Shown here piece after piece: positions 1-64,000 of a stretch of 64,000 bases of DNA. The DNA is taken from NCBI RefSeq assembly GCF_008831285.2, contig NC_045138.2, forward strand, positions 7,781,205-7,845,204, written 5' to 3'. Source of the stretch: Nymphaea colorata (Eukaryota; Streptophyta; Magnoliopsida; Nymphaeales; Nymphaeaceae). The notes beneath the pieces are model-generated. The model did no database searches and had not been told where the DNA came from. It worked only from the letters and a program-made list of their open reading frames with translations. Each line of letters starts with the position of its first letter. Position 1 is the first letter of the stretch. A program made the translations under genes and the position numbers.

Positions 1-1042
1 GATAATTTGTCACCATAATTCCAACACAACATCTCGCACTCAGCAATTTGCCACAAGAAAGCAATGGAGGGAAAGTAGAAAAAGCCATTGCCATGTCTGC
101 AAATGGCCAACATGACTCAACAACATGAAAAAACAAGTCAAAATTAAAAAGAGAGAGAGAGGGAAAGGGACAGTCCTATTATCTAAATGGAAGTGAAGTT
201 TGCAATCATTCCAGACTTTAGATGAGTTGGATGTGGAGTTTGCTAATGCAAAAACTTAATCAAGAATTAAAGTCCCTCACAATGGTGACAATCCTATTAT
301 CTAAATGGGCCACTCCTCAATTTAAAGTTCCTCTCTGTTTTCTTTTCTCTGTTGTTTAATCATGTTGGCTTTTTGCAGACATGGTGATGGATTTTTCTCC
401 TTTCCCTCCACTGTTTCTTGTGGAAAATTAATAAGAACGAGATGTTTATGTTGGAATTATGGTGACAAATTATCTCAGTTTAAACTAACAATCCCAATTT
501 TCTTCTCTATATGGCAAGGGCAAAAAGAAGACATTTCATTGTCATCTTTCAAATATAAAAACTATCAAATAAGCAAAATTTGCATGTTATGAAGGTTAGG
601 ATGACCCCAGATAAAGGCTTAATATTTCATTGAAAAATTACTATTAACTTATTAAGTATAAGAAACAAAACAAACTTTCATGACTAAGCGACTGAAGGCA
701 AGTTTCAACATATAACTTGTACGAGATAGTGCTTTTGGAGAAAATTAACTCTAGATTCAATCTAAAAGAGTCCTAGATAGGATTTACATGAGGTGAAGGG
801 AGCACAAGCTCGGCTACCTCGAGCTACACACTCGACTCTTATTTTGCTCAGCTCAAGCTCTAGTTAAGTATCACAATACTAGCTTGAGACTGACTCAATC
901 GACCATGCCAGAGCTCCAGATCAGCTCATTCACCTTGTCTAACTCGTTTGGATCCTTGAGATGCTTCTATTGTAGATGGAGGCACTTCTTTCGACTGCAA
1001 AGGGAGTTGACAGCAAAAGTGGATGCCAAAGGCACTACAACA
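1..1042. other. Spacer, no gene recognised
   Basis: AT-rich spacer with a short GA run near 150-165. A stretch at about 800-960 is richer in GAGCTC/CTCGAG-like words and may be an old repeat, but I could not find ends or target duplications. No open reading frame here resembles a known protein. Confidence 0.5.
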
Positions 1043-1421
1043 TGTTAGAGATAAGGTTGCCGATCCAACGTCCTTGCCAACCTTGCAACGTAAATCAAAT
1101 TTTGAATTTCAAGCCAAATATAGAAGAAATGCAATTGACGCTGAAAAGAGGAAAGCAACTAATGCTCCAACGCATGAAGATACCAAAATCTGTTCCAAAG
1201 GGAAAGAAATTCATTTTGGATCTTGATAGACCAGCCTGAAATTTCTATTTAGCATTCTTTCCTCTCTAAAATTTTCAGTGGTTGTAAGAGAGGATTCCCT
1301 TTCAAAATTATAGAGAAAGGAATGACTTCATGGACGTAGGTCGAGTTTGACCGAACCACATAATTTCTTGTGTGCTCTCTCTCTTGCTCCCTCTTTGTCT
1401 CTCTCGTTTCATTCTTTTACA
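1043..1421 (+). repeat. 5' LTR of copia-1
   Basis: 379 bp, TGTTAGAG...TTTTACA. It lacks a 23-bp segment that the 3' LTR has near 5855-5878. It is followed at once by a decayed primer-binding site (TGATACCAGAGTC, 1422-1434) similar to the initiator-Met tRNA type used by plant copia elements. Confidence 0.9.
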
Positions 1422-1620
1422 TGATACCAGAGTCATTTCGGGAGACCCTCTGGGAGAAGCCGGCATTTTACAAGTGCCGCAACTACTCTCGCAGGAGGTA
1501 GTAAGGGCCCATTGGAATCATCTACATCTGAGGAATCTCCCTACAAAATTTTAGAATTTGTAAAGTATCTGTTGCTGAGATATCATTTTTATAAGTGCAG
1601 TGGGTTTTGAGCAATTTACC

Positions 1621-4600
1621 ATGGCAACCGTCAATCCTCAATGGAATGCTATTGCAAACCTCGTATCTGTTAAGTTGGACGAAATCAACTACCTTCTCTG
1701 GAAATCGCAACTCTATAGTGTCATGTATAGCCAAGACTTATTGAGGTATGTTGACGGCTCTTCTACTCCTCTACCGAAAAAATTGAATGCTGATTCCACA
1801 TTAATTAATCCGGAGTACATCAAATGGAAATGCTCCGACCAGCTTGCATTAAGTTGGATATTGTCAACTATTAGTGAGTCTATACTCACTCAAATTATCT
1901 CTTATGACATGACTCGTGAAGCCTGGGTGGCCCTGGCTAATGCCCATGCATCTCATTCAAATATTCATATTCTTCAGTTAAAGAGGGATTTGCAAAATGC
2001 CAAATAGAATGACAAAAGTATGTTAGAATATCTCAACCACGTGAGGTTTTTGGTTGATTCGCTTCGAGCTGTGAATGAAATTGTATCTGATTCAGGTCTG
2101 GTTTTGCATACTCTCAACGGTCTGTCAAGTGAGTATGAGAGTTTTATTACTACAATCACCATGTCCAAAATACTACTCACCTTTCTGGAGTTATCAAGAG
2201 CATCGACTTCAATTGCTTGCTCCTAAAATCCCTGCCCAAGTTGAGTCTTCAGCAACAACCTTTTTACTCAACGAGGAGGCTATGGTGGTCGAGGAAACTA
2301 TGGCAGTCGTGGGGCTAATAGTAGCCGAAATGGTCGTGGTGGCCGTAGCCATGGAAGGAACTCTTACCCTACTGGACGAAGCACTCCAGGGCAAAAGAAT
2401 TCTGAAAATCAACAGGTTATATGTCAATTTTGTGGGTGCAGTAACGAACATACTATGACATACCAAAGGCTTTTATGGCCATGGCCTTGAATGGAGGCCG
2501 CAACAATGCCTGGTACCCTGATAGTGGTGCAACCCATCATGTGACTCATAGTGATGATTCCACGAAAGACAAAGTCAATTATCAAGGTGGAGAAGGTGTT
2601 CTTGTAGGCAATGGCACTAAGGCTCCAATTTCTCATATTGGTAACATATTTCTCAATTCAATTTCTCATTCTTTTTTGTTAAAGAATGCTATGCATGTGC
2701 CAACAATCAGTCAAAATCTTATTTCTATCTCTCGTTTTACAAAAGACAACAATTTCTCAATAGAGTTTGATGCTAATGGATTTGTTGTTAAAGATTTACA
2801 GACAATGGCAGCTCTTCACAAAGGGAAAACTAAGGATGGTCTAAACGTACGGGCTGATGAAGACAGCAAGGAATCCAAACGTATTCTTATTGCGCAACAT
2901 TCTAAAAGTCTTCCAGCCAATCTTTGGCACCAACGGCTGGGTCACTCTCACTTGAAGACATTGAATTTGCTTAAGAAAAATAATTATGTGCCTTTGGATG
3001 ATAGGAAACTTGATTTCTGCTCTAGTTGTGTTTTGGCTAAGATGCATCGACTGCCATTTGATTTCAGTTTAAGTAATAGTACTCATCATCTTCAGTTACT
3101 TCTACGGATCTTTGGGGGCCTGCCCCAACGTATTCTAGAGAAGACTACAAATATTATCTATTGATTGTGGATGATTTCTCTCGTTTTAGTTGGATTTTTC
3201 CTCTTGTTAGAAAATCTGACATTTTATCAGGCTTCCAAAATTTCAAGATGCTTGTGGAAAAACAATGGGGATATGAGATAAAAAATTTTCATAGTGATTC
3301 TGGTGGGGAGTTTCTAAGCAATGATTTCTCAAATTTTCTCACTACAAATGTGATAAAAAGATTATTTTCTTGCCCCCACACGCCTCAACAAAATGGCATT
3401 GTGAAAAGGAAACATCGCTATGTTGTTAAAACCGGGTTAAGTATGATGATCCATGCCTCTCTCCCTCAACGTTTTTGGGTTGATTCATTTAGGACAGCAG
3501 TTCACGTCATCAACCGATTGCCTAGTCCAGAACTCAGAAATAAATTTTCATTTGAAATTGTTTTCAATGCTACCCCTCAATATGATTATTTTTGAGTTCT
3601 TGGATGTACATGCTATTCTTTTCTTGTGTCATATAGAGAGTCCAAACTCTCTCCAAAATCTAAAGCATGTGTCTTTCTTCGATATGGGACATGTCATAAG
3701 GGATATGTTTAGATCCAATCACTAATATGGTCTTTATTAGCAGACATGTTGTTTTCAATGAGACAAGTTTCTTATTTCATGGATCTGGTTCTCCAACCAC
3801 TGAAGGGGATGTTAGAAAATGGATTTCTAATTATCTTGACATGCCTCCAGCTGAGACACAAAAAGAAAACAACTCCAAGCAAACCAGGATCTGGTTCAAA
3901 TCTATCTCAATATGTATTATTACCCAGTCCTCATTCATGGGAAGAAGATCCAACTCCAACAATCATTCGTTCAGTTCTATTGATGCAAGTCCTAATCGTG
4001 GGGTTCAAGAAAATGCTATTGATCAATCTCCTCATTTTCTCACCATTGAAACCTCAAGCAGGACTCATCCCATGATCACAAGGTCTCAAGATGGGACTAG
4101 GTGACCCAAGACTTATATGGCTGCTACATCTCTAGAAGAACGAAAACCAGAAAATCTCGAGGAGGCTTTAAAAGACCAACGATGGATCGATGCCATGCAA
4201 AGTAAAATGGATGTTCTTTAGAAAAACCAAACGTGGGACCTTGTCACACCACCTAATGGAGTTAATCTAGTCAGATGTAAGTGGGTTTTCAAAATCAAAC
4301 GATGCTCAGATGGGACTATTGCTCGCTATAAGGCCAGACTTGTGGCCAAAGGTTATAGCGAGATGGAATTGATTATTTTGACACATATAGTCCAGTGATA
4401 AAACCTACCACTATACGAGCCATCCTCTCTATCGTTGTGTTCAAAAGCTGGACTATTCACCAATTGGATGTCAACAATGCCTTTCTTCATGGGATTTTAA
4501 AAGAAGAAGTTTTCATGACTCAACCATCAGCTTTTGAGAATACAACAAAACTTCATCAAGTGTGTCATCTCAAGAAAGCACTTTATGGCGTAAAGCAAGC

Positions 4601-5655
4601 GCCCCAGGCCTGGTTTGAAAGACTCAGAGGATATCTTCTCGAAAATGGGTTCAGGGAGTCATTAGTTGACACTTCACTCTTTGTTACAAAAACCCAAGAT
4701 AAAATCATCTTTCTACTTATATATGTAGATGATATAATTATTACAAGAAATAATCCTCAGGAGATTCAAAGGATTATACACAGCTTTGGACAAACGTTTT
4801 CCATAAAAGATCTTAGAAATTTACATTTCTTCCTGCGTATTGAAGTGTCACTTCAAAAAGACAAAATTGTTCTCTCGTATGGAAAATATATTAGAGATAT
4901 TTTGAGGTGAGCAAACATGGAGAATGCAAAATCTTGTGTCACGCCTACTGCTCCAAATGTCCCTCTATCCAAACTTGATGGTGAAAAATTGGAAAACAAA
5001 ACTCAGTATCGTCAGATCGTAGGAGCACTTCAGTATGTCACTTTAACATGCCCAGATATTACTTATGCAGTTAATAAACCTTGTCAGTTCATGCACTAGC
5101 CAACTTCAACTCACTGGACTCATGTTAAAAGAATTTTACGATATCTTAAAGGGACCATACAACATGGCTTTGAGATATCAAAATCTAATTCTTTCACATT
5201 ATCTGCCTACTCTGATGCCCATTGGGCCGGGTGCCCGAATGATCGAAGATCCACTAGTGGCTATGTTACAAAAATTGGTAACAATATCATATCATGGAAA
5301 TCCACCAAACAATAGACGGTGGCAAAATCTAGCACAGAAGCAGAGTACAAGGCCATTGCAGGAGCTCTCTCTGAAGTAATATGACTAAATAACTTGATGA
5401 AAGATATGAGAATTCAGACTGAACAAAAACCAATTTTATGGTGCGACAACATTGGAGGAACATATTTGGCGGCAAATCTAGTCTTTCATGCACAAACAAA
5501 ACATATAGAAATTGACTATTGTTTTGTCAGAGAGAAGGTGATAGACAATACGATTGAGATTAAATATGTTCAATCAGAAAAGCAATTAGTTGATATTTTC
5601 ACTAAGCTGTTACCAGGGCCAAGATTTCACTGTCTCAAAGAAATGTTAAATGTTT
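1621..5655 (+). pseudogene. Broken copia-1 gag-pol
   Basis: Gag starts at the ATG at 1621 (residues NPQWNA...) and runs to a stop near 2007, continuing in other frames to about 2226. A degenerate CCHC knuckle lies near 2418-2460. The protease motif DSGATHH is at about 2520. The GAG-pre-integrase block (LWHQRLGH) is near 2923 and the integrase core (VDDFSRFSWIF, then HSDSGGEF) runs from 3161 to about 3600. Reverse transcriptase (DVNNAFLHG, then YVDD) spans 4263-4910 with an in-frame stop near 4219, and RNase H (WCDN...TKHIEIDYCFVRE) spans 5394-5640. No full polyprotein can be made. The Gag resembles copia lineages of the Ale/Retrofit kind, which is a guess from memory. Confidence 0.88.
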
Positions 5656-5682
5656 TGAAATGGAGGTTGGATAGAAGGGGCA

Positions 5683-6084
5683 TGTTAGAGAGAAGGTTGC
5701 CGATCCAACATCCTTGCCAACCTTGCAACGTAAATCAAATTTTGAATTTCAAGCCAAATATAGAAGAAATGCAATTGACGCTAAAAAGAAGAAAGCAACT
5801 AATGCTCCAATGCATGAAGATGCCAAAATCTGTTCCAAAGGAAAAGAAATTCAAATTTGTAATCAAGATCCAAAATTTTTGGAACTTGATAGACCAGCCT
5901 GAAATTTCTATTTAGCATACTTTTCTCTCTAAAATTTTCTGTGGTTGTTAGAGAGGATTCCTTTTCAGAATTATAGAGAAAGGAAAGACTTTGTGGACGT
6001 AGGTCGAGTTTGACCGAACCACGTAGTTTCTTGTGTGCTCTCTCTCTCGCTCCCTCTTTGTCTCTCTCGTTTGATTCTTTTACA
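5683..6084 (+). repeat. 3' LTR of copia-1
   Basis: 402 bp, TGTTAGAG...TTTTACA, followed by the target duplication CAACA. It matches the 5' LTR except for about 23 extra bases and point changes. The TC-rich end (6040-6084) is shared with the 5' copy. Confidence 0.9.
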
Positions 6085-6169
6085 CAACAAATAGAGCTAT
6101 TGGCTAGAGCTTGTGTTGTGGGGTTCATGCATGGTCTGGGGTTGTGACATCCTAAATGGGAGATATCAA

Positions 6170-8370
6170 TAAATGAGAAAGTTAAAGTTCGGCGAGCTTA
6201 TATTAATTATGGGTCATATTAGCACAAGCTTCATAGATTATCTAGTGTCAAGTCTTTCAGATCATCCTCGTAAATTTCGAGCTTCATGGTTTCAAAGATT
6301 TTCATGGTTAGAATATTCTGTAAGTCAAATATTGCATATTGTTTGCAGTGTTATCATTTCAGTACTACGACTTCAAATGACAGTCCATTTATTACTAAAT
6401 GATTCAAAGCTTGAAAGAAGGTAGGTGGTAGTGACAAAACATATGCAGTTCGTAGTCATGAGGGTTCAAGCCAAATTCACCATATAATATGAACGTGTGA
6501 GCATTTAATGACTTAAGTCATTAAAGCAAACACATAGATAAAATGATTGAAAAGCAAAATTCATAGATTGTTCACAACAATTGTTTCAGATTGAAGGCAT
6601 CTGTGGATGCAGTTCGTTGGTTAGCATTTCAAACTTGTGCTTTTAAAAGTGATGATGAATGTTCAAGCTTATTGAATAGTAACTTTATTGAGTTTATTAG
6701 AACTTTAGGTAGTTATAATGATAAAGTTGCACAAGTTGCTTTGGGTAATGTCCCCTAGAATGCTAAATATACATCATCAACAATCCATAAAGAAATTTTC
6801 AATGTTTTTGCAAGTAAAGTGAGAGTTAAAATTATAGAAAAAATTAGCTAAGTATTATATTCTTATTGATAAAGCCCGAGATGAGTCCAAGAGAACAAAT
6901 GTATGTTGTTCTTAGGTTTGTTAATAAGCAAGGTCTAACTCAAGAGTGATTTTGAGATGTTGTACATGTGAGGGATACTACAACAATTGCTTCGAAGATT
7001 TTAATTTTTACTTTATTGTCTCAATATAATCTTAGTATTCAAGATATACGGGTCAAGGATAAAATGGTGCTAGTAATATACGAGGTGAATGAAATTGATT
7101 TCAAGCATTAATTTTAAATAAATGTCCTTATGTATATTATGTTCATTATTTTGCTCATAGATTACAACTTGCACTTGTTGCAGCTTCAAAGAAAGTCATC
7201 GATATGCATAATTTTTTTAAGTAGTTAACACATGTGATTAACGTTGTTAGTGCAAGCAGTAAACATATTAGTGAATTGCATGAATGTCAAACAAATGAAA
7301 TTGCACTTATAATTGCTATAGATGAACTTGAAATAGGAAAGACTTAATCAAATTGGATCACTATAATGACCTGGTGATACTAGATGAAGATCTAATTTTT
7401 TCTTTGTGTGTAGTTTGATAATAAAAATGTTTGATGCAACATTTATAGTATTAAAAAATTTAAGAGACATTGCATTGGCATATCAAATATAGAGTGAAAA
7501 AAATTAAGTTTACAACATGATCACATCATTTGACTTTGTATTTATTTTTCACTTGGTACAAGAAATTTTGGGATAGAATGATACTCTTTGTCAGACATTG
7601 CAAAGTTAATGATAAGACATTTTAAATGCAATGGATATGGTTTACAATTCAAAGTGTTCCTACAATAACTTAACGAGACATTCATTTATAAATGCTATGG
7701 GAGCATTTTGTATGGCACATGATATCCCTATTTTAAATATGGATGACGAATATTTTGTTAGAGGATCACATTTTTGTCATGAACATAATTTTATTACAGT
7801 AAGACATCATTATCATGTCAATATTTTTATTGCTACCATTGATTTTTGGCTGGTGGAGTTGAACAATAGATTTAATGAAAATTTTATGAAAATACTTTGT
7901 TTGATGTTGACATTCAACCATAGAGATCAATATGAGTCGTTCAATGCATGAGATCTATACACTCTTGCACATAAGTTTTTTTTAGAGATTTTACATACTC
8001 AAATTTCATGAGTTTAAATAATCAGTTAAAACATTACAAGAATGGTATTTGTCATCACCTAAGTTTTCAAAATTTGAGTACAATATCCTATGTACATCAA
8101 GCATTGATAGTAGTAGAAAAGGTGAAGGATATCATTTTGTATATAAGTTGTTTAGTCTCATTCTAATGCTTCATGTCTCCACTGCAACCACGAAAAATGT
8201 ATTTTTTGCTATGAAACTTACTAAAACAAAGTTGCATAACAAAATGGAGGATATTCTTTGCAGATTGTCTACTATTGTATATTGAGAAAGAAATTACTCA
8301 AATGTTTAATTCAAATGATATTATTGATGTCTTTTACAAGATGAAAAATCATATAGCACAACTACAATAG
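6170..8370 (+). pseudogene. Decayed hAT-type transposase with TTF finger and DUF4371
   Basis: Order on the plus strand: SWFQRFSWLEYSVS (about 6280-6330) matches the TTF-type zinc-finger start of plant ZMYM1-like transposases. Next comes AFKSDDECSS...FIRTLGSYND (6590-6730) and NAKYTSSTIHKEI (6762-6800), the DUF4371 block. YVHYFAHRLQLALVAASKK (7135-7195) is the part around the conserved histidine of the DDE fold. Near the end VSTAT then FFAMKLTKTKLHNKMED (8175-8250) matches the hAT C-terminal dimerisation region. Many stops and frameshifts interrupt the reading. I did not find terminal repeats, so the element's limits are unknown. The family call rests on motif memory and is strong for DUF4371. 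Confidence 0.8.
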
Positions 8371-8929
8371 GTAAAGTATTTTGTCGCATCTTTTTTATGT
8401 TAATATTTATTTGAGTCATTATTTAGTTTCAATAATAAATGTTGTAGTTTTTATATACATTCTATTGTGCAGGTGAATTGATGATGATATGTGACTATTT
8501 TCAATGGAAACAAAGGCAAAAACTGATTGTGTTACATGGAAAGAATATAAAACTACTTGTTTTAGGTAACATTTTTTTTTTGTTTTGGAGTGTATAAATG
8601 CACTTGTTCGCTAAATTTTATGTTGTGGTATTTATATGTCTACCTTATGCTCACACCTACATTACTTTAATAGAAATAAAGCACATTATCTGTTTAGGAC
8701 ATATCACGTTTTGTGCTAATGACACAAAAAATTTCTAATTTGTGTCGTAGGATAGGTCGCTCTTCACGTTCATGACGTGACAATTATATACTACATATGT
8801 TCACTTGTGCTACATTATTGTTTGCAAATTCTATCTAAAGTAAGTGTGTGTGTGTGTGTATATATATATGTATATATATAATATTAACATTATTCGTATT
8901 ATATATTACATTTCGTAACATTAAACATA
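8371..8929. other. Spacer with a GT/AT microsatellite
   Basis: AT-rich sequence between the hAT-like and CACTA-like remains. It contains a mixed (GT)n(AT)n run at about 8844-8880. No coding signal is seen. It could include non-coding parts of either transposon. Confidence 0.5.
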
Positions 8930-10466
8930 TTATATATTATAGTTCGTTCTTGGACCATCTCCACCCATGTGAGCATGATTCATTTCAATCGTGCCATCGA
9001 AATAGCGTGCATCTCGATGATATTGATGATTGATTAGTAGTATATCACTACCTATTAGAACTTGTCAAACAATACAAAGAAGTGTCTTTATGACAACAAA
9101 GATAGGCTAATTGACCTTTTGTACTCCATCTTAATAGATTTGCATATGCATGAAAATCATTGATGGTCCATAGTAATACTGCACATAATATAAATGTCTC
9201 ATTCTTCGATGCATCATATAGGTTGACACCAACTTCTCACAATTCTTTCAACTCTTCTATCAATGGTTGTAAGTACATAATCAATATCATCTAAGATTAC
9301 CAAAAATATGAAATGAAAGCATGCAAAAAAATTGTTTCATCCAAGGAGGAAAATTATAAGCAACTAAAACAACTGGCCACATGCTATGAGTTGTGCTCAT
9401 TATTTTGAAATGACTAAAATCATCACTCGTTAGTCCCAGTCTAATTTATTATGAGATTCAAAAGCAAATTGCATGTGACGTTCATCAAAAGATTTCCATG
9501 TAAAATAATCAATTGGATGTCTCAAGTGGTTGTCCTTGTTACAACTCTCATCATGTCATTTCATGTAAGCCGTCATCTTAGATGACACAAAAAGTCGTTG
9601 AAGTATGAAGATTCAAAGAAAATGCCACACAACATTAGCTGGAATTTTATTTTTCTTTGAACTATCTCCAGCTAGTTCACCAACTACTTTCCATCTTGAT
9701 GTACCACAAACATCACAAAATTCTTTGGTCATAGCATCCTTCTAATATAACAAGCAATGTTTGGGACATGCATCAATCTTAATATAATTGAGCTATAAAA
9801 TCTCTAATAATTTTTTTGGTCTCATAATAGTGTTTGGTAGCTTCTCCTCCTCTGGAAATACTTCCTTCAATAACTCTAACAACAAGGAAAATAAATGACT
9901 TGTTGTTCCATCCTGTAAGTCTTTTAATTTGAATGAGCTGCACTAAGAAGGTTAACTTCGTAAATCTCTTGCAACCAGGGTACAACTCATGCTCAACATC
10001 ATCCAACAACTTCTTAAATGTCTCAAATTTTGTATTGGAGGAAGTTGTAGAATCATTCTCCCCACCTAACTCAAACACATGAAGTCTATTTTTTGAGTAC
10101 GTCATCGAGTAATTCATATATATCATCATTATCTACTTGCTTATCAAATACAGTATCCCCATTAATTGTTGATGAAGATGAAGCTTCCCCATGATAATAC
10201 CATTGGATATAATTTGCAAAAATTTCATTGCACATTAGGTGATCGAAATAACAAAAGTTCAATACAGACAATTGTTGCACTTCATGCATGATCTTTCCAT
10301 TATTCGCAAGGTTGTTGGCCGTGGCAAATTTGATGAATTCTTTTGCTCTACTAGCATATCCACCACTTGGCCTATTAAAAAAAAATATTAACCATTACGT
10401 TTTGTTAACATTTAGTCTTCTAAACAAACAATACATCAACTTGTTTATCCAACTTTCATTTGCCAT
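8930..10466 (-). pseudogene. Decayed CACTA (En/Spm) transposase, TNP2 type
   Basis: Read on the minus strand from 10466: ATG and MANESWINKL, the usual start of the transposase-associated domain; then SRAKEFIKFA and the WYYHGE block (10190-10360) typical of the same domain. Then come KKLLDDVEHELYPGC (about 9980-10020), KIDACPKHCLLY (9745-9780), KDAMTKEFCDVCGTSRW (9690-9740), FTWKSFDERHMQFAFES (about 9455-9510) and SMWPVVLVAYNFPPWMKQ (about 9335-9390), all in the order of TNP2. The last traceable piece ends near 8950. Frameshifts and stops occur throughout and the catalytic C-terminal half is missing. CACTA terminal repeats were not found. Likely an old fragment. Confidence 0.82.
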
Positions 10467-11280
10467 GAAATCCAATAATATTCTTTCAATCTTTGATCTA
10501 TTAGCAATTAACTCATGGACATCCCGGCTGATACCACTAAAACAGAAGAAACCTAATACTTGGAAGTGAGCATCAACAATAATTTCTAAAAAATGTGTTG
10601 CTGCTTACGTTAAGTTCTTAGTCTTGTGCGCTGAACTACTGAAACAAAAGGTCCCAAATCTAGTGCAATATCAGAAACAAGAGTATTGATGGTCTTATCC
10701 AAAATTCAGACCATGTTTCAGTCATTTTCATTTTTTAGATTGACACTCGGACTATTACTTAAGATAATCTTTTATGCAAGAAATTATTCCTATATTTACT
10801 AACTGTATCAAAAAAAAATTAATAGTAAAAGGAAATTGGTTGTGATTTTTTGGTTAGTTTAGATGGAAGAAATTATGGTATGAAATGATTCCAGTGCATA
10901 AATAGAATCGTTCCACAACTCAAAAAAAATGACATAACTGAATTTTCATTAATTCAAAAAAAATTATCAGGGAAATGCAATGAACTATAATTCAAAAATA
11001 TTGAGGTGCTCTCTATATATAGGATGCATGTGATTTTAGTCAATTTTCAAGGCAACTGGAGCATCCTTATGTACAATTATTTGGATACAAGGTACATGGG
11101 CAATGAGATTTTAGAAATACAAGTGCAAACCTGAGTAATGAAACATTCTAGGAAGCAGGAAGTGATATATGTGGAGAAACTTTTCAGCAACTAAAAAGCA
11201 CTATCAACAAGATACCAAGTAAAAGAAAGTGACTAAGAACATAAAATCAACAAGAAATGAAGTAAAACGACATGTATGTT

Positions 11281-11287
11281 GTGTGTG

Positions 11288-11334
<47 letters not shown>
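11281..11334. repeat. (GT)n(AT)n microsatellite
   Basis: Sixteen bases of GT repeat followed, after CT, by about 36 bases of uninterrupted AT repeat. Confidence 0.95.
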
Positions 11335-11338
<4 letters not shown>

Positions 11339-12185
11339 TCAAAGGTCAAAATGCCACGATGTGTAGCATATATATGATTTTCTTCGACTAGATGATTACT
11401 TTGCTTTAAACTTAACTAGAGTGCTTTGTGACACATCAACTTGTCATTATGGAAAATGAAATCATTAATGCTACAGGAGAACTTGCATTTGTACATTCAA
11501 TTCAGATTTTGATGCTTCTATCACATCTAGAATGTAAATTAATTCTTCCATGTGAAATTGAGGAGATGGGATGTTTCCTACACAAACTTTCTTGACTAAC
11601 CTATAGTCTTGTGCTCAGTCTTGCATACACCATCCTGTTATCATTTTATACCAGCTAATATTGTCAAAATTATCATATCAATGTGCATGACTGTAAGCTA
11701 GCTGGATTTCCAATGCTTCAGATGTGCTCAATTTTGTTGGTCAGTTGATAGTTACAGTGAAGTTAGTTATGAAAGCCTCTTTACTGCAGAAGTGTATGAG
11801 GAAGTAATCAAGCTGTGAAGTAAAAAATGATAGAAGTCAAAATGTCAAGTGATTATACTAGTGGCCTTTTATGAGCTAAAAGCAGTTCTCAGTGAGAGTT
11901 ACTTAAGATAGATAGCATATTACAATCTTTGAATTCTTCAACATTCAAGGATCTACTTGATTGTGATAAAAAAAAAAAAAACTAAAAGAGCATGCACAAA
12001 TTGGTCTCAGAGAAAGTGAGAGCTATGATTTTCCCTTGTTTAACGCAGGGAGAAGCACACTTTATAGTTATACATATGAGTTTGATGATCCATATTTATT
12101 CCCTGCTTCTTCCATCCACATATGCTACCACTGTCTAGATCTGAACTCAACAAGTTAAACTCCTCCCCAACAAGAAAAAGGAAAG

Positions 12186-12219
12186 AAGAGAAGAAGAAGA
12201 AGAAGAAGAAGAAGAAGAA
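12186..12219. repeat. (GAA)n microsatellite
   Basis: About eleven GAA/AGA units. Read on the minus strand it makes a phenylalanine run in a meaningless open frame. Confidence 0.9.
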
Positions 12220-13949
12220 CACCATGTGTTGCTGGTGCAGGGAAGCCAACTTTTGTGTTTGATCCAAAATAATTTGAACTATGCAAATATGGCACGTCCA
12301 GGCTAGGGCATCCCATAAAAATTTTCTACCAAGTGGATACAGTTGATTTAGAGACATAAATTAATGAAAATGATTCCATTAGGGAGCATTACTGGACCCT
12401 CCAAAACCATACTAGGCTATTAGATTCTAGAAGAACAGACTGGTCTTATTTGATTACAAAACGATTATGAGAATAATAATCACAAATTGAGAATTTCTGT
12501 ATGGAACATGAGTACCAATGACAATGTAACTTGTTAAAATCATCACAAGTTATTGTATATGTTCATATCAAGCAGTTTTGCACGACTATATCAAGTTCAC
12601 TGTACTTTCAAAACTAAAACTAAGTTTCAATCTATAAGGTAATGTCCATAGGGGGGATGAATCTTACTAGTAGTACTTCAACATAACAAGTCTTACTATT
12701 GGACTTAATAATGTCCATAGAGGGATGCATGGAGGAGTTCCATTCACCTATGTTCAGAGAGAGACAGAGAAAGAGAGAGATTAACTTGAGATCTTCAATT
12801 AAATTTCCTACTATCACTCTATGAATTCCTCCAAGTGACTGTCAATCTGGCCCAAGTCAAAGCAACTGGATAGGTAATCTACTGATCTAGAGTAAACCAA
12901 AAACATATCTTCTTATTCAAAGTTGGTGACTTGATGGTCAAAAGTAGATGCATTCCTGCAATTATGACTTAATAATACTATTTAGAAACTAAAATATGGA
13001 TCAGGATAACATATATGAATTGGCTCTTGACTTACTATCACTATGTATGTAGACAGTACGACCAGACCATGCTGGAGCAACACGTTTGGCCCATAAACAA
13101 AATAGGTATGCAATGAAGAGAATCACTCACATAATTACGGTCAGCTATGTAGTAGTCTGTTGTAGTTGACCCTGATATAAAGGAAAGGAGGAGGACAACT
13201 AGGTGTCAAATCTGCAAATGCTTTATGTTGGACAGAATGCTTTCTTTCATGAACAAAGGTGTTTTTCATGTAGTCCGTACGTCTATTTATACATGCTGAA
13301 TAGGTGTTTCTTTCATGACACATTCACATTCCAAGCAACTTGGTAGCACCTTAATTATATGACTCTTTATTTGAAACAAACTAAATTTTTAGCTTCTTCC
13401 AATCGAACTGATTTTTTAACTTCTTATCCTCTTATTAATAAAACTATGAATAGATAACTCTAAACTAGTGACTAAATACATCCTAATTAAATTTCAATCT
13501 ACCTCTAAAATATGAGAGGGATTCCCACATATTTATGGAATGATGTGCAGTCACCGGGGGAAAGCCATCCTTCATTATCCACTAAACAATATAGGCAAAT
13601 TAGTATCACCCGTATACAATGTACAAATGGCAGAAAGACAACACTATTACGCCTTAAGAAGCTAGGTAGAACGGGAGAATCATGACTTTTTTTTTTCTTT
13701 CACAAGGGGAGAATCACAATCTAAGAAGAAGATCTCAGCATTTGAAAGAACGAAATTGAAAAATTGTTACTAATTAATTACATAAAAGGATACTTTTGTT
13801 TCTCATGCAATCTAATGTATACAAAAAGGAAACTACAGAGACAATCTTAAAATACAAGAATATTGTAGAAGATATTTAGAGAAAGCAAGAAAAGAAAATA
13901 AATTTTTTTTTTTATGACAGTATTATATGAAACATAAAAAAACATGAAA

Positions 13950-15017
13950 AGGAAGTTCCCTATACTCTACAATATAATTGAGTTGCAAGAATGATGAACA
14001 AGTCCATAGTTGACAGAATCGAAAATTTACTTTTTGTATTGCATAAGTCCTTTGGGGAGAAGAATTATGTGCGGTCTATTTATCAAATATATGTCCTTTA
14101 CTGCCTCTAGATGGAGATATTTCATAGAGAATTTGGTGAGACAAAGTAAAGTATAACCGTTTGAGTGTCTTTAATAGGAAGCTTTATACATGTACCTGAA
14201 AAGACAACAAACTAAACTATAAGATAAAGTTATTCTTCTCATATTTTTAGTTTTGCATGAGATAAATTTGGATATAGGTTGTGGGATTCAAAAAATGACA
14301 AGATTTATAGCACTTGTGATGTTATCTTAGGATATTATCAATAATTGAAGATATCATGGAAGGTAGACACTTATATGTAAGTGTACATGGTATTCATGGG
14401 TCAGCCATTGCGAAACCCGAAGAATATTTATCTGAGCATAGTGAGTCTGAGCATAGTGAGTCTGTTGAAAATATAAAGGAAAAAATAGAGGGAAATAAAC
14501 AACATATAAATGATTTTCTTACTGACACCCAAACTGACCGTGAACATGAGTAGGAGGGGAGCTTCCTCATCATGCAGAACAAGTTGTAGAGTCAACTAAA
14601 GAATAGTATAGGAGAGGTGAAGGAACTTGTATTTCATCCACTAGATATGTTTATTATAGTGGCAAGCCATAATCATACATAGAGGTGTATATGTATGTAG
14701 AGAAGAATGAGTATGAGCTATGTAGGAAGGGATGAATTTGTCATACAAGATCGCATATTGTTTGATGGAGATACCAAAATGTAAGAAAGTGTTGCAAAAA
14801 AAATGAATATACAATCTTAATAATGAAGGCCATAACAAGTTGAGATAAAAAGCTCAGTTAGTAGTGAAAAACTTCAAGTAGGAGAAGGGCACTAATTTTG
14901 ATGAGATATTCTCATATACAGGTTGTGAAATTTACTTTTTCCATAGAAACATATAGGAAAAGATTTACATAGTACAACCAAAAGTTTTTTAGTTGTCGGG
15001 AAAAAGCACATGGTATG
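13950..15017 (+). mobile_element. Copia fragment related to copia-2, truncated
   Basis: Degenerate DNA matching copia-2 from the integrase end to the reverse transcriptase. The piece at 13955-13985 matches copia-2 at about 23769-23800 (VPYTPQHNG region). The piece at 14110-14160 matches about 23925-23970 (SVPLDGD). 14285-14370 matches 24115-24190, 14430-14560 matches 24255-24380, and 14750-15017 matches 24600-24915 with deletions. The similarity stops abruptly at 15017 where a large LTR-like block begins. A 15-bp unit (GAGCATAGTGAGTCT) is duplicated at about 14434-14463. It is not coding. Confidence 0.8.
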
Positions 15018-17281
15018 TGTTAACACCCCAAATTTTTTCACACCAAAATTGAAGAATTGTGAAAAATTATAATTTCAAAGCCAATTTTGAATCTAAACAC
15101 AATTTAAATTCAAATATGAATTTGACTCATGACACGAATCCCAAAGTAGAATTACGAGTCCAAACTAAATCCAAATTATGATTTAGAACCCAAATCCAAT
15201 TACAAATATCATTTGAAATATAAATCTGATTGCAAAATTCAAATTTTGATTTAAATTCAAGAATTTGATCTAATTCGGTCTAGAATGCTATGTGGGACCT
15301 ATGTGTGGGCCCCACCCAGCTCATGTGGTCAGAAGCCCACCCAAGAGGTCACGCACCCCATCTTTTCCAAAAATGTCTTCCCTCAATCAAATAAAAAAAA
15401 TCATTTTCAAAAGGAAATGAATAAGGGTTCATAGGAAATTCCAAAGAAGCAATAATTGTTAGAATTAAACTCACCTAACCTACTTAGTCCAAGTAGGTTT
15501 GACCCGGATGCACCCAAATGTAGTGTCAATTTCAGCTAGCCTCGGTCAACATGAGCTCAGCTCAGTCAAAAGCGTATGTTTGTCCCGCGACCCAATCTGT
15601 GGATGAAAATAAACTTTGACCGAACCGAATCCACTTTGACTAAACTCAGTCAAAGTACAATTTAGCTCAATTCAAAGCGTTTTTAACTCAAGTTCATCAA
15701 ATTACCTCAAACAAAGTCAAACTACTCACAAATGAGCTTTGACTTTGGTTAATTGGTCGAAATTGACCAATCTAGATAATTTTACCCTTCTATAATCAAA
15801 TTGAGATGACAAAACCTAATTTAAGATTTTATAAAACACAAATATACATTTGGATTTGTCAAACGCATAAATTAAATACAAAATTAAAATTCTATATTTC
15901 AAACCAAAGTCTGATTCAATTGAAATCCATCTTCAATCAAGTTGTGGACGAAACTACCCTTTTTGAACCAAATTTGATAGAATTTTTAAATTTTATTCAA
16001 ATTTTAAATGAATTATCATAATTCAATAACATTTAGAGCTTAACAACTAGGTTTTAACCTGACAAGCTTAATTTCAAACAAAAAATAAATAAATAAAACA
16101 AAATAAGGCAAAACCCGATGCTAGGGCATTTTCATCCAAAATTTTGGTCAAAGTTGGTCAGCTAGGTCTGAACCAAGGTTGACCATGCCTAGCTCAGCCT
16201 ACCTAGCTCGTGTAAATGGGATAAGGGTGATTAACTGGATCCGTTAGACCCTATTTAACTCATTCACAAGTCCCCAAAGTCTTAAGTGAGTTTTCAAGGT
16301 GAATTAATAAGGTGGTAGAACCCTTATTCTCTTCTATATGTTTCCTTTGGCAACCAAGGGAAGAGGAGGGCAAATTTTTTAAGTTTTTTATCAAGTTTCT
16401 CCAGCCAAGGAGCTAGGAGGAAGAAGCCAATGAGGAGAAAGAAAATTAGTGCAAGTTTTCTTTCCCCTCTCTCTCTCATTCTCTTCATCATTTCCCCTAT
16501 TCTCTCTATCGAGTTTGATTAAGTGAACCCTTACTAAGGATTTTCGTGGAGAGAAACTATCCCCACTGCAAATTCGAGCAAGTCATTCTTCTTCTTCTTG
16601 TTTTGCTAATCTTGAATCCAAGCTTGGTTTCTTTTTTAAGATTGCTTGATTTAGAAAACAAGTAATGAAGAAGATCAAACATCAAGACTGACCGCAAGGT
16701 AGGTGATTTTAACTCATTTCTCATATACTTTAGTTTCTTGTTGGTTCATTTTAATTTCAGCAATTCGTGGGAGGGGTTTATTTTCATTTATTTTATAGCT
16801 AAGAATGATGTCCAGCTAAGAACAAACTACGATCAAATATACATGTTAATGCATAATGCATGCATGAATCGGTTTTTCTAAAAGATGAAACCATGAATCA
16901 AATTTTGAAAAGGGCCCCAAGGCCACGTCCCTTTCAAAACAACCAGCTTAAAACTATTTTGAACTCCCTACCATGAGAGAATTTCACGGTGAGAGAGTGA
17001 TTTTGCTGCAACATATATGACGAAAAGCCTATTAAGGATGAATGCATTCTTATGAATGTGATCCACCTTTGCATGGTAAAACTAAGGACGGACTATCTTG
17101 AGCATTTGTTCATCTCTTTCTATTTAAAGTCATTTTATTTCATGTTTTTTCAATTGATCAAGCGTGGTAGGGGAGATTGGAAACAAGTTTTCAATCTTCC
17201 TATGTAAAAGAACCCAGCCATGAATCATCAAGATTCATGAGTTATGTGGTCCATTGATTAAATTTCATTTTGAAGGGTAGG

Positions 17282-17376
<95 letters not shown>

Positions 17377-19183
17377 CAAGCTTTTATTAAAAATCATTTT
17401 CCTCTTTTAAAATCAAGTTGGAACATGTTTTCAAACTGGTTTTCACAAAATAGGATCATTTTGTTGATTTCATAGTAGAAACCTACGAAATCATTTCATT
17501 TCATCTTAAATTTTCTTTTTAGATTTTCAACAAATCCATACGTAAAGTGTATGCAAGTTACTGAAATCAGACTACGTTTTATAAGAATTAGGATAATAAT
17601 GTCAAAGTTTATACATTTGCAATGTCAATTTTCAGCCACAAAGTGGCTATGCTTTGAGGAACAATAAAAAAAAAATAGCTAAATTCATCCAATCGGCATC
17701 CTAGAACACTTTTTATGGGTTGCTGATCTCATTCATAAATTTTCAAATTTGCATTTAATTAATCATCTCCTAAAACGCTGAAAATTTTCATTTTTTTTAC
17801 TTCCCTAAAAGGAGGATCAACTATTCTAAAGTCGTTCAAAAAAAGTAGATGATTCCATTAGTATGAAATCTGAAATTTGAACAGATTTGAGAAAAGAAAG
17901 TTTCCTAAGCATTGTGATGGAAACCCAATGTACATATTTGGCACAAAAGGTAAACATATTTTCGAAAGGTGCATTCTTCTTGTTGATTTAAACAACCAAC
18001 TCATGAAGAATCTAGTCAATTTCCAAAGACTTGTCATTTTTATCCAAGAAACAAGCTATTTGTCTTGGAATCAATGTCTACAATTTTTAGTTATTTAAAT
18101 CAGCCCAAAATCTGATTTTTTTTTCGAGACAAAAGTGGATGTCATCCACGTCTCTCATCTATTTTAAGAACTGATTTTGGCATCATTCTTCATCATTTTG
18201 TTAAGTCTCAAGCTTATGGACTGCATCTTTAATTCATGTGCTTAATAATATGATGAACATATTTAGAGAAAGTCTTACATTTTAATTAAAATCAATCTTT
18301 ATGTGTAGATTGTATGACATGTAATTATAATGAATGGACTTTGAGAGATTATAAGAAAGTGAAGAATCAATGTTGCATACAAATGAATCTTGAGAGATTA
18401 TGAGAAAGAGAATGATGAATGTCTCATATAGTTTCCAATCTTATTTCATGCATTCACTTTCACCCAAAGTCAATAGCACCACATGCATATTCTCAAGAAA
18501 TTAAGTGATTCAAATTTGAGTTGCAAAAAGTGACCAAGTCATATTGCAACAAGAATTTGTAAACTTCACTTAAATTTCAAAGAAAACTAAGCATGCATTC
18601 ATAATCTTGGCCAAAATATGTTTAGAAAACATGTTTTCTAACAATTTAGAACCTATATTTCATCAAAAGAATGAGCTTTACCTAACCAAATCACAAGTTT
18701 TTAAATATCTTAAACCAAATCACAAGATTTGGCAAAAGAAGAATTCAAAATCAATTTTGATTATAAGATGATCACAATTTCAACTCATGAATCATTTTGA
18801 GTTCACAACAAAAAACTCAATTTCAAATCTTCAAAATCCTCAAGACTTGTGGATTTGAAAACAAAGGTTTTTAAATCAATTTGAAAACCCTTCAATCTTC
18901 ACATCAAAGGAATTCATTTTCAAAATAAGTTCAAATCACTTTTGTTCTTGAATCCAAAACCTCAATGCATAAGCATATAGGATTTGCATCACCAACTCGT
19001 ACATGATCTAAATGATCTTTAGTCCTTGGTCCAATTATCCCTGGTAAAGGCGGCAGGAACGGTTGAACCTCGTACCGACGGGCGTCCCCTTTCTCTTAAA
19101 AATTTTCCTCAAAACCCCAATTTTAAACGAATGTTACTGATTTGTATTTCGACGCCCTTCAAGGAAGGGGTGGGGTGTGAACA
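15018..19183 (+). repeat. 4.2-kb LTR-like block, probably Tat/Ogre-type gypsy
   Basis: The block starts TGTTAACACCCC exactly where the copia fragment breaks off and ends ...GGGGTGTGAACA. The ends form the short inverted pair TGTT/AACA expected of an LTR. The next bases (GATGGCACGCTCGGTGAGACC, 19184-19204) sit where a primer-binding site belongs and resemble the GGCGACTCCGCTGGGGA type site that I recall for Ogre/Tat elements. Length and the lack of coding are as expected for that group's long LTRs. No second copy and no target duplication is found (GTATG before, GATGG after), so the rest of the element has been lost. A (TA)n(CA)n run lies inside. The superfamily call is an inference. Confidence 0.55.
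17288..17374. repeat. (TA)n(CA)n microsatellite
   Basis: About 55 bases of TA repeat followed by about 32 bases of CA repeat, inside the LTR-like block. Confidence 0.95.
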
Positions 19184-19204
19184 GATGGCACGCTCGGTGA
19201 GACC

Positions 19205-19859
19205 TGTCATTGTCTGTCTAAGGACCTATTTGGATCATATACAAGTTATTTTCGCTATGCCAGATATCAATTGCATAATATTTTTCATAAACATAGATAC
19301 TGGCATCATGTAGTAAACATTGAGGAGATTCTATGAACCCCTTTTATTTCAATTTATCATACCCCTCCTCAATTTAGGGATTGTATGAAGACCATGTATG
19401 CTCTCAATTTTTCAAATCTATTTCTTATGAATGTATGCAATAGAGTCATCTATTTTGCATCTTCTCATGAGTTTTGAAAAACAAAACCTTACCTACATCA
19501 TATTTTGGTCATTACGTTGTTGGGCTATTTCTAGGACATTAGTCCAAGATATAGCCTAGCAGCTGGACCACCCAATTGGACTGAGAAGTCTCTCCATTAG
19601 TACCAAAACAGACAATAGTCTCGGTATATCAATGAGAGAACAAGGAGAATTGAAGAGCTCAAATCTAGAAAACCCTTGGAGTAGTCTATGTCAGTATCAT
19701 AGATTTGGTATATAGGCATACCTTGAATTTTGGATAAATCAAGAACAATTTACCCGTTTATTCTCCATAGGTTCCATGACCAATTTTTCAAAACAATGCA
19801 TATAGGCAAAAGTTTTAGGGAATGTATTATCAATTTTTCATTAATTGTTTGTTTGAATG
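19205..19859. other. Unassigned sequence between LTR-like block and LINE
   Basis: AT-rich, no coding signal. By position it could be internal sequence of the large LTR element or the upstream part of the LINE that follows, but I see no motif that decides it. Confidence 0.4.
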
Positions 19860-21119
19860 CTTGAGATATGATACGTTGTCTCCAAACCCAATGTCAGTAC
19901 TCTTCTCGAGTGACTATTAAAACAAGGAATTAGACAAGGGACCCGATGTCACCTTTATCTTTTTTTGGCGGCCATGGAAATATTATCCAGTCTTATCAAA
20001 CTCAGAACTAATAAGAATGACATCCAAGTTCCTCTTATTCCTCGCGGTCGCTGTCCAGGCTTCCTTTCTTTAGCTGATGATGTTCTTTTTTTTCGTAAAG
20101 CAGAAAGAAGGCCTGTTACAAATATAATGCTTGTTCTTGAGGCCATGGGAAGAACGTCAATGCTCAAAATGAATGCTCCAAATATTCTCCCCTCTTTGTT
20201 CTTAATGGTGACAGAACCATTGTGGATTCGTTAGCCTAATTAGCAGGGCCATTCACTACAATCTCTACCGCCTAATTATCTTGAACTTCCTTTATTTCAA
20301 GGAAATCTTAAGGTGGAATGGTGTGATGACCTCGTACACAAGGTTGATAGGAAGCTTGCAGGTTGGAGAGTTCCACCTATCTCTTATGCAGGTCGGAAGT
20401 GCTTACTTAAGCATGTCATTTCTCAGACCATTAGCTATTGGACCTGGTGTCTTTTGGCTCCCAACTGGTGGGATCCGAAGCCTAAATTCTCTCATGTCTA
20501 AATTCTTATGGGGCGTGCAAAATGAAATCAGAATATGGTGACCTGGAAAACTATCTGTATGCCTAATATTGAAGGTGGTGTGGGCCTTCTGAGGCCTCAT
20601 TTTTCCGGCCTAATCTGGAAGAAGCTGTAAAATGGATAATTAATGAAGGTATTCTCTTTTGGCAAGATAAGTGAGGCTCAAGGCCATTAATTCACTGCCT
20701 CACTGCTGAGGAATACTGCCTGTTTGAGTCCTCTTTGAAACAAACTGTGAGGGAGGTCCTAGACTCTCATATAATTTTACCACCCAATTTCCATGCCTTG
20801 ATGGATTGACTAGTCCTAGAGCGCCTTCAACTCTCTACTAGTCTGGACCTTCTGCTTCCTGATAGAAATGATGTTGGGAACATTAAGATATCTAATGTTT
20901 TGGATTATTGTAGACGGATTGGGACAAAAGAGGACTGGAGGCAATGGGTTTGGGTGTCTAAGGCTCACCCAAGGAGCAGTTGATTTGTCTTCATGGTCAC
21001 TGCTGGGAAATTGTCTACTCAAGATCAACTTAAAAAGAGAGGCATTGCTCTAGCAAACGGGTGTGAGCTCTGCATGAGGGAAGAAGAGACGGTGAAGCAT
21101 TTAATGATCAAATGCACCA
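19860..21119 (+). pseudogene. 3' part of an L1-type LINE ORF2 (RT to zf-RVT)
   Basis: In changing plus-strand frames: RQGTRCHLYLF (about 19930, the RQGDPLSP region of reverse transcriptase), LADDVLFFRKAERRP (about 20072, the catalytic FADD motif with L for F), then LPLFQGNLKVEWCDDLVHKVDRKLAGW (20282-20365) and LKHVISQTISYWTW (20407-20450), the post-RT thumb region. KAHPRSS...TQDQLKKRGIALANGCELCMREEETVKHLMIKC (20960-21115) is the zf-RVT region with its Cys/His pattern. The 5' half is missing and no poly-A tail follows; the sequence joins directly to a shortened copia-2 LTR. Several stops break it. Confidence 0.82.
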
Positions 21120-21433
21120 TGCTCTGTTGAGTTCACTGTTTTTCTTAAAACAATAGGGATATTGTTGCTCGTGTATTTGGCTTCCTTTCTTGATATATAG
21201 AAAGTCTCTCTTGCCCGTGGTTTTTTACCCCATTATTGGGGGTTTTTCCACATAAATTGGTCTCCTATTTTTCTGCATTGTCTAGCATATATTTTGAAGT
21301 ATATTGCTGCAATATTGATGTTGGAAACTCGTTCTTATGCTCGCTGCCCTGTGATTCCGTTTTTAGCAGTTTTGTGGTGGTTTGCCCTCTTTTATTGTTG
21401 TTGAGCATTCTTTTGGGGGACACAACTATAACA
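21120..21433 (+). repeat. Partial 5' LTR of copia-2
   Basis: Matches 26467-26782 closely and ends ...CACAACTATAACA like the 3' copy. The first 357 bases or so of the LTR are absent; LINE sequence stands in their place. The loss would remove most of the promoter side of the LTR. Confidence 0.88.
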
Positions 21434-21489
21434 AAGTGGTATCAAAGCCAGGTTAGTGCCAGGTTGGTTGTGTGAATTCTTATTGAAGG

Positions 21490-24400
21490 ATGGAGTCGAC
21501 CCCCACTAGGATGGTCTCTTTAAATGGGAACAATTGGACTATATGGAAAGCGAAAATGAAAGATTTGCTGTATTGTAAAGACTTATATGCACCCATTGAG
21601 AACCAGAAGCCAGCGAATATGACAGATGAAAAATGGAAGTTATTGGATGGGAAAACCATTGGCACCATCAGACAATGGTTAGATGACTGTGTTTTTCATT
21701 TGGTATCCGCAGAGACGAGCGCGAAGTCGTTATGGCAGAAGTTACATGATCTTTATGAGAGGAAAACAGCTGGGAACAAGGCTTTCTTGATTATGCAATT
21801 GGTAAATCTGAAACTTAGAGAGGAAAAACCAGTGTCAGAGCATTTGAATGAAGTGTAGAGCATAATCAATCAGTCAGCCATGAAAATGATATTAGATGAT
21901 GAGTTACAGGCAATGTCACCTGGGTGCGTTTCCCAGAAGCTCGCACCCGCACCGGGTGCGTTGTGGGTGCGGGTGCGGTGCGGGTGCGCTCCAGGTGCAC
22001 ACCCAAACCGCACCCGATGATGATGCGCACCCAAACCGCACTCAGGGGAGTTGGATCAAGTTTCGAGTTGAATCCAAATCCAAACCAAGTTTATTGCGTG
22101 TATGGTTTGGATCTGGATATGATTTCGGGATGAAATCAGATTAAAAATCCACAAAATCAAATCCCCATCGGCCGTTGCATCTAATTTAATACATCTATAA
22201 ATATATTATATGTTCTCTTTTCTCTTTCAAAAAAAACGATACAGGACTAAAGAATGGTGGTTTTCATAAAACGATCTGTTTGCCTTTTTTTCAAACATTT
22301 TTTTTTTTATTTTTTCCCATTATCATAAAAATGTATAATTTTAATTGTGTTATTCAATTTCTACGAAAAATTAATAATAATAATAATATTAATATTAATA
22401 AAATATCTTCACCGCACCGCCGCACCTAATATTTTTGAGATGTGCCGCACCGGCACCCGCACCCGCACCCGGCATTCAGGTGACATAGGTTACAGGCACT
22501 CTTGTTGCTTAGTTTAGTTGTTTCTTTGAGCAACTCCGCTCCAGATGGTGTGCTTACGATGAAGCATGTAACCAGCAGCATTCTAAATGAAGAAACAAGG
22601 AGAAAGTCTCTTGGTACTGGTAGCTCGCAAGTATTAGTGATGGGAGACAGGGGTAGACAGAAGAACCGTAACAAATGGCAAGACAGATCAAAATCCAGGT
22701 CCAAATCAAGACCAAAGATGACAGGTAAATGTTTTCACTGTGGTATTCCAGGGCACAAGAAGATTGATTGCAGGAAATTAAAAGAAGAAAGAGAGCAGAA
22801 AAAGAAGACTCAAGAGAATGTGAAGCCAAAAGAATACACTGCAGTTGCTTCAGATGATGAGGTAGTGTTATTTTTATCTGAAGAAAATGATTATCTTACA
22901 GTTCAGAATGGTGATTCTACATGGATTTTAGATGCAGGGGCATCATATCATGCCACACCATGTAGAGAGTTATTCTTATCCTACAGAGCAGATGATTTTG
23001 GAGTAGTTCACATGGGCAACAGTGACACTTCGAAGATTGTTGGGATAGGAGATGTTTGCATTCAGACGAGCACAGGATGCAAGTTGACTTTGAGAGATGT
23101 GAGACATGTTCCAGACTTGAGAATGAATTTGATTTCTGCAGGAAGACTAAGTGAAGATGGATATTGTACTTCGTTTAGTCAGACAGGTTGAAAACTTACC
23201 AAGGGGGCACTAGTGTTGGCTAGAGGTGACAGATTTGGCTCTTTGTATGGGATGAAGTCTTGAATCAATAGTGTGGATGTCAATGCAGTTACTGGTGGTA
23301 CTTCGTCAGATTTGTGGCATAAGAGGTTAGGTCACATGAGTCAAAGAGGAATCGACTTGCTCACCAAAAAGAATTTGTTACCAAAGGCAGATGGTGCACA
23401 GAGATCTCCATGTGATCATTGTTTGGTTGGTAAGTTGCATCGAGTTTCCTTTCAGAAAAAGCGCTCTTCAAAAACTAAACATGTATTATATTTAGTTTAT
23501 TCAGATGTATGTGGACCTATAAATGTGACATCTAAAGGTGGAACATCCTATTTTGTTACATTTATTGATGATATATCTAGGAAGGTGTGGGCCTTTACAA
23601 TGAAAAGCAAAAGTGAAGTAAGTAGCATCTTCATGACTTTTCATGCAGCGGTTGAGCGCGAGACTGGTAAGAAGATGAAGAGACTGCGTACAGATAATGG
23701 TGGTGAGTACATAGCATCTTCTTTACGAGAGTATTGTCTAAAGCATGGTATTAGACATGAAAAGACAGTTCCTTATACTCCACAGCATAATGGAGTTGCA
23801 AAAAGGATGAATAGAACAATAATTGAGAGAGTTGGAAGTTTGTTATCTAGCTCTAAGTTGCCTAAGTATTTTTGGGTAAAGGCAATACGTACTGCAGTTT
23901 ATTTAATAAACAGGTCTCCTTCAGTGCCTCTAGATGGAGACATTCCACAGAGAGTTTGGTCAGGTGAAGAGGTTAAGTATGATCACCTTAGAGTTTTTGG
24001 TTGCAAAGCTTTTATGCATGTACCTAAAGAACATAGGACCAAACTAGATGATAAAGTTATTCCTCTGGTATTTCTTGGTTATGCAGATGACGAATTTGGT
24101 TACAGGTTATGGGATCCAAAGAATGACAAAATCTATAGGAGTCGTGATGTCTTCAGAGATGATCAGACGATTGAAGATGTCATGGGTGACACGAAGTCAT
24201 GTGTGAATGCTAGTGGTGTTCATGAGCCAACCTATGTAGAACCTAAAGAACTTTCATCTGAGCATGGTGAGACTGATGAAGATGTAGAGGAAGAGGAAAG
24301 AGAGGCAGATGAGCAGTATACAGATGGCAGCTCTATGGAGACTCAAACTGATTATGAGCATGAGTTGGAGGGGGAGCTTCCTTCGCATTCAGAGCCAATT

Positions 24401-26056
24401 GAGGAGCAATTGGGAAGAGGTAAAAGAACACCTATACCATCTACTAGATATTCTACTGATGAATATATTATGTTTACAGATAGTGGAGAGTCAGAATGCT
24501 ATGCAGAGGTGCTAGATGATGTGCATAAAGATGAATGGATTAAAGCTATAAAGGATGAGATGAATTCTTTGTATAAGAATCACACTTTTGATTTGGTAGA
24601 GCTACCAAAATGTAAGAAAGTGTTGCAGAACAAGTGGGTCTACAAGCTTAAAAATGAAGGTCAAGGCAAGTTGAGATACAAAGTTCGGTTATTGGTGAAA
24701 GGTTTCAAGCAGGAAAGAGGTATTGATTTTGATGAAATGTTTTCTCCTGTTGTTAAAATGTCATCTATCAGGGTAATACTTGGTTTGGTGGCTTGTCTAG
24801 ACTTGGAGTTGGAGCAGTTAGATGTAAAAACTATTTTTCTTCATAGAGATCTAGAGGAAGAAATCTACATGACACAACCAGAAGGTTTTGTGGTTGTCAA
24901 GAAGAAACACATGGTTTGTAAGTTGAAGAAGAGCTTGTATGGACTTAAAAAAGCACCTAGACAGTGGTACAAGAAATTTGATGCATTTATGATAAATCAA
25001 AAGTATCGCAGGTCAGCCGTAGATCATTGTGTCTACATCAGAGAGTTCTCATCAGGTAGCTTCATTATCTTGTTGTTATATGTAGATGACATGCTTATTG
25101 TTGGACAGGATTGTCAATTGATTAGCCAATTGAAGATCGATATGGGCTAGTTCTTTGATATGAAAGACTTGGGGCCAGCACAACAATTGTTAGGCATGAG
25201 GATTGTTCGTGGTAGGAAGGCCAAGAAGTTGTGGTTATCACAAGAGAAATACATTGAGAAGGTGCTTAGCAAGTTCAACATGAAAGATGCTAAAACTGTA
25301 AGTACACCTTTAGCAACACATTTTAAATTGGGAAATGAGCAATGTCCTTCTTCAACAGATGAGAAAGAAAGAATGAAGAATGTTCCATATGCCTCCGCAG
25401 TAGGAAGTCTCATGTATGCTATGGTTTGCACACGCCCAGACTTGGCTTATGCAGTTGGTGTAGTTAGCAGGTTCTTGTCAAATCCAGGTAAGAAGCATTG
25501 GGCAGCAGTGAAGTGGATCCTAAGGTATCTGAAAAGTACTTCCACTTACTGTTTATGTTTTGGTGAATCTAATTCAGAGATACAAGGATTTGTTGATGCA
25601 GACATGGTAGGTGATTTGAACTCTAAGAAGTCTCTTTCTAGTTATGTTTTTACTTTTGCAGGGGGAGCTGTATCATGGCAATCCAAGTTGCAGAAGTGTA
25701 TTGCTCTTTCTACTACGGAGGCAGAATATATTGTAGCAACTGAAGTTTGTAAAGAGTTGTTGTGGATGAAGAGTTTTCTTCATGATATAGGCCTTAGTCA
25801 GAAGACCTATGTGTTGCATTGTGATAGCCAAAGCGCTATACACTTGGCGAAAAATTCAACGTTCTACTCAAAGACTAAGCACATTGATGTCAGATATCAT
25901 TGGATTCGTGATGTGCTTGAGCAGAAACTGATTCAGTTAGAAAAGATACAGACAGAGAAGAATCATGCAGATATGATGACAAAGTCTCTACCTAAAGAAA
26001 AGCATGACATGTGTAGAGACTTAGTTGGGATGACTGCCTTTAAGGCAGTGTATTAA
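21490..26056 (+). pseudogene. Near-complete copia-2 gag-pol with stops and a hAT insertion
   Basis: Starts at ATG 21490. Order: Gag (NGNNWTIWKAKMKDLL), CCHC knuckle (CFHCGIPGHKKIDC, 22730-22771), protease (LDAGASYHAT, about 22927), GAG-pre-integrase (LWHKRLGHMSQRG, 23309), integrase core (VTFIDDISRKVWAF; then RTDNGGEY; then TPQHNG), reverse transcriptase (LDVKTIFLHRDLEEEIYMTQP, with N-A changed to T-I; YVDDM at 25079) and RNase H (HCDSQSAIHLAKN, about 25818). In-frame stops lie at 21856 (TAG), 23189 (TGA), 23262 (TGA) and 25148 (TAG). Allowing for the 586-bp insertion, all blocks share one frame, so no frameshift has built up. The Gag/PR style suggests the Tork/Tnt1-like group (memory). Confidence 0.9.
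21911..22488. mobile_element. Non-autonomous hAT element, copy A (CTATGTCAC family)
   Basis: 578 bp inserted in the Gag region of copia-2. The 8-bp GTTACAGG lies on both sides (21903-21910 and 22489-22496), an exact target duplication, and the copia reading resumes after the second copy. The ends are CAATGTCACCTG and, reversed, CTATGTCACCTG. Just inside are GC-rich runs of GGTGCG/CGCACC units (about 21920-22020 and 22415-22472); the middle is very AT-rich. There is no transposase. It is younger than copia-2. Confidence 0.88.
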
Positions 26057-26109
26057 TTTTTTGTTCATTTTGCAGGTATGATCCCTCTCTTGAGGCTGGA
26101 GGGGGAGTT

Positions 26110-26782
26110 TGTTGGGTCGGGTCCAGCCTCAAAAGAGGACCCGACCCGGCCCGTCACTTAAGTGACGGGCGGGTGAAGGAGAGGGCACCGGATGGTGCCC
26201 CTCCCTACGCTTCACACCTCTCTCTCTCTCGTTAATTCATTTGGGGAAAAAGAAGAGGGTTTCCTCTTGTGGCTGCTCAAATCAAGAAAAGAGGAAGAAG
26301 AGGAAGGCAAGGAAGAGAAGAGGAGAAGCAAGGCGCGTGGGTCGATTGGCACGCCAAGAAGAAAGAGGAAAGACAAAGAAGAAAGAGAAAATGAATGGAG
26401 TCTTCATTGGGTGATTTCTTTCTTGAATCTTTGGAGCTGTTTCTTTCATTCGCATAAGAGATTGTTATTGCTCTCTTGAGTTCATTGTTTTTCTTAAAAC
26501 AGTAGAGATATTGTTGCTCGTGTATTTGGCTTCTTTTCTTGATATATCGAAAGTCTCTCTTGCCTGTGGTTTTTTACCCCATTATTGGGGGTTTTTCCAC
26601 GTAAATTAGTCTCCTATTTTTCTGCATTGTTTAGCATATATTTTGAAGCATATTGCTGCAATAGTGATGTTGGAAACTCGTTCTTATGCTCGCTGCCCTG
26701 TGATTCCGTTTTTAACAGTTTTGTGGTGGTTTGCTCTCTTTTATTGTTGTTGAGCATTCTTTTGGGGGACACAACTATAACA
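26110..26782 (+). repeat. 3' LTR of copia-2
   Basis: 673 bp, TGTTGGGTCGGG...ACTATAACA. A GC-rich palindromic stretch near 26131-26172 (CCCGTCACTTAAGTGACGGG core) lies in the part missing from the 5' LTR. Confidence 0.9.
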
Positions 26783-27490
26783 GTTGTGGCATCTGGTTTC
26801 CATGGCCTCTGCGTAATGGAGTGCCTTTTCACAATAACAGACTCCGAAGGATAAGCTATTCAAGTAGGCTGGCACTTCTGTGAGGAAGATTTTCGTAATG
26901 CTCTCCGGCATAAAGAGAAAGAGTTCAAAGCATGCCATTTGGCTAAAAACTGGTATCATTGCTGGAGACTGGCCAAAGATAGAAGAACAATCAGCTTGTA
27001 TCCAAATAGTCTCTATTAAACGTAATGGCACCGCTTTCCTGTGTGCTGGCAGCAGATTCAAGTCGACCTCCTGCGTTCACCTGAGTTCCGGCCAGTCTTG
27101 GACAAGAGACTTGTCCCATGCATTTGAAGGTCTCAATGAAGCCTTAGGAAGAATTTATCCTGTAATCCCGCTGAAAGTCATTGTCGTCTCCAATCAATTT
27201 TCTTGGCTCCAACTCTTGACTGAGCAGCAGGGAAGGAAGCCTTTTATCCAATGGTTTGGTTGGATCCCATTTTACGTAGTGATAATTTCTGTTTCTCATT
27301 GCTCCCCTGCTCTTGATGTTGTTGACACATTGTTCTCTTCGCTGTAGACTTATTGTCTTCAGCTCATTCTTATAAACATTTCTTGTAAATCTTTCCTTTA
27401 ATAAATTGATGGAGGCATAAACTCCGCCTGGATTGTTGCGGAGAAACACCTTGTAATTTAAAACGGTGATATTGCTGAAAATCACAAGTA
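26783..27490. other. Unidentified segment with long open frames
   Basis: About 700 bp with a more even base composition than its surroundings. It has a 155-codon open frame on plus (26880-27347) and a 113-codon frame on minus (27144-27485). Neither product matches a family I recognise. It begins directly after the copia-2 LTR. It could be a decayed pseudogene or an organelle-derived insertion; I cannot decide. Confidence 0.35.
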
Positions 27491-29619
27491 TTCACAATTC
27501 AGAACATGTCATGATTTAACGAGTGATTGTTAGAAACCAGACCAATAGATGGGGAACAAAAACCAGACCCGTTAAATATGACATTTAAAGTGCGTTTTTT
27601 TCTTTTGAAATTTAAGTTTACCAATATGATCTTAAGGATAGGTTGATGCAAAATATATATTAAGTTGATCATTTTTGAGGTTTTAATAAATAACCATAAA
27701 CCAGTGGCTCCCATAACATCAATATTTTTTAAATAAAAAAATCAACATTTTTCATAAAAACAACTTGATTCAAAGCATGTTTTATATCAAAATAGTTTTT
27801 ATAAATATATAGGATGTTCATGTTTCATCTAAAATAATTTTTTAGCAAAAATTTGAAGGGTCAATTTCTCTGATTTAACTATAACCCCTTTTCATTTAAG
27901 TTGACCTTGTGTGCTTAATACTTTAGGGATATCGGTAGGTCAATCACGAAATTTGATTACTAATCCAGAAACGAATCCATTTAGCCAGATCTAATAAAAA
28001 AAAATGGATAAAAAATTCTATTCAGATTCAAATTTGGTATATGGTTCAAGTATTTGACTTCTAATTCATCTTAGAAACGTGGTAATGGCCTTTATGTGTA
28101 AAGGTCGGATATTGCACCTGTTGGATTTGGATATGGTTTCAAAAATTTATGTCTAACTTTAAATCTGATCATAGATGTTCCGATTAAATTGAATCTGCCA
28201 AATTTTGAATCCAACACATGTTTGAAACTTGAAACCTCTATTTCCTCGGTCAAAGGAAAAATTAGCAAAGTGACAACCCAATTTGAAACTATAATAAAAG
28301 GTTGGCCCTTAATAAGAATTTCCCAAAAGTGCCACTTTTGCTATTTAGGAGTTTTGTTAGTGTGGAAGCCTCTCTTTTTGTTCTTGTCCTTGGGGTCTAG
28401 AGCTGTTTTTGGACTTGGTTGGGGAATGAGACACCCATCAGTTAGAATGTCACTCATCCTTCATTGTAGTCTTCTTATAGAGGAGAATTTGGCTGACAAC
28501 GGAATTTTAACCAATCTACCAGTTCAACCAACTAAGCTACGTCACTCAAAGCAATCTTTTTTTTTTATTTGTGTATTTGAAAACAAGAGGGCATTGTATG
28601 GGCCATGTCGAACTCAGACTAAAATATCAAGTACTCAGACTAAAATATCAAGTAAAAAATATGACGGTTAAAAAAAAAAGTAATATGACATAACCAGAGA
28701 CTAAAAAGTTAAAGATGTACCTTCTTTCAATTTTCTATTGTCGATTTGGTTAAGGGTTTTTAAAATATATAATATAAACTTATCCAAGATTGGAGCTAAA
28801 TTTTCCGAATAACGATGGTAGAAAAGTAAAGTGATCATTATCTTTTACTTGTCCTTTAGCCCTTTTGTTTTTAATTAACAAAACTACTTGTTATATTAAG
28901 CTCATACTAGGCCTTTTGTTCAGCTCAACTTAGCCATAAAGGAAATTGTATTACAACCCTATTAAACTTATTATTTTTTTGATATCCTTTAGTTCCAGGT
29001 ATCTTAGATTTCCTATTGATAAAAAGGAAAAACTTGTGACTTAAGTTTGAAACTTTTGCACATAAATCCAGGCAGAGCCAGAAAATTTTGGTTAAGAGGT
29101 ATTAAGAAGGACCTTCCGGCAAATGAGAAAAATTATCCTGAAGTATTAACTTAAAGATAAGCATTTTTTGGTCAGTGTGGGCAATTTCCCATGCAATGTC
29201 CACATCTGCTTCCTCCCCTGCATAAAACTGACTGGATGCATAACTTATAGAAACTTTGTGTACGTGATGTCTCTCAGGCAAAAATACACTTCTGCTATTA
29301 GGTAAAATGATAATGAAACACCTATGTTATACTGTAATATAAACACCATTTACATAAACGAAATTTAAAAGGAAAAAAAAAATCATTACATCCATCTGTA
29401 ATAGAATGAACAAACGAAAAAGCCTTTGCACATGCCCGTTTTATTTTTATATGATACAATTTAGACATTTGAGAAAGATTTGTGTTCTTAAAAACATCTA
29501 CATCCGTAAATGTGAAGTTTTTTCTAATGAAAATTTTCTTTGTTGGAATCATCTACAGTAACTTTTAGACAAAAGTTTAATGCATTTTTGCTTGTTATGT
29601 ATCCTGATATAAACATCCT
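27491..29619. other. AT-rich spacer, no gene recognised
   Basis: No coding signal on either strand. A 20-21-bp unit (ACTCAGACTAAAATATCAAG) occurs twice in tandem at 28613-28653. Otherwise nothing distinctive is seen. Confidence 0.5.
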
Positions 29620-32600
29620 TGTGCTTTAATTGGGGATTTCAACACCATGAAGGGCCCAGCAGACGTGGTCGTGCCCCTAATGCATGATCTTATAAAGATT
29701 TTATCAAATCTCTTAGTAATGGCCGTCCGAAAATTATAATGATCCAGATGTTCATACACTTGGTCTAATAACAGATTGGAAGAGGAAAATGTTAGATGCC
29801 GACTTAACTGGCGATTGTTAATACTATAGTCCCATAGAACGCGTTTTTTTTTTTTTTGAGAAAAACGTGAAAAATTAAATAGCTAGTTAAAACTTAAGAA
29901 AAACGAGTTTTTGTTTTAAAACATTAAAAACGACTTTTTTTTCGGTTTTTTAAATGTTAAACAGTTTTTTCTTCATTTTCTATTTGCAAATCTACTTGAT
30001 ATTTGTGTTATTAGTTTTTCACTTACCCCTATTTTTAGTTTTTTAAAATTTTTAAAAGTTTACCATATTTTTTCTTTTGTTTTTTCAAGTTAGTCGTATT
30101 ATACCCAAGAAAAACCTCACCATTTAAAACTAACTCCGACACTTTATTTGATCTATGGTTAATACTATGTGGTGGCATAATGTGAACATGAAGTTTTCAT
30201 TTAGAGTTCTCTTCCCAAAGACAATATCTGATCACCGTGCCCTTCTCTTAAATATTAATGAGAGGTTTTCTAGCGGTGGTGGTAAATCTCTATTTAGATT
30301 TTTGAGCTGCTGGATGATGACGGATGAGCATGAACAGATATTAAAGATTGTTGGGCAGCTTCGGCCTATGGTTGTAGCATGATCAGAGTTACAAAAAAGT
30401 TGGAATATGTTCCCCGTTCTCTCTCATGGTGGAACTCTAATATTTTTTTGGAAAATCCCATTCAAATTTCTGCTTTAAAGTATGAGTTGGAAAACTTTCA
30501 AGCTACAATGAATCGCTAGGTTTGTAGGACACCAATTAGGAGCCTGCTTGAAGGAAGGCGCCGGACAGATGCTTGCATGAGGAAGAATTGGTTTGGAAAC
30601 AAAAGTCCAGGGCACGGTGGCTTCTTGAAGGTGACAACAACACAGCATTTTTTTAAAGTCACTGAAAAATCAGTTTCAAAAAGAAAATATCTACGTGGGA
30701 AATTCATGGCAGGAAGTTGGAAGACCCTTGGCAAATTTCTGCGGGATGTAGGGATTATTTTGTTGAATTATTTTCAGGCAAGTAAAGTTTTCTGTGCAAA
30801 ACAGAAGATTTTTCAGGGCCCAAGAGTCACTGATGAAGAAGATAGAGCCCTTATGCTTCTTGTGCAACCACAAGAGGTGTGGAAAGCCCTTTTTAATATG
30901 GCCAATGGAAAAGCTCCAAGCCCGGATGGATTTGGAGCATATTTTTATAAAAATTATACTGCACATATTGGGTTGGGATATCTCCAAAGCAGTTATGGAT
31001 TGTTTTTATGTCGGGTAAATTGATGCAAAAGGTGAATAGAAGGCTTATATCTCTTATTCCAAAATTTCAAGGAGCTGTGAATATAAAGGACTATCGCCCA
31101 ATACCCTTTGTAATGTCATTTATAAGGTCATTACTAAGATAATGGTTATGCGAATGAAGTGTATCTTGATGAAGCTTATTGGTGAGGAACTGTGCTTTTG
31201 TTCTGGTAAGAGTCATTCAAAGCCAAGTGTTACTAGTTCTAATTCATGATTTAATGAATAGCATGAAAAATCAAAGGCAAAACAATGATGAAATTAGACA
31301 TTACCAAAGCGTATGATAAAGTCGAATGGAGCTTTTTGGAACATGCTCTTGAATCTAAGCTTTTTGTAGGCATTGAATTGATACAATAATGAGGTGTGCA
31401 ACTTCTCCTTCGTTTGCAGCCCTTGTCAATGGAAAAGAGGTGAATTCTTTGAATGTCAAAGTGGAATTCAACAATTAGGGAGATAAATTAGGTAGATCAT
31501 ATTTCCCTTTTGGGTTCTTGTTTGTCAATGAATTGTTCTCAAAAAGATTGAAATTTGAAGCTCAAAGAAGAAGGATTTATGTCCCTCGTGTTTTTGTTGA
31601 TGATGTGATAATTTATTCAAGGGCTAAGAAATTTTTTTTGGAATGTATTAAATCCATAGAAATCAATATTTGTCCCCTTTCATATAGCACATGAAGAGTG
31701 TAATGACATAGCAGCTCTTATGGGTTGTAATGTCTTGAAGCTCCCACTTACATGAGACTTCCCCTCTTTACAGGGAAATTAAAAGTCAAATACTGCTAAA
31801 GGGCTAAAAGATAAGGTCGTAAAGATCAATGTTGATTAAATATATTTTGCACCAAATAGTGGGTTATTGGATGATGAGCTTTAAGCTTTCAAACCCAGTA
31901 ATTTCTTACATTGAAAAAGAAGGTTGTTAAGTTCTTTTGGGCAGAGGAAAAAAAGCATAGAAGATTTCGTCTGTTGAGTTAGTCCCAGCTTTGCCTTCTT
32001 GTGGAAGAGGGGGGATTAGACTTAAAAACTTAACATCTAGAGTCATGAATGGATCTTGCATGATCTACTTGGATATTCGGGTTTTACTTTCAAATTCTGT
32101 TTGGGCCAAATTTATGAAATAGAATTATCTTTCTCGTGGTGGTATTTGGACTTGTAAACATAGTCCAAGAATGTCATGCGGATGGAGTGGCATTTTATGG
32201 GGATGGGAGGAAGTGAAACATTTGATACATTGGAAGATTGGTAATGATAGAAGAGTTAAATTGTCGGTAGACAATTGGGGTGGCAAATTTGGTCTTTTTT
32301 GTTAATAATTATAACCATGATTTACTTCATAGATACTTTGGTCAGACGATGCATATAGCTATTAAGGAATTCATAATTAATCATGTAGTGTTTAAAGCAT
32401 CCCAATGAGTCACCGATGTGGCCAGACATATCAATCTGAATGAAGAGGAAGATAAGTTGTGGTGGGGCAATGAGGAGGTTGCATCTTTGAGTAGGAGATA
32501 TATCTATGAGATGGTGAGGGTTAAGGGCATTTTCTTGGAGAATTGCAAAATGGAGTAATGTTGTTGTGTCACATGCCTCATGGAATCTTTCTTTTTTCTT

Positions 32601-33480
32601 TTTAGCTTGGAAGGTCACCTACTAAGCTTACATAGATTGACCACATGGGTATAAGATTGGTGAACAGATTTTGTATTCGTGAGCATGAAGAAGTGCCAAT
32701 TTCGCACCGTTTTGTACAATGTAAAGCTGCGAAAAGGCTATGGTGTTTTTGGGGAAGCAAATTCAATGTTAGTCAGATGGCATCTGATTTAAAAGATGCA
32801 ATGACTTTGCAGTGGTCGAGAACTTTTAAGGGTGGTTGGATGAAAAGAAGCTGGAGACTGAATTTTTTTTTATGGTTATATGGAAATTTTGGAAAGCTAG
32901 GAACGAGTGTTACCATAATAACAAGGGCTGTAACACAAAGGAATTATAATTCTCTCTTTGGAGTTACATTGGTATAATCCTGAATGCTCCACGGGCAGAA
33001 AAGTTTAGAAAGGAGGTACTTGTGTGGTTTAATACAAGAATTCGACCAGATCGAAGGCCATCTTTTGATGGAATGGATGTTGCCTTGCAAACTATTTGCA
33101 TTGAACAAAAATTTATGTGGAAGATTGGATTTGTTATGAAGAAGAAGAATGGCCTAAGTCTCACGCCAGAGATCACTGTTTGTTTTTAATCAGAAATGGT
33201 CCCTGTATGGAGTTCTTGAGGGATTTTCTATGCAATATTAGTCAAAATAAATATGCTTATGGTGGCTGGCCCTGCCAAATGGCATGCTGGTTTACAGAAA
33301 GTGACCAAAACTTTTGGTTGCAATAAAAGGGATGGGGCTCTAATGTGCTTGTGGTAGTTCCAATTATGCTTTTATGGGGAGAATAAAGTTTCATGATTGT
33401 AATCCTGCTCTTGATGTTCTTAGTTTGTTGAACTCCTATATAGCTGTAAATTCTTCTGTAATCTGGTCATAACAGACTGT
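29620..33480 (+). pseudogene. Decayed L1-type LINE ORF2
   Basis: From 5' to 3' in shifting plus-strand frames: GDFNTMKGP (about 29632, apurinic endonuclease), YTWSNNRLEEENVRCRL (29755-29805), TISDHRALLLN (30220-30255, the SDH motif of the endonuclease), then NNTAFFHS-like text near 30640 and NGKAPSPDGFGAYFYKN (30905-30955) before the polymerase. Reverse transcriptase: LDITKAYDKVEWSFL (31290-31335) and FVDDVIIYSRA (31588-31625). zf-RVT: NRFCIREHEEVPISHRFVQC (about 32662-32720). Last, a WKARNECYHNNK-like tail (32888-32925). Stops and frameshifts are frequent. It is older than the other LINE. The start and the tail are not well defined. Confidence 0.82.
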
Positions 33481-36400
33481 GTTAAGCATGGTATGTTACT
33501 CCTTTGAGCCGCAAACTGCAACAACCGCAACACTCAAGTTGAATTATGTATTGTAAGTCCACCAAGATACTAAAGCAAAGTAGAACCTTGGAAACATAAG
33601 GTTATGGCCTTGAGGGTTTTATGCAAAAGCCAGTTTCCCTAAGTAAGTAATAAAAATAAAATAAACATGACCTTTTACAAGGAGCCACAAAAAGGAAATA
33701 TTACACTAAATACAGTTGTTTATGGAGGTAACTAAAACCTAGGATATATATGGTTCAAGTAATTGTAAGTATAACACGCACATGTACTCTCTTTCTCTCT
33801 CAAAATAGTTAAATGTTTTATGAGTAATTATGTTGTTGAACCGTGTAGTTTTTATTTGGCTTCCTGTACAATTTTTATCTAACATATTTAATATATATTA
33901 GATTTCAAAATAGATGGTTGCAATGTTGACACCAAGTTGATGTGAACGCATTAATTTTTCTTACTAAAATATATTGCTTTCTGTTGGATTTCTATTTATA
34001 CCACAAATTGACCCCAAAAAAAAAAGTGTCTTCTTCCAATTTTTAGCTTTCATAGAGAATTGTGCATGTATTTGTCACCAAAGGATCTCGCCTTCTTCAT
34101 GGTTGCATTTATATTGCCTATCCAACTTGCTAAGAAATAATAAAGAATTATGTGTATAGTATTCGAGCTACATTTGTTTTGACAAGAGCTATGGCAATGA
34201 TAAATAACATGCACCTGTTTTTGGTGCTACGTCACAAGAAACTTGATGGGGCTAAAGACAAGCACAATATTACATACAAAATTATTTTAGATGTTAGTAG
34301 TCGACAGTATAGATTTCCCAACATTAATTGATAAGTTTTATTATCCTTTCATATCAAAACAAACGTATTGATGTTAAAACAATAGTACATGAACGGTTAA
34401 TATTACCCTATATATTCTAGCCATAAAGTGGAGGTCTGTATGCATGTGTACCACCATGATGTTGATATATATTGTCTTTAATGCTCTCCTAGGATGGCCT
34501 ACCAACTTGGCTTGGCCATGTTTTGCTTTTCAATTTCCCAAGAAGAATGATTAGCAAACCACATAGTTTCTTTTCTTCTTCTTCTTTTTTTCTGTTATGA
34601 TCGAAACTAGAAAAACATCTTTACTCGTCAAAAGGAGAAGTATAAGGTGCATCAGCAAAGAAAAATTTTACCACCTTTTTCATATCCACATTAAAACCTT
34701 TCCCTTTTGTTTTAACGTGGTAAAAAGTTTTTATAACCATTCACTTATTCCATATTAAATTTTATTGTCTAAAGGGGGAAAAAATGGAATGAAAGATACT
34801 TGTGATTCTTCCTAAATGGTCAAATTCTAACTGGTACCCTCATCTACATAGAACACCATCCCGTCAGCATGATCCCATGTGAAATCCATTGTAAGATAGT
34901 CTTCTACCATCTTATCCAAGTGTATGCCAATTGTACAGATGCTATCGAAGTATCTTATTTAAATCCCAATCATGTTCAGTTGAATGGGACAAGAAATTTC
35001 AAATGAAATTAATGATTGAATTCATATTCGGTACAATATTATGTTAGAAATCTACTTAGTGGATATATATATGTGTATGATTTTGTATTACAGACTGCCA
35101 GAATAGATTGACCCATTTAAAAGTAATCAGATAAGAGAGAAATGTACCATGTTCTTTTGTATGGATTAAAATGTGTAAAAAACGGAGATGATCCATATCC
35201 AGTTTACTATAGGAAAAACCGTCATTGATGGACATTCATAAGTCTATAAATAAGGTTGTTGTCCCCAAAGCTCTTAAGTTAGGAAAAATTCTTTTGTGTG
35301 ATTTCCTCTAATCCTATCTTAGAAGGTTCGTGCTACTCCTTAGAAACCTTTAGAAGATCCATTGTGCAACACTTCCTCTATATTTTCTTCAACGAAGAGC
35401 AAGATTATTTTTATTGTTGTTTTGGCATGTATAAATTATTTTGTTTGTGCCATCTTACTCTACTGAATTCATACTAAATTCAAGTCCTATAACATGTATA
35501 AAATTGAACATATTGTTCATTTGAATGAATCTGGGTCCAAGGAGCACAGTATGCAATATCTATGTAGTTAGCTCAGGTAGCAATTACGACTTATTATAAT
35601 TCAGTTCGTTTACATTGCTCTTATCCTCCACATCCCTAACCACTTGGGTAAAAGGCAGTTGGCATTCCTTTCTATATTTAGCACTTAGCAATTGTTCTAT
35701 TGTCTTCCCATTTAGACACAACCAAATTTAAAATTTTGCAAAAACACGAACAACTTTAGTTGGTATGGTGAACATGAATAAATTTAATCTCTTTCATTGG
35801 ACTACTTTTATTGTGTAATTTAAATAGTTAAATGCAGCTTATTTAAACCAGAGTGGTTTTCTATTATCCCCACAAAAAAGTGAGCATGTTTTCGTTAAGT
35901 TTTCCCTTCTTAATGCCCTGTTTATTTCATATCTTTAGCTTTATTGGCAGCTATCCATAGTTCAGAACTAAGTTGGCATTTGCCAATGCCCATATCTAGT
36001 ATTTATAAAGGATATACCTGACACAATAATACCTTTCACCTTAAATTTGTGTGCAGATTTTTTGAATGTGGGGCTGGCAATATTAAATAGGAAATCACAA
36101 AAACAAATGTTGAAATTAAATAGCTTGATAAAGTTTGATGTAATACTTGCTTTCTTGTATTTCGAGAACAATTTTTAACTACGCGTTGCAGTAGGAGATG
36201 TGCAGCTAAAGTATCGAATTATTTGTACCTCGATTACGCTTAAGCTAACTCACCTAGTCAAGTGTGCCAGAAAACCTTTCTCATTCCAACTAAGTTAAAT
36301 ATTAGTAGATGAATGGTTGATCAAATGCTTCATTGGCTTCTTTTCCAAAGCTACCACTAATAAACTACTTTACAAAGGTAAGTTGATTCTTGACTTGAAT

Positions 36401-36800
36401 CTTTTGGAGTGTAGTGGTAAAACCCCTTTTGTACCTCTTCAACATCTGTAACATGTTCAACAACTTTGGCTTGCATTTAAAAAGCTGTTCGGCAGAGAAG
36501 AGAGACTTTAATCAGGCCTGACATATCAAAACTCAATTTGGTTAAACCAATATGAATTCAACCATCTAAGTGTTAGGATCTCTTACATCTCAATTGCGTC
36601 AATGACTTGAAAGTAGTCTCATATTCAAGAATTTTTTAAAAAAATAACTGCGTTATCAAAGCAAATACCTAACTGGGTTGCTGCACGTAAATTCTAGCTG
36701 TACATGAGTAATATAATATGAGAAACAAGAAGATGATAATGGTGATCGATATGTGGGGGAAAGGATGAAGGTCGGTCTGCATTCGCAACGTGTGGAGATG
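33481..36800. other. Spacer between LINE remains and PDK1
   Basis: AT-rich, without a recognisable coding exon on either strand. It contains a possible solo LTR (35042-35494). The last few hundred bases lead into the PDK1 upstream region. Confidence 0.5.
35042..35494 (+). repeat. Possible solo LTR (uncertain)
   Basis: A block starting TGTTAGAAAT and ending CTATAACA, with a TATA-like TCTATAAATAAGG at 35236-35248 about 195 bases inside, the layout of a copia LTR promoter. No matching target duplication was found (TATTA before, TGTAT after) and there is no second copy, so this is only a suggestion. Confidence 0.25.
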
Positions 36801-36859
36801 CTTTTCTACAGGCCGGGGTCAAAGGGTGACCAGCATGGGTGGAATGATTGCGGGCCATG

Positions 36860-37319
36860 TGATCCATGATCCATCTCCTTCTCTCTCTAGAGTCCCCTTC
36901 TCCCTGTTTCTGAACAGGGCGAGAGAGAGAGATTCCTCTTCTCTTCCTTGCTTCCCTCCATCTCTCCCTGGGCTCCCCAACCCTTCTTGGGCTTCATAAA
37001 AAGCACCACAACCCAGAACAGAAAAAGGAGCAAAAACAAAAACAATGGCAGAGAAAGAGAATACCACGAGAATCAACGCCCTCTGCTTTTCAACGCTGCT
37101 TTTCCCAAAGGATTAGAGCGAGAGAGAGAGAGGAGCATGTCTCCACCTTTTCCTCGTTCCCCAAGGGAGGGAATGATTGGTGGTCGTCGTTGAGATTGGT
37201 TGGGGAGGGGAGAGAGAGGGAGAGTGAGAGAGAGAGGGAGGGAGGGAGAAGGAGGGGGAAGGGAAGGAGAAGGAGGCCGGGAGGGAAGGAGGGAGGGAGA
37301 GAGATGAGTGAGAGGGACG
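36860..37319 (+). promoter_or_regulatory. PDK1 upstream and probable 5' leader with uORFs
   Basis: Pyrimidine- then purine-rich sequence, ending in a GA/GGGA-rich tract (37200-37302) of a kind often found in plant 5' leaders. Three short upstream reading frames would lie in a long leader: ATG 37044 (23 codons), ATG 37136 (18 codons) and ATG 37304. The last has 25 codons, ends at 37381 and overlaps the PDK1 start in another frame. The transcription start is not visible from sequence, so which uORFs are in the mRNA is unknown. Confidence 0.45.
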
Positions 37320-40300
37320 ATGGAGAGAGAATTCGAGCAGAAGGTCGGGTTGAACACGGGGAGCCGCGACGAGAGCTGTAATGGCGCTACGAGATCGAGG
37401 AACTTCGCGTTCAGGGCGCCTCAGGAGAACTTCACCATCAACGACTTCGAGCTGGGAAAGCTCTATGGCGTCGGCTCGTATTCAAAGGTAGATAAGGAGA
37501 ACCCACTTTCTCATTTCCTCTCTTTTTTTTTTATATCCGGTGTTCTTTTCACCTCAGAATGTGTGGAACGCCAAGTTTCTTATTCAGAAATCGGTTCTTT
37601 TCTAATTTTTGTTTAGGGAGTTGTTCTTTTGGGGACTAAAATGGTCGTTTTGCTGCATTTGTGTTGCCTAATCAAGTTTCATTTGATGCATCATGAAATA
37701 TTCGCTATTTGCTGAAGATGGTATGGTCTTGTTTTATGGTTCTCCTTCTCCATTCGACGCAAGATTATGGTTATTTTTTTGTTTTCTTCCTTCTGGTCTC
37801 AATGCTTCGTATACCTTTTCTCTCCAAACAAAACTGGATTCTGAGCTTGGGGCCATAGTTTTATAGCTCTAAAAGTTACTGAGAAGGTTATTCAGGTTAC
37901 TGGCACGAATGTAAAAAGGAAAGGATAGGATTTAGTATTGCATGATGTGGTGTTTGAAGCTTCAGAAATAAATTTCTTAGGTTAGATTGTATAATAAGTT
38001 CATGACAACCTTAGAATCATTACCTTCAGTAAGCTACTGGACTAGGTTGGTTGATATTTGAAGTTTGGAAACCTCATAATGCACTTTAGTTGATTAGCAC
38101 TGAAGAATGGCTTTGCCTGATGAAATCGCTGAGATTGTGGTAATACAAATTGGTGTCTCTTAGGTCTAAAAGAGGTTATTCTGTCTGGACCAAAGGCTAC
38201 AGGCCACCTTGTAGAATTTGCATTTTGGGACTTGTAAATGGAATTGAAACTCTTCTTAATGTAGGGCGATTTATGCGTGGTTGGACTGAACGCAAGTTAG
38301 TTTCAGTTCACCCCTTTCTTCTTCATATTTTATTTGCTTCACATGGGCAATGTTTTCAGGCACATCTTTCTCCTTACTCAGTTTGAATCTACAGCAAACT
38401 TCATTCTCGTAAATAAATCAGCTAGTTTCACACGTTTCACAATATTTTACCTGGTATCCACCTATCTATATTGTTGTACTTTTTACCGAAAAAGCTATTT
38501 AATGATTTGTGGTACATGGAGATCAGATCAGTGTGCACTATTGAAAGTAAGTTATGTAACACATGCATGTATGCTATAATCTACCAGTTTTTACATGTTA
38601 TCTAGTTACATTTTCCTATATATGTACGATAATGCACTATAATTCTGTGCCTTCATGAATGAAGCATATCATGTAGTCAGGTGATCGACACTCTCATGAG
38701 TGAACAAGAAACATATGGAGCACTTTGGGTAAGTGCATGAGAAAGGGATGTGGAACTATGTAAACATATAGGACGTCAATTAAACCTATGTTACAAGATG
38801 CTAAATTAACAATCAACGGCAAATCAATTTCCTGAAGTAAATGAGCTTAAACAGAAGTTGTTAATTTTGGCAGGTAAAATGACAATGTTGTTGGGCATAG
38901 TCACTTCCCTTTGTTTGAACTTTGGCCCTAGGCAGTGAAACTAAATGTTATCCCTGGAATCTTAGATATGTGAGCTGAGACTACATCTGTGACATGTTTA
39001 TGGGTTCAAGTTGATTAGGACATATTGATCTATTGAGTAAATATGAAGCATATTAGCATCGGTGGTATTTGTAGTGCAAGTGGAAACAGAACCATCGTTG
39101 AATGAATTCTTGGAAGAGGTTAAAAAAGGAAAATAAACTCAATGTTGATTTTGGAGGGCAAAACGACAATATTTTGGGCATAGTCACCTTCCTTTGTTTG
39201 AACTTTGGCCCTATGCAGTGAAACTACATGTTTTCTCTACAATCTTAGATACTAAGTCACATGGGTACTTCAGTAAGGTCCACGTACCCGTGTCGCCTAC
39301 CCATACCCAAAATGGGTACTTTGACACTTGGATACCTATAGATCCAAACTGCTTAATTTTACTTTGATTTAATTTTTTTCACCTTACTTTTTATTCTATT
39401 CTTTGGATGTGAAAATTCGATTGATGTTCGTATTTGACTAAGGGGCTGCTTGGTTGTCCATATGTTTAAAGTTTTTCACAGGTTTCTAAAACACATTGCT
39501 GCAAGAGCCGTTGATATATATTTTCTATGTTATTTATTTGTTTATGTTGATGTATATTCTTTATTTTGATATATATTTTCTAAGTATTTCTTATTGTTTA
39601 TATATATATACGGCTGTACCCTTGCACCCGAGTTTTTTGAAAATTGTCAGTACTCGTACCTGCACGGCTGCACCGGTACCCGCACCAGCACCCGTACCCG
39701 TACCTATGTGACATAGCTTAGATATGAGCTGGGACTATGTCTATTATATCTGCAACATGTTTATGGATTCACGTTGATTAGGACATGGTGATCTGTCGAG
39801 TAAATATGAAACATAACATATTAGCATTGGTGGTCCTTGTGGTACAAGTGGAAACAGAACCATCATTGAAGTAATTTTGTTGAGAGGTTAAAAAAGAAAA
39901 ACAAAGTCAGTGTCTTTTCTATCCTGTTTTTGTTTTTTATTGTGGACTTCCTTTCAAATTTTGGTATACTGAACAGAAATGGTGTGCTGGTTTCCACTAT
40001 CCTTTGCTCAATATTCGTAGTCTCCATATCTCTGAACTGCATGTGTTCTTTTATTTCAGGAAGAAAAGTCCTGAAAAGAAACACATTAGTTTGAGGATTA
40101 TGTTCCTGAATTTCTACATTAAAGAAATTACTGATTTGGATTTGTCTCTCCAATTTGTTTATTAAAGCAATTATTGCTCATGGAGCAGACATTAGTAACT
40201 CCAAAATGCAGGTGTGATTGCTGAAAGGATCCTGCTTTTATTTCTTGTTCAGGAAGCGTGCAGCATATGTAGTCAGATGTCTTGTTTAACCATGTGCATG

Positions 40301-43300
40301 TGTGTGTGCACTCTTACATATGAAGCTTTTCTAGGTAGACAGAATTGTGAACATTGTGGAAGAAAGTCATTAACTAGTCAATTTTTTTTTTCCAGTTTTC
40401 AGTCATATGTATGTACCATGGTCACCAATTATCTTTCTCAGTAAGATTTTCCTTGGAAGTTTTCTTCTTAAATGTGGGGTTCCTTTGAAAACTTCAAAAA
40501 CTAAACGTCAAGAAAAAAATATGAACAAGAGAAAAAAAACTAAAAGGTTTAGCTCTTCTAAAACTTCCTTTTGCAAAATAATTAGGAACCAATGATAAAA
40601 TCTTTTTAAAAGAGGTCATATTATTTAAGCATGTGTTTCAGAAAATTTCTTAAGAAATTTGCAGTGAATATTATATTATCATGATATTATCAGGACATAT
40701 AATTTTTTTAGTTGTATTTTCCCAATGGTTGGCTGGCTATGCTGATAATACCAAAACATTTCCAAATTTTTAGAGATAATATGGTAACTGTATATGTATT
40801 CTATTCTATTTGTATGTTTCTGTGCATGTATGTGCTTTTCATTTGACGGAAGTAGCAGGTCATGCTGGGAATCAGAATCTCTCACTTGTTTCAGAAATAA
40901 TCTTACGATTTTCAAATATATTTGAATTTTTTTGCTAATTCCTTGCCAAACCTGCAAAATAAAGTATGCCTGCTAATATAGTCAACCTTTCACACGTATA
41001 AGTCTCATATCATTGATGAATCTTCTGTGAACTACTCCTTGCAAGTGTATATGATCTTCATCATAATAAATGCTTCATGTCATCAGGTGGTCAGAGCGAG
41101 GAAGAAAGACACAGGAAATGTATATGCTCTGAAGATTATGGACAAAAAGTTCATTACCAAGGAAAATAAAATATCATACGTGAAGATGGAACGTGTTGTT
41201 CTGGATCAATTGGATCATCCTGGCATCATAAGGCTGTTTTTTACCTTCCAGGATACATATTCTTTATGTATGTCTTCCCAACTTTATCCTTTGTCAGGTG
41301 TTTTCTTTTCTTTCCTTTTAATTGCCTTTTCGTTATTTGATCAAACCATGGATAAGTATATCACTTTGGTCTTTAATTATCTTATCTGCACTTGGGTATT
41401 AATGTCTGGACTAAAATGGAAAAATGCTAAAACTTTAACCCTACTTGAATGCCATCGAAAACCAGGCTAAAAATTATGGTTTTGTCCTCTTTAAGTATTG
41501 TGCTATGCTTAAATTGAAATCGGTATGTCCTAATGCTTTATAATCTTCAACAATATCTTATGGATAGGTCTGCAAGCATATTGGATCAACACAGAATTTT
41601 GATTTCTCCTTTTTTGGATTTCCTTAGTTGAATCCACATCCCATTTTTTATTTGGCTTGTTATGACCCTTATGTACCACTACGTGTAGACATGGCACTTG
41701 AATCTTGTGATGGAGGTGAGCTTTTCGACCAAATAACGAGGGTAGGTTTTCTTCCTGCCAAGACAAAATTTTGATAGACAATTTACCATACAATATCATA
41801 CTTAAGGATTTTCCCCTATTCTTTTCAAGATCAGAAGGGTCGCCTATCTGAAGATGAAGCACGATATTATGCAGCAGAAGTTATTGATGCTCTGGAGTAC
41901 CTACATGATGTAGGATTAGTTCATCGTGACATTAAGGTATTGATCTTGATTGGCATCCTTCTATTCTCTAATAAGAAGATGACTACTAACCATTTTTTGC
42001 TTCTGCCAGCCAGAAAACTTGCTGCTTACTGCAGATGGTCATATAAAAATAGCCGACTTTGGGAGTGTTAAGCCTATGAAAAACTGCCAGATCACAGTCC
42101 TTCCAACAACTTCTGAGAGTAGTAAGGCTTTTCATTAACTATTGGAAAATTAAGTGATTATCTTGTGCTGCAATTTTTATTTAGTTGTTCTCTTATGCAG
42201 ATGAAAAGGCTTGCAGCTTTGTGGGAACAGCTGCATATGTACCCCCGGAAGTCCTGAACTCTTCTCCTGCATCCTTTGGGTAGACATTAAAATATTGTCA
42301 TTTTCATTTATAAGTTAAAGCCTAAAGGCTGTTATTTTGCTCTAACCCTGTCCATGTATTCTTGAACAGAAATGATCTCTGGGCACTTGGTTGCACCTTA
42401 TATCAGATGCTTTCAGGGGCGTCTCCCTTTAGAGATGCCAGTGAATGGCTTATTTTTCAAAAGATAATAGCAAGGGACCTCAAGTTTCCAGATTACTTCT
42501 CATCTGATGCAAGAGAACTTATTGACAAGTTATTGGTGAGTTTGATCTTTCAACTTCATTTTTATTGTAATGTTTCTGGATTTTAACATTACCTTTCTTA
42601 ATTCAGTTTCAATATTCCCCTTCTTCTTCACTACAGATGTCATTGCAGGGTACAATTTTTTTATGACATTTGCCTTTAGTTCAATTACCTGCTCTAATCT
42701 ATTAGCTTGACGTGGATAATTTTTCTCTTTTTTGTATTTTTGGTCCATCACATAAACAAGGACATGCCACACTATCTGCTTAGGTTTGCTACCTTTCGGG
42801 TACTGTATTCTCTTCCATGTTGAATGTTTCTGTATTTAATCTGGCATATGCATTATTCATACTGATGTTAGTCCTGATGAACACTTAGTTGATGCTTAAA
42901 TATGTATTCAGTTCGTCTAGGTTCAGTAGCCCATAATGTGCCCAAATTTGAAGTTTTTCTTTTTCTTTAATTTTCTTTTCTGCGGGCTGAAACACATCTT
43001 TACTGCCTCTTACATTCTCAAATTAATTATTCTGATGTAATTGGTGCTGAAGTGTCCTTTATTGCACTTGCTATGATATCCTTTTATAGCAGCTTCAGTT
43101 TAAAGGAAAAATTTTGCAACGGCATAGATAAATCCATATTTTCTTTCATTTATTGCTGTGTGCTCATGTATCTTATATGCAGAATTACATTTGCGGTTTA
43201 CAATCAGTTAAAGGATAATAACTACCCATGACCATAAATGCGCTTGGTGGTTGCCGCGTCCACACGTTCAGCATAATCAACATCATGCACTTGATAGCTT

Positions 43301-46300
43301 TAGAAACTGATCATCATTGCACAATCAGCACGTCCAGCAGCACTTGCACTTCATGTGTGGTGGTTTCTAGATCTGACCATGATGCCACGATCAGCACATG
43401 TCATGTTTGGTGGTTCCATGCCTCACACGATCAGAACATGTCATGCTTGGTGGTTCCAGCCTCACACGATCAGCACGTCATGCTTGGTAGAAACGTCTAT
43501 CTTAATATCCCCCTTCAAACTGGACTGGTGTTGTAGTGCAGACTGAGTTTGTTTCTCAAGAAAATGAACCGTGCTCTTCCCAAGGGCTTCGTGAATATAT
43601 CAGCGATCTGATCGGTTGAAGGAATATACCTGGTTTCAAGGAGCTTGGCAGCCACTCTTTCTCAAACATAATGATAGTCCAATTCAATATGTTTGGACTG
43701 ACTATGTTGCACTGGGTTGATGGTCATGTGTAATGCTGATTGATTATCGCAGAACACAATAGGTGTTTGTGTATATCAACTCCAATATCTCTTAGGATAT
43801 AATTGATCCAAGTTATTTCAGCTGCTGCTGCAACTAGTGCACGATACTCTGCCTCTGAACTTGATCGTACTACAGTGGGCTGCTTTTTGGCAGACCAAGA
43901 GATGCAATTAGGCTCAAGGTATATGTTGTAGCCTGTTGTTGAATGCGGAGTGATTGGGCATCCTGCCCAGTCAGTGTCTGAGTACCGCTGTAGAAGCATA
44001 GATTCTATAGGTTTTATTCTTAAACCATAATTGATAGTGGCCTTTACGTACCTGAGGATTTTCTTCACCAGTTGGAAATGAAATTGTGATGGTGACTGCA
44101 TATAATGAGACACAAAATTCACATTATAGACTAAATCCGAGCATGTGAAAGTTAAGTATTGTAAGCTACCAACCAAACTCCTGAAAAGGGTAGCATCTTG
44201 GAAATTTGATGTAGGCTGATTACAGTAGGGAGATTCTCCCATGGGTGTGCTGCTAGGTTTACAATCTAGCATGTTAGCTCGCTTGAGGATCTCCTTGGCA
44301 TATCTAGTCTGGTTTAAAAACATACCTGCTTCATTTTGTTGGACCTGTACACCAAGGAAATAATGGACGCTGCCTAGATTTTTCATAGCAAAGGTGTGGC
44401 TGATGTTTGAAATGAATGCTTTCAATGTGTTAGGCTTGTCACCAGTTATAAGTATATCGTCGACATACAGAAGTAACCATATGACTCCATGTTCTCCTTT
44501 GCGTATGAATAAAGATGAATCTGCTGGACTACAAAAGAATCCATAGTTTAATAGGAAATCACTGAATTTATTAAACCACATCCTAGCAGATTGGTGCAAC
44601 CCATATATGGCTTTGTTCAACTTATAGACATGATTGGGCTTATATGGGTCCTTGAATCCTGGTGGTTGATCCATATACACAGGTTCTTCCAACTCGCCAT
44701 GGAGGAATGCATTCTTTATATTAATTTGATGTATCATCAATCCTCTAGAGAGAGCAACGGTGAAGATAATTTTGATTGTTGTAGGTTTAATAACTGGTGA
44801 AAAAGTTTTCACAAAATCTATACCTGGAAGTTGGTTGTATCCCTTAGCCACGACTCTAGCCTTGAATCGCTCTAAGCTGCCATCTGCTTTTACTTTGGTT
44901 TTAAACACTCACTTGCAGCCGATAATGTGCATAGATTGTTCTTTGGGAACCAAATCCCATGTTTTTGTTCGTTTGAGAGCATATATTTCCTCCTTCATTG
45001 CATCCATCCAACCTGTATCTGACAAAGCTTCTTTAATGAAGCTTGGTTCCTTAGGCAATTTTTTGCAAGTTAGTGAATACCGAGGATTCGGTCTCACTAC
45101 TCCATGCATTGAGCGAGTTATCATTTGTCTTACCGGAACAGGTGCAACCTCTGTATGATCAGTTCCAAGCAGTTCATCAGAGGATGTAGAATTTTCTTCC
45201 ATGTCACCATGCTCTTCTCGTAGTTCACCGATGTCATCTTGTGAATAGGTGTGTTGCTCTTGACTTACTTCCTTGATTCCATGCATTTTTGTGAGATCAC
45301 TAGCTGTTCTGTCTTGGCTAACGTTTTGTTTTTGCTCTCCACTAAGTTGGCCTTTACTCGCCTCTTCATCAGCAGGAAACCATGGTTTATATCCAACATC
45401 AAAAATTTGAGTTTTTGCATCGCCTATAATTTTAAATGAATATACATTTTCATTAAAAATACACTGCCTCGAAATATATACACCCCCTGTTTTAACATGT
45501 AGGCACCTATAACCTTTATGCATTGCACTATAGCACAAGAAAACGCAGGGCAATGATCTTGGATTGAGTTTATGCTTGATATAATCTCTTAGGTATAAGA
45601 AGCATAAGGATCCAAAAATTCTCATATAACTGTAGTCAGGCTTAGTTTTAAATAAATTATCATATGGAGAGGTCATATTCAGCCTAGGTGAAGGAACTCT
45701 ATTATGAACCCAAACTGTAGTATTGAATGTCTCAACCCAATATTTGGGAGGCAAACCAGCATGGAACATCACAGCTAACGTAAGTTCTGTAATAACCCTA
45801 TGTTTTCTCTCTACCTATCCATTTTGTTGTGGCGTATATGGGCAGGACATCATGTGCTGAATTTCATTTTCTTGAAAAATTTTCATCCTGAAATTATCAA
45901 ATTTTGTTCCACCATCTGAGTGAAACGCTTTGATCATTTTATTAAACTGGTTCTTCACATATATGATGAATCTTTCAAAACAATGCACAAATTCTGATTT
46001 TTCTTTTAAAGGAAAAAGCCAACAGAATTTGGTTAAATCATCAACGAATATTGCATAATACCTCATGCCTTGAACTGAATTGACTGGTGACGGACCCCAC
46101 AAGTCACAAGGTAGTATGTCAAAAGGTTGTGCATCCCTATTATCAACAGAAAAGAAAGGGAGACGAGAAGATTTTGCCATAGAACAACCAGCACATAGAT
46201 TTCTTTCTGTAATGTTCGAACTACAAATCTGGTTTTGTTTATTCAAGAACTTTAAAACTCCAAAATTAACATGAGCTAATCTTCTATGCCATGTTTCTAA

Positions 46301-49300
46301 ACTGACCACCTTTTGACGATTGGAGAAGTATACCGCCTTTGTCTATGCTGCAAAAACGTAAAGATCACCCTGCCAGTGGCCTTCAACAATCACTCGGCCT
46401 GATTCCCTGTTCTTTATTTGGAAGCGATCATGTGAAAAACAAAAATCGACATGTAAATCCTTTGTCAACTGGCTTACGGAAATCAATTTCCTCTTAATTT
46501 CAGGAACAACTAACACATTTCTCACTTTAGTTCATCACTCTTTGAACCAATTTCGGCATCACCAATATGTGTGATTTTAAGAGCATTTCCATTACCAACG
46601 ACTACTCTATCTTTCCCTTTGTATGTAGACAGGTTGTCAAGCATACCTGTGTTTGAGTAACGTGCGATGTCGCTCCAGAGTCTGGAAACCAAGCTTGATC
46701 TTGGTTGTAAGCCATAGTTTATTAGCTATGCCTCAGTAGCATCTTCTGCCTTGTAGGCATCATTAAACCTGAACCAACATTTAAGGGCAGAGTGATTGGG
46801 TTTAGAACAAATCTGACAGGTAATACCTTTTTCCTTGTTTGTTGTAACTTTGCCTTTGTTGTCCGATGATTTTTGTTGTGCACCTATTTGGTTCGATGAC
46901 ACCTGGTTTGGGTGTCCTAGTTTATCTTGTTGTCCTCGGTTGTATGGATAGAACCCTCTTCCACGAGAAGAGAATGTCGGTTTTCCTTTTCTTTGACGAT
47001 TGCTATTGAAGTCAAGTCATTGAGTGTAGAAAATAGATTGGTGCTGGACATTTTCTTCATGTTCGTTGACCAGCTTCATTGTTTCATGACTTTGGAGCAG
47101 CGGAACAACCTCCTTATAAGATGGAATTGGGGGCTTTAGCATAGATGTGATGAATGATTCATATTCTGGTCCCAATCCATTCAATGGAAGGAAAACCTTG
47201 GTGTGATCATTCATTGGTTTTCCGATCGCCTGAAGTTCATCACATGTGCTTTTGAATATCCTGATGTAATCTGCCATATTCATATTTTTCTTCTTGTGCG
47301 TCTGCAACTTTTGCGGCTAGCAACATTCCCTTTCTTGGGAATCCAATGCGTAGGCTTGTTCAAGTGTTTTCCACACTTGTTGTGTTGTTTCTAATCCAAC
47401 AACCAAGCCTAGAACATCCGTTGAGAGTGTACTTGTAATCCATCCACGCAGAAGTCGATCCGACTTCTGCCATTCCAGGTAGTGAGGATTGATTTCTTGC
47501 TTGCTACCGTTGATGATAAATTGGTCTGGTGCAGCGACTTCTCCATTGATGAATCCTTGCAAGTCTTGACTTTCAGTGATTTTGCGTTTTCCATAAAAGG
47601 AAGTTTGCTTGAGAAAGCTTTATGGAAACGAAGTTGGCCACATTCAATGTGGATGGGTAAGGAAACTTCTGATTTGATGCGTTGGGGGCAAGGAGAGAAG
47701 CCATGGTGAAGGTCTATGGTGCCTCTCTATTCATCAATCAATGATGCAAAGAGAAAAGAGGTGTGAGGCTCTGATACCACATAAAGGAAAAAATTTGCAA
47801 CGGCTTTGATAAATCCTCTGTTTCTTTCATTTATTGTTGTGTGCTCATGTATCTTATGTACAGAATTACATTTGCGGTTTACAATCAATTAAGGATAATA
47901 ACTGCCCACGACCATAAATGCGCTTGGTAGTTGCCGCGCCCACACGTTCAGCATAATCAACATCATGCGCTTGATAGTTTTAGAAACTGATCATCATCGC
48001 ACGATCAGCACTCCAGCAGCATTTGCACTTCACGTTTGGTGGTTTCTAGATCTGACTATGATGCCACGATCAGCACATGTCATGCTTGGTGGTTCCAGCC
48101 TCACACGATCGTCATGCTTGGTAGAAACGTCTATCGTAATACAGTTTAAATCATTTTGATAAGCATTCTGATTTCGTAAACTCAGTAAATGCCTACTGTG
48201 TGGTTGCTTTATTGGACTGCTCGAATGTGATAATCATAGGATCGAGTATTTTTCACTCCTTGAGATTTAATTTACTTGAATGGTTCTTTCAGTATTGTCT
48301 CAGTACTTGAGCATGTTGAAGCTGCCTCTTTGAGATCATAATTTGGTTTTCCTGGCCTTTACTTCTCAGTTATACTTTTAGTTTTTCTGATCTGCCTATG
48401 GAATGATTAGGATTCAGATCCAACGAAGAGGCTTGGTGCTGGACCTGATGGATATGCTTCTTTGAAGATGCATCCTTTCTTTAAGGGAGTCGATTGGAAA
48501 AATGTTAGGAGAACACCTGCTCCAAAGCTGGTGCCAGAGTTGCAAGTATGCTTCTTAAAATCTTGTATATTTGGAAGTCTTCTATTCCTATTGAAATTAT
48601 AATTGCTGCAAATTTGAAAGAAATAAATAGTTTGGGAGCTAAACTCTTACTAGAGCTTGGCTCCTGAAGTGTGCATGTATAGCGCTGTGTCCCTGCGCTT
48701 GAGCTTTTTGTAGATGTGTTTCACAAATGCTTCATAATTGCACCAGTTGTTGACCGACATTACTGATGTCAGCATTTGTGGTCACCAAACTGTGCACGTC
48801 CTGTTTTTGTGAGTCCAGTTTTGAACAAGTTACTTGTGTCCTTCAGGTTGGTGAGACAGATGATGTCCAAGATTCTGAATGGGACCCTTCACATGTGGCG
48901 GATGGTCCATATCAGGCAAATGTAGACGGTGGCAGTAGTGGTGCCCCATCATCTTCTAAGGCAGCCCCAAACTTGAAGCAACTTGCATCGATTGATTCTT
49001 TTGATTCTAAATGGTTTGCCGGTTTACATTTTGTGTTATGCATATTATGTGATGTTCCTTGTAATTGTCTATACTTTGAACTGCACTTAGGCCTGTTCTC
49101 ATTCTATTGTTTTTATTAACAGGCAACAGTTTTTGGATCCAGGGGAATCAGTCATTATGATTTCTACAGTGAAGAAAGTCCAGAAGCTAACCAACAAGAA
49201 GGTGCAGCTTATCCTCACTGATAAGCCCAAGTTGATATATGTAGACCCTTCAAAGCTGATGGTAAAAGGAAATCTGATCTGGTCAGATAATCCAAAAGAT

Positions 49301-49520
49301 CTTAGCGTCCAAGTTACGAGTTCCTCACATTTCAAGATCTGCACTGTATGTTTCAAAATAAGTTTGCTGTGTCGTGAGTTTCACACAAAATAATTCACAT
49401 TTAACTGCTCACTAATTTTCTCTTTTTCTTTGTCAGCCAAAAAAGGTGGTGTCTTTTGAAGATGCAAAGCAGCGAGCATGGCAGTGGAAAAAGGCCATTG
49501 AGAGCCTTCAAAAACGTTGA
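37320..49520 (+). CDS. PDK1: 3-phosphoinositide-dependent protein kinase 1 (11 exons, 488 aa)
   Basis: Ser/Thr kinase of the AGC group that phosphorylates the activation loop of other AGC kinases and binds phosphoinositides at membranes. Coding exons: 37320-37487, 41087-41267, 41689-41741, 41835-41936, 42010-42118, 42201-42279, 42370-42535, 48411-48545, 48847-49013, 49123-49345, 49437-49520. All junctions are GT-AG and phases agree (1467 nt). Kinase domain about 44-310: glycine loop GVGSYSKV (51-57), catalytic K72 (YALKIMDKK), helix-C E91, HRD at 164-166, DFG at 184-186, activation-loop S210 in [13 protein letters not shown] at 219-221, R293. A linker of about 75 residues leads to a PH domain (about 387-486). 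Length matches plant PDK1 (about 490 aa). I chose ATG 37320 because MEREFEQK aligns with the plant N-terminus; a GTG four codons upstream is in frame but no ATG is. Introns 1 (3.6 kb) and 7 (5.9 kb) are swollen by transposons. All key residues are present, so it looks functional. Confidence 0.96.
38857..39905 (+). repeat. Tandem duplication in PDK1 intron 1
   Basis: A unit of about 285 bp at 38857-39141 is repeated at 39142-39905 in the same orientation. Shared landmarks are GGGCATAGTCAC, TTTGAACTTTGGCCCTA, AATCTTAGATA and GTGGAAACAGAACCATC. The second copy is longer because a 465-bp hAT element plus its 8-bp target duplication lies in it. The copies differ at many sites, so the duplication is old. 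Confidence 0.88.
39252..39716. mobile_element. Non-autonomous hAT element, copy B (CTATGTCAC family)
   Basis: 465 bp in PDK1 intron 1. Ends CTAAGTCACATGGGTAC and, reversed, CTATGTCACATAGGTAC. Flanked on both sides by CTTAGATA (39244-39251 and 39717-39724), an exact 8-bp duplication. The first unit of the surrounding tandem duplication carries the same place without the insert (CTTAGATA once, about 38964-38971), which is direct proof of insertion. The subterminal part has repeated GTACCCGT/GCACC units and the core is AT-rich. Confidence 0.92.
43101..43507 (-). repeat. 3' LTR of copia-3
   Basis: 407 bp. It is longer than the other LTR mainly because a unit of about 40 bp (around CACGATCAGAACATGTCATG) is present once more. 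Confidence 0.88.
43530..47704 (-). pseudogene. Broken copia-3 gag-pol
   Basis: Read on minus from ATG 47704 ([10 protein letters not shown]): Gag to about 47020 with a frameshift near 47590 and a stop near 47315; CCHC knuckle ([14 protein letters not shown], about 46820-46780, last spacing altered); GAG-pre-integrase ([13 protein letters not shown], near 46290); integrase core ([35 protein letters not shown] ending at 45815), a stop, then its C-terminal part to 44909. Reverse transcriptase runs from 44908 without a stop to 43724 ([24 protein letters not shown] near 44468-44440) and leads into RNase H ([16 protein letters not shown]; then [12 protein letters not shown] near 43700-43660), which breaks near 43660. 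The RT frame is nearly complete; gag and protease are degraded. Confidence 0.88.
47782..48141 (-). repeat. 5' LTR of copia-3
   Basis: 360 bp, next to the primer-binding site. It shares about 40-bp internal repeat units with the 3' LTR but has one copy fewer. Confidence 0.88.
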
Positions 49521-51285
49521 TACTCTTCACTTCAGGATTACTTACATTCTTTCTTTAAGGATTTCCACTTGTTTCTCTACTTTTTTTTTTTTGTCCCTTT
49601 CCCCACATGAATGATATTGAAACATAAATCAGTCTTCCAAAGGCACTTGTACCAGAGCAGCAAATATTTTTTCCTGGTGTTTGTCAAAAGTGTCACACCA
49701 ATCTTGGGGACATGAAACTGTTAAAGGAAAAGAGAAAGGGTCTCTTGTTCCTGCTTGAGTAAACGTTCCATAGTGGTATGCAAGCCTTTTGATCTAAAGT
49801 TGACGCATCTTTACCTTGTAGTTCTAAGAATGATGTTGTAACTTAGTAACTTGATTGATGCATGAAGGCTCCGTCATTTATCCTCGTGAAAGGCCACTAT
49901 GGGACTTCACGATAGATAATGACCCCTGTTTAAGGATCTTCCCTTGCATGATTATCGTCGCTGAATGTTGTTGGATATGATGCGTCGGGTTTATACCATA
50001 AGCATTTTCCTTTTTGCTTTAAATTAGGTCTGAGTGGCCTGGTTGATTGAGGCGCAATCTTTTCGTGACGATGCCAAAGCTGAGGATAAAACGTTCTTTT
50101 TTATTGAAGGCCTAGGGGAAACTGAGCCTTGGAACCTTACTGGGTGTACCTCCTGAGGTAGGCGGATCTGTAGAGCTTTTCTTTCAGATACTTTGATTTT
50201 CTGTTCTAATGCGACGATTAAGCATCACCGGTGACAGCTCAATTTTATTGTTGTAATTTGGATTCATGATAGAAGGGTCTTGTTCTCTTAATACTTAAAT
50301 GAGTATGGGTCTTTGATGGACTCAACAGCTATGGGCTAGGGATGAACATGCCAATGGGCGGTATAAGGTTGTGCGTACAGTTTGTTTAGTAGACGTTTTG
50401 TTTATTAGATTCGCTTTCCTAAAAGCCATATCAGACCGCTTAGGAGGTGTTTCCAGTTCAACCCATGGGTAGCTATGCTCTTGTACCAAAAAAAAGGGTA
50501 GGGGCTCTACATGCAAGTTGTAGCTATCTCACCACTTGGGTACCAACCCAATTTGGACCATAAGGGTAAAAGAGAGAAAGGAGGAAGGGGAAACTTCGGC
50601 TCTTGTTTGGACAGTTAAATAATCTCTCACTCACCCCAAAAAACCATATTAAATCTTTCTTCTTGATGATAAAGAACTTCAGGTTATAACAGAAAATACC
50701 TATTTATTCAACTTATTCTCGTTGCACCAAAAGACCATTTTCTCCATTTAGAGAAGCATCCAATGCAGCCAATCCTTGCCTGTTACATTTGTTCATATAT
50801 ATATTTGTGCCACTACCATGTATTGAAAAAGGACACTTAAGTACCTAAACAGGCTTAGATAAAATCATACATAGGAAGTCTTAGTTGATGCTCTCTGTAG
50901 ATATGACATCTAGTCTTTTGATGGTATTTGAAAGTTCTCTTTTCAAATATACAAATGTGACTACACAAGTGAAAACGTTCGAAATTGTCGAAACAGAAGA
51001 CACTAGATTCCCATGTGCACACTGGGATATCATAAGCAAACTATATTCAATAACAATCCTGCAATATCTACAATATCAGATCAAAATAGAAAATGACGTT
51101 TTTCATGTATACACCCGACTTTACAAGCCAAGCAAATAAAAAGTCCACTTAGATAAAAATAACTCTCAAGAATGTAATGTAAATCAGATTGGCAGGCTCG
51201 CATATGGTCATTAGTCTGGCTGCCACTCTTTTAGACTACAAACAAAGATAGTGCAATACTATAATTGATGGGTATCCATGGATCT
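49521..51285. other. PDK1 3' flank and spacer
   Basis: Holds the PDK1 3' untranslated region, whose end I cannot fix because no clear single poly-A signal stands out, and then AT-rich spacer towards the convergent FCF2 gene. No coding exon is recognised on either strand. Confidence 0.5.
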
Positions 51286-51566
51286 TAGGAGTGGGCATCG
51301 GGCCAGGCTTGGGCTCAATACCCAGCCTCAGCCCGGTTATAATAAAAAATACATTTTTTAAATATAAAATACATTTTTAATAATAAAATATATATTATTA
51401 ACAACAAAAAATATTTTTTAAAAATATATCAGGTCAAATCGAGCCCCATGGGGCCCATTCAGACTGGCCCATCGGGCCCATGGTCAAGAAGAGTTTTTCA
51501 GGCCTGAACCTGAGCTTATACCAGGCCCCCGCCACCGCCAGTGGCCCGACATGACGCCCAACCTTA
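51286..51566. mobile_element. Small hAT element, copy G (TAGGGGTGG family)
   Basis: 281 bp. Ends TAGGAGTGGGCATCGGG and, reversed, TAAGGTTGGGCGTCATG. The flanks ATGGATCT (51278-51285) and ATCGATCT (51567-51574) match at 7 of 8 bases, the expected hAT duplication length. GGGCC-rich stretches lie inside both ends and the middle is AT-rich. The ends are like those of element F and resemble the TAGAGGTGGCCA end that I recall for rice nDart1. Confidence 0.75.
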
Positions 51567-52154
51567 ATCGATCTACCTACAGATCCTGAAGCAGCCAAGA
51601 GCCCTTCAAATAGAGGAAGGCTTTGACCCTCCTTAAGGATACTTCCATTCACATGAACTTAGATGTAGCTATAGAAAAATACCCATAAATCGATAACATT
51701 TTTGTTACTAAATTTGGTCGAACTTGGGCATTTAACTTTCCTTGATACTCCAATCTTCTTCAACGCAAACACAAATTTTTGTCACCTTCTCAGAAGGTGC
51801 TAACTTAAAAAATAACCGACTTATACATCCCAAAAAAAAGTAACCAGCTAAAGAAATGCTTTCAAGCATGTAGTGATCCTAAACTTGCGCACATCACATC
51901 TCTAGTTTAACCCTCATTATATATACAATTTTTTTCATGAAGTTCTCTCCAAGTCTTGAAAGTCTTGACGGTGCATAAAAATATTTCAAGGTAACAAAAA
52001 TTACCAATGCCGGTTGTTGACTTCCCGAATCCCCCTTACACAAATCCTCTGGTTCTGCTCCTGCACACACACGAACCTGGATCTATGATGGTAAGTGCAA
52101 TTAACTGCCAGTTTACCAGATGCAACATCGAATGCAATCTTCATCTTGAAGTAA

Positions 52155-54881
52155 TCAATGTGTAGGCTTGCGTGACTTGTGTTTCTTCTTTTTCTCTCTC
52201 CATTTTGATACCCCACTAGCAGCGCGTCGCTCATCCTCGATCTCAGACACCTTCCTTTTTCTGATAATCATAGGATGATGATTTAGGAAGAAAAGCTCAC
52301 AATAACCATTTGCAGCAACCAAAAGGCAGGCTTTACAGGATCCATTACCTGTACTGGTGAAATCCTCGATCGGAGAGTAACTCATCCGTAAGAGTTGCTT
52401 TCCTCTGCCTCCGAGTGAGACGGCTTGAAAAATATTCTGACACGGGTTCAACAACGGTACCCACCTGACCATTAGCCAAAAGATTTTTAAACAGGATGTG
52501 TCTTTCAATCTTGCTATTAAAGGGAAAATATTGTATCAGTGATGGAAAAACACCAAGATGGTTAACTTACCTGGAAGTACTTTGGAAGTGTTTTAGAGTC
52601 ACTTTTCTTGTAGTGTCTCTTCGGATCAATAACACTTCTCAACTGCACAGTGCACATGGATCAAAAACAGGAAGAAAAATTAACAGAACCAAACAAGTAG
52701 AACACACAGTGGCACAATCCTGATTCACAAACTTCTAGAAAAAAGAGACAATGGACACATCCAAGACTATTAGAAGCATTTGTAGAAATAAATAGAACCA
52801 ATTATCCCCTCGATAGTCCCACAAGATTCTGAGTAAAAGACAGCAACTCCTGTTTCAGGTACTAGATTAGTTATTTTTCATGTACAGGTTTTAATTCTTA
52901 TGGTGGTCACAAGCACTTGGAATGTAGTGATGAAATCCATATTTTGAAGAACTGCAAACAGAATCTGCTTTGTGGCCAAGAAGAAATATAGGTATTTTAA
53001 AAAGCTTTACCCTTTCCTCTTAGCCAAAGTATAATAATCTTTCTTAAACACCAAGCAGTTGAAAGACTTTAACCCACCCAATGAATCGCTTCCCAAGCAG
53101 TATAAAAACCACACCTCTACACATACATACATATATATATACACAGGGCATAGCATGAAAAAAAGATTCGGTCTCAATTTTTTTGAGTTTTATTTTTTAT
53201 TTTATTTTATTTTGATCTCATTCTAGCATTCTAGGTTCTTATTTGTTGTTACTTTCTCTAAGTCACACAGACTCTTCTATTTAGCTGTTGCACCCAAGTC
53301 GACGCGACTCAGGTGCGGACAGCCATACCAGACTATATTTGTCCAATTCCTAAGCGAACCCGACTCGCATTTGATGCGAGTCAGGTGCAGTCAACCTGCA
53401 ACCCAGTCCAAATGTGTCCCATTTTTTTGGTTTTTTTGTTTTAATTTGTTAAAACATAAACGAAAAAGGTGGTTAGGGCTTCAACTCTTTTTTAGTCGAA
53501 GCTCTCACCCTTGCTACCTTTGCCCATGCCCTGCCATGCAGCGCGCTCCTCCCTCCGGTGATCTTCACAATTATCCAATGGCCAACAAGCAATCTTCCAC
53601 AAGCGGCAGCAGTCTTCAACCTTTTTCCTGCAATGAGAGGCATTGATTCAACCACCATCCAACGACAAGGTAACGACAGGCATTGCTGCGCCGAGACTCC
53701 ACCATCGCTATCTCCTACAGCGACAAGAGCTGTTGTGTCTCCACCCAAATCCGTCGGAAAACAAACAGATTGAAGCTGAAGACTCTGAACCCACCATAAC
53801 CCAACCATATGCCAGATTCCAGCATAAGGAATTCGCTCCATCTGTTTGTTTTTTTGATGTGCCTTGTGTGTTTGTCTTTCACTGTGTCTCTTTTAAGTCG
53901 ATTTTACTGCTGTTTTATACTTTCATATTGTGCCATCGTGATATACAGCCTATATGCCTAAACAGTACAAGGTTCTCAACTTCTCATGTTCTGTACTTCT
54001 GCAGTTTTGTGGACGATGGTATACAGTATACACTGCTGAGTGCTGGACTGCAATTGCTATTATTGCTGGATATATTTTAGCATTTTATTTTAGAGGCTTG
54101 TTCAGTTGTTCTTGAATCTACTATAAAAGTTTCAAAGTTCAACTAACAAATATATATTGTCAGTCATCTATATATATTTTGCAACGATATAGTGATATAT
54201 TGTCAAGTTATAGACTTATAATATATAATATAAGCTTTTGTATATATGCATTATGCATCCGACCAGCTGTTCAGTGTTGTTCTTTTGAAGTTTTAATTTA
54301 AAAATTTCAATTTCTCCTTCTATGATTCTATCATTTTTTATGCTCTATGTTAGACTGTTCGTATGTTATATTACTAAATTACTATATATGATATATTATA
54401 TATAATATATGTTGTTTTCATATTTTATAAGCAACACAATTATGCAAGTATGTTATATTATATACATTAATAACGAAATTGTAAAAATAATATACACATG
54501 CTCATGCTGTTATTTGTAATTACTTAACTGTCATAGAGTTTTGTTATAGTGCAGGATTTATACACATATATAATAAACTAATAAAAAAAAAAAAATCCTT
54601 GTCACACCACCACCTCTAAATTTTTTCAGATGTGCCGCTCCGGTACCCACACCCCACACCTATGTGACAGTACTTCATTTTGGATCCAGATCCAAGAATC
54701 CATTTGTAGGCTATATAAAGATGTTCAGAGCGTCATTTGTGATTGGTTGGAATTAATGAAACCTTAATCTTCTTTGAGTTTCCCCTTCCAGTTATTTCTG
54801 TTCCTTTTCGCATTCCTTTCGATTTTTTTCTAGTTTAGTTTGGAATTAGACGGTGGGTTAGAGAGCAGTCCTCTTTCCCAA

Positions 54882-54944
<63 letters not shown>

Positions 54945-57900
54945 AGAGAGAGAGAGAGAGAGAGAGATGGTCTTATTATAATTTTCCAACTTGTTGGTCT
55001 GTGAATAAACATGACATACCATGTCATGCTTTCTTCTATCAATTGCTATGGTTTTCAATTTAAAGGAGCGTTGCCATGCGTAACATAAAATATAAGTCAG
55101 TAATTTATTTGATCTCCTTAGCTAAAAATGTCTTTTTATTCTTCAAGGACTCTTTCTTTTCTATGTTGTGTAATTTGTTTTTTGTGCCTTGTTAATGTAT
55201 TCCAGAAATTCAATTTTTTTTTATTGGCTTTGTGTCAAAAGCTATGTCACATGACTGCAGGTAGTGTACGAGTTCGGATATGACGGTATGAGTTCGGACA
55301 CGGCAATTTCAAAAGTTGTGGGCACGCATGTACAGCAAATTATATATTTTCAAAAATGATAAAATGAAAAAAAAAAACATTAATAGTCTTATAATCCACA
55401 AAAATTCTCAAAATTAAAAAAAATGGGAGGAAAATATAGAATCTTAGTGGAGGAAAATATAAAAGGGAAAATCAAAAATTAAGAAAAAATTAAGTTTGAA
55501 AATATAATTTTAAATGTTTTAGAATGCAGCCATGCCCATATACCTATGTCGCCATAACCACGTACCAACATGGGTACCTAGGCAAATTACACGTACCTGT
55601 GTCACATAGGTCAGAAGTCATGAAAGGCTTTGGGATGCCTACAAGGTCTATTGTTTTAGGAGGATGGATCATTTGAAGAATCAACAACTGCCAACATCAT
55701 TTAAGACGGGGATTAGGGGTGGCCATCGGGCCGGGCCGGGTATCGGGCCTAGCCACCAAAAGTCAGGCCCGGCCCGCCTCCTTCGGCGATTCCGCCGCGT
55801 CAGCCTCGCCCACTCCTCCGGCAACGACGACACAGAGACCCGCGGCATCCTCGCTTGTGCCACCGGCGTCGGCATCTCCATACGTGCTTGCCCTCAACGG
55901 AATGTTCACTTCGCCGGAGCTGGCCCAGGGGATCGTCGACGCCTGGCTCAATACCCCATTCAAATCTTCGTGCCCGGCGAGCGGCGGCGTCGCCTGGCCT
56001 GGCGAGATTGACACCTTTCTGAGCAACTCCCTGTCTGAGATGTCGAAGATCCCTGCCGCGTGCTCCGCTGGAGGCGGAGGGGCCTCCTGCGCCATCTGCT
56101 TCCGCCCGAATCTACCCGCCGGTGATGAACGAAGAGAGGGAGAGGTAGAGGGAAAGGGGGAGTAGAGGTAAAGGGGGAACCAGAGAGGGAGAGGGGGAAT
56201 CGGGAGCAAAGAGGGAAAGGGGGAACCAGAGAGGGAGAGGGGGAATAGGGAGCAGAGAGGGAAAGGGGGAACCAAAGAGGGAGAGGGGGAATCGGGAGCA
56301 GAGAGGGAAAGGGGGAACCAGAGAGGGTGAGGGGGAATCGGGAGCAAAGAGGGAAAGCAGGAACCAGAGGGGGAGCCGGGAGTGGAGAGGGAACCAGAGA
56401 GGGACTGAGAACGGGTCGCGAAGAAGGGTGAGCCAAGGAGAGGGAGATGGGGACGGAGGCGGAGAGGGAACCAGAGAGGGACTGAGGGAGAGGGGGAGAA
56501 GAGAGGGGGAGCTGAGAGGGAGGGGACGGACAGCCCGAGGAAGGGACTGTCGGGCCGCGCCGGGCCGCCCTATCGGGCCCGATCCCGGCCCAGGACCACT
56601 GCCGGGCCGGAAAATCTGGCCCGGGCCCGGGCCCATTCGGGCCGGGCCGGGCCGGGCTGGCCCGTCGGTGTCCCGACCCGATGCCCAGGCCTAATGGGGA
56701 TGACCAAAATCCAATGTTGTAAAAAACGTATCATAAGCCGTATCGGTCTGACTTTAAGATACGTTGTATCGTAAAATATCGTAACGTATCGTAACCGTAT
56801 CATTTTTTTTAATAAATTGAAAAAAATAGGAAAAAAATTCAAAAAATTCATAAAAAATCGCTAAAAAACAAGAATAATATGTTCTTCATAAAAAACACAT
56901 ACATTTATAAGTTATAAGGTCCATAAGTCTACGAGATACCACAACAAAAAACAAGTTTTAAATGTTACATATTATATCACAAGATGACAATGAAATTGTG
57001 AAAATGTTCAATGTCAATACATATAAAATGAAAACACTCTCGACTTTCATTCATAATCATATTCATTCTCATCCTCATCTCCATCTTCTTCTTCATTTTC
57101 ATCTTCACAATTTAAAAAAATTTCCCTCCACGGCAGCACAATCTCTAGGTTAAAAATGAAGAACGGCCGGGTTTTTATAAAAAAACTCGAAAAGGAGAGT
57201 TTCAGCCCCCATTTTTTGAAATCAGCCTGTATCGTAAGATTCGGGGCGTGTATCGTATCGTATTTTATAAAAGATAGGTATCGTATCGTAGGTATCGACC
57301 CCGTATCATACGTACCGTACAACACTGCCAAAATCCTGAAGAAGACTAGGTCCGGTCAGATTGCTTCCATTTCTTCATTATGAAAGTATCGAAAACATCC
57401 AGAAAACTTCTAAGAATCTTCAAACAATTTTCTTAAATATAGAATTTCTAGCATTATCAAATTCAAATACAGAAGTTATTTAGAGACATGAGTTTCTCTT
57501 GCCTATGTTTGATCCTATTTAGTATCTAGCGCTACTCTAGTCCTTCTGTGGCTATAGCGGATACGAGGATTCAGACATGGCATGTTGTCATCCACAGAAA
57601 GAAGAAAACACTTGTTGACACCATTCAGGTTCTTAGAAAACATTACAGCAGTATCAAAGCCCTAATGGTGAATTTCATGGTCACATTCTCATCTTTAATT
57701 TGTATGTTATAATATTTCTCCTTGTCTTTTACTCTTTCTTTGTTTTCCTTTGGTGTTTCTCGTTTGTTATACTTTTTCTATGCATTTTCATGTGTTCTAC
57801 CTTTTCTATGCATTTTCATGGGTTCTAGTCTCTGCGTCTGTGTGCAATATCTGTTATATTTTGAAAATTTTACAACAGAATCGCCAATCTGAACCTTCCG

Positions 57901-59477
57901 ATAACAGCTCAATTATATCGTAAAATTTCAAAACAGACATGGGGATACTGACAGGATAATCATTGTGAAGGCTATCTTTCTTGAATTTTATTAGTGAGGT
58001 TTTACTTGGAGATTAATTGGAAAAAAATTGATTTTTTTCAGGAGAATCTCAAGAATTCAAATGTAAAAAATCTAGAAAGAATAATAAAAAATTGTGGAAT
58101 TATGAGCTTTTTACTAACTTTCTTATAAAAGGATTGATAATCAAAAGAATCCAAAAACGTTTAAAAAGGTTTTCTAAAATTCAAGAAAATGTCGTGACGG
58201 AAACACAATATTTTGACAATGTTCTTGTTTTGGCGATATTTTTCGACGTGCCTTGCCAAGTTTCGTGGTGGTAAGATTTTCATTTTGATTACAGGATTTT
58301 TTTTTAACAGTGCAATAAATCATTATCATGTCAGGTGCTCTTTCAAAAAGAAAAATATGCATTTTTTACATCAAATCTCTCTTTCTGTGTTTTATGTTAA
58401 AAAAAATATAATAATCATTTGGTAGTTGATGTGACAAATTTATCAATGAACATATCATTGCATACCTTTCTGAGAAATCATTCATATTTTGTAAATTTTA
58501 ATGTTTTTTAAGATTATCAAATACTTTAACTGGAAAACTCCTAATAAATAGACAAGAACTCTGATTGACACTTTGGAGTTTGGACTACTGAGGATGAATG
58601 GATCATATTAGATACACAAAATGCCATATGGTTGCAATGAAGCATGTTAGAAATAGAAACCAAGAAATCATGAAAGATAATCAAGAATGAGAAGTCCATT
58701 TTGCTGTATCTCATGAACTAGATAGTGATTGAAATGATATGCGCCTGACAGCAATTTCCAGATTCTCCAAGAAAGACCACAGAATATCATCATTGGCAAA
58801 GCTGACAATGTCTTTATCTCCCAGAGTTCAAATAAGCAAAGATTTAGAGTTAAAAAATGGAATGTGCACAACCATTACATTCAGATATCTTATTTGAAAC
58901 TGTAAAAGATCTCTGCCAATGCACTGTTTTATGTTACGTTTATCTTCAGCTTAGTTTCACAAGAAACAGAAGTAATAGGTCGTTAAAAGGATTTGATATT
59001 TATTTAAGGAACCAAAAGAATCCCCAGATTTTTCGTGTCATTGTCTCAGCAGCATGCAAAAAGCGAAGAAAAAACATAATGAAAATAATAAGGAAATATG
59101 AAGCGAAATGAGGAACCTTAAGTATTTCAAGATCCTTCTTCAGTTCAGACGTGATATTTGGAGCAGACATCTCAAACCTATTACAGAAAACATGCAGTAT
59201 AATTCAGCATCTCATCAATGGAAATCATTACAGCATGGAACCAGGTCAAGCATACATACCATTTCTTGCCAGTAGTATCCTTGAGTTGCTTTCTTTGCAA
59301 TTTATTGATCTTTTTGGGGTCTTTAGGGGGAACAAAAAGTCCATCTATAAGCTTGTTTTGGGGCATCCAGAGGGAGGAGGTACTGCCCATTTCGTGATTT
59401 CCCTCTTTTAATGAAGATGACAAAGCAGGCAATTGGGGTTTCCATAAAAGGCCAATTTTTTGCTTATCTTCAGGCAT
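52155..59477 (-). CDS. FCF2: Fcf2 pre-rRNA-processing protein (5 exons, 190 aa)
   Basis: Nucleolar factor of the Fcf2 family (TdT-interacting factor 2 in animals) needed for early pre-rRNA cleavages and 40S subunit assembly. Minus-strand exons: 59477-59260, 59177-59117, 52642-52571, 52464-52349, 52260-52155; 573 nt, phases agree, GT-AG introns (the second donor is GTTCCT, weak). The protein starts MPEDKQKIGL and then has the plant N-terminal WKPQLPALSS and DGLFVPPKDPKKINKL. The Fcf2 domain follows: KDTTGKKWFEM, ELKKDLEILKLRSVIDPKRH, YKKSDSKTLPKYFQVGTV, SSRLTRRQRKATLTDELLSD, and a basic tail RKRKVSEIEDERR...KWREKKKKHK. Length fits plant members (about 190 aa). Intron 2 is 6474 bp and packed with hAT elements. 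The gene is convergent with PDK1. It looks intact. Confidence 0.93.
53258..54670. mobile_element. Larger member of the CTATGTCAC hAT family, copy C
   Basis: About 1.4 kb in FCF2 intron 2. The right end (TGTGCCGCTCCGGTACCC ... CCTATGTGACAG, 54632-54670) closely matches the right end of copy A. The left end is CTAAGTCACACAG (53258). The flanks TACTTTCT (53250-53257) and TACTTCAT (54671-54678) agree at 6 of 8, so the left border is less certain. GC-rich pieces with ACTCAGGTGCGG and ACTCGCATTTGATGCGAGTC lie inside the left end. A more GC-rich stretch at 53500-53800 could be transcribed or captured sequence; no transposase was seen. Confidence 0.55.
54882..54967. repeat. (TG)n(AT)n(GA)n compound microsatellite
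   Basis: TG repeat at 54882-54900, AT repeat at 54901-54940 and GA repeat at 54941-54967, within FCF2 intron 2. Reading frames across it are meaningless. Confidence 0.95.
55242..55609. mobile_element. Non-autonomous hAT element, copy D (CTATGTCAC family)
   Basis: 368 bp in FCF2 intron 2. Ends CTATGTCACATGACTGC and, reversed, CTATGTGACACAGGTAC. The flanks GTCAAAAG (55234-55241) and GTCAGAAG (55610-55617) match at 7 of 8. Copies of the GTACC-type subterminal word are seen at the right end. It is AT-rich inside and has no coding. Confidence 0.85.
55770..56165 (+). other. Possible captured coding fragment in element F
   Basis: GC-rich plus-strand open frame in a window that is otherwise AT-rich. 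Its product includes SPYVLALNGMFTSPELAQG, VDAWLNTPF, EIDTFLSNSLSEMSKIP and ASCAICFRPN. Composition and amino-acid use look like a real monocot- or GC-rich-type exon, but I do not recognise the protein. A minus-strand open frame overlaps it. It would not be translated as part of FCF2. Confidence 0.4.
56171..56360. repeat. Purine-rich tandem repeat, 46-bp unit
   Basis: About four copies of a 46-bp unit built on GGGGGAACCAGAGAGGGAGA and GGGGGAATCGGGAGCA. Less regular purine-rich sequence continues to about 56530. It lies inside hAT element F. Confidence 0.85.
56712..57327. mobile_element. Non-autonomous hAT element E (CARTGTTGTA family)
   Basis: 616 bp in FCF2 intron 2. Ends CAATGTTGTAAAAAACGTA and, reversed, CAGTGTTGTACGGTACGTA. 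The flanks CCAAAATC (56704-56711 and 57328-57335) are an exact 8-bp duplication. Many subterminal CGTATCGTA/TACGATACG words occur near both ends, a typical binding-site array for a hAT transposase (inference). AT-rich middle, no coding. Confidence 0.9.
57336..59116. other. Rest of FCF2 intron 2
   Basis: AT-rich intron sequence up to the donor of exon 2. No transposon ends or coding signals were recognised. The first part (57336-57385) has an open frame that continues from sequence left of elements F and E. Confidence 0.5.
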
Positions 59478-59479
59478 CT

Positions 59480-61043
59480 GATGACCAAAAGCAATTTTCA
59501 GGCTGAGGCTGAGATATGTAACATTATACATATATATACACACACGGACACACACAAGAGACAGAGAGAGAAAGAGAAACAAATTCATGTCTTTTTCTTT
59601 TACTGATAAAAGAATCCATATTCTCAGTAAAAAGTCTAACATGGTTGGTTGAAGCTGAAAATAATGTGGTCAGTTAATGGTATCTAAATTCTATGGAATA
59701 ATGTCCAATATGTACATCATATTTACCAGTGTTTTAGTGGATGTTATAATATATATACACTATTACATCACAATATTCAGCATGTTGACCACACAAAATA
59801 GATGCATCAAAAATAAAATGATAGACACTCAAAATGAAACCAGCATGACTTGATTTTGACACTCATCAAAATCTACAGCTTCTGCACCCAAAGACAGAAG
59901 TCATCCAATTTATTGGTTACTGTTACTAACAAATTGGTAGTAAAAAAGAGGTTAGAAGTGTGTATGGAATAAAATGAGGTTAGTCAAGTAAGATCATAAG
60001 TCTAGGGTCGGGTCCAGGAGTCGAGTCTACAGTTGGACTGGTCCTGCAAAGGAGATGTGTAATCACCATATGAGTGATCCCAAATGATTATGGATGGTTA
60101 ACGAAAACACACTCTATCCCCTTTATGATAGAGATTTTTACACTAAGTTGTGGATTAGGGTTGCATAATAGGGTGTATGAGTGGACTAGTCTCTCTTGCA
60201 GGGGAAGATTGATAGTTCGTGGCTATCACAAACTGATGTAGCTCGAGCGTCATACCACAAACTTGATGTAGCTCGACTACCACACCGAGCCAGAACATCA
60301 CATGAAGAAAGAACTGTCCCGTTTGATGGATTGGAAATCTGGAATTGGAAAAATATTTCTGGAAATATATTTTTTAGAATAAAGGAATGAGAAAAGTCTT
60401 TTCGATTCCCATTTTGACGTGTGTGTGATGACTGAGAAATAAATTTCCAGAAAATTATTTTTGTGTTTGATGATAAAAAAATATATTTCCAGAAAAATTC
60501 TTTCTTTCCTTGCAAAATAAAGTCACCTATCTTGAAGGGTTTGTTCAACAAATGGTTCAGTTTTTCATTAGAATTGTTTTGTGTGAAAACTGAGAACCTT
60601 AATGCTGTTCCTTGTTCACCAGGAAAACTCCCCCAACTGTGCAAGAATGTGGTAGTCATCCACAAAGACAAAGAAGAAGTCACCTATATATAAACAAAAT
60701 CTAGGTGCAAGTGCAACCAATCTTCTTCTGCTAATTCATGGAAATCCAAAATTCAGAAACTGTTCTTAACTTGTTTATGCTAAATTTAACCATCTAAGTA
60801 ACAAATGCAGTTCAATAACGCAACAAGAAGGGAAGCAATAAAGAGATTGAACAAGAAATTGTGCAGTTGTTGTAAGAAAAGGATCCTTTAGATTTCACAG
60901 CATATGTTATTATGTATAGTTCTCATTAGTTTTGATATATCAACTTCCATTCAAGAACTTAATAGCTCTTCATGAACAGTAAACTCCAATTATGTACACA
61001 TCATTTTTTTCCGTCTCTCTAGCAACTTTTCATGAACCTGCTT
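59480..61043. other. FCF2 upstream region and spacer
   Basis: Upstream of FCF2 (minus strand) and beyond. A short CT-rich/GT microsatellite-like stretch lies near 59530-59580. A purine/TTTCCAGAAA-rich, slightly repetitive block is at 60330-60520. No coding exon is recognised. The FCF2 promoter should be within the first several hundred bases. Confidence 0.45.
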
Positions 61044-61196
61044 CTACGGGCAAGGAAAGTCATCCAGGCCCAAATATCTAAACCGTATATCATCCATGGG
61101 ATCTTCCTTCCTGAATTTCGGATACCTGGAACCTTTCATCTCATGAAAGAGATTTAAGTTATCAACCAGCTTATGGAAGACGTTGCATTCTGCACA
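61044..61196 (-). CDS. Last exon of a DNL-type (Zim17/HEP) zinc-finger protein
   Basis: Minus-strand exon of 50 codons ending at TAG 61046-61044, after a good acceptor (pyrimidine-rich, ...TCGTCAG at 61197). It reads CAECNVFHKLVDNLNLF and continues HEMKGSRYPKF, which carries the second CxxC and the conserved H-x5-DNL core of DNL zinc fingers. These proteins keep organellar Hsp70 soluble (HEP/Zim17); the plant HKLVDNLNLF variant is typical of plastid forms (memory). The upstream exons with the first CxxC and any transit peptide should lie at higher coordinates on the minus strand, but I could not find them before the window ends. Partial gene, or possibly an isolated relic. Confidence 0.65.
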   Translation of the reverse strand, partial: CAECNVFHKLVDNLNLFHEMKGSRYPKFRKEDPMDDIRFRYLGLDDFPCP

Positions 61197-62009
61197 CTGA
61201 CGAAAAGCACAAACAATCGCTTCAGAACAAATCTAATCCACAAATTTTCACCATAAACAGAAGCCCATGTGTGATTTTGCTCTAAATTCTGCTTATATCG
61301 ATGGCAAATCTGCCAAATCACATGGTAAGATAAGCAAGCAGTAAATAAAGGGACACTAACTTTCTGCCAACTTTGAATTACCAGCCAGATTCATGACTGC
61401 TTGCAACTCCACCACCTTCACAGGTTTAGATGTTTTTGTTACCAAACACTCGTGAAAAGACAGTGGTTACTCTTAACATGGAACACAACATTGAAAAGTG
61501 ACGGTCTTTTTTATCAAGTGTCATAGGCTCTTGTTCATATTTATTCATCAGATTGGCTCCACCCTCCCTCAAACGTGTACTCATTTCCTCTGCCGGGGTG
61601 TTTGAATGTGTGGTATTTCATTATAGAAATGAAATTAAAATTCAAAATCCTAAAAAAGTTCCAGGACTCCGTAATTGTAGAACAAAAAACTCAAGTTTCT
61701 AGGGCGGATCTACAATTAAGTACCAAGATTAAAGTCCCACCTATCATAATCGTGGCCTTTTTTTTTTTTTTGCATGTGTTGCTCACCTCGTTTTCTTTAA
61801 ACACACTCCTCAGCGAAAAAAAAAAAAATCAATTTTTTAAATAAAATTCCCTCCCCATCAAACAAGGGAAGAAAAAAGTATCCGTCGAAGGCTTTTGCGG
61901 ATTTTTTTTTCCGGAAATTTCTTTCCACCGTCGGGGTGGGAAAAAATTTTCGAAAATATTTTTTTGCCCGATAGGGCTTCTCCTCTTCGCGTCGGTTGGA
62001 GCTCCCCTC

Positions 62010-62190
62010 GTCTTCCTCTTCTCATCTTCGTCCTCTGCCGCTGCCTCACGCTGCTGCTGCCTCGTATTCCTCTTCTCATCTTCGTCCTCTGCCGCTGCCT
62101 CACGCTGCTGCTGCCTCGCGCTGCTGCTGCTTCGTCTTCCTCTTCTCATCTTCGCGTCCTCCGCCGCTGCCTCTTCTCATCTTCCTCGTA
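62010..62190. repeat. Minisatellite, 54-bp unit
   Basis: About three imperfect copies of a pyrimidine-rich unit containing CTTCTCATCTTCG and CTGCCGCTGC. It lies just upstream of the DnaJ-like remnant and may be in its 5' leader. Confidence 0.8.
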
Positions 62191-62728
62191 AGGATTCTGG
62201 AATAGCGAGAGGGGGTTTCTCTTCGTCTCCCCCTTCCTCGGCTTTCCTCTTCTCTCCCCCGGACGTCTCCGCCGACGGCGATAGAGGTAAAACCCTAACC
62301 CGCGTCCTTCCTTTCCTTTGTTCTCTCCTTTCCCTTCTTCGGTTGTTCTCTTCGCTGGTTGTCCCTGGCTTTCTTTCTCTTCAAGTTTCTGTATTCCTAT
62401 GTTTTCTTTTCTGCGTCAGGATTATTATCGGGTCTGATTCATACCATTTTCATCTGAGATGAACTACAGGAGCGTTACCCTTAAAAGGAAGCGCCCAAAT
62501 CTCGCTTTGTCTACGGAGTGTTCTTTCCTTTTCTCAGTTTCATTTTCCATTTTTCATTGGTGTCGATTTATGGGATGCATGTGTCGTCCAGCCTGCGATA
62601 TTGACGATGGGTTTCTTGGTTCGAACAATGTTGATGTGGGCATTAACATGGGTACAAGACTGTCTTTGGTGCCTTATTTTACTGCGAGAGGCAAATTGAG
62701 CAGGTTTTATCTTGCACGAGAATTTGAG

Positions 62729-62863
62729 ATGAAACGCTGGAAGGAAGAGCCGCTGCAGGCAAAAGAAGCGACCGAGAAGAAGATGGAGAGTGGGGACTAT
62801 GTGGGAGCCCGTAAGATGATTTTAAGAGCAAAGCAATTGTTTCCTGATTTGGAGCATTTGTAG
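62729..62863 (+). pseudogene. Truncated plant DnaJ-domain protein gene
   Basis: 44 codons from ATG 62729: KEEPLQAKEATEKKMESG, DYVGARKMILRAKQLFPDLEHL, then a stop. This is the conserved N-terminal segment (KEEA..AK..AEKK....D..GA.K...KAQ.L.P.LE) of large plant J-domain proteins with DUF3444, which normally run several hundred residues and have the J domain just after it. Nothing after the stop resembles a J domain. A possible 5' leader with a splice donor (GAG|GTAAAACCC at 62286/62287) precedes it. The reading frame is open back to 62459 but the upstream part has no known motif. Probably a dead or truncated duplicate; a short functional product is not excluded. Confidence 0.6.
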
Positions 62864-64000
62864 CAAATTACCAAGAGTGCTTTTGATTCCCTGTTTCTGG
62901 AATAGGTAGAACAGAACCTCCAATTTGCTGTTTCATGGAACAGACCGCTTCAATGATCTGTGCCATCCAAAAGTTTAGACGAAGGATCGAATTAGAGCAA
63001 TAGTTTCAAACCACCAATCGATACCAATCGATTCTTCAGTTTCCATGAGCACCGGTGAAGAACAAGGGAATTGTGTTGTTTGCAAGAAACATGAGATGCT
63101 AATCTAAGACTACTAAGTGGTCTCGTGTTTGTGCCCTCATTTTTCATTAATGATCAGACCATATGCAAACTAATATTAATATACAATTCTTCCTAAAAAA
63201 TATCCACCCAAAAACATATTCTTTACATTTAATCACCACAAACACCAATGTGATAACAACATCAAGTATTGCCATTGTTGGTAGTTAAATAAAAGCATCA
63301 TACAAAAATCTGTATATAGTATATACATACAAAAAATGCTTTAGTTCGTCTGGACATCTGAACCAGAAAAGCCAAAAAGGCTTCTAAAATTATGATTAGG
63401 TGAATAAAGAAGTCTTACATACTGAGCGTCAAACCATGCAACAACTTTAGTCCAATCCGCTCGAATTTGGAAAGCAGGCAGTCTGATATGCCAGTTTTCG
63501 GCTAGAAGCGAGCGCAGACATGAAAAGAAATGGGAACACAGAAAAATTACAGAGAATATGCCGCCCCCAGAGAAGGAATGAAGCTCTGCATTCCGAATAT
63601 GTCCGTTTTACCATCTTCAACGCACACCATTATCATCTCACAACCACATACAACCCAAAAGAACACAACCCCCAAAGCAAATCCCGACCAAAATTCACCA
63701 ACAGAGAATGAACAAATGAAGGACGAAGTCCACAGACGACAAGCAGAAAACCCACCAACAAATCAATCAAAGCCCAATCTTTATTAGGCTAAACTCTACA
63801 AGGAGAACCTCAAGGAAAAAGAGAAGCTCAATAAGATCTCAGCTCTCACCAAGACCCGAAGAACCCCAACACTCTTAAGGTAAATCTGACCGCATTAAAG
63901 CCACCATCAGCAGCAGCATACTAAGCCCAAGCAATCAAGCTGCCCAGAAAACTAAAAATCATGCTGCCCAACGCAGAGAGAGGGAGCAGCGCAGACAGAA
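62864..64000. other. Right end of window, no gene recognised
   Basis: Mostly AT-rich. On the minus strand, 63429-63530 reads ENWHIRLPAFQIRADWTKVV-like text followed by a possible splice donor (GTATGTAAG, about 63424-63416), which could be an exon of a gene continuing past the window, possibly of the DNL gene, but I do not recognise it. Confidence 0.3.

Follow-up and report, generated by a model that had tools for sequence, protein, structure and literature searches.

Related-to-empty sites (RESites) provide an established argument for the mobility of plant transposons, following the strategy of Le et al., in which the element is compared with a paralogous sequence that lacks it; the cases described in PMC2213677 concern PIF/Harbinger-like elements and were recovered in BLAST searches that used joined flanks. 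The hallmarks of hAT elements, as given in PMC10741241, are short inverted repeats of 5–27 bp and 8-bp duplications, and the consensus of their terminal inverted repeats (TIRs) begins with CA, according to PMC4423477; a consensus of this kind is no strict criterion. Two groups of short hAT elements offer the closest descriptions. Maize Ds1 and Ds-l4, of the Ac/Ds system, are short, carry 8-bp duplications and 11-bp TIRs, and are described as having little in common beyond the TIRs and, in part, subterminal repeats (PMC3260210). BniHAT-1 and BniHAT-2, the hAT MITEs of Brassica nigra described in PMC7385995, are 673 and 666 bp long, with inverted ends of 25 and 12 bp and 8-bp duplications.

In the window, by which we mean the whole 64,000-nucleotide stretch of Nymphaea colorata DNA that was analysed, the first intron of a PDK1-like kinase gene contains an insertion for which a paralogous empty site exists, a case of a known kind (Table 1). 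As with the RESites of PMC2213677, a paralogous sequence is present without the element; unlike those, the paralogue here lies in the same intron, as the neighbouring tandem unit. The control lies next door, which makes the case a tidy one: the adjoining empty unit fixes the ends of the 465-bp insert, called copy B below, to the base and without a second genome. It is a textbook internal control for insertion, a neat but ordinary example that leaves the general picture of transposition unchanged.

The window holds three copies of the same end-type (A, B and C), which are short, alike mainly at their ends and bordered by 8-bp duplications, as described for maize Ds1 and Ds-l4 (PMC3260210). Their ends read C(T/A)A(T/A)GT(C/G)AC... 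and carry GYACC/GGTRC motifs, whereas Ac/Ds has the hexamer AAACGG, Ac being compared by its description only. Copy B also resembles BniHAT-1 and BniHAT-2 in its shortness, its inverted ends and its 8-bp duplication, but these are 70 and 75% AT where copy B is 63% AT, and the 434 intact copies reported for BniHAT-1 in B. nigra contrast with the three copies of the present window (PMC7385995).

The host gene was assigned from its first two exons. Exon 1 extends to 37487 and exon 2 starts at 41087, and their join is in frame (SYSK to VVRARKK); Pkinase (PF00069) was matched on exon 1 + exon 2. The exon 2 peptide best matches chains of 3-phosphoinositide-dependent protein kinase 1 (E = 5.8e-14), ahead of other kinases. 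Among the 174 PDB sequences that it matched, the best 21 are all entries for PDK1, including one whose name is just PkB-like. We call the gene PDK1-like in the sense of this best peptide match, a putative assignment. Downstream of the kinase-like exon sequence, on the minus strand, lie retrotransposon frames (43727–45814) that match RVT_2 (E = 3.8e-63) and SH3_retrovirus (E = 2e-23), and which we take to be of the copia type.

Table 1. Positions in the window of the tandem units, the insert and its target sites, the host intron and the two further elements.
Feature	Position	Strand	Details
Intron 1 of the PDK1-like kinase gene, host of the duplication and insert	37488..41086	+	3599 bp, GT...AG
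Tandem unit 1, holding the empty site	38857..39141	+	about 285 bp
Empty target site CTTAGATA, once in unit 1	38961..38968	+	homologous point to the insertion
Unit 2 of the tandem duplication, split by the insert	39142..39913	+	right edge of homology at about 39913
Left target-site duplication CTTAGATA	39244..39251	+	sequence at the unit 2 junction
Copy B, putative 465-bp non-autonomous hAT-like element	39252..39716	+	ends CTAAGTCACATGGGTAC / CTATGTCACATAGGTAC (15/17)
Right target-site duplication CTTAGATA	39717..39724	+	sequence at the unit 2 junction
Copy A, same end-type, 578 bp	21911..22488	+	8-bp duplication GTTACAGG on both sides
Copy C, same end-type, 368 bp	55242..55609	+	borders GTCAAAAG / GTCAGAAG, 7/8

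Units 1 and 2 are adjacent copies of each other, and the original stretch measures about 285 bp. When the insert is removed from unit 2, 240 of the 275 aligned positions are identical between the two units (87.3%); the 35 mismatches comprise 24 transitions and 11 transversions (K2P 0.14), and the alignment contains 26 gap positions. Divergence is alike on both sides of the insertion point, with 87.2% identity in the left part (109 positions) and 87.9% in the right part (165 positions). A BLAST search with E up to 0.01 found no further matches to either unit in the window. The tandem duplication in PDK1 intron 1, which had been proposed in a preliminary description of this DNA, is thus upheld by the identity of the units, by the intron and by the PDK1-like exon 2 peptide. 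The unit coordinates given there also hold, except for the right edge of homology in unit 2, which lies at about 39913 and not at 39905.

The insert is present in the second unit only. There, CTTAGATA occurs twice, with 465 bp between its two copies, and in unit 1 it occurs once, at the point homologous to the insertion. A T precedes the left copy, whereas the insert ends in G; the insert begins with C, whereas a T follows the right copy. These outer bases differ from the end bases of the insert; therefore, the duplication is exactly 8 bp long and the ends are unambiguous. When the units are aligned at the junction, the borders of the insert coincide exactly with the duplicated 8 bp. The preliminary description had named a disagreement between the two as the outcome that would contradict it; none was found, and its insertion with exact ends stands on the 8-bp target-site duplication, the unambiguous outer bases and the paralogous empty site together.

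We now turn to the insert itself. The TIRs of copy B are imperfect (10/12 and 15/17). It contains no frame longer than 73 aa, and this 73-aa frame had no match in Pfam; no transposase linked to copy B was found in this search of one frame against one database. At 465 bp, and with frames of at most 73 aa, copy B is short and non-coding, as a MITE is. Its GC content is 36.6%, compared to 36.8% for the window, 40.5% for copy A, 32.3% for copy C and 27% for its own middle, so that its AT content is no different from that of the window. A BLAST search of the insert against the window, with the match to itself set aside, returned three weak matches, two of which lie in copy A (about 22444–22471). 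The third is on the minus strand at 51388–51431, with 79.5% identity over 44 bases, and corresponds to insert bases 316–358. When 30 bases of the right end of copy B were used as an exact pattern, there were 0 matches in viral_contigs, where a plant element is expected only as contamination, and four strings from the element ends had no occurrence in the literature searched, a scope distinct from that of the repeat databases.

Knowing exactly where copy B ends helps in delimiting A and C, together with other elements of this end-type. A blind scan examined 9,743 pairs of identical 8-mers, required inverted ends of at least 10/12, and returned four pairs, two of which are copies A and B; the remaining two rows are 24468–25560 and the TA-rich 8863–11335. 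Five controls with a shifted right end returned 0, 0, 1, 1 and 1 pairs. The blind scan did not pick up copy C, because the ends of this copy agree at only 9/12 and its borders at 7/8. A second scan, using a 12-base end string with one N and a threshold of at least 10 of the 11 scorable bases, yielded six matches, five of which fall at the ends of the three copies. This end-sequence scan supplied the left end of copy C (55242), while its right end (55609) was read by eye and then checked. The sixth match is a lone end-like CTATGACACTTG at 61526 on the minus strand; it was dropped as an element end, being without a partner among the matches of the same scan. At 56164–56375, a 46-bp unit is repeated in tandem (4.6 copies with 92% matches).

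Outside their ends, the three copies are hardly alike. The best local match between A and B is at the right end of each, with a score of 42; the highest score among 200 shuffles was 37. Copy C matches copy B over the first ~200 bases (raw score 41) and copy A in an inner stretch (raw score 43), both in inverted orientation. The GYACC/GGTRC motif occurs 17 times in copy A (500 shuffles: mean 1.4, maximum 5) and 13 times in copy B (500 shuffles: mean 1.8, maximum 8), clustered towards the ends of both. It is weak in copy C, where its four occurrences are reached by 7 of 500 shuffles. All of these shuffle counts are descriptive, since the motif was picked after inspecting the ends. At 22721–22960, some 230 bp downstream of copy A, a frame matches the zinc knuckle zf-CCHC (E = 0.00032), and copy A may have inserted into or beside a retrotransposon gag-like stretch.

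Copy B is best read, by its structure only, as a short non-autonomous hAT-like element. The GYACC/GGTRC counts of A and B and the presence of two further elements with similar ends speak for this reading; the low motif count of copy C and the dissimilar interiors of the copies speak against it. The 8-bp duplications expected of hAT elements are found at all three copies (8/8 for B, 8/8 for A and 7/8 for C), and their inverted repeats, though imperfect in each (11/12 for A and 9/12 for C), are short, as the range in PMC10741241 describes. Only one of the six ends, the left end of copy A, begins with CA; the other five begin with CT, including both ends of copy B. We therefore use the term hAT-like and make no firm filing. 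A preferred target of hAT elements is nTnnnnAn. Of the three copies, C alone fits this pattern, and none fits nnnTAnnn; we gave neither any weight. The hAT identity asserted in the preliminary description is sustained by the 8-bp borders and short TIRs and goes unsupported by the CA start and by Pfam.

The same mixture of characteristics bears on whether a real insertion was made by an element of another cut-and-paste superfamily, for example a Mutator-like element with short ends. We regard this as unlikely, if worth keeping in mind: five of six ends begin with CT rather than CA and no transposase is known, but 8-bp borders flank three of three copies (one at 7/8) and the ends are short. In addition, the table in PMC4423477 lists duplications of 9 bp for Mutator and of 2 or 3 bp for the other superfamilies that it covers, which disagree with borders of 8 bp. 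Such a change would touch the filing of copy B only, and it is compatible with any order of events.

For that order, we consider it probable that a tandem duplication was followed by a hAT-like insertion into unit 2. First, about 285 bp of the PDK1-like gene's intron 1 would have been duplicated in tandem. Later, the 465-bp non-autonomous element would have inserted into unit 2, where an 8-bp staggered cut would have led to the duplication of CTTAGATA. The transposase that moved copy B would have had another source, and we infer that a hAT transposase acted in trans. Duplication before insertion is the simplest order, not a proven one, and the preliminary description, according to which the duplication demonstrably came first, keeps the order and loses the proof, as the 8-bp borders are little informative. 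If they were as old as the duplication, they would have remained identical with a probability of about 0.34, and 0 of 8 changed bases allow for up to about 31% divergence at 95%. The 12.7% difference between the units, compared to the identity of the borders, mildly favours a younger insert.

The element may instead have inserted into a single unit, with unequal exchange between filled and empty chromosomes then yielding the tandem pair of one filled and one empty unit. By our count, this would take as many events as the favoured order, a single insertion plus a single duplication, and borders as old as the duplication are identical often enough, at the probability just given, to agree with it. 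It would, however, require both alleles to coexist when the duplication arose, and the mild preference for a younger insert speaks against it; we give it a slim chance.

More improbable again is that both units were once filled, and that unit 1 lost its insert and one border by precise excision or conversion. In a comparison of sites, precise excision is indistinguishable from insertion, as PMC4423477 points out, and would look the same here. A 2-bp TG indel abuts the target site (TGTG at 38969–38972 in unit 1, compared to TG in unit 2), and it may be taken as a trace of such an event. Unit 1 would then be an emptied site with TG as its sole trace, and the pair would record an insertion, a duplication and a near-precise loss, all in one intron, a history to which we attach very little credence. 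It needs one event more; the rice excisions reported in PMC4423477, of which few cases are hAT, were almost always accompanied by flank deletions or filler, which speaks against a loss from unit 1; and TGTG compared to TG is most simply explained by slippage, and other indels are also present between the units.

Compared to the duplication followed by insertion that we favour, it is hardly credible that the repeats reflect chance likeness or an assembly artefact, with no insertion at all: identical 8-mers do recur at the spacing of the insert borders at 5 of 63,519 window positions, the CTTAGATA pair included, but this pair sits precisely where the alignment of the units breaks, which makes chance unlikely, the ends of the insert are inverted repeats, two relatives of the same design are present, and units that differ at 12.7% of positions would not be a false duplicate of one locus.
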